Made by a program: the position numbers and the translations under genes. 38,097 bases of DNA, taken from positions 1-38,097 of the forward strand of contig CADBNI010000060.1 of the NCBI GenBank assembly GCA_902795965.1, given 5' to 3'. Origin of the DNA: an uncultured bacterium (GTDB lineage Bacteria > Cyanobacteriota > Vampirovibrionia > Gastranaerophilales > Gastranaerophilaceae). This document shows positions 1-38,097 of this stretch, piece after piece (positions within the stretch are counted from its first letter, which is position 1; each line of letters begins with the position of its first letter). Under the pieces are notes generated by a model. That model had not been told where the DNA came from. It saw only the letters and a list, made by a program, of their open reading frames with translations, and searched no databases.

Positions 1-15
1 ATGTATAGAGGTATG

Positions 16-49
16 GAGGAATAGCCTTTTACATAAATAGCTATTCCTC
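16..49. repeat. 10-bp inverted repeat (hairpin) in repeat-rich leader
   Basis: GAGGAATAGC (16-25) is perfectly complementary to GCTATTCCTC (40-49). It is followed by a run of CCTCTA-type direct repeats up to about 75. No gene of more than trivial size covers 1-212, so this stretch is intergenic repeat material downstream of the minus-strand pth gene. Confidence 0.6.
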
Positions 50-88
50 TATTCTTCTAATCCTCTATCCCCCTGTACCCCTCACCCG

Positions 89-126
89 ATTTGCTAAACT
101 CACATTGGTTCGTTAAGCAAATTTTT
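89..126 (+). terminator. Hairpin plus T-run, possible terminator
   Basis: ATTTGCTAAAC (89-99) pairs with GTTAAGCAAAT (112-122) with one mismatch and is followed by a short T-run. It would end transcription entering from the left edge on the plus strand. Next to it (about 125-156) is a CCTCTCCCTC-AAGGGGCGAGGG palindrome like the material at 37648-37790, so part of this may simply be dispersed repeat. Confidence 0.4.
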
Positions 127-212
127 CCTCTCCCTCAAGGGGCGAGGGGGCGAATTTTACGTCATTCCGTGCTTGACAAAAGTGTTCCTGCAATAGGGCT
201 TCTAATCTTAAT

Positions 213-758
213 TTAATTAAACTTATTCTGCGTTTTTTCAATTCCTTCAGAAAGGTAAAATTTTACCGCCTCAACGGATTTTTTCAAAACCGATTTCAAA
301 TCCTCCAGTTGGTTTTGCGCAAAATTTTGCAAGACATAAGTTTCCGAAGGGATATTCGGCTGAGGACCGATACCGATTTTAAGGCGGTCAAAATCCTTTG
401 TTCCGATATGTTGAATAATTGATTTTATCCCGTTATGTCCGCCATCGGAGCCGTTTGCCCTAAATCTTATTCTGCCCAAATCAAGCGAAATATCATCATA
501 AATTATCAATATATCTTTCACATCAATTTTGTAGTAATCCGCGCATGCCCTAACCGCTTCTCCCGACAAATTCATATATGTTGTAGGTTTTATAAAAATA
601 ATATCATCTTTTTTGGCAAGGAAACATTTGAGTTTTTTTTCTTCACGAAACGAAAACCCATCCTCCAATGCCCATTTGTCAAGCACCATAAATCCCGCAT
701 TGTGGCGCGTAAAACAGTATTTTTCTCCGATATTTCCCAAACCTGCGATTAATTTCAT
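213..758 (-). CDS. pth: Peptidyl-tRNA hydrolase
   Basis: Cytoplasmic esterase that removes peptides from peptidyl-tRNA dropped by stalled ribosomes, recycling tRNA. The 181-residue length is typical of bacterial Pth. Family landmarks are present: N9 and the catalytic H19 (motif TRHNAGF), N63 in YMNLSG, D89 in IYDDISLD and N109 in GGHNGIKS, matching the E. coli N10/H20/N68/D93/N114 set. One small deviation: the usual GNPG loop reads GNIG here. The ATG at 758 follows an AAAGG Shine-Dalgarno sequence. The gene stands alone and is divergent from the regulator at 880, with repeats downstream. Confidence 0.97.
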   Translation of the reverse strand: MKLIAGLGNIGEKYCFTRHNAGFMVLDKWALEDGFSFREEKKLKCFLAKKDDIIFIKPTTYMNLSGEAVRACADYYKIDVKDILIIYDDISLDLGRIRFRANGSDGGHNGIKSIIQHIGTKDFDRLKIGIGPQPNIPSETYVLQNFAQNQLEDLKSVLKKSVEAVKFYLSEGIEKTQNKFN

Positions 759-879
759 AATATACCTTTTCTTTTATTATTTTAACCTAAATAAATATTA
801 CCGCCCCGATTTGCCATGTTTTCGCTTAACAAAAAGATAAAATAAATTTATTTTATGAGTAAAATGTGAGGATAAATTT

Positions 880-1443
880 ATGAAAAATAAGCCAATAGTT
901 CAACAAAAGAGTTCCGAAAAAGTTTCAATGTTCTTAGAGAAAAATTCATTGCACAAAAAGGATTTTGCGGAAATGATAGGGGTAACTCTTTCTTATGTTT
1001 ACAACCTGACCGATAATTCAATACCGTTTTCAACACGTACGACTACACTTGAGCGTATTGCAACCGTCATGGAAATTGAACCGGAAGAATTTGAAGAATA
1101 CAAAATTCCGCAAGAACCTGTTTTGATTGACGATTCCGTTGAATTTTTCAAAAGCGTAATGAAAGAAAAGGGAATGACAACAATTAATTTTTTAAAAGCA
1201 TTCCCGAGAAAAAAACGGCTTGAAATCGTTGATATGCTCAGAGGAGCATTACCCATACCGATTGATTTCAAAGAGCTTGCAATGATAGCTCAAGTATTGG
1301 ATTTGAGCAAAAGTGATGTTTATTCAATGTGGGAAAAACGTATGAAACAGGTCTTGGAAACCAACGGAATGAATATTTATTCCAATGCCGCATTAATAAA
1401 TTCCATGTTTGACTGCGCAAAAAAATTTATAAGTTTAAAATAA
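880..1443 (+). CDS. Two-domain XRE-type helix-turn-helix regulator
   Basis: A 187-residue probable DNA-binding protein. Residues 14-65 look like a Cro/C1 (XRE) five-helix domain: the segment KKDFAEMIGVTLSYVYNL gives the HTH, followed by an IPFSTRTTTLERIA recognition stretch. Residues about 85-145 look like a second, more diverged HTH of similar layout (MTTINFLKAF, then ELAMIAQVLDLSKSDVYSMW). No ligand or enzymatic domain is visible. ATG 880 has a GAGGA Shine-Dalgarno at 868-872. A strong terminator follows directly at the stop codon, so it is monocistronic. Its targets cannot be told from the sequence. The double-HTH arrangement is an inference from sequence spacing. Confidence 0.8.
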   Translation: MKNKPIVQQKSSEKVSMFLEKNSLHKKDFAEMIGVTLSYVYNLTDNSIPFSTRTTTLERIATVMEIEPEEFEEYKIPQEPVLIDDSVEFFKSVMKEKGMTTINFLKAFPRKKRLEIVDMLRGALPIPIDFKELAMIAQVLDLSKSDVYSMWEKRMKQVLETNGMNIYSNAALINSMFDCAKKFISLK

Positions 1444-1464
1444 TCCCCGTTTTGGGGATTTTTT
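1442..1464 (+). terminator. Rho-independent terminator of the HTH gene
   Basis: AATCCCC-GTTTT-GGGGATT followed by TTTT. The 5' arm overlaps the TAA stop codon of the 880-1443 gene. Confidence 0.92.
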
Positions 1465-1494
1465 AATAAAAAAAAATATTTTTCAAAAAAACTG

Positions 1495-1523
1495 TTGACA
1501 TTTAATTTTGTTCTTGTTAGTAT
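1495..1523 (+). promoter_or_regulatory. Promoter of tRNA-Lys
   Basis: TTGACA (1495-1500), 17-nt spacer, TAGTAT (1518-1523), about 30 bp before the mature tRNA 5' end. A perfect -35 and near-consensus -10 fit a stable-RNA promoter. Confidence 0.75.
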
Positions 1524-1553
1524 AAACTCACTGGCGAAATAGAATAGCGGTTT

Positions 1554-1626
1554 GCGCTTGTAGCTCAGCAGGTAGAGCACTCCCCTTTTAAGGGATAGGT
1601 CGCGCGTTCGAATCGCGCCAAGCGCA
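1554..1626 (+). tRNA. tRNA-Lys(UUU)
   Basis: A 73-nt cloverleaf. The acceptor arms GCGCTTG (1554-1560) and CAAGCGC (1619-1625) pair fully, with discriminator A1626. The D stem is GCTC/GAGC. The anticodon loop CTTTTAA carries TTT at 1587-1589. The T arm is GCGCG-TTCGAAT-CGCGC. CCA is not encoded. The outermost anticodon-stem pair (C1580 with T1596) is a mismatch. It reads AAA and AAG codons. It has its own promoter upstream and a terminator hairpin directly after the 3' end. Confidence 0.97.
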
Positions 1627-1635
1627 AAATAAAAG
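1611..1635 (+). repeat. 25-bp direct repeat, copy 1 (tRNA-Lys 3' end)
   Basis: The bases from the end of the T loop through the acceptor arm into the terminator stem (1611-1635) are identical to 1787-1811, an offset of 176 bp. Confidence 0.95.
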
Positions 1636-1660
1636 GAAGGTTAAACCTTCCTTTTATTTT
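1626..1660 (+). terminator. Terminator hairpin of tRNA-Lys
   Basis: AAAATAAAAGGAAGG (1626-1640), loop TTAAA, and the complementary CCTTCCTTTTATTTT (1646-1660): a 15-bp stem with a T-rich 3' arm. Its outer ten base pairs recur in the hairpin at 1802-1836. Confidence 0.85.
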
Positions 1661-1786
1661 GCCGTTTTGCAGAGATTTGAACGTCAACTGCGTTCGAGCG
1701 CGAGGCGGCAGAGGGCGGAGGCTTGACGACGAAATGGCAAATTGAAGTCGGCAACCGCAGACCCGTTTATTGCCGCCGAGTAAGAC
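1661..1786. other. GC-rich unexplained spacer between the repeat copies
   Basis: About 125 bp, visibly richer in GC than the surrounding intergenic DNA, with no credible ORF. GGCGGCA (1704-1710) can pair with TGCCGCC (1771-1777), and CTGCG near 1689 with CGCAG near 1755, so a folded RNA or a tRNA-array relic is possible. No known RNA family is recognised. Confidence 0.4.
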
Positions 1787-1811
1787 AATCGCGCCAAGCG
1801 CAAAATAAAAG
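1787..1811 (+). repeat. 25-bp direct repeat, copy 2 (orphan tRNA-Lys 3' end)
   Basis: Identical to 1611-1635 but not preceded by a tRNA body. It is followed by its own hairpin. It could be the remains of a second tRNA-Lys or a duplicated integration site. Confidence 0.95.
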
Positions 1812-1836
1812 AGGACATTCAGTCCTCTTTTATTTT
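1802..1836. terminator. Second terminator hairpin, probably bidirectional
   Basis: A perfect 15-bp stem, AAAATAAAAGAGGAC / GTCCTCTTTTATTTT, with loop ATTCA. It lies 33 bp beyond the stop of the minus-strand glycosyltransferase and can end that transcript as well as anything reading rightward. Confidence 0.8.
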
Positions 1837-1869
1837 GCCGTTTATCTGCGACAAGATATTTGAAATTTG

Positions 1870-3345
1870 CTATCTTTGCGGAGCAATTATGTAATAATAA
1901 ATTGTGTATTCGCGTTCCTGACCGAGAGCGTTGCTAAGCGTGAATTTATACTCTATCGGTTTTATTGATTTTGTATCCGTCAAATAAGGTACGGTTTTTA
2001 TCGCTTGTTTTTTAACATTCTCGGGAGTTCTGTCAACAATCATGACACCCGACTTTTTCATATGTTCGTAATCCGTCCAAGGATCGGGATAGCCATACGT
2101 ATCAAGAAGTGCCTTCGGGTGCGTATCACCATAAATTGCAAGCGGGAGCGTCCATTCAATATACCCGCCCATATATTCAAGCGGAGTGTCGTATTTTTCA
2201 GCCCAAAAACTTTTCAAATCACCGAACACAGTACTCACGGGATATCTGCTTCTGTAATTTTTTTCGACTGCAAGCAATGTCCCAAGAACCAAAAAGATTA
2301 TCAGCATTACGGTATAAGCACATTTTAGCGTAAATTTAAACGCTTTTTCATCAATTTTACAAGGGAAAAAGTAAAACAGCATTATACCCGTCATAAACCA
2401 GAATTCATATCCCCAACGCGGGCGCATTGTTCCGCCCTCAAAAAATCCCATGCAAAGATGTATAAAAAATGAAGCCAAACCCAAAAGCAGTAAAAACCAT
2501 ACGGCTTTTTTGTCAAGATTTTGCGCTAATTTTAACGGTGATTTTTGCCTTATTTTTAATGCTCCGAATATTACAAGTATTCCCGCAATTACACTCAACT
2601 GCATAAGCGCAAATTTCAAAGGTGCCGTTATGTGATTTAACCAACCGTTACTTGTAAGTTCGCCTTCAAAATACAAAAACGGGAAAAAGTCGTATTTTAT
2701 AAGCCAAAGAATATGAGGCAAAAATATTAAAAACGCAATTATTACAGACAAATAGAAAAATTTGTTCTTGAATACTTCGCGCTTAAACACACATGCCCAA
2801 ATAAACATTGGAATAATCAACATTGCGGTCTGATATTTGTTTAAAAAGCTAAAACCGACAATTATGCCTAATTTTACCCAATCAATATTTTTATTACCCG
2901 TCATGCAATGATAAAAATAAAATGCGATTGCAGGCAGGGTAAAAAGTATTATTACATCAGGGTTAAAGCCGTAATAACAGGTTATATAACTGTAACACCA
3001 ACAACCTTCAAGAATTATTACGGAAAGCATAGCTTTGCTTTCGTCCAAAAAGCATTTAGCAAGCCTGTATATGTATATAAATCCCAATGTGACAAATAAC
3101 TGGCTGACAAAATATATTACAAAATCGGATTTAAAAGGCAAATAGCTGAAATACGCCAACCAACCGAAAAGCGGAGGGTGCTTCGGAGTACCGAAATCAG
3201 TGAACGAACCCCAATAAATTCCCTCTAACGCATCTGTCGGCAAAACCGTTCTGATTAAACCCACACATGACCATACAATCAAATGTACAAGCAAAAATGT
3301 GTAAAAAGCCTTTTTCTCACTTCCGATATTTTTCAAAAATTCCAT
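1870..3345 (-). CDS. ArnT/PMT-like (GT39-type) membrane glycosyltransferase
   Basis: A polytopic inner-membrane protein of 491 residues with about ten hydrophobic segments through residue 360, then a soluble C-terminal part. The first loop carries TDALEGIYWGSF with D38 and E41, followed by KHPPLFGW (55-58 for KHPP). This is the acidic-pair/HPP pattern of lipid-phosphate-sugar-dependent transferases such as ArnT and PMT. It probably moves a sugar from a polyprenyl phosphate donor to a lipid or protein on the outer face of the membrane; the acceptor is unknown. The reading frame is open upstream to 3393, but ATG 3345 has a good GGAG Shine-Dalgarno six bases upstream and begins just before the first membrane span. 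The gene is divergent from the DUF3137-type gene. Confidence 0.85.
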   Translation of the reverse strand: MEFLKNIGSEKKAFYTFLLVHLIVWSCVGLIRTVLPTDALEGIYWGSFTDFGTPKHPPLFGWLAYFSYLPFKSDFVIYFVSQLFVTLGFIYIYRLAKCFLDESKAMLSVIILEGCWCYSYITCYYGFNPDVIILFTLPAIAFYFYHCMTGNKNIDWVKLGIIVGFSFLNKYQTAMLIIPMFIWACVFKREVFKNKFFYLSVIIAFLIFLPHILWLIKYDFFPFLYFEGELTSNGWLNHITAPLKFALMQLSVIAGILVIFGALKIRQKSPLKLAQNLDKKAVWFLLLLGLASFFIHLCMGFFEGGTMRPRWGYEFWFMTGIMLFYFFPCKIDEKAFKFTLKCAYTVMLIIFLVLGTLLAVEKNYRSRYPVSTVFGDLKSFWAEKYDTPLEYMGGYIEWTLPLAIYGDTHPKALLDTYGYPDPWTDYEHMKKSGVMIVDRTPENVKKQAIKTVPYLTDTKSIKPIEYKFTLSNALGQEREYTIYYYIIAPQR

Positions 3346-3408
3346 AATAATCTCCAACGATATAATTCTAATTTGAACCCGACATTTGTTCAATAAAATA
3401 TTTCCTTA

Positions 3409-3417
3409 TGTTAAAAT
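3409..3417 (+). promoter_or_regulatory. Extended -10 promoter of the DUF3137-type gene
   Basis: TG-T-TAAAAT ends only 6 nt before the GTG start at 3424, and no Shine-Dalgarno is seen. The mRNA would be leaderless or nearly so. Confidence 0.5.
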
Positions 3418-3423
3418 AATGAT

Positions 3424-4317
3424 GTGGAAGATAAAAAAGAAGTTTATTATAAATATTTTGAAGAAAAGATTTTGCCGTTAATTTATCCGCTTGAAAAAGA
3501 AAGGATAAAAACCGTTTGGAAAGTTGTAATTTCTTCAATAATAATGTTTTTGGCGGGGGTTTTCTTTGCTTTTCTTTTTGTATATCTTGCACTGACAAAT
3601 AAAATCAGTCTCTTGTGGCTTCCCGTACTGCTTTTTTTAATGTATTTATTCTTTATAAAAAGTATTATAAATGTAATTTGGGCGGGGAAAAATTATCAAA
3701 AACTTTTGCTTGAAAAGGTTTTGCCTTATTTTTTTGAACCGTACGCAAAATTCAGATTTTGGCCAAAAAATCACGATACGGGTGCGGTTTTGGATTCAAA
3801 ACTGTTCGGCAATTTTGACAGTCAGGAAGATACCGCTTGTATCTTCGGGATTTATAACAATGTTAATGTGATTGTGGCAAATACGGAATTGACAATCCCC
3901 GTTAATAAAAAAGTTTTTAAGGGTACCACAATTCAGTTGGAACTGCCGAGTTCAACAGACAACCACGTTATTATGATTTCCAAAAACGAACGCAAAAATA
4001 ATACATACAAACAGGTAAATCCGCATATCAAAGATTTGAATAAATATCTGTACACTTTTGCCAAAAATCCTGACGGGATTGATTTTATTGATGAAGATTT
4101 TTGGAAAGTTTTGAAACGTTTCGGAGAAGTTTATACCGCGAAAGGATTTGCATTTTCGTACAAAAACCGCACGGTTTTGATTGCAATCAGGCAAAAAAGA
4201 CCATGGCAATTCGGCTTTCTTTTCAAATCACTTTTAAAACCCGAAAACTATGATGATTTAATCGAAAGATTTGTTGTGATCTTTGATTTTGTCGATTTGC
4301 TAAACCGCTCTGTTTAA
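3424..4317 (+). CDS. DUF3137-type membrane protein
   Basis: 297 residues. The N terminus YYKYFEEKILPLIYPLEKER precedes two membrane spans (about 33-56 and 60-82), then a roughly 210-residue soluble domain with mixed beta content. This layout and the opening motif match the DUF3137 family of unknown function (recognised by eye). The start is GTG at 3424. An ATG two bases upstream is in another frame. The gene converges on the large GT5-like gene and the two coding regions overlap by 18 bp at their 3' ends, so read-through of either would make antisense RNA. No function can be assigned. Confidence 0.8.
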   Translation: MEDKKEVYYKYFEEKILPLIYPLEKERIKTVWKVVISSIIMFLAGVFFAFLFVYLALTNKISLLWLPVLLFLMYLFFIKSIINVIWAGKNYQKLLLEKVLPYFFEPYAKFRFWPKNHDTGAVLDSKLFGNFDSQEDTACIFGIYNNVNVIVANTELTIPVNKKVFKGTTIQLELPSSTDNHVIMISKNERKNNTYKQVNPHIKDLNKYLYTFAKNPDGIDFIDEDFWKVLKRFGEVYTAKGFAFSYKNRTVLIAIRQKRPWQFGFLFKSLLKPENYDDLIERFVVIFDFVDLLNRSV

Positions 4318-7300
4318 GAGATTTGTTGTAGATTTGAACTGAGGAGTTTGGGCAACGCTATTCGTCTGTTGTACGGGAACCGCTTCCTGTTTCGGTTGTT
4401 CCGTAACATTGATTTCTTGTGAAGAATTACCCTTTGTTCTGTTTTTATAGAAATAAGCCGTTGTTCCGATTGCGGCTATTCCTGCCCCCGCACCCGCAAG
4501 AATTTTTGTCCATTTGTTGGATTTAGCCAAACTTTCTGCCGATTGTTTGTAGTTTTGTACAGATTGCGAAAGATTTTCAACATTAGTTGTAAGTTTGCCT
4601 ATATTTTCCGCCTGTTGTTTTGCGGTTTCCGTATTTTTTTCAATTATATCAGACATTTTAACAAGCACTGCCTGCAACAACGAAATTGTTCTGGTATTAT
4701 TTTTCAATGAAGCGGTTTCTTTGTGCGTTGATTTAATAAGGGAATTGATTGACTTGACAAGAGTTTCCAACGAACTTGAGCTTTGTCTTACATCACCCGC
4801 AAGTACGTCAAGCGAAGATGTATTTTTACCGACTGTATTTGAATTTTCACTTATAGAAGCAGTATTTTTTTCAAGAACTTCCGTCAATTTTTTCAAAATC
4901 GCAGCAAGTTCTGCCGACATTTTTTCCGTTGGTCTTTCCTGCCCTTGAATTATCGGTTTTAATGCACTTTCGACTTTTTCGCCAAATTCGCCGACAAGTC
5001 GTTTCAAAGGATTGGTATTTCTGCCCTCAATCCCTTCTTGTACCTTAAAAGCATCTTCCATATACAACTGAAGCGTAGAACGACCTTCGTTCAAAATATT
5101 GTTGTTATGCCAATCAAATTCCGAACGCGCGGCATTCAAAACCAATTTTTTATAAGTTTCGGGTTCGTTGTGATATGTCAGAGCCATATCCTTGAAAAGT
5201 TGAGCTATTTCGTCAGAAGAAGCCTCCAGACGGTATTTACCGATTTCTTCACCCTTAATTTTTATACCTTTTTGTTTTTCAAGGTCAGTAAGATTTTGCA
5301 TATAAGCATGCTCGGTTTTAAACCCGTTTGCCTTTTCGGGATTTTCTTTTGACGTAATAATCATTTCGCCCGCACCACCCGAATTTAAAGACCCCGAAGG
5401 AGTACCCGACTGAATGCTTTCGGGAACGGTCAACCCTTGCGGTTCCCCCGTTGAGGAAAACATGGTATAAGTCATACAGGATACAAGGCGATTGGAAATT
5501 CCACCGTTTGAATACATTACATTTTGAGCGAACTTTCCGTCATTCATTGTTTGTATTCTGTATATTGTATCTTTTATTGCGTGAAAATCTCCGACACCTT
5601 TATCGTCCATGGGCCATGGATCTGAACCGCTTCCGATTATTAATTTTGAATGAAGTCTTATGTCAAGCGGAACACTTTCATCACCGAGATATTTTTCAAA
5701 TCCGCGCAAAAGTATCGGATAACCTTTTTGCGGGTCTGAGCGTCCCCAGCTTCCCCACAAAATATCTTTTACGTTAAATTCAGACAAACCGCCCAATACA
5801 TATTTGTTCTTTTTAATTTGATCCTGCGCAAAGAATAGCCTGTTTAACGCATCATCAACACTTGCGTTTGTATAATTTTGAAGTTTGTCGGCGCGTTTTT
5901 TTGTTGCTTTTCCGATTGCGTTTAAAAATCCTTCCGTATTAGCTCTTTTTGCCTCAACAATTTGTTCTGCCGAATCAGTTTTCGGGTTGTACGGGTGATA
6001 CCAGCTCAAATCCTTTGAAAGTTCGTTGTTACCCATATTTCCGTTCGGATTGTCCAACTTCATAAAATCTATATTGCAACCGTTCGGACGTCCCGGGATT
6101 TTATCTCCGCTATCGTTTGCTCTGCGGAAGAAACTTGTCAAACCTCTTGCGATATCATCATAAATTATAACTTCGTTTGCAAAAGTATGAGATACGTGGT
6201 TCGGAAAAACATTTTGAGGGTTGTTTTTACGTGCTATTAACGGAGTTATTGAATGGTTATAATTTCCGTTATCATCAACGTAATATTGCAGAAAAGGTCT
6301 TATAATCCTGTCAACAAGTTCATTTTCTTCACTTGACAGATTATATTTGTGCGAATCAATTTCAATAAGTTTTGAAAATTCGGGCAGTTGAGTAAGTTTG
6401 CCCCAATCCTCTGCGGTTGCTTTGTATCTCAAAAATTCAAGCGGGTTGTGCGTTGCACCCTGATAATTTTCCATAGGGTTGTGGAAAATATCCACAATAT
6501 TAAACCCGCGGAAAAATTCATCACTCTGCGAACGGTTAATTATGGATTCCGTTGTCGAAAATCCTGTTCTGCAATGCGCAATCAAATTTGCAGGCTTTAA
6601 ACCGTGAAATTCTTCCGTATTCAATTTTGGCAACATATCAACGGACGCATCACAAAAATCTCTTGTATAGAGGTTTAAATACGGGTGATCTTTCAGTTCG
6701 GGACTGTACGTATACGCTTTTTCAAATTTGGCAAAATCGTTTGTATGAACGCAAATTATTTTATCTTCATTATAAACCGTTCTGCCGTCCGCACCTTTTG
6801 AAGGCAAAAGCATTTTGAAAGCTCTGTAAGGAATTGAGCGCAAACTGCCCAAAGAATTTTCGTCAATTCTTTGTATGCTCCCTTTGACACTCGTAGGAAC
6901 AAGTATTCTGTACTGAGAAGATTTTAGAGGTTTTAATTGCCCCGTTACGGGATCTGTCACCATTTTTGCATCTTTTACAGTTTCGGGAACATCTTGCACA
7001 ACAAATCTGAGCCTCTCAACGGGTGTTTTTAAATTTTGAGCAATTTCTTCAAGCGGTTTATCCGCAGGATATGACAAAAAGAGGTTTTCGGGCATTCTGT
7101 CGGGCAAATTGTTCAAATCATATTCTTTTGGAATTACAAGAACTTTTACCCCGCCCGTCGGGTTGTTATAAGAATAATACGGAACGACATGAGGCATGCG
7201 CATGCCTGCTTTTTCGAGTGCATCCGGTAATTGTGCGGCAACCGCGCCTTGTCCTCCGCATTTGTACATAGGCAGACCTATTGCATTGTCCTCAACAGAA

Positions 7301-7473
7301 ACCGAAATCCCGTCCTTTACGCTATGCATGGCATCATTGCCTTTAAACGCAATCAGAGTAACAGGATTGTTTTTTAATGTTTCAAAACTTTTGTCACCCG
7401 TTCTTTCGACGGAATTTTGACCGATTTTAGCCTTTTGTGCCGTTATTGCAGGCATAACAGAATAAATACGCAT
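4300..7473 (-). CDS. Glycogen-synthase-like (GT5) protein fused to coiled coil and membrane anchor
   Basis: 1057 residues, roughly twice the usual GlgA. Residues about 53-710 follow the order of GT5 starch/glycogen synthase motifs in diverged form: KCGGQGAVAAQLPDALEKAG (71-90, for KTGGLGDV), AHCRTG (299-304), HNPMENYQG (331-339), PNHVSHTFANEV (424-435, for the VSPTYA segment), GRPNGCNID (461-469, for NGID), WGRSDPQKG (576-584, with R578 and K583), GSGSDP (614-619) and STGEPQGLTVPE (674-685, with E677). Residues about 850-985 are Asn/Ser/Lys-rich heptad-like coiled coil. Residues 991-1008 are a Gly/Ala-rich hydrophobic segment that could be a membrane anchor, followed by a polar Gln-rich tail. 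There is no signal peptide. The N-terminal 50 residues are low complexity with an AFKGN motif. ATG 7473 has an AAGGGG Shine-Dalgarno. The fold is inferred from motif order. Whether it is active is unknown. Confidence 0.75.
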   Translation of the reverse strand: MRIYSVMPAITAQKAKIGQNSVERTGDKSFETLKNNPVTLIAFKGNDAMHSVKDGISVSVEDNAIGLPMYKCGGQGAVAAQLPDALEKAGMRMPHVVPYYSYNNPTGGVKVLVIPKEYDLNNLPDRMPENLFLSYPADKPLEEIAQNLKTPVERLRFVVQDVPETVKDAKMVTDPVTGQLKPLKSSQYRILVPTSVKGSIQRIDENSLGSLRSIPYRAFKMLLPSKGADGRTVYNEDKIICVHTNDFAKFEKAYTYSPELKDHPYLNLYTRDFCDASVDMLPKLNTEEFHGLKPANLIAHCRTGFSTTESIINRSQSDEFFRGFNIVDIFHNPMENYQGATHNPLEFLRYKATAEDWGKLTQLPEFSKLIEIDSHKYNLSSEENELVDRIIRPFLQYYVDDNGNYNHSITPLIARKNNPQNVFPNHVSHTFANEVIIYDDIARGLTSFFRRANDSGDKIPGRPNGCNIDFMKLDNPNGNMGNNELSKDLSWYHPYNPKTDSAEQIVEAKRANTEGFLNAIGKATKKRADKLQNYTNASVDDALNRLFFAQDQIKKNKYVLGGLSEFNVKDILWGSWGRSDPQKGYPILLRGFEKYLGDESVPLDIRLHSKLIIGSGSDPWPMDDKGVGDFHAIKDTIYRIQTMNDGKFAQNVMYSNGGISNRLVSCMTYTMFSSTGEPQGLTVPESIQSGTPSGSLNSGGAGEMIITSKENPEKANGFKTEHAYMQNLTDLEKQKGIKIKGEEIGKYRLEASSDEIAQLFKDMALTYHNEPETYKKLVLNAARSEFDWHNNNILNEGRSTLQLYMEDAFKVQEGIEGRNTNPLKRLVGEFGEKVESALKPIIQGQERPTEKMSAELAAILKKLTEVLEKNTASISENSNTVGKNTSSLDVLAGDVRQSSSSLETLVKSINSLIKSTHKETASLKNNTRTISLLQAVLVKMSDIIEKNTETAKQQAENIGKLTTNVENLSQSVQNYKQSAESLAKSNKWTKILAGAGAGIAAIGTTAYFYKNRTKGNSSQEINVTEQPKQEAVPVQQTNSVAQTPQFKSTTNLLNRAV

Positions 7474-7640
7474 ATTACCCCTTTAGCAGAAAACCACCTT
7501 TCCCGCCATTATTTTAAAATATCGACATAAAATTTTTCAATAGTCATTTTGGTATTTATTAAGAAATATTAAGTAAATTTTTTTCAATAAATATAAAATT
7601 TTTCAAATATTTGAAGTAAAATCAGATTATCGTATCAGTT

Positions 7641-7708
7641 GTCATTCTGAGGCTTATAAATTGAGATCCTTCGCTTTGCTCAGGATGACATAAGCCGAAG
7701 AATCTCAT
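7641..7708. repeat. Dispersed repeat with two interlocked inverted repeats, copy 1
   Basis: Order of arms: GTCATTCTGAG (7641-7651), GAGATCCTTCG (7663-7673), CTCAGGATGAC (7679-7689), CGAAGAATCTCAT (7696-7708). Arm 1 pairs with arm 3 and arm 2 with arm 4, so the pairs cross. The same element lies inverted at 37684-37754. The remaining intergenic DNA from 7474 to 7729 is very AT-rich with no other feature seen. Confidence 0.85.
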
Positions 7709-7729
7709 AATATATCGTAAAGGAAACAG

Positions 7730-9010
7730 ATGGAACGTTTTTTTGGAATTTTTGGGATTATTTTGATATTCGCGCTGGCATATTTGATGTCAAACAACCG
7801 CAAGGCGATAAATTATAAAACGATTGTAACCGGATTTTTGCTTCAGGTTTTTATTGCGATATTTATATTTAAAGTACCTGTCGGAAGAATGTTGTTTTTA
7901 AACTTGGGATTATTTGTCCAAAAAATTCTTGATTTTGCTAAAGAAGGCGGAGATTTTGTATTCGGACCTTTGATGAGCGGAACAAAACTGTCTGCCGTAT
8001 TTGGCGCGGGCGCACAGGTATTTGCTTTGCAGATGATTGCATCGCTGATTTTTATGATGATATTGGTTAATATTCTTTATTATTACGGTATTATGCAAAG
8101 GGTAATTCCCCTGTTAGGCAAAGCAATGAACAAATTGATGTCAGTCAGCGGTGCGGAGGCACTTTCAAATGTTGCAAGTGCGTTTGTCGGACAGATTTCC
8201 GCACAGATTATGATTAGACCTTATCTTGAAAAATTGACGCGTTCCGAACTTTTGGCATCAATGGCGGGAAGTATGGCCTGTATCTCCATGGCGACAATGC
8301 CGATTTATATTGGTATGGGAATTCCTGCGCAATATCTTCTTGCATCTTCGTTTATGGCAGCTCCGGGGGCACTTGTTATTTCAAAAATAATTTACCCCGA
8401 AACAGGTAATCCGGAAACAAGCGAGGATATAAAAATCAATTACAGCAGGCGCAGACGACCTTATATAAATCTTTTTGATGCGATTTCCGCGGGAGCATCG
8501 GAAGGTATGAAGGTTGCAATTAACGTTGTTGCAATGATTTTGGCACTCGTTGCGATTGTTGCAATGGTTGACTGGTTTTTAGGCGGATTGGGAACATTTA
8601 TCGTTAAATATTTACATATAAATTTTGTATCTTTTGACTTGAATACACTGTCCTTGAAGATGATTTTAGGTAAGATTTTTGCGATATTTGCATATTTTAT
8701 GGGAGTTCCGATTGGTGAGGCCACAACGGTCGGAAGTCTTATGGGAACAAAACTTGTACTCAACGAAATGGTTGCGTATTTTGATTTGACAAATCTTCCG
8801 CAGGCTTTATCCGATAAGAGCTTCTTGATAGCAAGTTTTGCACTTTGCAGTTTCGGCAATTTCGGTTCTATCGCAATCCAATTAGGCGGTATCGGAGAAC
8901 TTGCTCCAAACCAGCGAAAAAACCTTGCGCGTTTAGGGGTGCGTGCTTTGATTTGCGGAACTTTAACCTGTTATATGTCAGCCGCTATCGTCGGGGTGTT
9001 GTTTAATTAG
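7730..9010 (+). CDS. CNT-family (NupC-like) nucleoside transporter
   Basis: A polytopic inner-membrane protein of 426 residues, the usual length for concentrative nucleoside transporters, which take up nucleosides with Na+ or H+. The C-terminal half is strongly family-like: EGMKVAINVVAMILALVAI (258-276), GVPIGE (325-330), LVLNEMVAY (342-350, E346), FGNFGSIAIQLGGIGELAP (375-393, N377 and S380 as ribose ligands) and LGVRALICGTL. The re-entrant HP1 motif, normally GQ(T/S)E, reads GQISAQ (154-159): the Gln is kept but the Glu that contacts the nucleobase is replaced by Ser. Substrate may therefore differ. ATG 7730 follows AAGGAA. It converges on the zinc-ribbon gene with an 8-bp overlap. Confidence 0.88.
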   Translation: MERFFGIFGIILIFALAYLMSNNRKAINYKTIVTGFLLQVFIAIFIFKVPVGRMLFLNLGLFVQKILDFAKEGGDFVFGPLMSGTKLSAVFGAGAQVFALQMIASLIFMMILVNILYYYGIMQRVIPLLGKAMNKLMSVSGAEALSNVASAFVGQISAQIMIRPYLEKLTRSELLASMAGSMACISMATMPIYIGMGIPAQYLLASSFMAAPGALVISKIIYPETGNPETSEDIKINYSRRRRPYINLFDAISAGASEGMKVAINVVAMILALVAIVAMVDWFLGGLGTFIVKYLHINFVSFDLNTLSLKMILGKIFAIFAYFMGVPIGEATTVGSLMGTKLVLNEMVAYFDLTNLPQALSDKSFLIASFALCSFGNFGSIAIQLGGIGELAPNQRKNLARLGVRALICGTLTCYMSAAIVGVLFN

Positions 9011-9308
9011 GCAAATACTTTGACCAATCCTTATCAAGATTTTTGATAAATCTGTGCGCATCAATTACATCATCATAAGAAATAGGCTCAGGACCTTCCG
9101 TAACTTCAAGCGGAGCATAATTTTTTACGTCAATATCAGAAAATCCCAAAAATGCGATACCGAAATTTTTACCGCAATGTCTGCATTCCAAACCGATTAC
9201 CAAAAGTCCGTTTTCATCACGTTTTACCGCAATGGAATTTTCGTCAAAACCGTTTTTGCACTGCGAACAACAAAGGTTTGAAAACAATTTTTCGATTTTC
9301 TTTTTCAT
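9003..9308 (-). CDS. Small zinc-ribbon protein of unknown function
   Basis: 101 residues. Two CxxC knuckles, C14-x2-C17 and C42-x2-C45, frame a beta-rich segment and look like a zinc ribbon. The rest (about 55-101) is acidic and probably helical, ending DWSKYLPN. There is no signal peptide or membrane span, so it should be cytoplasmic. The frame is open to an ATG at 9326, but ATG 9308 has a better-placed GAGGA Shine-Dalgarno and is preferred. The stop codon region overlaps that of the transporter gene on the other strand. I do not recognise a named family. Confidence 0.75.
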   Translation of the reverse strand: MKKKIEKLFSNLCCSQCKNGFDENSIAVKRDENGLLVIGLECRHCGKNFGIAFLGFSDIDVKNYAPLEVTEGPEPISYDDVIDAHRFIKNLDKDWSKYLPN

Positions 9309-9394
9309 AAATTCCTCACTTTCCATTATAACATATCTCCGTAGTTTTTATATAATTAACTTTTGTAAAGCTCTTGACTTTTTTGTAAAAAAAT

Positions 9395-9423
9395 GTTACA
9401 TTTTGGTGTCTTTTGGGTATAAT
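9395..9423 (+). promoter_or_regulatory. Promoter of the 31-codon membrane peptide gene
   Basis: GTTACA (9395-9400), 17-nt spacer, perfect TATAAT (9418-9423). Start of transcription would be near 9430, giving a leader of about 38 nt. Confidence 0.7.
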
Positions 9424-9467
9424 ATAAGCGGTGGGTAAAGTCGTTTGTGCCTGCCAAGGAGTGAATT

Positions 9468-9563
9468 ATGGAAGCAATCAACTTAATTCTGTTCGGATTT
9501 ATTGTTTACACTGCGCTTATCGTAGTACCGAGTATCTGGGAAGAATTAACAACAGAAGGCTAA
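9468..9563 (+). CDS. 31-residue single-span membrane peptide
   Basis: The translation starts MEAINLILFGFIVY and continues through TALIVVPSIW to an acidic end, EELTTEG, then TAA. About 20 uninterrupted hydrophobic residues form one membrane span. ATG 9468 is preceded by a textbook AAGGAG (9456-9461) with a 6-nt spacer, and a TATAAT promoter lies upstream, so expression signals are stronger than for many larger genes here. It is short enough to be missed by gene callers. Size and shape resemble the tiny subunits of membrane complexes or small regulatory membrane peptides, but I recognise no family. No clear terminator follows. Confidence 0.65.
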   Translation: MEAINLILFGFIVYTALIVVPSIWEELTTEG

Positions 9564-9678
9564 ATCCTCCAAAATTTAAGACGAATAATTTTTGAAAGTG
9601 TTCCTTTTTTCTGATAGGATTCGCCGATAAGGGTAGGTACCGTTTTTAAAAAGTGTAAAAAACACAATTTTACGGTTT

Positions 9679-9780
9679 GATAAGTAGTGTAAGTTTGATA
9701 AGTTCGATAAGTACTTTACAGGAATAACTTTTTGATACGTACTTATCTGACCTGCCAGACTTATCTTACTTACCCACTTT
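9679..9780. repeat. Imperfect intergenic inverted repeat rich in GATAAGT
   Basis: Left part (9679-9715) carries several GATAAGT/GTAAGT units. The right part (9738-9777) carries their complements (ACTTATC, CTTACTTACCC). Together with AT-rich, otherwise featureless DNA it fills 9564-9812 between the small peptide gene and lptC. Confidence 0.5.
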
Positions 9781-9797
9781 TATTTAAATCTTTTTCA

Positions 9798-9806
9798 TGC
9801 TAAAAT
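9798..9806 (+). promoter_or_regulatory. Extended -10 promoter of the lptC operon
   Basis: TG-C-TAAAAT ends 6 nt before the ATG of lptC (9813). There is no Shine-Dalgarno between, which suggests a leaderless first gene. Confidence 0.5.
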
Positions 9807-9812
9807 TTAAGT

Positions 9813-10427
9813 ATGGACTTGGTTGAAAAAATCAAAAGCAGGTATGAAAAATTAAGCAAAAAGCAGAGGGCTTATCTTGGTGCTTTTATAGGTGTGATTG
9901 CTGTTCTTTTATGGGCATTTATATCTGCGGGAGTAATTACACACAATTTTAACCGAAGCCAGCTTCAAACCGATAAAGACCGTCAGGAAGCTCTTATTAA
10001 AGGGATTATTCTGACGGAAACCAAAGATGACAAAAAATACTGGGAAATCTACGGCGAAACCGGTACTTATGACAGTAATAACGGTATTGCAATGTTGAAT
10101 AACGTTATCGGAAATTTTTATGACGATAACAATGAAGTTTCAATGAGTTTTGAATCCTCTAAAGGAACTTATAACGAACAGAAAAAACAGATAATTTTAT
10201 ATGAAGATACGTATATTGTTCTCAAGGATTTTACAACTCTTAGGGCAAATAAACTTGAATGGTCGGGCAGAGATGTTCCGATTATTGCAAAGGGAAATAT
10301 AAAAATTACAAGACAAAAACAACTTTTGGCTGCTGCTAACGAGGTCGAAATCAGTCCTGATTACGATTCGTTCAAAATCAAAGGAAATGCGGTTTCCAAA
10401 ATTTATGAAGATAAGGAGAAAAAGTGA
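9813..10427 (+). CDS. lptC: LptC-like LPS export protein
   Basis: 204 residues. A single membrane span (about 20-43) anchors a periplasmic beta-jellyroll domain (about 60-195) containing GIILTETKDDKKYWEIYGET and the ANKLEW and GNIKITRQ strands typical of the LptC/YrbK family. In diderms LptC takes LPS from the inner-membrane LptB2FG transporter and hands it to LptA. It is the first gene of the operon. Its TGA overlaps the GTG start of lptA by four bases (GTGA). Neither lptB nor lptFG is in this window. The assignment rests on domain layout plus the adjoining lptA. Confidence 0.88.
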   Translation: MDLVEKIKSRYEKLSKKQRAYLGAFIGVIAVLLWAFISAGVITHNFNRSQLQTDKDRQEALIKGIILTETKDDKKYWEIYGETGTYDSNNGIAMLNNVIGNFYDDNNEVSMSFESSKGTYNEQKKQIILYEDTYIVLKDFTTLRANKLEWSGRDVPIIAKGNIKITRQKQLLAAANEVEISPDYDSFKIKGNAVSKIYEDKEKK

Positions 10428-11401
10428 AAAAATTATTCTTAACTTTAACGGTCGCATTTGCGCTTGCGGGAATGTTTGTACAGGCTTCCGATTTGGTTAT
10501 TGAATCCAAAACACAGAGCTATGCGGAAGATGAAAATAAAATAAAATTTGACGGTGATGTAAAAGTTACGGTTGATGATATGACGGTCGTCGGGGATTCT
10601 GCTGATGTTACCGTTACAAAAGACAGCAAACTTGATACCGCAACTTTTTATGACAAACCTTATGCGTTTGAAGTCAAAAAAAATAAAAAACGCGAAGTTA
10701 AAGCTAATATTTTGAAAATGTCTTTGATAACAAAGATTGTTAAAGCTCAAGGGGATACACAATCAATCGTTTTTGACGGAAAAACCCCAATCGTTGTAAT
10801 TAATGCCGATGAACAGGAATATGATACAAAGACTGGTATTATGACAGCAACGGGAGCAGTTACGATTATGTACAAGGAGTTGGAAACTTTTTCCGACAAA
10901 GCAAAAATTAAAACAAATAAGAACGGTGATTTAAAAGATATTGAACTTATCGGAAATGCAAAACTGAAACAGGAAGGCAGTGAATCTTATGCCGACAGAT
11001 TTTATTATGATGATGTAACAAAGGTTGTTGTTGCAACGGGAAATACTACATCTAAAGCACTTTTGGACGATGGTACAAAACTTGTATTAAAATCAAACAG
11101 GCAGGAATATGCTCAGGAAAAAAACATATTTAATGCTTCGGGTAATGTAAGGGTTTGGTATCAGGATTATTATGCGGTAGGACCGAAAATTTCGGTTTAT
11201 CCCAACAAAGAAACAGGAAAACCCAATGAAATCTATTTTACGGGACGTTCAAGCATAACACAGGATATGAGAACGATTTATGCCGATAAAATTACCATGA
11301 CTATGAAACCGAAAAGTTTCCACGCTGACGGCAGAACAAGAACGGTTATCAGAAACGTGGGTTCGGGCAGTAACAGTGATGAGATGGGATTGGGATTGTA
11401 A
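10424..11401 (+). CDS. lptA: LptA/OstA-family periplasmic LPS bridge protein
   Basis: 325 residues. An N-terminal signal peptide (about 1-21, cleavage near VQA-SD) is followed by repeated OstA-type beta strands: VIESKTQSYAEDENKIKFDGDV, later INADEQEYDTKTGIMTATGAV, then LKSNRQEYAQEKNIFNASGNV. The family forms a slide of jellyroll strands carrying LPS across the periplasm. It is much longer than E. coli LptA (185 residues); three A-x-E-Y/S-Y-like starts at about 22, 128 and 225 suggest nearly three structural units in one chain. GTG start at 10424 with AAGGAG upstream, overlapping lptC. Its TAA shares one base with the next ATG (TAATG). Confidence 0.88.
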   Translation: MKKLFLTLTVAFALAGMFVQASDLVIESKTQSYAEDENKIKFDGDVKVTVDDMTVVGDSADVTVTKDSKLDTATFYDKPYAFEVKKNKKREVKANILKMSLITKIVKAQGDTQSIVFDGKTPIVVINADEQEYDTKTGIMTATGAVTIMYKELETFSDKAKIKTNKNGDLKDIELIGNAKLKQEGSESYADRFYYDDVTKVVVATGNTTSKALLDDGTKLVLKSNRQEYAQEKNIFNASGNVRVWYQDYYAVGPKISVYPNKETGKPNEIYFTGRSSITQDMRTIYADKITMTMKPKSFHADGRTRTVIRNVGSGSNSDEMGLGL

Positions 11402-12180
11402 TGAACGAAAAAGTTGATAAGGCAATAGATTTATACAAAGAAGGCAAGTATAACGAGGCTATTGATATTTTCAGCACCGTACTTGAAACAAATCCGGATA
11501 ATGCTGAAATCTACAACAATATCGGATTGTGTTACGCAAATATTGGTGATGATGAAAAAGCCGAAAAATATTATCTGAAAGCACAGGAATTAAATCCGAA
11601 ACTGGCTCAGGTTTATATAAATCTTGCGGATATTTATTACCGCCAAAAAGATATGGGAAGCGGTGCGGAGCTGATGTCACAGGGTTTGTACGAGCTTCCT
11701 GACAATTTGGTTTTGCGCCATTATCTTGCAAGGTTTTATATGGAAGATGCAAAACTTGATTTGGCAATAGACGAGCTTGAAAATATTCTTGAAAAACAGC
11801 CCGAGAACTATGATGTTTATTATGATTTGGCAAGAGTACATTTTGAACTCGGAAATTATACCTGCGCCATAGAAAATTTTGAAAATGTTCTTGAATTTAA
11901 GTCTGAAAACCCTATGATTTATTATTATTTGGGTGAGGCTTATGAGGCTGATGATGAGATTGACAAGGCAATTTCAAATTATCTGAAAACGATAGCGCAT
12001 AATGATGCGTTTGCTCCCGCATATAAAAAAGCGGGAATTTTGTTCTTTGCCCGCGGGGATTTTGAAGATGCTATCGAATATTTTGAAGATTATATGAATT
12101 TTGATATTCCTGCCGAAGAAAAAACTAAGATAAAAGAACTTGTAGAGAGAATTAAAAAGAAATGCGAAAATATTGGATAG
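11401..12180 (+). CDS. TPR-repeat protein
   Basis: 259 residues made almost entirely of about seven tetratricopeptide repeats, beginning AIDLYKEGKYNEAIDIF and including YNNIGLCYANIGDDEKAEKYY and YYDLARVHFELGNYTCAIENF. No signal peptide or membrane span is visible, so it is probably a cytoplasmic scaffold. TPR repeats bind other proteins; the partner is unknown. It is translationally linked on both sides: one-base overlap with lptA and a 19-bp overlap with dprA. That makes a role tied to the operon plausible but unproven. Confidence 0.9.
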   Translation: MNEKVDKAIDLYKEGKYNEAIDIFSTVLETNPDNAEIYNNIGLCYANIGDDEKAEKYYLKAQELNPKLAQVYINLADIYYRQKDMGSGAELMSQGLYELPDNLVLRHYLARFYMEDAKLDLAIDELENILEKQPENYDVYYDLARVHFELGNYTCAIENFENVLEFKSENPMIYYYLGEAYEADDEIDKAISNYLKTIAHNDAFAPAYKKAGILFFARGDFEDAIEYFEDYMNFDIPAEEKTKIKELVERIKKKCENIG

Positions 12181-13238
12181 CTTTCTCATCAATAGAAGAA
12201 GTAAACAGCTCTTTTGTTTTGAGGCTGTACAATTATTTTGGCGATATAAAATCCGCATTTTGCGCAAATGATTTGTCGGGAATTGACGGTTTAAGCGTAA
12301 AAAGTGCCGAGAAATTCTTGAGATTGCGCGACAAAGTTGATGTTGATAAAGTTTTTAAGGAAATCGAAAACCGAGGGATTAACTTTTTAACTTATGATGA
12401 CGAAAATTATCCTTATATGCTGAAAAATATTTCCGACCCGCCTGCAATTTTGTATTACAAAGGTGATTTATCGGTTTGCAATCTTAATAAGACGCTTGCG
12501 GTTGTGGGTTCAAGAAGGGCAACAAGGTATGCCAAAGAGGCTCTGGCCAAGATTATTGGAGAGTTAGGTAATACAGATATCTGTATAGTTTCGGGATTGG
12601 CATCGGGAATTGATACGACGGCTCATGTTTGCGCACTTGATAACAATTTGAAAACAATCGGAGTAATTGCAAGCGGTTTTGATTTTGTATATCCTACTGC
12701 CAATAAAGAATTGTATAAACGGATTGAGGACGGTAACGGAGCTGTTTTGACGGAATATTTCCCGACATTTGAGCCGATAAAATTCAGATTTCCTCAAAGA
12801 AACAGGATTGTTTCGGGGCTTTCTTACGGTACTTTGGTTGCGGAAGCGTCTTTAAAAAGCGGAGCATTAATTACGGCCAATCTGACTCTTGAACAGGGCA
12901 GAGAACTGATGTGCATTCCGGGGCTTATCACAAATCCGAATACGCAAGGAATTTATAAACTTCTCAAGAATGGAGCTTCGCTCGTTACTTGTGCTGATGA
13001 TATTTTGGAGGCATTAAACTGGGAAGTTAAACTTGAGCAGAAAACTCTTTTTGACCTGCCTGATTTGAGTGAGGACGAACAGAGAATTTATGAGGCTCTT
13101 GAGATTGAAGAAAAGGGTGTTGACGAACTTCAGACTTTTACAAAGTTGAGTATAGAAAATTTGTTGATGTACTTGACAACAATGGAGCTTAAAGGGATAA
13201 TTAAACAGGTTGACGGTGACAGGTATAGGATAGTGTAA
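12162..13238 (+). CDS. dprA: DNA processing protein DprA
   Basis: 358 residues. A Rossmann-fold DprA core with VGSRRATRYA (115-124), SGLASGIDTTAH (144-155), FPQRNRIVSGLS (210-221) and EASLKSGALITA (228-239), preceded by a SAM-like helical N terminus and followed by a winged-helix domain (about 302-358). DprA binds incoming single-stranded DNA and loads RecA during natural transformation, so DNA uptake is a reasonable inference, although DprA also occurs in strains not known to be competent. It overlaps the TPR gene by 19 bp, and its TAA shares a base with the topA ATG. Confidence 0.97.
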   Translation: MRKYWIAFSSIEEVNSSFVLRLYNYFGDIKSAFCANDLSGIDGLSVKSAEKFLRLRDKVDVDKVFKEIENRGINFLTYDDENYPYMLKNISDPPAILYYKGDLSVCNLNKTLAVVGSRRATRYAKEALAKIIGELGNTDICIVSGLASGIDTTAHVCALDNNLKTIGVIASGFDFVYPTANKELYKRIEDGNGAVLTEYFPTFEPIKFRFPQRNRIVSGLSYGTLVAEASLKSGALITANLTLEQGRELMCIPGLITNPNTQGIYKLLKNGASLVTCADDILEALNWEVKLEQKTLFDLPDLSEDEQRIYEALEIEEKGVDELQTFTKLSIENLLMYLTTMELKGIIKQVDGDRYRIV

Positions 13239-15520
13239 TGACTGCAACAAAAGAAAAATCATTGGTAATAGTTGAGTCACCCGCAAAATCCAAAACAATA
13301 AAAAAGATTTTAGGTGACGGGTTTCAAATTGAAGCAAGTTTCGGACATGTCAGAAATTTGCCCTCAAAAGACCCTGCAACAGAAAATTTGGGATTTGATG
13401 TCAATAAAGATTTTGAACCTAAGTTTGAAATAATTCAGGGCAAACAACAGGTCGTCAAAAAACTCAACGATATAGCCAAAAAAGTCGACAAAATCTATCT
13501 TGCTTCCGACCCTGACCGTGAAGGTGAAGCGATAGCATGGCATGTTCGCCAGCTTTTAAAAGTACCTGACGAGAAGATTTTGAGAATTGTTTTTAACGAA
13601 ATTACTCCGAAAGCCGTTAAATATTCGGTCGAAAACCCACGCGCCATTGATATGGATATGGTTCAAGCTCAACAAACAAGACAAATTTTGGATAAATTGG
13701 TAGGGTTCAAGCTCAGCCCCGTTTTGTGGAAACAAATAGGAAACAGAAATCTCTCTGCAGGTCGTGTTCAATCGGTTGCGCTCAGAATGATTTGCGAACG
13801 TGAAGAAGAAATTGAGGCTTTTGTTCCGCAGGAATACTGGTCAATACATGCCGATTTGGAAAAAGAAGGAAAAGTCTTTGAGGCTGAATTATCCAAAATC
13901 AAAGACAAACCGATTGAAAAAACGATAAAAAATTCCGAAGAAGCTCAAAAAATCGTAGAAGAACTTCAATCTCCCGACACAAATTATGAAGTTTCAAAAG
14001 TTACGAAAAAATCAATGAAGCGCAAGCCGACTGCACCTTTTATTACATCAACTTTACAAAGGGCTGCAAGTTCAAAATTAGGTTTTGGTGTTTCAAAAAC
14101 AATGCAGGTAGCGCAAAAACTCTATGAAGGTATGGAAATTGACGGCACTCCAGTCGGTTTGATTACATATATGAGAACGGACAGTGTAAGGGTTTCCGAC
14201 GATGCGCAAGCTATGGCAAAAGATTTTATCCTTGCAAATTTCGGTGAAAAATATTACCCCGAAACTCCTAATGTTTACGTTAAAGGTAAACAAAACGTTC
14301 AGGATGCGCACGAAGCCATTCGTCCCTCATATCCCGAACGTACACCCGAAAGCATAAAAAAATACCTTGATAACGATCAATACAAATTGTACAAGCTGAT
14401 TTGGGATAAATTTATGTCCTCTCAAATGTCTAATGCGGAAATCGCAAACAAATCAATCGAAATAAAAGCGGGAGATTACACTCTAAAAGCAGGTACAAGT
14501 AAAGTTACCTTTGACGGATTTTTAAAACTTTATAATGATGCGGAAGAAGACGAAAAAGCAGATGATGCAAAAATTCCCGACCTTGAGAAAGGCGATAAAG
14601 TTACCTGCAAAAAAGTCAATCCGAAACAACACTTTACACAACCTCCTCCGAGGTACAACGAAGCCTCACTTGTAAAAGCGTTGGAAGAATACGGAATAGG
14701 TCGTCCGTCTACTTATGCGACAATTATTACGGTTATTCAAACCCGCAAATATGTTGAGAAAAAAGATAAAGCATTACACCCGACACTTTTGGGAAGAACC
14801 GTATCTAAACAGTTGGTTGCTCAATTTGCGGATATTATGGATTACAAATTTACCGCAGGCATGGAAAACAAATTAGACCAGATTGCGGAGAAAAAAGCTG
14901 TTTGGAATAAGGTTTTGAAAGATTTTTATGCTCCGTTTATTCAGGAAGTTGACAAAGCCCTGCAAAACAGTGAACGCGTAAAAATCGAAAGCAAAATTAA
15001 ATGTCCGAATTGCGGAAAACCTATGGTTTTGAGAACAAGCAAATTCGGAACACAGTTTTTGGGCTGTTCGGGATTTCCGGATTGCAAGACGATGATGTCT
15101 TTGAATGCTTTGTCGGAAGAAAACGAGGAAAATCATGAGTCCGAAGTTTGTGAAGAAAAATGTGAAAAATGCGGTTCGGATATGATTTTTAAAAACGGTC
15201 CTTACGGAAAGTATATGGAATGTACAAACGCTGATTGCAAAAACCGTAAACCTTACAGAAAATCTACGGGTGTAAAATGCCCAAAATGCGGTGAAGGAAT
15301 GATTGTTGAACGCAAATCAAAACGCGGTACGATATTTTACGGTTGCGATAAATATCCGAATTGTGATTTTACATTGTGGAACGAACCGACAGGTGAAAAA
15401 TGTCCCGATTGCGGATCACTTTTGGTGAAAAAAGTTCTGAAGAAAGGAACGACCATTACCTGTTCAAGCATAAAGTGCCACTATAAAAAAGAATTGGAAG
15501 GAGAAAACGGTGAATCCTGA
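13238..15520 (+). CDS. topA: DNA topoisomerase I
   Basis: Type IA enzyme of 760 residues that relaxes negative supercoils. Toprim motifs: VIVESPAKSKTI (10-21) and ASDPDREGEAIAWH (89-102). NLSAGRVQSVALR lies at 171-183, and the active-site tyrosine is Y311 in ITYMRTDSVRVS. The C terminus has four Cys4 zinc ribbons (starting CPNCGKPM, CEKCGSDM, CPKCGEGM, CPDCGSLL), one or two more than many homologs. ATG 13238 follows directly on dprA (TAATG), and the end overlaps the aroE start by 11 bp. A dprA-topA order is common in several phyla. Confidence 0.98.
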   Translation: MTATKEKSLVIVESPAKSKTIKKILGDGFQIEASFGHVRNLPSKDPATENLGFDVNKDFEPKFEIIQGKQQVVKKLNDIAKKVDKIYLASDPDREGEAIAWHVRQLLKVPDEKILRIVFNEITPKAVKYSVENPRAIDMDMVQAQQTRQILDKLVGFKLSPVLWKQIGNRNLSAGRVQSVALRMICEREEEIEAFVPQEYWSIHADLEKEGKVFEAELSKIKDKPIEKTIKNSEEAQKIVEELQSPDTNYEVSKVTKKSMKRKPTAPFITSTLQRAASSKLGFGVSKTMQVAQKLYEGMEIDGTPVGLITYMRTDSVRVSDDAQAMAKDFILANFGEKYYPETPNVYVKGKQNVQDAHEAIRPSYPERTPESIKKYLDNDQYKLYKLIWDKFMSSQMSNAEIANKSIEIKAGDYTLKAGTSKVTFDGFLKLYNDAEEDEKADDAKIPDLEKGDKVTCKKVNPKQHFTQPPPRYNEASLVKALEEYGIGRPSTYATIITVIQTRKYVEKKDKALHPTLLGRTVSKQLVAQFADIMDYKFTAGMENKLDQIAEKKAVWNKVLKDFYAPFIQEVDKALQNSERVKIESKIKCPNCGKPMVLRTSKFGTQFLGCSGFPDCKTMMSLNALSEENEENHESEVCEEKCEKCGSDMIFKNGPYGKYMECTNADCKNRKPYRKSTGVKCPKCGEGMIVERKSKRGTIFYGCDKYPNCDFTLWNEPTGEKCPDCGSLLVKKVLKKGTTITCSSIKCHYKKELEGENGES

Positions 15521-16652
15521 TTTGTACGAACGTTATCTGCAAAAAAAAGCAAAAAAATTAGGTATTTCGGTTGAAGAACTGAAAGCAGCCAATCAACCGA
15601 AAAATCAAGAGTCGGAGATTGTAGAGCAGACAGTAGAGAAAAATACAACCGAGCCGACTTACGTTCAACAAACCATTCAAAGTCAGCTTGAAAAACAACC
15701 GATTGTTCAGCCTGAAACCGTAAAAACGGAAGTTCCTTCTTACATTTTCGGTCCTTCAAAAATGGAGGAAAAACCTGTCGAACAACAAATTCCTCAAGTG
15801 AAAGATAACAGAGAAAATAAATTTGGGCTTATCGGTTATCCGCTCGGACATTCGCTTTCAAAAGTTATACATGAAGCAGGATTTAAGAGTTTGGGAGTAG
15901 ATGCGACTTATGAAATTTTGGAAACTCCGCCCGATATGCTTGTTGACAGGATAAAACAGTTAAAATCAAACGGGTATAAGGGGTTTAATGTCACAATACC
16001 TTTGAAACTTCCCGTTTCATTATTTGTGAACGAAGTTGACAGATATGCTGATTTGGCAAGAGCGGTTAATACTGTTTATATTGATGCCGATAAATCTTTG
16101 AAGGCCTATAATACTGATGTTATCGGGTTTAAGCGCGCAATTCCTAAAGATATAAATTTGCGCGGGGGAAAAGCTGCTATTTTGGGTACAGGCGGAGCTG
16201 CACACGCGGCTTGTGTTGCTTTGAGCGAATGTGCGGTTAAGAATATTGATTTCTTTACGAGAAACATTCCAAACTCTTTGGATTTGATGGATTACGTAAG
16301 ACGGCAGTTCCCGAATATTACTTTTAATGTTTATCAGATAGAACATATACGGGATTTGGGTGAGTATGATATGCTTGTAAATGCCACTCCGATAGGGATG
16401 TTGGGGCGTTCGGGCGATATGATGCCTGTTGAAGAATATGCTTTGAAAACCTTAAAACCTTCGGCAGTTGTTTATGATGTAATTTATAATCCCAAGAGAA
16501 CAGTGTTGATTAAGTCTGCGCAAAAATTGGGGTTAAGAACGATTACGGGGCTTGATATGCTGATTTATCAAGCAGTTGCTGCTCAAGAAATATGGTTTGG
16601 AAACACCCCCGATTGGAAAGATATGAAAATCGCTGCATTGGAAGAACTTTAA
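15510..16652 (+). CDS. aroE: Shikimate dehydrogenase with N-terminal extension
   Basis: 380 residues. The catalytic part (about 104-380) reduces 3-dehydroshikimate with NADPH: SLS at 115-117 and catalytic K166 in NVTIPLK bind shikimate, NTD 201-203 carries the catalytic Asp, and GTGGAA 226-231 is the cofactor loop; GLDMLIYQA is near the end. Typical AroE is about 270-290 residues. Here residues 1-103 are extra: a short basic helix (YERYLQKKAKKLGIS) followed by a Gln/Glu/Pro-rich linker. GTG 15510 has GGAGAAAAC upstream and overlaps topA. An internal start near M85 is possible, but the extension is in frame with normal codon use. Last gene of the operon; converges on the XRE gene with a 4-bp overlap. 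Confidence 0.95.
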   Translation: MNPDLYERYLQKKAKKLGISVEELKAANQPKNQESEIVEQTVEKNTTEPTYVQQTIQSQLEKQPIVQPETVKTEVPSYIFGPSKMEEKPVEQQIPQVKDNRENKFGLIGYPLGHSLSKVIHEAGFKSLGVDATYEILETPPDMLVDRIKQLKSNGYKGFNVTIPLKLPVSLFVNEVDRYADLARAVNTVYIDADKSLKAYNTDVIGFKRAIPKDINLRGGKAAILGTGGAAHAACVALSECAVKNIDFFTRNIPNSLDLMDYVRRQFPNITFNVYQIEHIRDLGEYDMLVNATPIGMLGRSGDMMPVEEYALKTLKPSAVVYDVIYNPKRTVLIKSAQKLGLRTITGLDMLIYQAVAAQEIWFGNTPDWKDMKIAALEEL

Positions 16653-16858
16653 TTTTCCTCGGGAACAAATTCCAGAAGTTCGTTAATATCGCATTTTAGA
16701 TAAATGCAAAGTTTGTTTATGATGTCCAATCCGACATTAACTCTTTTGTTGTGTATAATCTCTGAAATTATTGATTTGCTCACACCCGTTGCTTTGTAAA
16801 TTGCGGTAGCGGTGGCTTCTCTATCCCACATTATTTCTCTGAGTTTTATTTTAATCAT
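16649..16858 (-). CDS. Small XRE-family regulator
   Basis: 69 residues, a single Cro/C1-type HTH: LREIMWDREATATAIYKATG, then VSKSIISEIIHNKRVNVGLD as recognition region, then INKLCIYLKCDINELLEFVP. This matches the short stand-alone YozG-like XRE regulators. It is divergent from the pseudopilin gene, and its likely promoter overlaps that of the pilin, so it may repress itself and the pilin. That regulatory link is inference from position. Confidence 0.88.
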   Translation of the reverse strand: MIKIKLREIMWDREATATAIYKATGVSKSIISEIIHNKRVNVGLDIINKLCIYLKCDINELLEFVPEEN

Positions 16859-16864
16859 ATATAC

Positions 16865-16895
16865 ATTATAAAATATTTTTAAAATATATTGACAA
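16865..16895 (-). promoter_or_regulatory. Possible promoter of the XRE gene
   Basis: On the minus strand TTGTCA (complement of 16890-16895) precedes TATAAT (complement of 16865-16870) with a long 19-nt spacer, or TTATAA with 18. The -35 shares bases with the opposing pilin promoter. Confidence 0.45.
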
Positions 16896-16917
16896 ATTAA
16901 CTAAAATATTATATAAT
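16889..16917 (+). promoter_or_regulatory. Consensus sigma-70 promoter of the pseudopilin gene
   Basis: TTGACA (16889-16894), 17-nt spacer, TATAAT (16912-16917): both hexamers and the spacing are perfect. The leader would be about 60 nt of AT-rich sequence. Confidence 0.8.
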
Positions 16918-16984
16918 TACATGTAAAACAATATAAACATTTAATATATTAAACATATATAATAAGAAATGATAAGGAGCTTAT

Positions 16985-17641
16985 ATGAAAAAATCTGCAT
17001 TTACGCTATCGGAAGTATTAATCACCCTCGGGATAATAGGTGTTGTCGTGGCAATAACCATGCCTGTATTGATTAATAGGTATCAGGAGCGTGTTACCGT
17101 TACTAAGGTTAAAAAATTTTATTCAATGATAAATCAAGCATTTCTTTTGTCGGTTAAAGATAACGGTTACGCAAACGAATGGAATGTTGGAGATGGACGA
17201 AATGCAACAACTGCCAATCAATTTGCAAGTTATATAAAACCGTATTTAAAAATAGTGAGAGATTGCGGAACATCAAGCGGTTGCTTAGCTTATAAAGAAA
17301 GCCCAAAAATGTTAAATAACACGTCAACGTTTTATAATTATGATACCAATAGTAATTATTACAAAATGGTATTAGCCGATGGAAGTTACATATTTTTAAG
17401 AGGTGCAATAGATAAATATTGTCAAACAAATGACGTTGGAATAAGTAATACTTGCGGATTTGTAGCATTTGATATCAATGGCGGAAAAGAGCCAAATACT
17501 GTAGGTAAAGATATTTTTGTCGTTTATATTACGCCTTTTACCGTAAAAACAAGTCCACAAACTTGTGACAAAACTTCAGAAGGCTGGTCTTGCTTGGCAT
17601 ATATACTCAAAAACAATAATATGAATTATCTGTACAAATAA
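16985..17641 (+). CDS. Type IV pilin-like / type II secretion pseudopilin
   Basis: 218 residues with a class III prepilin signal: MKKSA followed by FTLSEVLITLG, with Glu at +5 of the mature protein and a hydrophobic helix to about residue 30. Prepilin peptidase should cut between A5 and F6; Ala at -1 instead of Gly is tolerated in some pilins. The globular part has cysteines in close pairs (CGTSSGC, CQTNDVGISNTC, CDKTSEGWSC), suggesting three disulfides. AAGGAG precedes ATG 16985. No secretion or pilus assembly genes are nearby, so it is an orphan that must use machinery encoded elsewhere. Confidence 0.88.
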   Translation: MKKSAFTLSEVLITLGIIGVVVAITMPVLINRYQERVTVTKVKKFYSMINQAFLLSVKDNGYANEWNVGDGRNATTANQFASYIKPYLKIVRDCGTSSGCLAYKESPKMLNNTSTFYNYDTNSNYYKMVLADGSYIFLRGAIDKYCQTNDVGISNTCGFVAFDINGGKEPNTVGKDIFVVYITPFTVKTSPQTCDKTSEGWSCLAYILKNNNMNYLYK

Positions 17642-18868
17642 TCACTCATACCTCAATGCATCAATAGGGTTGAGTAATGAGGCTTTGTATGCGGGATAAA
17701 GTCCAAACACAATCCCCACAAGTCCCGAAAACGAAAACGAAATTAGTATCGGCATCAGCGTAAACACGACAGGTCTTGATGATACAGCCGAAAATATAAG
17801 TGCGATTGCAATACCCGTAATTACTCCTATTAATCCGCCAACAAGTGCCAAAACAAGAGCTTCTACAAGAAATTGAAGCCTTATATCCTGCGCCCTTGCA
17901 CCTATCGCCATTCGTATACCGATTTCTTTCGTACGCTCGGTTACGGATACCAGCATAATGTTCATTACGCCTATACCGCCGACAAGAAGTGATATAGCCG
18001 CAACAAAAATCAAAAATACCGTTATGGATCTCACATTTGCCTTTAAAGATTCTTGAAATTCCGCATTATTTCTTATTTCAAAGTCGTTATCCTGAGATTT
18101 ACCCAAATTGTGTCTTGCGCGAAGAATTTCTTCCACATCTTTTTCTGCAATGGAACTGTCATCAACAGAATCTGCTTTGACCAAAATTTGATTGACAGAC
18201 CCGGGAAAATCCGTACCAAAGACCTTTCTTTGTGCGGTAGTCAAAGGGATTAACACCAAATCGTCCTGATCAAACGGTCCTGATTGCCCTTTCGATTTTA
18301 ATACACCTACAACCCTAAACGGGACATTCCCAATTCTCAGCGTTTTATCAACGGGGTCAATATCCCCGAAAAGTTCGTTTGCAACGGTCGAGCCTATAAT
18401 CGCAACTTTGGCGGAATTTCTGTCATCATCACGAGTAAAAGATTTACCCGATTCAACCTCATAATTTTTTACGTAAAGATATGGGGTAGTAATGCCGTAA
18501 ATTGTCGTCTGCCAGTTTTGGTTGCCGAACATAACCTGTTTTGAAGAACTCATCAAAGGCGCAACGGCATCAACACCTCTTGCGTTTCTGCTGATAGCTT
18601 CGGCATCTTTGACGCTCAATGTCGGTTTTGATCCCATTCCCATTGAAACTCCGCCGGATTTTGCGGTAGAAGATCGAACAGTCAAGAGATTTGACCCCAT
18701 GGATTCCATATTTTCCTGAACCTGTTTATTTGTTCCAGAGCCTATAGCAAGCATTGCAATAACCGCGGAAACACCGATAATTATACCCAAAGAGGTAAGT
18801 GCCGAGCGCATTTTGTTTACCCTCAGCGAATTTAAAGCTATTTTTAGTGTCGATTTAAAGTCTATCAT
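17642..18868 (-). CDS. MacB/FtsX-like ABC transporter permease
   Basis: 408 residues. One membrane span near 19-42 (SALTSLGIIIGVSAVIAM), a large periplasmic MacB-PCD domain (about 45-270), then three C-terminal spans (from about 280) with the FtsX-like GGIGVMNIMLVSVTERTKEIGIRMAIGA loop at 297-324. This is the four-span mechanotransmission fold. Unlike E. coli MacB, the ATPase is a separate gene. It is the last gene of the efflux operon; its ATG shares a base with the ATPase stop (TAATG), and its stop abuts that of the pseudopilin on the other strand. Confidence 0.93.
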   Translation of the reverse strand: MIDFKSTLKIALNSLRVNKMRSALTSLGIIIGVSAVIAMLAIGSGTNKQVQENMESMGSNLLTVRSSTAKSGGVSMGMGSKPTLSVKDAEAISRNARGVDAVAPLMSSSKQVMFGNQNWQTTIYGITTPYLYVKNYEVESGKSFTRDDDRNSAKVAIIGSTVANELFGDIDPVDKTLRIGNVPFRVVGVLKSKGQSGPFDQDDLVLIPLTTAQRKVFGTDFPGSVNQILVKADSVDDSSIAEKDVEEILRARHNLGKSQDNDFEIRNNAEFQESLKANVRSITVFLIFVAAISLLVGGIGVMNIMLVSVTERTKEIGIRMAIGARAQDIRLQFLVEALVLALVGGLIGVITGIAIALIFSAVSSRPVVFTLMPILISFSFSGLVGIVFGLYPAYKASLLNPIDALRYE

Positions 18869-19584
18869 TAAGTTTCATTCGTCCTTGTTTTTATCCAATC
18901 ATCTTTCAACATATCGGATACGATTTTTCCGTCTTTGAATTTAATAATTCTTTTTGTATATTGCGCAATATCGGGTTCATGCGTAACAAGCACGATAGTT
19001 TTGCCGTATTTTTCATTAAGATTTACAAAAAATTCCATAACATCAATACTTGTTTTTGTATCCAAATTTCCAGTAGGTTCGTCCGCCAAAATCAACGGTG
19101 CATCATTCACGATAGCCCTTGCGATTGCAACTCTCTGCTGCTGACCGCCAGACATTTGCGAAGGCATATTGTCTTTTTTTGATTCAAGTCCGACTATTTG
19201 CAAGGCTTTCAGAGCCTTTTCATATCGTTCTTTTTCGGGAATACCTTTATATATCATGGGCATTGCCACATTATCAATCGCAGAAGTTCTTGATATAAGG
19301 TTAAATCCCTGAAATACAAATCCGATTTTGTTGTTTCTTATATCGGATAATTGTTCGGAATTAAGCGAAAAAACATCAATCCCGTCAAGGTAATACTCAC
19401 CCGAAGTCGGTATATCAAGCGTTCCGAGCATATTCATACAGGTTGATTTACCCGAGCCTGAAGTTCCCATTATTGCAACAAATTCACCTTCTTCAATGGA
19501 AAATGAAACTCCGTTAAGGGCATAAAAATCTTCATCACCCGTTTTGTATATCTTTATGGCATCTTTTACTTTTATCAATGTCAT
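18868..19584 (-). CDS. MacB/LolD-type ABC transporter ATPase
   Basis: 238 residues. Walker A GTSGSGKST (40-48), Q-loop Q92 (VFQGFNL), signature MSGGQQQR (144-151), Walker B LILADEP (164-170), switch His 202 (VTHEP). The ISRTSAIDNVAMPM stretch after the Q-loop and the sequence at 171-175 (GNLDT) are typical of the MacB/LolD/FtsE group. It powers the adjacent permease from the cytoplasmic side. Its ATG overlaps the adaptor stop (ATGA). Confidence 0.95.
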   Translation of the reverse strand: MTLIKVKDAIKIYKTGDEDFYALNGVSFSIEEGEFVAIMGTSGSGKSTCMNMLGTLDIPTSGEYYLDGIDVFSLNSEQLSDIRNNKIGFVFQGFNLISRTSAIDNVAMPMIYKGIPEKERYEKALKALQIVGLESKKDNMPSQMSGGQQQRVAIARAIVNDAPLILADEPTGNLDTKTSIDVMEFFVNLNEKYGKTIVLVTHEPDIAQYTKRIIKFKDGKIVSDMLKDDWIKTRTNET

Positions 19585-20753
19585 AATCTTGGTACTCTGT
19601 TTTTTCTGTTCATATTCTTTTTGTCGGATTTATTACCGATAATACTCAGGATTACTCTGTCGCCTTCGTTAATTTTATCTGTAATAATTTCCGTATAACT
19701 GTCATCACTCGCCCCTTTTTCAACATCAAAACGTATCGGTTTTCCTTCTTTCAAAACCCAAACACCTTGATTTTTATATTTTTGACCGTTGATATCGGGA
19801 GTAAATTTCAAAGCCAAATTCGGAACGCAAAGAACGTCTTGACTTTGGCTTGTAATTATGGAAACATTAGCCGTCATACCCGGTTTAAGTTTCAAATCTT
19901 CGTTATCCACATCAACAATAACCGTATAAGTTACGACATTTGAAACGGTAGTAGGCGAAAGTCTTACCTGCGTGACTTTTCCTTCAAAATCACTGTCGGG
20001 ATAACCGTCAAGGGTATAAGTAACATCTTGTCCTTCTTTGACTTTGCCGATATCGGCTTCCGATACGCTCACTTCAATTTGCATTTTTGTTAAATCCTGA
20101 GCAATCGTAAAAAGTTCGGGAGCTTGAAAACTTGCGGCAACAGGCTGCCCGACATCAATTTTTCTTGAAATTACGGTTCCGTCAACAGGTGCAATAATTT
20201 GAGTGTAGCCCAAATTTGTTTGTGCGGTTCTCAAAGATGCCTGATACTGGTTGATTTGCGCTCTTGCCGCATTGATTTGCGCAAGGTCGGATTTGTAGGT
20301 GCTGTATTTTTGGTCAAGTTCGCTTTTTGCAACAAAATTTTTCGTATAAAGATTTTTGTATCTTTGATATTGCTTTTCGTCAAATTCGGCAATCGCTTGA
20401 AGTCTGATGAGATTTGCCTGTGCGTTGCTGATTTGCGCCATATTTTGCTGAACCTGAGCTTCAAAATTTGCGGGGTCAATTTGTGCCAAAAGCTGACCCT
20501 TTTTTACTTCAGAATTGTAATCAACATAAATTGCTTTTATAAGTCCCGAAACCGTAGAACCAACAGAAACGGTGTTTACGGGATTGATTGTACCGGATGC
20601 CTCAACATATTGGGTAATTGTACAACGATTAATTTCTTTTGTTTCATATTTTATTTGTTTGCTTTTTGTAATGCCAAAAATTGCAAATATTGAAACAATT
20701 ATTGCAACAATTACAAAAATATAACGTTTTTTAATTTTAAAGTTTTCGTTCAT
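19581..20753 (-). CDS. MacA-like periplasmic adaptor (membrane fusion protein)
   Basis: 390 residues. An N-terminal membrane anchor (about 11-30) precedes a lipoyl half-motif GTINPVNTVSVGSTVSGLIKA, an alpha-helical hairpin (about 95-185, rich in Q and A), the second lipoyl half with TVISRKIDVGQPV, and a beta-barrel with a C-terminal membrane-proximal domain. It joins the ABC pump to TolC across the periplasm. GAGGA, formed within the tolC-family stop region, precedes ATG 20753, suggesting translational coupling. It closely resembles MacA/YknX-type adaptors of MacB-like transporters. Confidence 0.93.
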   Translation of the reverse strand: MNENFKIKKRYIFVIVAIIVSIFAIFGITKSKQIKYETKEINRCTITQYVEASGTINPVNTVSVGSTVSGLIKAIYVDYNSEVKKGQLLAQIDPANFEAQVQQNMAQISNAQANLIRLQAIAEFDEKQYQRYKNLYTKNFVAKSELDQKYSTYKSDLAQINAARAQINQYQASLRTAQTNLGYTQIIAPVDGTVISRKIDVGQPVAASFQAPELFTIAQDLTKMQIEVSVSEADIGKVKEGQDVTYTLDGYPDSDFEGKVTQVRLSPTTVSNVVTYTVIVDVDNEDLKLKPGMTANVSIITSQSQDVLCVPNLALKFTPDINGQKYKNQGVWVLKEGKPIRFDVEKGASDDSYTEIITDKINEGDRVILSIIGNKSDKKNMNRKNRVPRL

Positions 20754-20755
20754 TT

Positions 20756-22192
20756 TTAATCCTCAATAGAAGTTGTCGTACTTTGCGGTAATGCAATGGC
20801 TTTTTCGAGATTTGCTCTTGCAACATTGTAATTGTACACCGCCTGTACATAATTTATTTGTGCCTTGTTATAATTTACTTTTGCATCCTGAAGTTCGATA
20901 TAATCCCCCAAACCTACCGCATAACGTCCGTCTGCAAGCTCAAAGTTTTCGAGAGTTTGTCTGACTTTTACGGCAAGCAAAGGAATTTGCTTTTCGTATT
21001 CGGTCATATTTACGTAAAGATTTTGAACTTCAAAATATATATTTTGTTTTGATAAATCGATTTCGTTTTCCGCAATTTTTACATTGAATTTTGCATTGTC
21101 TATTTTATGCTTTTCAGCCTTTATGTTTACTGAAGTTGACAGATTTACACCGACATTGAGTGAATTTGTGTTATATTGATTTCTGTAACCGTAGCCGGCA
21201 TTTGCGGTTAATTCGGGCAGATATTCGCGTTTTGTGTATTTCAAAGATTCTTTCATGGCGCTAAGAGTAGCATCATAGGCTTTTAAATCGGGACGATTTT
21301 TATAAGCCAATTTTACGGCTTCCTCAAAAGAATACGGAAACGGGTCAAATTTATAATTTTCAAGCACTTCGAGTTTTTCTGCCTGAGCGGTCAAAAACGC
21401 ATTATCAACATCTTTCGGTGGATTGCTCAAATCTTTTACTTCGTCAATTTTCTCAAGATTTACGGGAGTAAAATTAGTCTGAAAATTAAACGTTTCCGTA
21501 TTTTGAATTTCATATTCCGGAGCAAACGCAACAAACATTGAGTTGTTCAGTTTTACAAGCGCATTCTGATAAAGTTTTTCGGAATTTACAAGCGTAACTT
21601 TTGATTCGCTCAGGTTAACCTCGGCATTAACAAGGTCAATTTTAGACTTAATCCCTTCGTCAAAATACGCTTTTGTGCGCTGATAATTGCGCTCGTTTAT
21701 CTGAACATTTGATTTATTTATATCAACGGTTGCTTTTGCCGCCAAAACTCCGTAGTAATTCGTTTTTACGGTAAAAATCGTATCCAAAACTATTTTTTCA
21801 AAGTTGTAAAGTGATGCAATTCTGTTAAAATTCTGCATTCTTATGTTGGCATTTGTTTTGCCGAAATTAAACAAGAGCTGTTTTATATTTGCCTCAACCG
21901 TATAATTATTGTTATTGTTTGAATTTTGACTTGAATGAGTATCGGTAAAAGTATATCCGGTACCAACCCCCAAAGTCGGGAAGTAACCCGATTTTGCAAC
22001 TCCCAAATTTCCTTTGGAAATTCCGTAATTATAGCGGGCTTTTTTGATGTTAGGACTGTTTTGAAGGGCAAGATTTATGCAGTCCGTAATTGTCAAAACA
22101 GCATGCTTTTCAACACTCACCTGCTCTACCGCATTACAACTCAGTGTTGATAAGCATATCCCAAATATTAACGCTATTTTCCTTATATCCAA
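20756..22192 (-). CDS. TolC-family outer-membrane efflux protein
   Basis: 478 residues. A signal peptide (about 1-22) is followed by two structurally repeated halves of long helices with the LALQNSPNIKKARYNYGISKGNLGVAKSGYFPTL-like opening (split across 42-75) and a second copy starting EEAVKLAYKNRPDLKAYDATL. It forms the outer-membrane and periplasmic tunnel of the efflux system. The start is TTG at 22192 with AAGGA nine bases upstream. It is the first gene of the operon. Cargo is unknown; MacAB-TolC systems export macrolides, peptides or lipids. Confidence 0.93.
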   Translation of the reverse strand: MDIRKIALIFGICLSTLSCNAVEQVSVEKHAVLTITDCINLALQNSPNIKKARYNYGISKGNLGVAKSGYFPTLGVGTGYTFTDTHSSQNSNNNNNYTVEANIKQLLFNFGKTNANIRMQNFNRIASLYNFEKIVLDTIFTVKTNYYGVLAAKATVDINKSNVQINERNYQRTKAYFDEGIKSKIDLVNAEVNLSESKVTLVNSEKLYQNALVKLNNSMFVAFAPEYEIQNTETFNFQTNFTPVNLEKIDEVKDLSNPPKDVDNAFLTAQAEKLEVLENYKFDPFPYSFEEAVKLAYKNRPDLKAYDATLSAMKESLKYTKREYLPELTANAGYGYRNQYNTNSLNVGVNLSTSVNIKAEKHKIDNAKFNVKIAENEIDLSKQNIYFEVQNLYVNMTEYEKQIPLLAVKVRQTLENFELADGRYAVGLGDYIELQDAKVNYNKAQINYVQAVYNYNVARANLEKAIALPQSTTTSIED

Positions 22193-22220
22193 ATAAAATT
22201 TTCCTTACTCTCTTACAACG

Positions 22221-22229
22221 ATTGTAACA
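22221..22229 (-). promoter_or_regulatory. Extended -10 promoter of the efflux operon
   Basis: On the minus strand TG-T-TACAAT, about 29 nt before the TTG start; a weak TTGGAA lies farther upstream with a 19-nt gap. Confidence 0.45.
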
Positions 22230-22251
22230 TATTTTTTGTTCATTTTTCCAA

Positions 22252-23712
22252 TTAATCTTTCAGTGTCCAAAAATCCCTCTGCAACATTACCATAAACGGA
22301 ATTAATTCCAAACGTCCGACAAGCATGTTTATTATGAATATAATTTTTGAGATTGTGTGCAAACTGTCATAATTTCCCATAGGACCGGTCGTAACCGCGA
22401 CCCCGGGTCCGATATTACCGAGAGATGCTATTGCACCCGTCAAACCAACCGCACTGTTCTGCTCTATCAAAGACATCAAAACTGACGTCAAACCGAATAT
22501 TAAAAAATAAAAGAATACAAAAACCACTATCTGCCTTGCGGTTTCCGTCTGAACCGTTTTATTGTCTATTTTGATATTAACGATTGCGTTCGGGTGAAGG
22601 ATTTTTACGATTTCACTTTTCATACTTTTAAACACTACAAGCCATCTTGCCAACTTGATACCACCGCCTGCCGAGCTTGCGCATGCGCCCATAAACATGA
22701 CGATAAACAACAAAACTTTTGATGTATAGTTCCATTTCTCAAAATCAACACTTGCAAATCCCGATGATGTCGTGATGCTGATTACCTGAAACAGTGAATC
22801 TCTGAAATTTCCGTCCGCATACTTGTTTAGCACAAACGAAAGTGTAATCAATCCGCCCATCAGCAATACCATAAAAAAGTAAGCTCGAAATTCCTCACTT
22901 TTGAACAATATAAAAGGATTTTTTTGATTTATTGCTTTATATTGAAGGTTAAAGCTGACACCCGCCAAGAACATAAATACCAATACAATCCACGTTATCG
23001 CATTTGAATGATATCCGAAAATGCTTTCGGCATGAGGTGAAAACCCACCTGCCGAAACCGTGGACAACGAATTGCAAATAGCATCAAAATTGGGCATTCC
23101 CGCCCATATCAAAAGAAGTGTTTCCAAAATCGTAAAGGCAAGATAAATTTTCCAAAGCGCGGATGCGGTATTTCTAATTCTCGGAGTAAATTTATCCTCA
23201 TTAGGCCCCGGAGTTTCGGCAAAAAACATCTGACGACCCGCAACAGCAAATTGAGGCAAGACCGCAATAAACAAAACAATTATACCCAAACCGCCCAACC
23301 ACTGCGTAAATGATCTCCAAAAGAAAAATGCATGCGGATAATCATAATGCGTCAAAATAGTTGCCCCCGTTGTCGTAATCCCCGATACGGATTCAAACAA
23401 TGCATTTATCGGTGAAATTCCGTAAAAAAGATAAGGAATTGATGACACAAGACTGAATACAACCCAAACCGAAGCGACTATAAACAACGCTTCACCTTTT
23501 TTAATATCGTTTAAATTCTCAAGCGTTGAGGCATTTTTGACAAATTTTCTAAGCGCATATCCGATAAGTGCTGAGGTTGCTGCAGTTGTCAAAAAAGGCA
23601 ATACGGAAGAATATTCACCGTAAATTAAAGCAACGGCAACGGGGGCAAGGATTACGAGTCCTATATACATCATTGTAAGCCCTATTGCATTTGCCAAATA
23701 ATCTAAACGCAT
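22252..23712 (-). CDS. trkH: Trk-type potassium uptake channel subunit
   Basis: 486 residues, polytopic, with the four pore repeats of the TrkH/KtrB family: SGITTTGAT (110-118), STVSAGGFSPH (217-227), ITTSSGFASVD and SLGNIGPGVA. These loops carry the selectivity-filter glycines. The chain allows K+ entry across the inner membrane under control of TrkA. One base separates the trkA stop from this ATG at 23712, so they are co-translated. Confidence 0.96.
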   Translation of the reverse strand: MRLDYLANAIGLTMMYIGLVILAPVAVALIYGEYSSVLPFLTTAATSALIGYALRKFVKNASTLENLNDIKKGEALFIVASVWVVFSLVSSIPYLFYGISPINALFESVSGITTTGATILTHYDYPHAFFFWRSFTQWLGGLGIIVLFIAVLPQFAVAGRQMFFAETPGPNEDKFTPRIRNTASALWKIYLAFTILETLLLIWAGMPNFDAICNSLSTVSAGGFSPHAESIFGYHSNAITWIVLVFMFLAGVSFNLQYKAINQKNPFILFKSEEFRAYFFMVLLMGGLITLSFVLNKYADGNFRDSLFQVISITTSSGFASVDFEKWNYTSKVLLFIVMFMGACASSAGGGIKLARWLVVFKSMKSEIVKILHPNAIVNIKIDNKTVQTETARQIVVFVFFYFLIFGLTSVLMSLIEQNSAVGLTGAIASLGNIGPGVAVTTGPMGNYDSLHTISKIIFIINMLVGRLELIPFMVMLQRDFWTLKD

Positions 23713-23713
23713 A

Positions 23714-25054
23714 CTAATTTACCTTAAAAAATTCCTTAATTTGCGGAGCATTTTCCGAAGTCGTAAAAATTATCAAAATATCGTCCGTATGAATTTCCGT
23801 CAATCCTGTCGGAATAATAACTTTGTTCCGTCTGATTATTACTCCGATAATTGCACGTGCGGGAAACTGCAAATCCATAACTTTTTTCCCGTTAAATTCA
23901 GACAAAACTCCTATTTCCAAAACTTCGCCCTGCCCCTGTTCAACCGTTGCAAGTATATCAACGTCATTTTCCTGCAAATCGTTTCTTACCTCGTTCAAAG
24001 CCGAATTTTTTGCGGATATTGCAATATCAATCCCTACTTTCTCAAATAACGGAATATTCAAAACCTTTGAAACTCTTGCAATAACCCTCTTTACCCCTAA
24101 CTGCTTTGCAAGAAGCGAACACAAAAGGTTTCTTTCATCATTATTCGTAATACTTATAACAACGTCGGCAGACCCGATTTCTTCCTCATCAAGGAGTTTA
24201 AGATTAGTTCCGTCACCGTTTATAATAAGCGTATTGGCAAGATTTTCCGCCAAATACTCACACCTATGATGATCTTTTTCAATAATTTTTGTTTTAATCT
24301 TTAAAGTTTCAAGCGTTTTGGCAAGAATACGTCCGACCGTTCCTCCGCCAATAATTGCAACGGATTTGACAATTTCTTTTTCGTGAAAGAAAGTTCCCGC
24401 CAAAATATCAAGCGAATGCGAAGTACCCATAAATATGAGCTTGTCACCCTCAAGAATTTCCGTTTCACCGTTCGGAATAGTGAGTTCTCCTCCGCGGGTT
24501 AAGCCCACCATTAATGTATCTTTTGTAAAACCGCAGTCCTTAACCTTTTTACCTACTATCGAAAGATATGGTTGAACTTTATATTCCAAAAGCCTTGCCC
24601 GCCCATCGGCAAAATTTTCAACATCAAGAGCATGAGCAACGGTTACAATTCTGAAAATTTCCTGAGTCAAAAGTTCTTCGGGCCAAATTATATAATCAAT
24701 AAAGAAATTGCAGAAATTATCACTGTTTTTTTCAAAATTAAGAGTTTTTTTGTATTCCTCTTTACTTACAAAACAAATTGTTCTGATACCGCTGTATTGC
24801 TTGGCCGAAAGACATGCCACAATATTGGCTTCATCAGTACCCGAACAGGCAATAAAAATATCCGCATTTTTTATATCCGCATTTTTCAAAACCTCAATAT
24901 CCGAGGCATTTCCCTGAACAAAACTGATATCAAGACTGCTCAATTCTTCCGCTCGGTTTTCTTCTTTATCTATAATTGTTATATCATGGTCTTCGAAAAA
25001 CTCGGTCGCAAGTAAACAACCTATTTCCGTAGCTCCGTAAATTACGATTTTCAT
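23714..25054 (-). CDS. trkA: TrkA potassium channel regulator
   Basis: 446 residues in the standard tandem layout: RCK-N 1-130, RCK-C about 155-215, RCK-N about 230-345, RCK-C about 370-446. The second nucleotide loop is canonical (GGGTVG, 236-241). The first, GATEIG (7-12), lacks the usual middle Gly, so NAD binding may be weaker there. It forms the cytosolic gating ring for TrkH. No Shine-Dalgarno is seen before ATG 25054, and a promoter ends 7 nt upstream, so translation may be leaderless. Confidence 0.96.
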   Translation of the reverse strand: MKIVIYGATEIGCLLATEFFEDHDITIIDKEENRAEELSSLDISFVQGNASDIEVLKNADIKNADIFIACSGTDEANIVACLSAKQYSGIRTICFVSKEEYKKTLNFEKNSDNFCNFFIDYIIWPEELLTQEIFRIVTVAHALDVENFADGRARLLEYKVQPYLSIVGKKVKDCGFTKDTLMVGLTRGGELTIPNGETEILEGDKLIFMGTSHSLDILAGTFFHEKEIVKSVAIIGGGTVGRILAKTLETLKIKTKIIEKDHHRCEYLAENLANTLIINGDGTNLKLLDEEEIGSADVVISITNNDERNLLCSLLAKQLGVKRVIARVSKVLNIPLFEKVGIDIAISAKNSALNEVRNDLQENDVDILATVEQGQGEVLEIGVLSEFNGKKVMDLQFPARAIIGVIIRRNKVIIPTGLTEIHTDDILIIFTTSENAPQIKEFFKVN

Positions 25055-25061
25055 ACAACGA

Positions 25062-25090
25062 ATTATATCCTAATATCAATCTTTTTACAA
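25062..25090 (-). promoter_or_regulatory. Promoter of trkA-trkH, placing the mRNA start at the ATG
   Basis: On the minus strand TTGTAA (25085-25090), 17-nt spacer, TATAAT (25062-25067), then seven bases to the trkA ATG. Confidence 0.6.
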
Positions 25091-25094
25091 GTAG

Positions 25095-25208
25095 GTTGTG
25101 AAAGTGAATGGAGTGAATTAAGTGAGACACTTCGTTAGTGAGTAATGTTTTTAATTAAATTTTTTATAATGACTTTACTCACCCTATTCACCTCACTCAC
25201 ATTACTCA
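25095..25208. repeat. Imperfect intergenic inverted repeat rich in GTGAA/GTGAG
   Basis: GTGAATGGAGTGAATTAAGTGAG-like units on the left (25103-25135) face complementary CTCACC, TTCACC, CTCACTCAC units on the right (25176-25208). The layout is the same as the repeat at 9679-9780 but the unit differs. It separates trkA from the YggT-family gene. Confidence 0.5.
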
Positions 25209-25475
25209 CTTAAAAAACAAAAGCACATATACAATAATATAATTTAATATCTGTAATGCAATAACCGCAATTATCGGTGAAAAATCAATACCGTTAAAAG
25301 GCGGAACTATCCTTCTGAAAATATCCAGCCACAAATCGGTTACATCTCTCAAACCCGTAAACGGTTGTTTATACCAGTCGATTGACGGTACAAAGCTCAA
25401 AAGACATCTCACCAATATCAGCCAAAAATATATCTGAAAAAGATTATTTACCACAAAAATTATGTTGTTTATCAT
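25206..25475 (-). CDS. YggT-family membrane protein
   Basis: 89 residues, two membrane spans (about 5-28 and 65-88) around a conserved loop with LVRCLLSFVPSIDW and FRRIVPPFNGIDFSPII, the hallmark of the YggT/Ycf19 family common in cyanobacteria and chloroplasts. It has been linked to thylakoid or cell-division-related membrane organisation in those groups, but function here is unknown. The frame is open to 25535, but ATG 25475 has AAAGGA upstream and begins right at the first membrane span. It follows mtnP by 20 bp. Confidence 0.9.
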   Translation of the reverse strand: MINNIIFVVNNLFQIYFWLILVRCLLSFVPSIDWYKQPFTGLRDVTDLWLDIFRRIVPPFNGIDFSPIIAVIALQILNYIIVYVLLFFK

Positions 25476-25495
25476 TGTTGTCCTTTCGTCAAATA

Positions 25496-26299
25496 TTATA
25501 TTTGCGAATTTTTCTTTGTATCTTTGCAAGTGCAATTTTCTCTTGAAGAAGGAATATTCTCAATCATCTTGAAAAGAAGATTTTTGAGGTTAGCAACATT
25601 TGAGTTGAAAACTTCAATAACTTCGTGGTGTGAAACAGGCGGAACATCACCGACAAGCCCGGCATCATAGTCCGTAATCAATGAAATATTCAACGGACAC
25701 ATATCAGCCTCTTTGACTAAATATGCTTCGGGGAAAGCCGTCATATTGATTACTTCCCACCCTTGATTTGTAAAAAATTTAGATTCAGCTTTTGTAGAAA
25801 ATCTCGGACCGTTTATTACGACAACCGTGCCTGTTTCATGGACGGTAATTCCCAAATCTTTAGCGGTTTTTATTGCTAAATTTCTTAATTCGGGACAATA
25901 AGTTTCGGCTGCAGAAGGGTGAGTTGCTATAGGGCCTTCAAAGAAAGTTGATTTTCTTCCGTCCGTCCAATCAACGAACTGATCGCAGATTACAAAATCT
26001 CCGGGTTTGACGTTTTTTTGCAAACTTCCCGCTGCGCAGGGAGAAATTACTCTTTCGCAACCCGCGTATTTCATAGCCCAAACATTTGCTCTGTAATTAA
26101 TAAGATGAGGAAGTATCGAATGGTTTCTTCCGTGTCTTGGCATAAACGCAACTTTATGATTACCGATTGTACCGATAAACAAATTATCACTCGGCATACC
26201 GTAAGGAGTTTCTACTTTAACTTCTTCAATATTATCAAGAAATTTGTAAAATCCCGATCCGCCAAACACACCGATATCTGCTAATTTTTTATTTTCCAT
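25496..26299 (-). CDS. mtnP: 5'-methylthioadenosine phosphorylase
   Basis: 267 residues of the class II purine phosphorylase family. GVFGGSGFYKF (10-20), PRHGRNHSILPHLINYRANVW (phosphate and ribose site; split here at 54-61 and 62-74), NGPRFSTKAES and NMTAFPEA are all present. ITDYDAG supplies the Asp residues that select 6-aminopurines, which favours MTA over guanosine/inosine. It salvages adenine and methylthioribose-1-phosphate after polyamine or SAM use. The C terminus is Cys/Lys-rich and unusual (NCTCKDTKKN). ATG 26299 follows GAGGG. Confidence 0.93.
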   Translation of the reverse strand: MENKKLADIGVFGGSGFYKFLDNIEEVKVETPYGMPSDNLFIGTIGNHKVAFMPRHGRNHSILPHLINYRANVWAMKYAGCERVISPCAAGSLQKNVKPGDFVICDQFVDWTDGRKSTFFEGPIATHPSAAETYCPELRNLAIKTAKDLGITVHETGTVVVINGPRFSTKAESKFFTNQGWEVINMTAFPEAYLVKEADMCPLNISLITDYDAGLVGDVPPVSHHEVIEVFNSNVANLKNLLFKMIENIPSSRENCTCKDTKKNSQI

Positions 26300-26325
26300 A
26301 TTAAAACCCTCATGTTACTAAAAAT

Positions 26326-26334
26326 ATTTTAACA
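26326..26334 (-). promoter_or_regulatory. Extended -10 promoter of mtnP
   Basis: On the minus strand TG-T-TAAAAT about 26 nt before the mtnP ATG, leaving room for its GAGGG Shine-Dalgarno. Confidence 0.5.
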
Positions 26335-26425
26335 TAAAAAAAATAATCCAACATACATTTTTAAACAAGTGAATAATAAAAACAAAATAAAAACGACACG
26401 ATTAATAATTGTTACAAACACACTT

Positions 26426-26459
26426 AAAACCCCGCTATCACAGGCATTGAGCAGGTTTT
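26426..26459. repeat. Interrupted inverted repeat upstream of the lytic transglycosylase
   Basis: AAAACC (26426-26431) pairs with GGTTTT (26454-26459), and GCT (26434-26436) with AGC (26450-26452), around the loop ATCACAGGCATT. AACCCC (26428-26433) can instead pair with GGGGTT (26481-26486). Both lie before the likely promoter, so a role in DNA (protein binding or recombination) is more likely than an RNA switch. The rest of 26300-26611 is AT-rich and empty apart from promoters. Confidence 0.5.
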
Positions 26460-26484
26460 GGTTTTGAAAATTTCAAATTAGGGG

Positions 26485-26513
26485 TTGCATTTTAAATTTT
26501 TTTGTTATATTAT
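26485..26513 (+). promoter_or_regulatory. Promoter of the lytic transglycosylase gene
   Basis: TTGCAT (26485-26490), 17-nt spacer, TATTAT (26508-26513). Leader about 90 nt, no known riboswitch recognised in it. Confidence 0.5.
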
Positions 26514-26611
26514 ATGTATATAATCATTCTTAAAAGTTTTTGATTTGGCAGAAGATGTCGGTCGTTAGGGAATTTTTAAGGATTTCAATTTACAACACAG
26601 AGGATTACATT

Positions 26612-27238
26612 TTGAAAAAATTATTACTGTTAACTTTTACGCTTGCGTGTCTTTTAAACGCTCCCGCTCAGGCAACTGACGTTAATACCGTAAAAGCAAC
26701 AATAGTAAAACACGCTATTGCAATGGGTGTGGATCCCGCAATCGCGCTCAGTATTGCGCGTACGGAATCGGGATTTCGCCATGAGGCAAGGAGTTCACAC
26801 GGGGCGGTGGGTGTGTTCCAGCTTATGCCTTCTACCGCAAGAAGAATGGGCTTAAATCCGTATTTGCTTAATGACAATATTAAGGGCGGAATTATGTACT
26901 ACAAAAGAATGTATAACATGTTCGGTTCTGTAGAATTGGCACTTGCGGCTTACAATGCGGGACCGGGGAATGTAAAAAAATACAACAATGCAGTTCCTCC
27001 GTTTGCGGAAACAAGACATTTCGTAACAAAAATTATGTCTGATGTAAACAGACAAAAATCAGCTCCCGATCCTGTTGTTGCCAAAGTAAAACAGGGAGCA
27101 TATTCGGCACAAGCCCCAAAACCTGCCGTTATCAAAGCTCCTGCGGGACAAGTAGTAAATACAAAAGAACTTCAAGTGGAAGTTTTGGAAGAAAAACCGA
27201 TAGAATTGAAACTTGAAACACTTACGGTGGCTATTTAA
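26612..27238 (+). CDS. Secreted SLT-type lytic transglycosylase
   Basis: 208 residues. A clear signal peptide (1-21, KKLLLLTFTLACLLNAPAQA) is followed by a goose-lysozyme-like SLT domain: IARTESGFRHEA with catalytic E52, GAVGVFQLMPSTA (64-76) and LAAYNAGPGNVKKY (111-124). It cleaves peptidoglycan glycan strands in the periplasm. Residues 145-208 are a Lys/Ala/Pro-rich tail with no recognised domain. The frame is open upstream to 26540, but TTG 26612 has a GAGGA Shine-Dalgarno (26600-26604) and begins exactly at the signal peptide, so this start is preferred. A strong terminator follows. Confidence 0.93.
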   Translation: MKKLLLLTFTLACLLNAPAQATDVNTVKATIVKHAIAMGVDPAIALSIARTESGFRHEARSSHGAVGVFQLMPSTARRMGLNPYLLNDNIKGGIMYYKRMYNMFGSVELALAAYNAGPGNVKKYNNAVPPFAETRHFVTKIMSDVNRQKSAPDPVVAKVKQGAYSAQAPKPAVIKAPAGQVVNTKELQVEVLEEKPIELKLETLTVAI

Positions 27239-27262
27239 AAAAGACCCTTTTGGGTCTTTTTT
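27237..27262 (+). terminator. Rho-independent terminator
   Basis: AAAAAAGACCC-TTTT-GGGTCTTTTTT directly at the stop codon of the lytic transglycosylase gene. The A-rich 5' arm makes it usable on both strands. Confidence 0.92.
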
Positions 27263-27310
27263 AATAATAAAATATATCATTTAAAAACCGTGTGCAGCAC
27301 CCGATTTTTA

Positions 27311-28477
27311 TTATTTATTAAATGCCTTAAAAAGTTCTTTTAAAACTTCATGCCCCTTCAGCAGGGATTTATAATCAAGGTATTCGATTGCTGAGTGCAT
27401 ATTGCAAACCGTTGCAAGTCCCAAAAGATACGGGGCAAATTTTTCACCCTTTGAATTTGTTTGGTTTGCGTAAATATGTGTTTCGGCACCTGCATGGAAT
27501 GTTGTTATATCCGGTTCTACCCCCGCTTTTTTAGCCGCCGTTTCAAATAATATCGGGATATAATCATCTTCAACTTTTTCAAACGGAGGAAGGTGTTCTT
27601 CAAATTCAATCGTAACATCTGCCAAATCTTTATGACTCTCTTGAAAATCTTCAACAATCGAACTCATTAAAGTTTTTAATTCCTCCTCTTTTTTTCTGTT
27701 TGAACTTCTGATTGAATAGCTGACCGAGGCTTCTGGATTAATGATATTTGTAACATTGATGTCACCGGCTTTTATACCTCCAAGGTTGCAGGAAGTTACA
27801 ACCGCTCCGTTTTCTTCATAAAAAACGCCCTGCGGAAGTTTTGAAATCAAATCCGCAATAACTTTTGCGGCATTTGCCCTTGTTTTATCGCCTATATCAA
27901 TTCCCGAATGTCCGCCTTTATGACTTTTCACATTAATTTTTACGAGCGTATAACTTGCCCCCGCGACTTCGCACTGTCCCAACGTATCACTGTCCAAAAC
28001 CAAAACATATTTTGATTTAAGTTCACCAAAATTTAAATGTCTTATACCCGACATGCCTGATTCTTCATCTCTTGTAAAAACGCATTCAAGCCCGCCGTGT
28101 TCAATATTTGAATTTGCAATTTCTTTTGCAAACAATAAAGCATTTGCAACTCCCGCTTTGTCGTCCCCGCCAAGCGTTCTGCCTTTAGCATGAATTTTAC
28201 CTTCATCATCAAGATAAGTAACAACAGGGCTGTCGTCACCTATTACATCCATGTGTGCCGACAAAAGCAGACTGTCCTTTCCTTCTTGTACGGTTGCGGG
28301 AATTTCAATACGCACATTTCCGTACTCATCAAGTCTGCAAGGAATATTATTTTTATCACAATATTCTTTTATATAAGCGGAGACTTTTTCTTCATGTAAT
28401 GAAGGAGAAGGAATTTCTGCCAGCGTACAAAATAAATCAATGAGTTCGTTTTCTTTTCTTAGTGTTTGAATATCCAT
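27311..28477 (-). CDS. M20-family metallopeptidase (PepT-like)
   Basis: 388 residues. A two-zinc aminopeptidase/carboxypeptidase fold: first ligands H75 and D77 in SAHMDV, bridging D105 in GGDDKAG, general base/ligand acidic pair at 138-139 (RDEESG), D162 in VLDSD, and the final His in CNMHSAIEY. A lid domain (about 178-290) is inserted. It resembles tripeptidase T and related M20/M42 cytosolic peptidases. No signal peptide. AGGAG precedes ATG 28477. Last gene of a four-gene minus-strand run. Exact substrate is unknown. Confidence 0.92.
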   Translation of the reverse strand: MDIQTLRKENELIDLFCTLAEIPSPSLHEEKVSAYIKEYCDKNNIPCRLDEYGNVRIEIPATVQEGKDSLLLSAHMDVIGDDSPVVTYLDDEGKIHAKGRTLGGDDKAGVANALLFAKEIANSNIEHGGLECVFTRDEESGMSGIRHLNFGELKSKYVLVLDSDTLGQCEVAGASYTLVKINVKSHKGGHSGIDIGDKTRANAAKVIADLISKLPQGVFYEENGAVVTSCNLGGIKAGDINVTNIINPEASVSYSIRSSNRKKEEELKTLMSSIVEDFQESHKDLADVTIEFEEHLPPFEKVEDDYIPILFETAAKKAGVEPDITTFHAGAETHIYANQTNSKGEKFAPYLLGLATVCNMHSAIEYLDYKSLLKGHEVLKELFKAFNK

Positions 28478-28485
28478 AGTATCTC

Positions 28486-29334
28486 CTATCTTTCAAGATA
28501 AACATCATCAAGAAGTTTTATTTCAAATTCCGTACCTGCGGGAATAGAAACCCTTCCGCCTTTTGCACCTATTGCCGTAATCGGTGAAACGGCAAGATTA
28601 ACCGCATAAGCCCCCATTCCGACAACGGTTGGTATCGGAGAAATTATTGCTCCAATCGGGTTGTTTGCAAGTTTTCTTGAAACTCTGCGGGTTTTTTGAT
28701 AAAAACGGTCACCTTTATCTACCTGTTTTCCAACCCCTTTCCAATACTGACGTTTACCTTTTATATTATTAACAAATATTTTTTTATGATTAGCCTTTGT
28801 AATTTTCGCATTGGCATAATAAACATTTCCGTTTACACTGACCCCGTCAACCAAAATTTCAAGCAAGCCGCCGTTCCCGCTAATCTGTGGCGGGTGGGAA
28901 TTTGTAACAACCGCCTTGAAAATCGTTTCTGCGGGGATTGTAACGTATCGTTGAATTACGGGTTGAAGTGATATAAAATTAAACCTTGCCCCTTCTCTTG
29001 TTGTATCTGCCAGGTATGCATTTGATTTAACTTTGAATTTAGTACCTTTTTTAATCCTTATGGCAGTAGATTTGTCAAAATTAGATTTGTATTGCAAAGG
29101 AGCAACTTTTATTTGCGGTTTCGGATTTTGCGAAATCGGCAAAGATTTCGGGGGCAATACCGAACTATCCGTATATTTTGCGGGAGCAGTCTTTGGCAGG
29201 ACGGGCAGAGACTGTTCCAAAGCCGACGGATTGTAATTTTTTCTTATCTCATCGTCAACCGAAGTATCAAGCTCAAATGCCTGAACCTGTAACGATAACA
29301 AAATTAAAGGTATTAAAAATCTAATTATTTTCAT
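28486..29334 (-). CDS. Secreted protein of unknown function
   Basis: 282 residues with a signal peptide (1-19, cleaved near VQA-FE), a Pro-rich linker (about 35-80), then a beta-rich domain with IKKGTKFKVKSNAYLADT (93-110) and a similar AGTEFEIKLLDDVYLE at the very end. Residues about 228-262 are Gly/Ala/Ile/Pro-rich and weakly hydrophobic (GAIISPIPTVVGMGAY). Paired PAGT-F-V/I-K strands suggest a repeated beta module closing the domain. I do not recognise the family. It overlaps the upstream STM3941-like gene by 14 bp, and its stop lies 8 bp before the peptidase gene. Confidence 0.85.
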   Translation of the reverse strand: MKIIRFLIPLILLSLQVQAFELDTSVDDEIRKNYNPSALEQSLPVLPKTAPAKYTDSSVLPPKSLPISQNPKPQIKVAPLQYKSNFDKSTAIRIKKGTKFKVKSNAYLADTTREGARFNFISLQPVIQRYVTIPAETIFKAVVTNSHPPQISGNGGLLEILVDGVSVNGNVYYANAKITKANHKKIFVNNIKGKRQYWKGVGKQVDKGDRFYQKTRRVSRKLANNPIGAIISPIPTVVGMGAYAVNLAVSPITAIGAKGGRVSIPAGTEFEIKLLDDVYLER

Positions 29335-29857
29335 TTTGACAGTGCGGTTTCATTAATTTGTATGCTTCGTCAACACTCGTATAATTTCCGGCAAAACCTA
29401 TAGAGTAATTTTTGCCGAAAAGAAATTTTTTGATTTTTTGAGTAATATATAAAGGATTATTTAAAACTTTTTCATCTTTTAGTTCAAAGCATATAACCCT
29501 TTCACAAGAAACATTATCAATATATATGTCAGAAACATTTGACCAACTGATAAATCCGAAATCTCTTGACCAAAAACCGTCATCATTTATATAAAAAAGT
29601 TTTGAGGGTTTAATCATGTAAAAAATCAATACGAGCATACTTAATCCGAAATAAGTATATAGCCCCCTGCCGACCAATTCATAAAATACGGGGTTTGTAA
29701 AACAACATCTTCTAAATTCCCTAAGACTGCAATCATAGCTAAAGATATCGGCATATTTTGTAAAAATGTATGCAACAAGAATAAACAAAATACATTCCGC
29801 AAGATACAGAACAAGAGAACCTCGTCTTTGATAAACTTCGTAAGCGTTATCAGTCAT
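29321..29857 (-). CDS. STM3941-like membrane protein with PH-like domain
   Basis: 178 residues. Two membrane spans (about 14-38 and 66-84) are followed by a cytoplasmic beta-rich domain, KLFYINDDGFWSRDFGFISW then SDIYIDNVSCERVICFEL, with the W-x-x-V/I-x-x-I signature of STM3941/PH-like families. Function unknown; such proteins may sense lipids or partners at the membrane. A perfect AAGGAGGT precedes ATG 29857, built over the stop of the upstream flavoprotein gene. C-terminal 14 bp overlap the secreted protein gene. Confidence 0.75.
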   Translation of the reverse strand: MTDNAYEVYQRRGSLVLYLAECILFILVAYIFTKYADIFSYDCSLREFRRCCFTNPVFYELVGRGLYTYFGLSMLVLIFYMIKPSKLFYINDDGFWSRDFGFISWSNVSDIYIDNVSCERVICFELKDEKVLNNPLYITQKIKKFLFGKNYSIGFAGNYTSVDEAYKLMKPHCQNENN

Positions 29858-29867
29858 ATAAACCTCC

Positions 29868-31235
29868 TTATTTCAACATATCGTTAATGGCTTTTGCCGC
29901 TTTTTTACCCGCACCCATTGCATTTATGGCATTTGATTCCCCGACAGGCGCGACATCACCGCCTGCATAAATATTTTCGATATTTGTTACGCGGGTTTCG
30001 GCATCAACGACTATATATCCTCGTTTATCGGTAAGAATTTCCAATCCGTCAGCTTTTGCCGATTTTTGAATAATCGGGTTCGGTCCCGTTCCGAGCGCAA
30101 CAATTACCGTATCAAGTTCAACAATTTCGGATTTTCCCGTTGAAACGGGACGGCGTCTGCCTGATTCGTCAGGCTCCCCTAATTCCATAATTTCAAGTTC
30201 AACCGCTTTTACATAACCGTTTTCACCGATAATTTCTTTAGGTGCATAAAGAAATTTAAAGACAATACCTTCTTCTTTTGCGTGTCTTATTTCCTCAAGA
30301 CGCGCAGGAAGCTCTTTTTCGGTACGTCTGTAAATAATATAAACTTCTTCAAATCCTACTCGCACGGCAGTTCTTGCAGCATCCATGGCAACGTTTCCGC
30401 CGCCGAAAATTGCGGCTTTTTTGCCGACTCTCAAAGGGGTCGGACTGTCGGGCTGTCCTGCGTGCATAAGATTTACTCTTGTTAAAAATTCATTTGCCGA
30501 AAATACACCGTTAAGATTTTCGCCTTTTATGTTAAGCATCTTTGGCAATCCTGCACCCGAACTTATGAATATTGCATCAAATCCGTCATCTTTAAGCTGT
30601 TTCAGAGTAATAGATTTTCCGACAATCACGTTTTTGTGGAATTTTACACCCATATTTTGAAGGTTTGTAATTTCTCTGTCCAAAACTGTACGAGGTAATC
30701 TGAAAGGCGGAATACCGTATCTCAGGACACCGCCCAATTCATGAAGTGCTTCAAAAACTTCTACTTCGTGCCCTGCTTTTCTAAGATCACACGCGGCAGT
30801 CATACCTGCACAGCCCGAGCCGACAACCGCAACTTTTTTACCTGACGGTTTAATTTCTGGGGCTTCGGCATTTGTATTGTCGCCGACATAGCGTTCCAAC
30901 GCGCCTATTGCAACGGCTTCCCCTTTAATTCCCAATATACAGTTTCCTTCGCACTGTCTTTCCTGCGGACATACACGACCGCAGACTGAAGGGAGCATAC
31001 TTGTTTGGCGAATAATTTCGCCCGCTTTTTTTAAATCGTTATCTTTAACTGCCTGAATGAAATCGGGGATTTGAATATTAACAGGGCAACCCTGCACGCA
31101 TCTCGGATTTTTGCAATGCAAACATCTTGACGCTTCTGTTTTTGCCTGTTCGTCCGTAAAATTACTTTCTACGGGGTCAAAATTTGAACGTCTTTGAAAT
31201 TTATCCTGCTCTTTTACTCTTTGTCTGTCTGTCAT
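29868..31235 (-). CDS. gltD: NADPH-dependent Fe-S flavoprotein (glutamate synthase small-subunit family)
   Basis: 455 residues. N-terminal Fe-S domain with cysteines C38, C41, C46, C50 and C85, C89, C95, C99; FAD loop GSGCAG (139-144); NADPH loop IFGGGNVAMD (about 273-282); YIIYRRTEKELPA and the second FAD motif YAGGDVAP near the C terminus. It passes electrons from NADPH via FAD to its Fe-S clusters. No glutamate-synthase large subunit or NfnA partner is in the window, so it may act alone, as the NfnB-type subunit, or with a distant partner. Divergent from mutS2; GAGG precedes ATG 31235. Confidence 0.9.
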   Translation of the reverse strand: MTDRQRVKEQDKFQRRSNFDPVESNFTDEQAKTEASRCLHCKNPRCVQGCPVNIQIPDFIQAVKDNDLKKAGEIIRQTSMLPSVCGRVCPQERQCEGNCILGIKGEAVAIGALERYVGDNTNAEAPEIKPSGKKVAVVGSGCAGMTAACDLRKAGHEVEVFEALHELGGVLRYGIPPFRLPRTVLDREITNLQNMGVKFHKNVIVGKSITLKQLKDDGFDAIFISSGAGLPKMLNIKGENLNGVFSANEFLTRVNLMHAGQPDSPTPLRVGKKAAIFGGGNVAMDAARTAVRVGFEEVYIIYRRTEKELPARLEEIRHAKEEGIVFKFLYAPKEIIGENGYVKAVELEIMELGEPDESGRRRPVSTGKSEIVELDTVIVALGTGPNPIIQKSAKADGLEILTDKRGYIVVDAETRVTNIENIYAGGDVAPVGESNAINAMGAGKKAAKAINDMLK

Positions 31236-31254
31236 GTTCCATACCTCGACTTTT

Positions 31255-31283
31255 ATTTTACAATAAAATCAGGCGTTGTACAA
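31255..31283 (-). promoter_or_regulatory. Promoter of the Fe-S flavoprotein operon
   Basis: On the minus strand TTGTAC (31278-31283), 17-nt spacer, TAAAAT (31255-31260). The -35 is half of the palindrome TTGTACAA shared with the opposing promoter. Confidence 0.6.
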
Positions 31284-31303
31284 TTATTTACATTTGTTAT
31301 CAT
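31276..31303 (+). promoter_or_regulatory. Promoter of mutS2
   Basis: TTGTAC (31276-31281), 16-nt spacer, TATCAT (31298-31303). Its -35 overlaps the opposing -35 within the palindrome TTGTACAA (31276-31283). Confidence 0.5.
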
Positions 31304-31375
31304 TGAGTGAAAATATTTGAGATTTCGGATTACGTTCCCCTTGAGTTTTGAGCTTTATTGTTATTTAATAACGGT

Positions 31376-33736
31376 ATGAACATTGCCGAAAAAAGCCGAA
31401 AAGCATTAGAATTTGACAAAATTAAAGAAGAACTTGCAAACTTTGCCAAAACAAACCAAAGCAGGGAACTTTGTCTTGCACTTGAACCCTCATCAGACAT
31501 TGTTCGGATAAACAAATCTCTAAAATGCACACGCGAAGCAAAATTTATCCTCGATATTCCTTCGGAAATCCCGATTGAATTTGTTGCAAACATAACAGAA
31601 ATAAAAAACCATATCGGCGGAAGTTTTTTGTCGGAAGAAGAATTGATTGACGTAGCCAAAACATTAAAAACTTCACGTTTAATAAAAAAATTTTTAAACG
31701 ACAATCTTGAAGAAAACTCTCTGCTGAAAAATCTTACGCAAAACCTGATTGTCGACAGAGAATTGGAAGAAAAAATCTTTGACACGTTTGACGAAAATTT
31801 GAATGTCCGTCCTGATGCAACCGCAGAACTCAAAGGGCTGTATTCGGCACTAAAAGACAACGAAAAAAATCTTCGCGCAACGGTTTCTTCACTGTTAAAT
31901 TCTTCTGAATTTTCAAAACATTTACAAGAAAATATTTACACAACGCGTGATGACAGAATAGTTTTTCAAGTAATGGCATCTTCCAAAAACAAAGTAGCGG
32001 GGATTATCCATGATGTTTCCGCCACAAACAAAACTTTTTATATTGAGCCTCAGCAAATCGTTCCTTTAAACAACAAAATCCGCGAAATCAAATCAAATAT
32101 TCATTCGGAAATAATAAAAATTTTGACTGGACTTACAAATCTTGTCAAAGACGAAATAAAACTGCTCGAACAATCCGAAAAAACACTTGCCGAAATTGAT
32201 TTTCACTTTGCAAAAGCACGCTATGCGGTCAGACTTCAGGCTGTTGAACCCGAAATTGTTACACATAAAATTATAGAGTTTGAAAATATGCGCCACCCGC
32301 TTTTGAATGTGGAAAACGTCGTCACAAACAATTTTGAAATCGGTAAAACATACAAATCAGTAATAATAACGGGTTCAAACACAGGCGGAAAAACCGTCAC
32401 GATAAAAACTCTCGGACTTTTTATTTTGATGGCGGAAGCAGGAATGTTTCTGCCATGCACAATGGCAAAAATTTATCCGTTTGAAAAAGTTTATGCCGAT
32501 ATCGGTGATGATCAAAGCATTCTGCAAAATCTTTCAACTTTTTCGTCACACATGACACACATTATAGATATCTTAAACACGAGCAACTCAAAGACATTTG
32601 TGCTTTTGGACGAAATTTGCGCAGGAACCGATCCGACCGAAGGTGCCGTTTTAGCACGAGTAATACTTGAAAAACTTGCACAAAAAGAGGTTATGTCTAC
32701 AATAACCACACACTACGGTGAATTGAAGGCACTTGAATACTCAAACCCGTATTTCAAAAACGCATCCGTAGAATTTGATACGGAAACCTTAAAACCGACT
32801 TACAAATTGCTTATCGGCATACCCGGTTTGAGCAACGCTATTGCAATAGCTTCAAACCTCGGACTTGACGAAGATTTGGCGCAAAAAGCAAAAAACATTT
32901 TAATATCATCAAAAGACCCTTCAATTCTTGTTGTTGAAAAATTACAGGAAACACAGGCTAAACTTGAAAAAAATCTTCAGGAAACGGAAATCATCAAAGA
33001 AACTTCGCAAAACATAAAATCGGAATATGAAACTTCACTCGAAGCCGTAAAAAAAGATAAGAAAAAAGCCGTCAAAACCATAAAAGACAAGTTTGACAGA
33101 GAACTTTTATCGGTAAAAGCAGAAATCAAGGATATTTTGGAAGAATTAAGACGTGAAAAATCCGAAAAAATTGCCCGTCGTTCTTATGCAAGACTTGCAC
33201 AAACGGAACAAAAATTCCGCGAAAAACTTTCCGAATATGACGAAAAACAAAAATATGCAGAAATTGACTGGAATAACGTTAAAGAGGGTGACAAACTGAT
33301 ATTGAAAGAGTTAAACCAACCCGTCACACTTCTTTCACTGCCCGACAAAAACGGATACACAAATATTTTGATGGGAAATATCAAAACAAAAATCAAGAGA
33401 AACAAACTTGCACCATATGATGAGATTTACGAGCGAAAAGAAAATGTTTATAAGCCCAAATCTTTTGAAAACTTTGAATTACGCAGAATAAATATCGCAA
33501 GTACACTCGATTTGCGCGGTTACAAGGTTGAGGAGGCACTTGACAGTTTGGAAAGCTACCTTGACAAGGCAAGCCTTGCAAATTTAGCCTGCGTAACCGT
33601 AATCCACGGGCATGGAACGGGGGCGTTAAAATCTGCGGTACGAGATTTTCTTTCCACCTCACCTTATGTCGCAAAATTCCGTGCGGGAGAGGATTCCGAA
33701 GGCGGTGACGGCGTAAGTGTTATTGATATCAACTAA
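31376..33736 (+). CDS. mutS2: MutS2 (Smr-domain ATPase)
   Basis: 786 residues. MutS-like core with Walker A GSNTGGKT (333-340), FVLLDEICAGTDPTEGA (408-424) as Walker B and D-loop, a long coiled coil (about 510-640), and a C-terminal Smr nuclease domain (about 705-786) with LDLRG and HGHGTGAL. The family lacks the mismatch-recognition domain of MutS; it suppresses homologous recombination and, in other bacteria, rescues collided ribosomes. The frame is open to TTG 31358, but ATG 31376 starts right at the conserved SRKALEFDKI region. Stand-alone gene. Confidence 0.95.
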   Translation: MNIAEKSRKALEFDKIKEELANFAKTNQSRELCLALEPSSDIVRINKSLKCTREAKFILDIPSEIPIEFVANITEIKNHIGGSFLSEEELIDVAKTLKTSRLIKKFLNDNLEENSLLKNLTQNLIVDRELEEKIFDTFDENLNVRPDATAELKGLYSALKDNEKNLRATVSSLLNSSEFSKHLQENIYTTRDDRIVFQVMASSKNKVAGIIHDVSATNKTFYIEPQQIVPLNNKIREIKSNIHSEIIKILTGLTNLVKDEIKLLEQSEKTLAEIDFHFAKARYAVRLQAVEPEIVTHKIIEFENMRHPLLNVENVVTNNFEIGKTYKSVIITGSNTGGKTVTIKTLGLFILMAEAGMFLPCTMAKIYPFEKVYADIGDDQSILQNLSTFSSHMTHIIDILNTSNSKTFVLLDEICAGTDPTEGAVLARVILEKLAQKEVMSTITTHYGELKALEYSNPYFKNASVEFDTETLKPTYKLLIGIPGLSNAIAIASNLGLDEDLAQKAKNILISSKDPSILVVEKLQETQAKLEKNLQETEIIKETSQNIKSEYETSLEAVKKDKKKAVKTIKDKFDRELLSVKAEIKDILEELRREKSEKIARRSYARLAQTEQKFREKLSEYDEKQKYAEIDWNNVKEGDKLILKELNQPVTLLSLPDKNGYTNILMGNIKTKIKRNKLAPYDEIYERKENVYKPKSFENFELRRINIASTLDLRGYKVEEALDSLESYLDKASLANLACVTVIHGHGTGALKSAVRDFLSTSPYVAKFRAGEDSEGGDGVSVIDIN

Positions 33737-33755
33737 TCCTCTTAAATATTGACAG

Positions 33756-33779
33756 ATTCTGAAACAAGTTCAGAATGAC
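33756..33779. repeat. Short copy of the dispersed ATTCTGA inverted repeat
   Basis: ATTCTGAA (33756-33763), loop ACAAG, TTCAGAAT (33769-33776), then GAC. It is one half of the element at 7641-7708 and 37684-37754. There is no T-run, so it is not a typical terminator. It lies between the convergent mutS2 and trmD genes. Confidence 0.65.
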
Positions 33780-33812
33780 GTATAGGATTATTCACCTAAT
33801 TTGCTTAGCCTC

Positions 33813-34505
33813 TTAGCTACTTATCTTTCTCCATTTTTCATAAAGGTCGGGGCGTTTTAATTTTGTTCGTTCCAAACTTTTTTGCAAGCGAAATTCGTTT
33901 ATTTCCTTGTGATTTCCGTTGAGCAAAACCTCCGGAACTGCCAGTCCTCTGTATTCACGCGGTTTGGTATAATGCGGATATTCCAAAAGTCCGTTTGAAA
34001 AACTGTCCTCATCAGCGGATTCGATTTTGCCCAAAGTTCCCTCAATTTTTCGGCTCACCGCATCAATAAGACAAAGTGCGGGCAACTCTCCGCCCGTCAA
34101 AACAAAATCGCCCAAAGAAATCTCTCTCGGTTTTATAATATCTCTTATTCGCTCGTCAAAACCTTCGTAATGACCACACATCAAAATTACCTGCTCAAAT
34201 TTTGCAAGCTCGTTTACAATATTGTCATTCAAAGGTTCTCCTTGCGGTGAAAGCATTATGGTTACCGAACTTTCAACCTTTTGTACCGCCTCATAAGCAT
34301 CAACATAAGGTTGTGCCATCAAAACCATTCCCGCCCCACCGCCATAAGGAGTATCATCAACCTTTCTGTGCTTGTCGAGCGTATAATCCCTCGGATTTAT
34401 CGTATTAACCGAAAAAATTTCGTTATCAAGCGCGCGTTTCATTATACTGTGACTGCAATAATCCTCAATCATTTCTGGGAAAAGTGTCATTACGTCAAAC
34501 TTCAT
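33813..34505 (-). CDS. trmD: tRNA (guanine-N1)-methyltransferase
   Basis: 230 residues. SPOUT-class enzyme with the trefoil-knot SAM site: PYGGGAGMVLMAQP, LSPQGEPLND, MCGHYEGFDERI, ISLGDFVLTGGELPAL and EYPHYTKPREYRGLAVPEVLLNGNH split over the C-terminal half. It methylates G37 next to the anticodon, preventing frameshifting. Its ATG overlaps the rimM stop by four bases (ATGA). rplS, which often follows trmD, does not follow here. Confidence 0.97.
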   Translation of the reverse strand: MKFDVMTLFPEMIEDYCSHSIMKRALDNEIFSVNTINPRDYTLDKHRKVDDTPYGGGAGMVLMAQPYVDAYEAVQKVESSVTIMLSPQGEPLNDNIVNELAKFEQVILMCGHYEGFDERIRDIIKPREISLGDFVLTGGELPALCLIDAVSRKIEGTLGKIESADEDSFSNGLLEYPHYTKPREYRGLAVPEVLLNGNHKEINEFRLQKSLERTKLKRPDLYEKWRKISS

Positions 34506-35014
34506 TCCAGCAATCCCTCAATATTATTTATTATAATTTTGCGTTCTTTTATGAAAACATCAGTCACAATCGCCTTTACAAAGGGAATTAGCACGATTTT
34601 TTTTGAATTTGTTTTTACGGAAAGCAAATCACTCGCACCATTATTTGAAACACCGATAACAAATCCCTGTTTTTTGCCGTTTTCATCAAAAATTTCCAAC
34701 CCGACAAGTTCGTCAATCAAAAATTCATCTTCATCAAGAGCCTCTCTAATCGTGTTTTCCTCAATATAAAGAAACGCACCCTTCAAATCCATTAGTTCAT
34801 TTATGGAATTTATTCCCTCAAATTTAACAAGCGCAACATTTTTATTCAATCGGGATTTTTCAATTTTTAAAGGTTTGTAATCGTTTTCACTCTTGACATA
34901 GACGCAGTCAAGCGAGAGGAAAAATTCCTCTTGATTTTTGGTAAATCCGACTTTTGCTTCGCCTTTAATTCCGTGAAAATTTAAAATCTTACCGACAGAA
35001 ATATATTTTGTCAT
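34502..35014 (-). CDS. rimM: 16S rRNA processing protein RimM
   Basis: 170 residues. N-terminal RimM beta-barrel (VGKILNFHGIKGEAKVGFT, 7-25) and C-terminal PRC-barrel (about 98-168, with LIDELVGLEIFDENG and VLIPFVKAIVTDVFIKE). It assists maturation of the 30S head near ribosomal protein S19. It lies between the Asn/Arg-rich zinc-ribbon gene (2-nt gap) and trmD (4-bp overlap) in one operon. No strong Shine-Dalgarno is seen, so coupling to the upstream gene is likely. Confidence 0.95.
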   Translation of the reverse strand: MTKYISVGKILNFHGIKGEAKVGFTKNQEEFFLSLDCVYVKSENDYKPLKIEKSRLNKNVALVKFEGINSINELMDLKGAFLYIEENTIREALDEDEFLIDELVGLEIFDENGKKQGFVIGVSNNGASDLLSVKTNSKKIVLIPFVKAIVTDVFIKERKIIINNIEGLLE

Positions 35015-35016
35015 AA

Positions 35017-35985
35017 CTATTCTTCGTCAGTTTTCTTTTTTCTGCCTTTTTTGGGAGCTTCTTCAACCTGTTTTTCAGCTTGTTGTTTTTTAAATTCTTC
35101 AGGCAAATCGGGTCTGTCCTCGTTCCAACGTCCGAGTCCCATTTGCGAACGAATTAAGCCGATACCTACGTGAACTCTCCATTCGTCCATTTTAAGCTGA
35201 GCCGCAATGATTTTGTGACAACCAATCGGAGGCAACGGCAGCAAAGGTTCATACAAATTCTTTATTGCAAACAACTGATCGGGAGAAATAGCCAATTTGC
35301 GTTTCGGGAACGGCAATTTCGGAAGCATCATTTTTTGTCTTACAAGATTTATACCAAAGAAAACTTTTCTCGGTTCCAAACCGATTTTTTCACCGATAAC
35401 TTCATGACAATCGGGGTTTGGCAAAGGAAGCATCTGCTTATATAACAATTCAATTTGTTCTAATTGCTCCTTGCTTACCAAAAGCTGTTTTGGACCTTTT
35501 CTCATTTGCGGACGTCTGTTATTTCTGTTAAATCCGCCCTGCTGAGGTCTTTGGCGGTTGTTATTAAATCTGTTGTTATACCCGCCTCTGTTGTATCCGT
35601 TATTGTATCCGCCGCCCTGCTGAGGTCTGTTGTAACCTCCCTGTTGGCGATTGTTGTTGTATCTGTTATTGGGTCTGTTATAACCGCCCTGACGGTTGTT
35701 GTTGTACCTGTTGTTGTAATTATTTTGTCTGTAACCTTGTTGAGGTCTGTTATATCTCGGTTGTTCAGCATCACCGCCCGCACTGTAATAGCGAGGTGCT
35801 TCTTCCGTACCGCCTGCACTGTAACCGTTAAGCGGTTCTTGAGGCATTTCGGTTTTTTGTTCGCTATCGGAAGATGCAGATACCATCATGCTTTTGTCGG
35901 GATACAAACAGTCGGGACAAATAACTCTTTTGGGGTTTTTTGTTTCAAATTCACGACCACATTTGATACACTTGTTTACATACAT
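35017..35985 (-). CDS. Zinc-ribbon protein with Asn/Gly/Arg-rich disordered region and duplicated C-terminal domain
   Basis: 322 residues in four parts. Residues 1-30: a zinc ribbon, C6-x2-C9 and C23-x2-C26. Residues about 75-160: low-complexity N/R/G/Q/Y sequence of short repeats such as GGYNRP, NNNRQ and RYNNN, resembling RGG-type RNA-binding and phase-separating tails. Residues 168-223 and 231-286: two copies of a roughly 56-residue module with the shared pattern QL-x2-I-x2-LY-x4-LPLP-x3-CH-x-I-I (first copy V-I) and then V-x3-I-x-L-x-R. Residues about 295-322: Lys-rich tail. No enzyme motif. AGAGG precedes ATG 35985. First gene of the rimM-trmD operon, so a ribosome or RNA role is inferred. 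I know no named family. Confidence 0.85.
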   Translation of the reverse strand: MYVNKCIKCGREFETKNPKRVICPDCLYPDKSMMVSASSDSEQKTEMPQEPLNGYSAGGTEEAPRYYSAGGDAEQPRYNRPQQGYRQNNYNNRYNNNRQGGYNRPNNRYNNNRQQGGYNRPQQGGGYNNGYNRGGYNNRFNNNRQRPQQGGFNRNNRRPQMRKGPKQLLVSKEQLEQIELLYKQMLPLPNPDCHEVIGEKIGLEPRKVFFGINLVRQKMMLPKLPFPKRKLAISPDQLFAIKNLYEPLLPLPPIGCHKIIAAQLKMDEWRVHVGIGLIRSQMGLGRWNEDRPDLPEEFKKQQAEKQVEEAPKKGRKKKTDEE

Positions 35986-36097
35986 AATTTCAAAGCCTCT
36001 TAATTTGAAAGTTGGGTTAAAAAATTTTCTCCTCGAAAATACTCAATATTGATATTCTTATTATAACATGCTTTTGAAAATTTTGCAAGTCATGCCG

Positions 36098-36535
36098 TTA
36101 TTTTTCTAACCAAAATGTTACAGGTCCGTCATTAATCAGCTCAACGTCCATATTTGCGCGGAATTTTCCCGTTTGAATGTTAAGATTTGATAATTTCAGA
36201 CGGTCGACAAAATATTCATACAAATTTTCCGCCTTGTCTAACGATGCCGAATTATCAAACGAAGGGCGAGTACCTTTTTTGCAATCTCCGCAAAGCGTAA
36301 ACTGTGATACCGCGAGGATTTCACCTTTTACATCAGATACGGAGAGATTCATTTTTTCGTTTTCGTCCTCAAAAATTCTCAATTTTATAATTTTATCTGC
36401 CAATTTTTCGGCATTAATTTTTTCATCATCTTTTTCAACCCCGACAAAAACCAAAATTCCATGCCCGATTTGCGAATAAATATTTCCGCCAATCGTAACA
36501 GAAGCTCTTTTAACTCTTTGGATTAACGCTTTCAT
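36098..36535 (-). CDS. dtd: D-aminoacyl-tRNA deacylase
   Basis: 145 residues, the standard DTD length. MKALIQRVKRASVTIGG opening, the active-site SQFTLCGDCKKGTRPSF stretch (77-93) and the C-terminal NDGPVTFWLE (Gly-cisPro type motif) are all present. It hydrolyses D-amino acids and glycine mischarged on tRNA. Divergent from the CoA-dehydratase activator gene. Confidence 0.97.
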   Translation of the reverse strand: MKALIQRVKRASVTIGGNIYSQIGHGILVFVGVEKDDEKINAEKLADKIIKLRIFEDENEKMNLSVSDVKGEILAVSQFTLCGDCKKGTRPSFDNSASLDKAENLYEYFVDRLKLSNLNIQTGKFRANMDVELINDGPVTFWLEK

Positions 36536-36581
36536 ATGATTTTCTCCTCTAAAAATATAATATCAAAAAATGTTATTTTTG

Positions 36582-36590
36582 TGCTAAAAT
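36582..36590 (+). promoter_or_regulatory. Extended -10 promoter of the activator gene
   Basis: TG-C-TAAAAT, about 23 nt before the preferred ATG at 36614. The short leader includes the GAGGAAG Shine-Dalgarno. Confidence 0.5.
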
Positions 36591-36613
36591 TCATGTATAA
36601 AGAGGAAGTAAAC

Positions 36614-37618
36614 ATGAGTTTAACGGTATATTTAGGGATTGACGTTGGTTCCGTTACCACGAAATTGGCACTTGTTGACGAAAATGGAAAATATGTTGAC
36701 AGTTACATGCTCAGAACGGCAGGAAAACCCGTTGTGGCAGTTCAGGAAGGTTTGAGAAAACTTTTTGCCCAAAAGATTACGGAATATGATGTAATGGGAG
36801 TAGGTACAACAGGCTCGGGCAGAAATCTTGCAGGTGCTTTGGTCGGTGCTGACGTTATAAAAAACGAAATTACGGCGCACGCGGTTGCCGCAAGCATTAA
36901 TGTCCCGGGAGTGCAAACAATTCTCGAAATCGGAGGACAGGACAGTAAAATTATTATTCTTCGTGACGGTATTGTTACGGATTTTGCAATGAATACGGTC
37001 TGTGCAGCAGGTACGGGAAGTTTTCTCGACCATCAGGCGCAAAGGTTGAACGTTCCCATTGAAGAATTTGGCGATACCGCGTTAAAATCCCAAAACCCCG
37101 CACGTATTGCGGGTCGCTGCGGAGTTTTTGCGGAAAGCGACCTTATCCACAAACAACAATTAGGCTACCCCGTAGAAGACTTGTTATACGGGCTTTGTCA
37201 GGCACTTGTAAGAAATTATCTTGCAAACCTTGCGTTGGGTAAAGAACTTTTGCCCGTATTCTCGTTCCAAGGCGGTGTTGCAACAAATTCGGGCATGGTA
37301 AAAGCGTTTGAAGAAGAATTAGGACAAAAAATCATAGTTCCCGACCACCATCAAACAATGGGGGCAATCGGTGCGGCATTATTAGCTATGGAAAATCATC
37401 AATACACCGAAGCGCAGACAAAATTTAAAGGCTGGCAGGTCGGTGAAATGAATTTCCACTCAATAACCTGTGATTGCAACGGCTGCTCAAATAACTGCGA
37501 AGTTATCACTATCGTTGAGGGCGGTGAAGATATTCACCATGTCGAAAATATCAAAGATATTAAAGGTAATATTATTGCCCGTTGGGGCGGAACTTGCGGA
37601 CGCTGGGATATTTCATAA
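36614..37618 (+). CDS. BadF/BadG/HgdC-type 2-hydroxyacyl-CoA dehydratase activator
   Basis: 334 residues. ASKHA-fold ATPase: GIDVGSVTTKLALV (8-21), VGTTGSGR (63-70), EIGGQDSK (105-112), and the two cysteines C130 (TVCAAGTGSF) and C169 (GRCGVFAESD) that hold a shared [4Fe-4S] cluster between subunits. The family makes ATP-driven, one-electron reductions of radical dehydratases or benzoyl-CoA-type reductases. The C terminus adds CDCNGCSNNCE (286-296) and WGGTCGRW, which occur in longer multi-domain activases before a second ATPase or DUF2229 part; here the protein stops instead. The frame is open to 36536, but ATG 36614 has GAGGAAG upstream and starts at the fold. No dehydratase gene is adjacent. 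Confidence 0.9.
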   Translation: MSLTVYLGIDVGSVTTKLALVDENGKYVDSYMLRTAGKPVVAVQEGLRKLFAQKITEYDVMGVGTTGSGRNLAGALVGADVIKNEITAHAVAASINVPGVQTILEIGGQDSKIIILRDGIVTDFAMNTVCAAGTGSFLDHQAQRLNVPIEEFGDTALKSQNPARIAGRCGVFAESDLIHKQQLGYPVEDLLYGLCQALVRNYLANLALGKELLPVFSFQGGVATNSGMVKAFEEELGQKIIVPDHHQTMGAIGAALLAMENHQYTEAQTKFKGWQVGEMNFHSITCDCNGCSNNCEVITIVEGGEDIHHVENIKDIKGNIIARWGGTCGRWDIS

Positions 37619-37814
37619 CAAAATTAGAAAAATTAATAGTTTGCAACTTCTCCCGCAAGGGGATTTGATACTAATTCATTGCTATGAGATTCTTCGGTTG
37701 TGTGTCATTCTGAGCGTAGCGAAGAATCTCATAACTTTTCAACCTCAGAATGACAATGAAAAAGTAACAATGCCACAGCAAGGGGAGAGGGTTTTGTTTT
37801 TTATATGACACAAT
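37619..37814. other. Intergenic repeat-bearing stretch without a gene
   Basis: CTTCTCCCGCAAGGGGA (about 37649-37664) and GCAAGGGGAGAGGG (about 37777-37790) flank the interlocked inverted-repeat element at 37684-37754, giving a nested layout. Similar CCTCTCCCTCAAGGGG sequence occurs near 125-145. The small ORF possible here overlaps the repeat and lacks a ribosome site. Confidence 0.6.
37684..37754. repeat. Dispersed repeat with two interlocked inverted repeats, copy 2
   Basis: ATGAGATTCTTCG (37684-37696) pairs with CGAAGAATCTCAT (37720-37732), 13 bp perfect. GTCATTCTGAG (37704-37714) pairs with CTCAGAATGAC (37744-37754), 11 bp perfect. The arms alternate, and the order is the reverse complement of the copy at 7641-7708. 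Confidence 0.9.
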
Positions 37815-37847
37815 AAAAAACGGACTGAAAATTTCAGCCCGTTTTTT
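37815..37847. terminator. Bidirectional terminator between the activator gene and rpmA
   Basis: AAAAAACGG-A-CTGAAA (37815-37830) pairs with TTTCAG-C-CCGTTTTTT (37832-37847), with a single A/C mismatch and T-runs on both strands. It lies 14 bp past the rpmA stop. Confidence 0.88.
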
Positions 37848-37861
37848 ATATTTTTAAATTT

Positions 37862-38097
37862 TTACACCGCATAAACGCTGACTTGTTTTCTGTTGCGTCT
37901 GTGCGCTTCAAATTTAACCTGCCCGTCAATCAAAGCGTACAAAGTATCATCAGAACCGATACCGACATTGTTACCGGGGTGAACTTTTGTTCCTCTTTGA
38001 CGAACAATAATGTTTCCTGCTTTAACGGTTTCGCCGCCGAACTTTTTAACGCCCAAGCGCTTCGCTTCGGAGTCACGACCGTTACGGGTAGATCCCA
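37862..38097 (-). CDS. rpmA: Ribosomal protein L27 (5' end cut by the window edge)
   Basis: About 78 residues of the C-terminal part are present. The frame continues upstream of the internal Val start at 38056 through [20 protein letters not shown], the conserved L27 N terminus, to the window edge, where about the first seven residues are missing. [20 protein letters not shown] is typical of the family. L27 sits near the peptidyl-transferase centre of the 50S subunit. rplU is expected just beyond the edge. The terminator at 37815-37847 ends the transcript. Confidence 0.96.

Follow-up and report, generated by a model that had tools for sequence, protein, structure and literature searches.

The comparisons presented here suggest, with a probability that we put at about 55%, that the Candidatus Gastranaerophilales, a gut-dwelling order related to cyanobacteria, possess their own class of giant, membrane-anchored GT5 glycosyltransferases beside the glycogen synthase GlgA, and that these proteins act as membrane-tethered glucosyltransferases at the inner membrane. 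GT5 enzymes are textbook soluble enzymes of storage-polymer synthesis, and none of the papers that a literature search turned up describes the giant proteins of this order. The protein from which the analysis started is encoded in the window, the 38,097-nt stretch of DNA analysed here, which belongs to a 1.81-Mb genome that is 97% complete; 1.15 Mb of this genome was read directly, via 80 stretches together with the window. The open reading frame occupies positions 4300–7473 of the minus strand exactly, with ATG as the start codon and a ribosome-binding-site-like AAAGGGG (7478–7484, minus strand) 4 nt upstream. From the reading frame, family comparison and dN/dS, we assign the 1057-aa product as a membrane-anchored GT5-like protein that represents type C among the proteins of the giant GT5 locus.

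A diverged GT5 protein

Profile and fold searches placed a GT5/GT-B catalytic region at residues 54–818 (5020–7314; all coordinates within the gene are on the minus strand), with long insertions relative to GlgA. It is preceded by a variable polar leader and a conserved N-terminal F-x-G motif, IAFKGN (7336–7353), in which Phe43 and Gly45 are invariant. The F-x-G motif is enriched about two-fold within the first 50 aa of proteins, and it or a near form is conserved in one unrelated orphan family. A role as a general export signal was considered, but the motif is not conserved in the 5′-nucleotidase family, and it stands as a lead only.

The initial annotation had recognised the GT5 motifs in their usual order but in a strongly diverged form, and all of them are present. 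KCGGQG spans residues 71–76, and its K71-C-G-G (7252–7263) corresponds to KTGGL with Lys15 and Gly18 of GlgA. AHCRTG (299–304) contains H300-C301-R302 (6568–6576) at the place of HDW, with GlgA Asp137, an acceptor contact, replaced by Cys301. HNPMENYQG (331–339; 6457–6483) is equivalent to IHNLAYQG, which holds His161 and Tyr165 of GlgA, and NGCNID (464–469) begins with N464-G465 (6079–6084), the equivalent of Asn246-Gly. G577-R-S-D-P-Q-K-G584 (5722–5745) supplies R578 and K583 as the counterparts of Arg300 and Lys305. Finally, GEPQGL (676–681) lies at E677-PQGLTVP-E685 (5419–5445), where the equivalents of Glu377 and Thr382 are both kept and E685 creates an EX7E glutamate pair, as is usual in GT3 and GT4 enzymes.

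On its own, the window protein matched the NCBIfam glgA model (TIGR02095) with E=7e-6 and 24.9 bits, below the curated cut-off of 328 bits, and the Pfam GT5 model (PF08323) with 20.5 bits, slightly below the curated cut-off of 22.7 bits. Within the 33-member family, Glyco_transf_5 (PF08323) matched 15 members at E≤0.01 (best 1.4e-9), Glycos_transf_1 of Pfam matched 25 and the glgA model matched 22, with E-values down to 3e-11. A profile of these 33 members aligned with a profile of 22 GlgA sequences in a single collinear match (E=2.8e-6; family columns 54–783 against GlgA 2–494) that had every motif in register. Sucrose-phosphate synthase and Gsy2 also matched in profile searches, though weakly. 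Residues of these motifs, for which the initial annotation had proposed a check against orthologs, were found to be invariant in the 33 relatives: G73-G74, H300, R302, H331-N332, Y337-Q338-G339, N464-G465, G577-R578, D580, Q582-K583, E677, G680 and E685. Published lists of ADP-glucose-binding residues in the enzymes of E. coli (PMC7137382) and Arabidopsis (PMC6210743) served for comparison: the equivalents of the donor and catalytic residues His161, Asn246, Arg300, Lys305 and Glu377 (H331, N464, R578, K583 and E677) were invariant in the aligned homologues.

A full-length AlphaFold model built with seq­uences of seven proteins had a pLDDT of 48 and was unusable. An AF2 model of residues 50–830 had a pLDDT of 60, and its best structural neighbours were glycogen phosphorylases and starch/glycogen synthases, all of them GT-B proteins. 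The C-terminal half of the model also aligned with a GPCR chimera over 176 residues (3.2 Å, Z 13.1), whose fusion partner we take to be the P. abyssi glycogen synthase. The model predicts a GT-B fold for the window protein with moderate confidence. Between close pairs, dN/dS in the GT region was about 0.04–0.08, and for the window gene it was 0.084 in the comparison with its nearest relative whose dS was unsaturated; these ratios point to strong purifying selection within a type and ruled out a pseudogene. No relative of the protein was found in the viral sequence collection searched.

The membrane anchor and the coiled coil

The initial annotation described a coiled coil of about 140 residues, followed by a Gly/Ala-rich hydrophobic helix and a polar tail, and considered a tail-anchored, oligomerising protein. 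All three elements are found in the window protein. The heptad coiled coil at residues 847–986 (4516–4935) has a hydrophobic period of exactly 3.50, and none of 5000 shuffled sequences gave an equally strong signal; with its Asn core layers it resembles the stalks of trimeric autotransporters. Matches to ATG17 (autophagy), synaptobrevin, Rad50 and similar proteins reflected coiled-coil composition only. The linker ahead of the membrane helix varies from 26 to 169 aa overall, with 26–140 aa in the relatives, and is short in most of them, so the 140-residue coil is no shared feature of the family and oligomerisation through it cannot be general, real as the coil is in the window protein.

The helix itself is general. 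Hydropathy predicted a single C-terminal membrane helix, and hence a tail anchor, at residues 991–1009 (4447–4503) with basic residues on both flanks, and a hydrophobic helix with basic flanks was present at the C-terminus in 36/36 scanned homologues of types C, D and S. Its KD score was 1.33 in the window protein and 1.33–2.29 across the 36, and a comparable span elsewhere in the chain was mostly absent. The polar C-terminal tail follows (4303–4437), and most relatives finish with [DN]K[VAIL]A or similar. No signal peptide was recognised by eye. The tail anchor thus held for these types, but in other genomes the same locus carries a GT5 protein anchored at the N-terminus.

One locus, several types

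The gene lies between a convergent gene for a DUF3137-like membrane protein (3424–4317, plus strand), which overlaps the end of the GT5 gene by 18 nt, and a divergent gene for a concentrative nucleoside transporter (PF07662/PF01773; 7730–9010, plus strand), a fixed neighbour that marks the locus. Most of the genomes examined from the window's genus show this arrangement, and in other genomes a C, D or S gene mostly adjoins the same transporter. In one genus the flank order, where the contig shows it, is Pth, HTH, DUF3137, slot gene, transporter and a 107-aa gene. Within one genus the slot proteins are only 30–43% identical while the adjacent transporters are 84–98% identical, and the slot is filled by type C in G000, G001 and G038, by type D in G066, G043 and G031, by type S in G018, and in G243 by an N-terminally anchored GT5 protein on the opposite strand. 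For example, G001 and G043 of the same genus share 93% identity in the transporter and 38% in the GT5 protein, whereas G001 and G050, from different genera, share 86% and 64%, respectively. Judged by these identities, the slot protein tracks type and not species, and each type is not confined to a single genus, since other genera carry the same ones.

Among 16 genomes without a C, D or S protein, 13 encode another protein of 911–1161 aa directly upstream of the same transporter. All nine of the alternative slot proteins that were scanned exceeded the cut-off of a GT5 or a group-1 transferase model, with E-values down to 1e-21 for PF08323 and 9e-41 for glgA; the N-type locus-mates scored 43–78 bits with PF08323, above its cut-off, and up to 140 bits with glgA. 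In types N1–N3 the membrane helix lies close to the N-terminus, and the main catalytic residues are retained, Asp-Trp of HDW among them; type M is anchored at the C-terminus. The conserved element among the giant GT5 types is the tether, whichever end carries the anchor. In a tree with long branches, whose deep order is uncertain, types C, D, S and M grouped together and the N types stood apart, with GlgA branching beside them.

Across the order, a giant GT5 protein was found in 128/146 genomes, and exactly one type was found in 125. By score thresholds, which define the type calls, the C-type profile matched in 51 of the 146 genomes, the N-type in 58 and the M-type in 22. N and C forms occurred together in one genome against 20.3 expected (Fisher 9e-14, with relatedness ignored), and in three genera with both forms none of 35 genomes had the two together. 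This near-complete mutual exclusion is strong evidence that the N and C forms are functional alternatives.

The diversity of types could also stem from an old tandem family that was sorted by differential loss, with no exchange between lineages. We regard this as possible but doubtful. The exceptional genome G112, in which one contig carries an N-type and a C-type gene separated by about 10 kb, speaks for it, but it is the only genome with both. Moreover, flank order and high flank identity are kept while the middle gene switches type, and cross-genus identity within type C or S exceeds the identity between types inside a genus. Replacement of types between genera suggests that the product or a partner is under diversifying selection, as surface glycans are, in contrast to plain storage glycogen.

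Catalytic residues across the types

The initial annotation had stressed that the key Lys, the Arg/Lys pair and the Glu were kept. The pair and the Glu are indeed invariant in the homologues, whereas the Lys15 equivalent (K71) is present in nearly all members of the window's clade C but replaced in clades D and S. The Asp137 equivalent is Cys in 12/12 rows of the C clade and Asp in all other clades, and this substitution makes reduced activity or a scaffold role possible for the window protein. In type M the Glu377 equivalent is Ala (SRFAPCE), and activity therefore need not be common to all types.

These losses are the case for a former GT5 enzyme that binds a glucan or a nucleotide-sugar without transferring glucose, in types C and M if not more widely. 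We consider a pseudoenzyme or scaffold of this kind unlikely, since the His161, Arg300, Lys305 and Glu377 equivalents are invariant in types C, D and S and kept in the N types, which also retain Asp-Trp of HDW, and since the low dN/dS ratios argue against it.

Relation to glycogen storage

A role separate from housekeeping glycogen had been proposed from the lack of glycogen genes nearby, and the genome supports this, with a canonical glgA (504 bits, C20) and glgC (489 bits), both away from the giant GT5 gene. For the host-glycan-related factor that the initial annotation had also raised, the results speak neither for nor against. A glycogen-operon context was ruled out by the neighbours, the DUF3137 protein and the nucleoside transporter, and the locus has no constant neighbour for glycan export or priming, which counts against the membrane-tethered glucosyltransferase favoured here. 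A GH13 branching enzyme was not found in the 1.15 of 1.81 Mb that was read directly.

Glycogen storage is predicted for the Gastranaerophilales (PMC5877343), and the giant GT5 protein might instead fix the nucleation of glycogen granules at the membrane, as a single-chain counterpart of plant SS4 and MFP1, with soluble GlgA elongating in bulk. Where SS4 initiates granules is decided in plants by MFP1, a coiled-coil protein anchored to the thylakoid (PMC10801857). By analogy, the GT5 domain, coiled coil and membrane anchor on one chain, together with GlgA and GlgC but no branching enzyme found, would fit such a granule tether. We nevertheless think it improbable, as the extreme divergence and replacement of types would not be expected of a housekeeping role in storage and the coil-bearing linker is short in most relatives. 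The protein could also be no more than a diverged paralogue of GlgA whose hydrophobic tail is incidental. This would explain the homology to GlgA but is very unlikely, given the anchor in 36/36 C, D and S members, at the C-terminus in type M and at the N-terminus in the N types, and a separate canonical GlgA that is single-copy in 21/21 Gastranaerophilales-family genomes sampled.

A proposed membrane-tethered glucosyltransferase

In the membrane-tethered glucosyltransferase that we favour, the catalytic domain would face the cytoplasm at the inner membrane, because no signal peptide was recognised and the donor would be a nucleotide-sugar, either ADP-glucose or another NDP-glucose. An alpha-glucan or a glucosyl-conjugate would be built or primed at the membrane, and the tether would decide the site of glycan synthesis. 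The envelope of the Gastranaerophilales group is predicted to be diderm and LPS-bearing (PMC4040986). A broader reading, which we put forward only tentatively, is that a storage-glucan synthase was converted throughout the order into an exchangeable system of membrane types, with one slot for one of several very different giants, an anchor at either end and swapping between species, that would probably vary a membrane- or surface-linked glycan; phages, hosts or neighbours would then exert the selection.

Most genomes of this widespread, uncultured lineage of the gut retain a second, membrane-tied GT5 protein, which varies as surface or conflict genes typically do. This raises the questions of whether bacteria carry out localised glucan synthesis at membranes and what selects for the replacement of types at one locus. 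It also means that "glycogen synthase" annotations in Gastranaerophilales genomes may not denote storage enzymes.

Comparison with known systems

The closest likeness is to GlgA (GT5, TIGR02095), with the same domain order, the GG loop, HN..YQG, NG, R..QKG, EP.G.T and SW in register, and the donor-binding residues retained in the window protein. The two are only about 17% identical, however, and the window protein has 1057 aa against 479 aa in GlgA, with long insertions, a membrane helix, HCR in place of HDW and an additional invariant Glu685. The EX7E pair (E677, E685) is shared with eukaryotic GT3 glycogen synthase and GT4 enzymes, but the motifs of the N-terminal part, and the DW/SW region in the C-terminal part, resemble those of GT5. 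Plant SS4 and MFP1 likewise combine a GT5 enzyme, a coiled coil and a membrane tether that decides where a glucan starts (PMC10801857); there two proteins are involved, whereas in the giant proteins the GT5 chain itself bears the anchor and the coil varies, and the likeness is one of architecture. The fungal alpha-1,3-glucan synthase Ags1/AgsB also has a glycogen-synthase-like cytoplasmic domain within a membrane protein (PMC5753165), but it includes a multi-span domain and an extracellular transglycosylase domain, in contrast to the single helix at one end of the window protein.

Features beside the giant GT5 gene

The intergenic region upstream of the giant glycogen-synthase-like (GT5) gene holds a dispersed repeat, TCATCCTGAGCAAAGCGAAGGATCT (window 7664-7688), which was found at several further sites in the same genome and was absent from the relatives' loci that were compared. 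A gene for a PMT_2-type (dolichyl-phosphate-mannose-like) glycosyltransferase (window 1870-3393, minus strand) is flanked in this genome by HTH and DUF3137 genes, and it was missing at the compared loci.

An N-terminal F-x-G signature

Unrelated proteins of the lineage, most of them uncharacterised, share a short signature at the N-terminus: M[KR][IV].., followed by a polar leader and then [IV][ST]F[KTRQ]G. In the GT5 protein it lies at window 7336-7353, and it was also seen in other DNA stretches, at L122:11393-12892, L114:142-633 and L092:6325-8217 (minus strand), at L079:2095-3012 and L117:1814-3034 (plus strand), and in L198-L216. The tight form of the motif was enriched about two-fold within the first 50 residues (1061 ORFs), and one orphan membrane-protein family conserved F-x-G or a near form throughout. 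The signature may act in sorting or in binding.

An F-x-G-like leader was also found on a 5'-nucleotidase-like protein (L062:350-1900, plus strand), encoded about 5.9 kb from the canonical glgA. Export is usual for such proteins; this one had no obvious signal peptide, and F-x-G itself was not kept among its relatives.

The catalytic glutamate in type M giants

At the same locus, the giant GT5 proteins of type M from genus g2 (L230:3720-7070, minus strand; further examples in L232 and L233) carry SRFAPCELTDLE at the position of SRFEPCGLTQLY in GlgA, and the catalytic Glu377 position is therefore Ala, making these proteins candidate natural pseudoenzymes.

Follow-up and report, generated by a model that had tools for sequence, protein, structure and literature searches.

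The window, that is, the whole stretch of DNA analysed here (38,097 nt), comes from an uncultured, gut-associated lineage in the non-photosynthetic branch of the cyanobacterial phylum; the assembly is 1.81 Mb in 85 contigs. It carries an ORF of 322 codons with an ATG start (35017-35985, minus strand), which is followed after a gap of 2 nt by rimM and then trmD, just as a sequence-only reading had described. The features of the locus are listed below.

33813-34505, minus strand: trmD, overlapped by rimM; TrmD confirmed by Pfam
34502-35014, minus strand: rimM, directly downstream, a family-specific linkage; RimM confirmed by Pfam
35017-35985, minus strand: whole gene, encoding a zinc ribbon, a disordered region, a predicted tandem HTH and a charged tail (322 aa)
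35020-35121, minus strand: C-terminal tail, charged and variable, with a basic patch of the KKGRKKK type
35122-35298, minus strand: module 2, residues 230-288, second predicted HTH copy, 39% identical to module 1
35299-35484, minus strand: module 1, residues 168-229, predicted three-helix homeodomain-like HTH (AlphaFold, alignment)
35491-35757, minus strand: N/R/G/Q/Y low-complexity core, residues 77-165, pLDDT mostly below 50
35758-35886, minus strand: S/E/P-rich linker, residues 34-76, net charge -6
35890-35985, minus strand: C4 zinc ribbon, residues 1-32, with an invariant FETKNPKR core (alignment, AlphaFold)
35994-36005, minus strand: conserved AATTAAGAGGCT element of the ribosome-binding site, unique in the genome and found in 88/89 family leaders
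36029-36034, minus strand: purine element GAGGAG, further upstream in the 5' leader
36060-36088, minus strand: promoter-like TTGCAA-17-TATAAT, the second hexamer preceded by TG; most family leaders show a similar sequence
36098-36535, minus strand: dtd, upstream on the same strand; confirmed by Pfam

The dN/dS of the tandem module, computable in 13 of 19 comparisons of the window sequence with family members, is 0.016 to 0.050, and it was concluded from this that the ORF is a real gene under very strong purifying selection. The window protein gave nothing above cut-off in Pfam, NCBIfam or PHROGs (the last searched with the tandem module only), and Pfam recognised no catalytic domain in it. The protein is a new, uncurated family without annotation. 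A search of open-licence PMC articles found no papers on a Melainabacteria homeodomain or zinc ribbon or on Gastranaerophilales RNA-binding proteins.

An ortholog search, as the sequence-only reading had proposed, found the gene to be near-universal in its family and order. With the whole protein as query, 145/146 family genomes match (126/126 of those of high quality). With the C-terminal 133 residues, matches were found in 140/146 genomes of the order (high-quality, 136/136), in 69/146 of the class and in 85/194 of the phylum, all 85 from its own family. A profile of 40 diverse sequences matched 209 of 289 class genomes, and the protein is also present in three other families of the class; the families labelled f8 and f10-f13 have no genome among these 209. 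In 194 genomes of a photosynthetic cyanobacterial class the same profile found nothing convincing: 13 genomes had hits with E no higher than 1, the best 0.009 over 43 positions, and these were rejected as chance. A zinc-ribbon profile matched 0/11 genomes in the order of f12, in a search run without a positive control. No homologue was found in phages. The gene is single-copy per genome as a rule; in one family member a further, incomplete copy is present (G012:C29:66029-66562), matching residues 1-195 of the query at 57% identity. Three records that bear the titles Brachyspira, Fusobacterium CAG:439 and Heliobacteriaceae (L045, L057, L105) carry the gene at 93 to 96% identity, and because of this close identity the three assemblies are probably mislabelled Gastranaerophilales. 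Ribosomal protein L2 (rplB) was not found in the window's own assembly by a search that was positive in 13 of 14 control genomes; this is probably an assembly gap.

The N-terminal zinc ribbon noticed in the first reading was borne out. The motif CxxC-x13-CxxC spans residues 6-26; its four cysteines and FETKNPKR are kept in 23 diverse sequences, in which 16 of the 32 ribbon positions are invariant. AlphaFold models the ribbon with confidence (pLDDT about 91), with strands at residues 2-5 and 12-15. The two CxxC knuckles on a beta-hairpin fold are those of a C4 zinc ribbon, and zinc binding is predicted. L033, L156, L163, L165 and L167, which are cut by a contig end or have a later start, were excluded from the zinc-ribbon and leader counts.

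The sequence-only reading had staked its proposal on conservation of the duplicated C-terminal module, and the duplication is real and extremely conserved. Modules 1 and 2 are identical at 21 of 54 positions and align with a score of 105, as compared with 22.8 ± 4.6 in 2000 shuffles. Across the class the tandem modules share 58 to 93% identity, and 41 of 142 columns are invariant in alignment A1, which holds 40 diverse sequences from all groups (93% identity cut, 42 sequences reduced to 40 by removing the long local matches L029 and L073). As to the fold, which had been left between HTH-like and new, AlphaFold predicts a tandem of three-helix, HTH-like modules: in a 140-residue piece they occupy residues 7-53 and 70-116 with a mean pLDDT of 84, and the HTHs are the same in the full-length model. 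Weak matches to Pfam Homeodomain (PF00046) were found in 34 of the 40 alignment members (best E 3.8e-5). The gathering cut-off of 22.9 bits was not reached by the window member (18.5 bits); eight other members gave seven scores of 14.2 to 21.8 bits and one no match, and the member with E 3.8e-5 could reach the cut-off. The recognition-helix signature of homeodomains, W48, F49, N51 and R53, falls on G46, I47, L49 and R51 of A1. Because only the arginine of W-F-N-R is in place, we call the predicted modules homeodomain-like HTHs, not homeodomains. The top Foldseek rows are the tandem homeodomains of DUX4, with the POU domain of Oct-1 also near the top, all at weak E values (best 0.05, or 0.016 with the full-length model). 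VIA-align gave Z of at most 5.7 to assorted HTH proteins, which may mean only a common arrangement, and a PDB search by sequence returned one chance-level row, a plant homeobox protein (E 0.38).

Between the ribbon and the modules lies the N/R/G/Q/Y low-complexity region of the earlier reading, with a core of 89 aa (85 had been given) and a net charge of +18. Residues 41-160 contain 27 N, 18 G, 17 R, 15 Q and 13 Y among 120, and pLDDT in the full-length AlphaFold model is below 50 across most of residues 35-156; by composition and low pLDDT this is a prion-like, N/Q/G/Y/R-rich disordered region. The RGG label once given to it is loose, there being a single RGG triplet in the window protein. 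The short repeats reported earlier exist as short protein motifs, but at the DNA level only one two-copy 45-nt repeat was detected. A nucleic-acid-binding, disordered, condensate-type architecture, as had been proposed, is consistent with these predictions.

Within the 5' leader, the gene's ribosome-binding site contains a conserved cis element. In the family, the 3' end of AAGAGGC lies 7 to 10 nt from the ATG, and GAGGA is found in 85/89 leaders, in most cases 53 to 82 nt ahead of the start codon. The element is gene-specific: AATTAAGAGGCT occurs in 69/70 leaders; among neighbouring genes the most frequent 12-mer over the same span reaches at most 15/70 (rimM; dtd 5/59, the gene at 36536 5/25, trmD 3/12). 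The shorter AAGNGG is present in 78/78 family leaders vs 17 of the 502 background ORFs from these loci, which were taken from their first ATG, wrong starts included. The leader totals of 89, 78 and 70 differ because duplicates were removed at different lengths. Outside the family, GGGGC was counted at the same place in 12/14 f2-f7 leaders and AAGCGG in 4/8 f9 leaders; the element is absent in one f14 and three f15 leaders.

Many autoregulated mRNAs carry a folded RNA target. For the family we rejected such a target because its leaders are less structured than shuffled sequences (mean z +1.0, 30 of 89 leaders). The f2-f7 leaders show no excess of structure over shuffles (mean z -0.2, 15 leaders), and RNAalifold found no structure in them. 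Six of these 15 (L149, L151, L155, L157, L186 and L190, from f2-f4) show, by pattern match, a CAAGG/CCTTG pairing around a purine-rich loop, which is not significant by folding energy and occurs in too few leaders to be claimed. Given a start-site element specific to the gene and a product predicted to bind nucleic acid, autoregulation is the best explanation; judged from the leaders, the gene may thus control its own production. The element could possibly also be a DNA operator, or an unusual Shine-Dalgarno sequence selected for expression level.

Proteins with an RRM (RRM_1, PF00076) are distributed in a way that suggests their replacement by the present protein. They occur in 84 of 146 class genomes: in 0/52 of this family and in 84/94 of the others. 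Among these 94, an RRM protein is present in 11/17 carriers of the present protein vs 73/77 non-carriers (Fisher p 0.002, kinship ignored). The combined counts were read from the listed rows and assume the same 146 genomes in both searches. The absence of RRM proteins from the family is, however, confounded by common descent, and 11 of the 17 carriers outside the family have both proteins. Pfam found no RRM in the window protein and none in its genome. Ten RRM loci were inspected: four encode complete proteins, three of these with a glycine/arginine-rich tail, and at the other six only the C-terminal part was seen, ending GGGGGGRGRY. In excerpts of PMC9333190, cyanobacterial RRM-type Rbps are described as acting in cold and salt tolerance.

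The sequence-only reading had also let the protein take an RNA-binding place in the rimM operon, with rpsP missing. This did not stand. The rpsP gene is present in the same genome on another contig, and of 112 non-redundant loci, rimM lies directly 3' of the gene in 92/92 from the family and in 0/18 testable ones from other families, where the neighbours varied. The operon position is therefore conserved inside the family but not outside it, and a function based on the operon was rejected for the other families. A strict script count gave 87/92; the 5 added family loci have trmD 501 to 504 nt downstream and a longest-start rimM call that overlapped the gene. Outside the family there are 20 loci, two of them with less than 500 nt downstream. 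The search with a single rimM sequence could miss a divergent rimM, and the downstream ORFs were inspected by eye. The rimM-trmD linkage is a family trait and thus cannot support an argument about function. In one f3 genome a second small ORF with CxxC-type zinc-binding residues adjoins the gene (L155:1932-2240, plus strand).

We tentatively favour, at somewhat less than even confidence, a clade-specific, single-copy nucleic-acid-binding hub of Vampirovibrionia that acts on the RNA side, regulates itself and fills the niche of the RRM proteins. The twin HTH modules would bind specific short nucleic-acid sites, and the positively charged R/Y region would add weak multivalent contacts to RNA and to itself, giving RNP clusters or condensates. 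The protein would bind the AAGNGG-type element beside its own start codon and repress its own translation, excess protein covering the Shine-Dalgarno region. Within the family it would also take on the general RNA-binding tasks that are handled by RRM/glycine-rich proteins in relatives. As the leader heads the rimM-trmD message in the family, ribosome and tRNA maturation would be coupled to the protein level. Two findings lean to RNA and translation: the gene-specific element at the ribosome-binding site, and the absence of RRM proteins from the family. Against an RNA-side hub, HTH modules usually bind double-stranded DNA, the best structural matches are DNA-binding tandem homeodomains (all at weak E), and in the distant families f9, f14 and f15 the element has no clear conservation. 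Quite possible too, though not our first choice, is a DNA-binding global regulator or nucleoid protein whose HTHs sit on double-stranded DNA, whose ribbon contacts RNA polymerase or DNA, whose low-complexity region clusters the protein on the chromosome, and for which the element is an operator downstream of the promoter. The three-helix HTH prediction with its weak Homeodomain matches points this way, as do the best structural rows (DNA complexes of DUX4, Oct-1 and engrailed), a weak similarity of the zinc ribbon to RNA polymerase subunit P (E 0.0051), and a basic KRGRK-type tail in 85/91 family members. The core of that tail is, however, found in 0/9 order members outside the family, and neither W48 nor N51 has its homeodomain residue. 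The element lies exactly at the ribosome-binding site, close to the ATG, and the exact 12-mer occurs once in the genome, so that no regulon is visible (copies with mismatches were sought in the window).

Near-universality and extreme conservation would also fit a structural or maturation factor of the ribosome or RNA polymerase that is constrained by docking and acts with RimM and TrmD. In some genomes the neighbours are translation or transcription genes, such as rimM-trmD or genes named by eye from their N-terminal residues as rplT/infC-like (L151), secE/nusG-like (L165) and gatB-like (L160). The neighbours differ between families, so that the rimM linkage is not conserved, and the lack of matches in f8, f10-f13 and photosynthetic cyanobacteria likewise argues against a machine-bound factor, which we consider unlikely. 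Still less probable is that the low-complexity region is a mere flexible linker following genome base content, with no condensate or RNA role. Its N, G and P contents do track the GC of the loci (r -0.56, 0.63 and 0.62), N falling from 18% to 2% and G and P rising in GC-richer families. Arginine (9 to 13%), Y+F (9 to 11%) and the scarcity of K, D and E are nevertheless maintained in the three groups compared, as is a length of about 100 to 230 aa across families. Among 1448 ORFs of at least 100 aa in the loci, 110 have such a low-complexity segment, and all 110 are from this protein family. Judged by composition, the region looks like constant stickers with exchangeable spacers.

Several known systems resemble parts of the protein. 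Nucleic-acid-binding proteins of the low-complexity, condensate type are familiar from eukaryotes and have been described in fewer bacteria. The FET proteins FUS, EWS and TAF15 combine a zinc-binding module with an R/G/Y-rich disordered region, as the present protein does; unlike them, it has no RRM, a different domain order, a CxxC-CxxC ribbon and an HTH pair. DUX4 (HD1-HD2) and Oct-1 POU resemble it in having two three-helix HTH modules in tandem, which in the present protein are predicted. These proteins are eukaryotic, whereas the present protein lacks W48 and N51 and is below the Pfam cut-off in the members listed, and the whole-chain superposition is poor. RRM proteins are found in most class relatives without the present protein; the cyanobacterial Rbps are not known to have a zinc ribbon, and the binding domain of Rbp1 and Rbp3 is an RRM in place of a tandem HTH. 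As excerpts of PMC9333190 describe them, Rbp1 and Rbp3 are likewise small bacterial nucleic-acid-binding proteins, some with a glycine-rich region. The RNase E BR-bodies of alpha-proteobacteria, according to excerpts of PMC10412687 and PMC12510024, are bacterial RNP condensates in which a disordered region likewise acts as organiser; RNase E has enzyme activity, whereas the present protein has no recognised catalytic domain.

Almost all genomes of this uncultured, gut-associated lineage encode a strongly constrained, condensate-type architecture without annotation, and the ribosome-binding-site element permits a direct test in laboratory E. coli. If the protein binds DNA, it would be a chromosome or transcription factor restricted to the clade and an instance of tandem homeodomain-like modules outside eukaryotes. 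If it binds RNA, one RNA-binding architecture would stand in for another, the RRM, within a class. The boldest form of the RNA reading, which we regard as doubtful, is a FUS-like bacterial RNP-granule hub that uses the HTH pair as an RNA reader, has displaced the RRM proteins in this Gastranaerophilales family and is controlled by itself through AAGNGG at its own start site. Were it true, an entire family of bacteria would rely on a single condensate-type RNA-binding protein.
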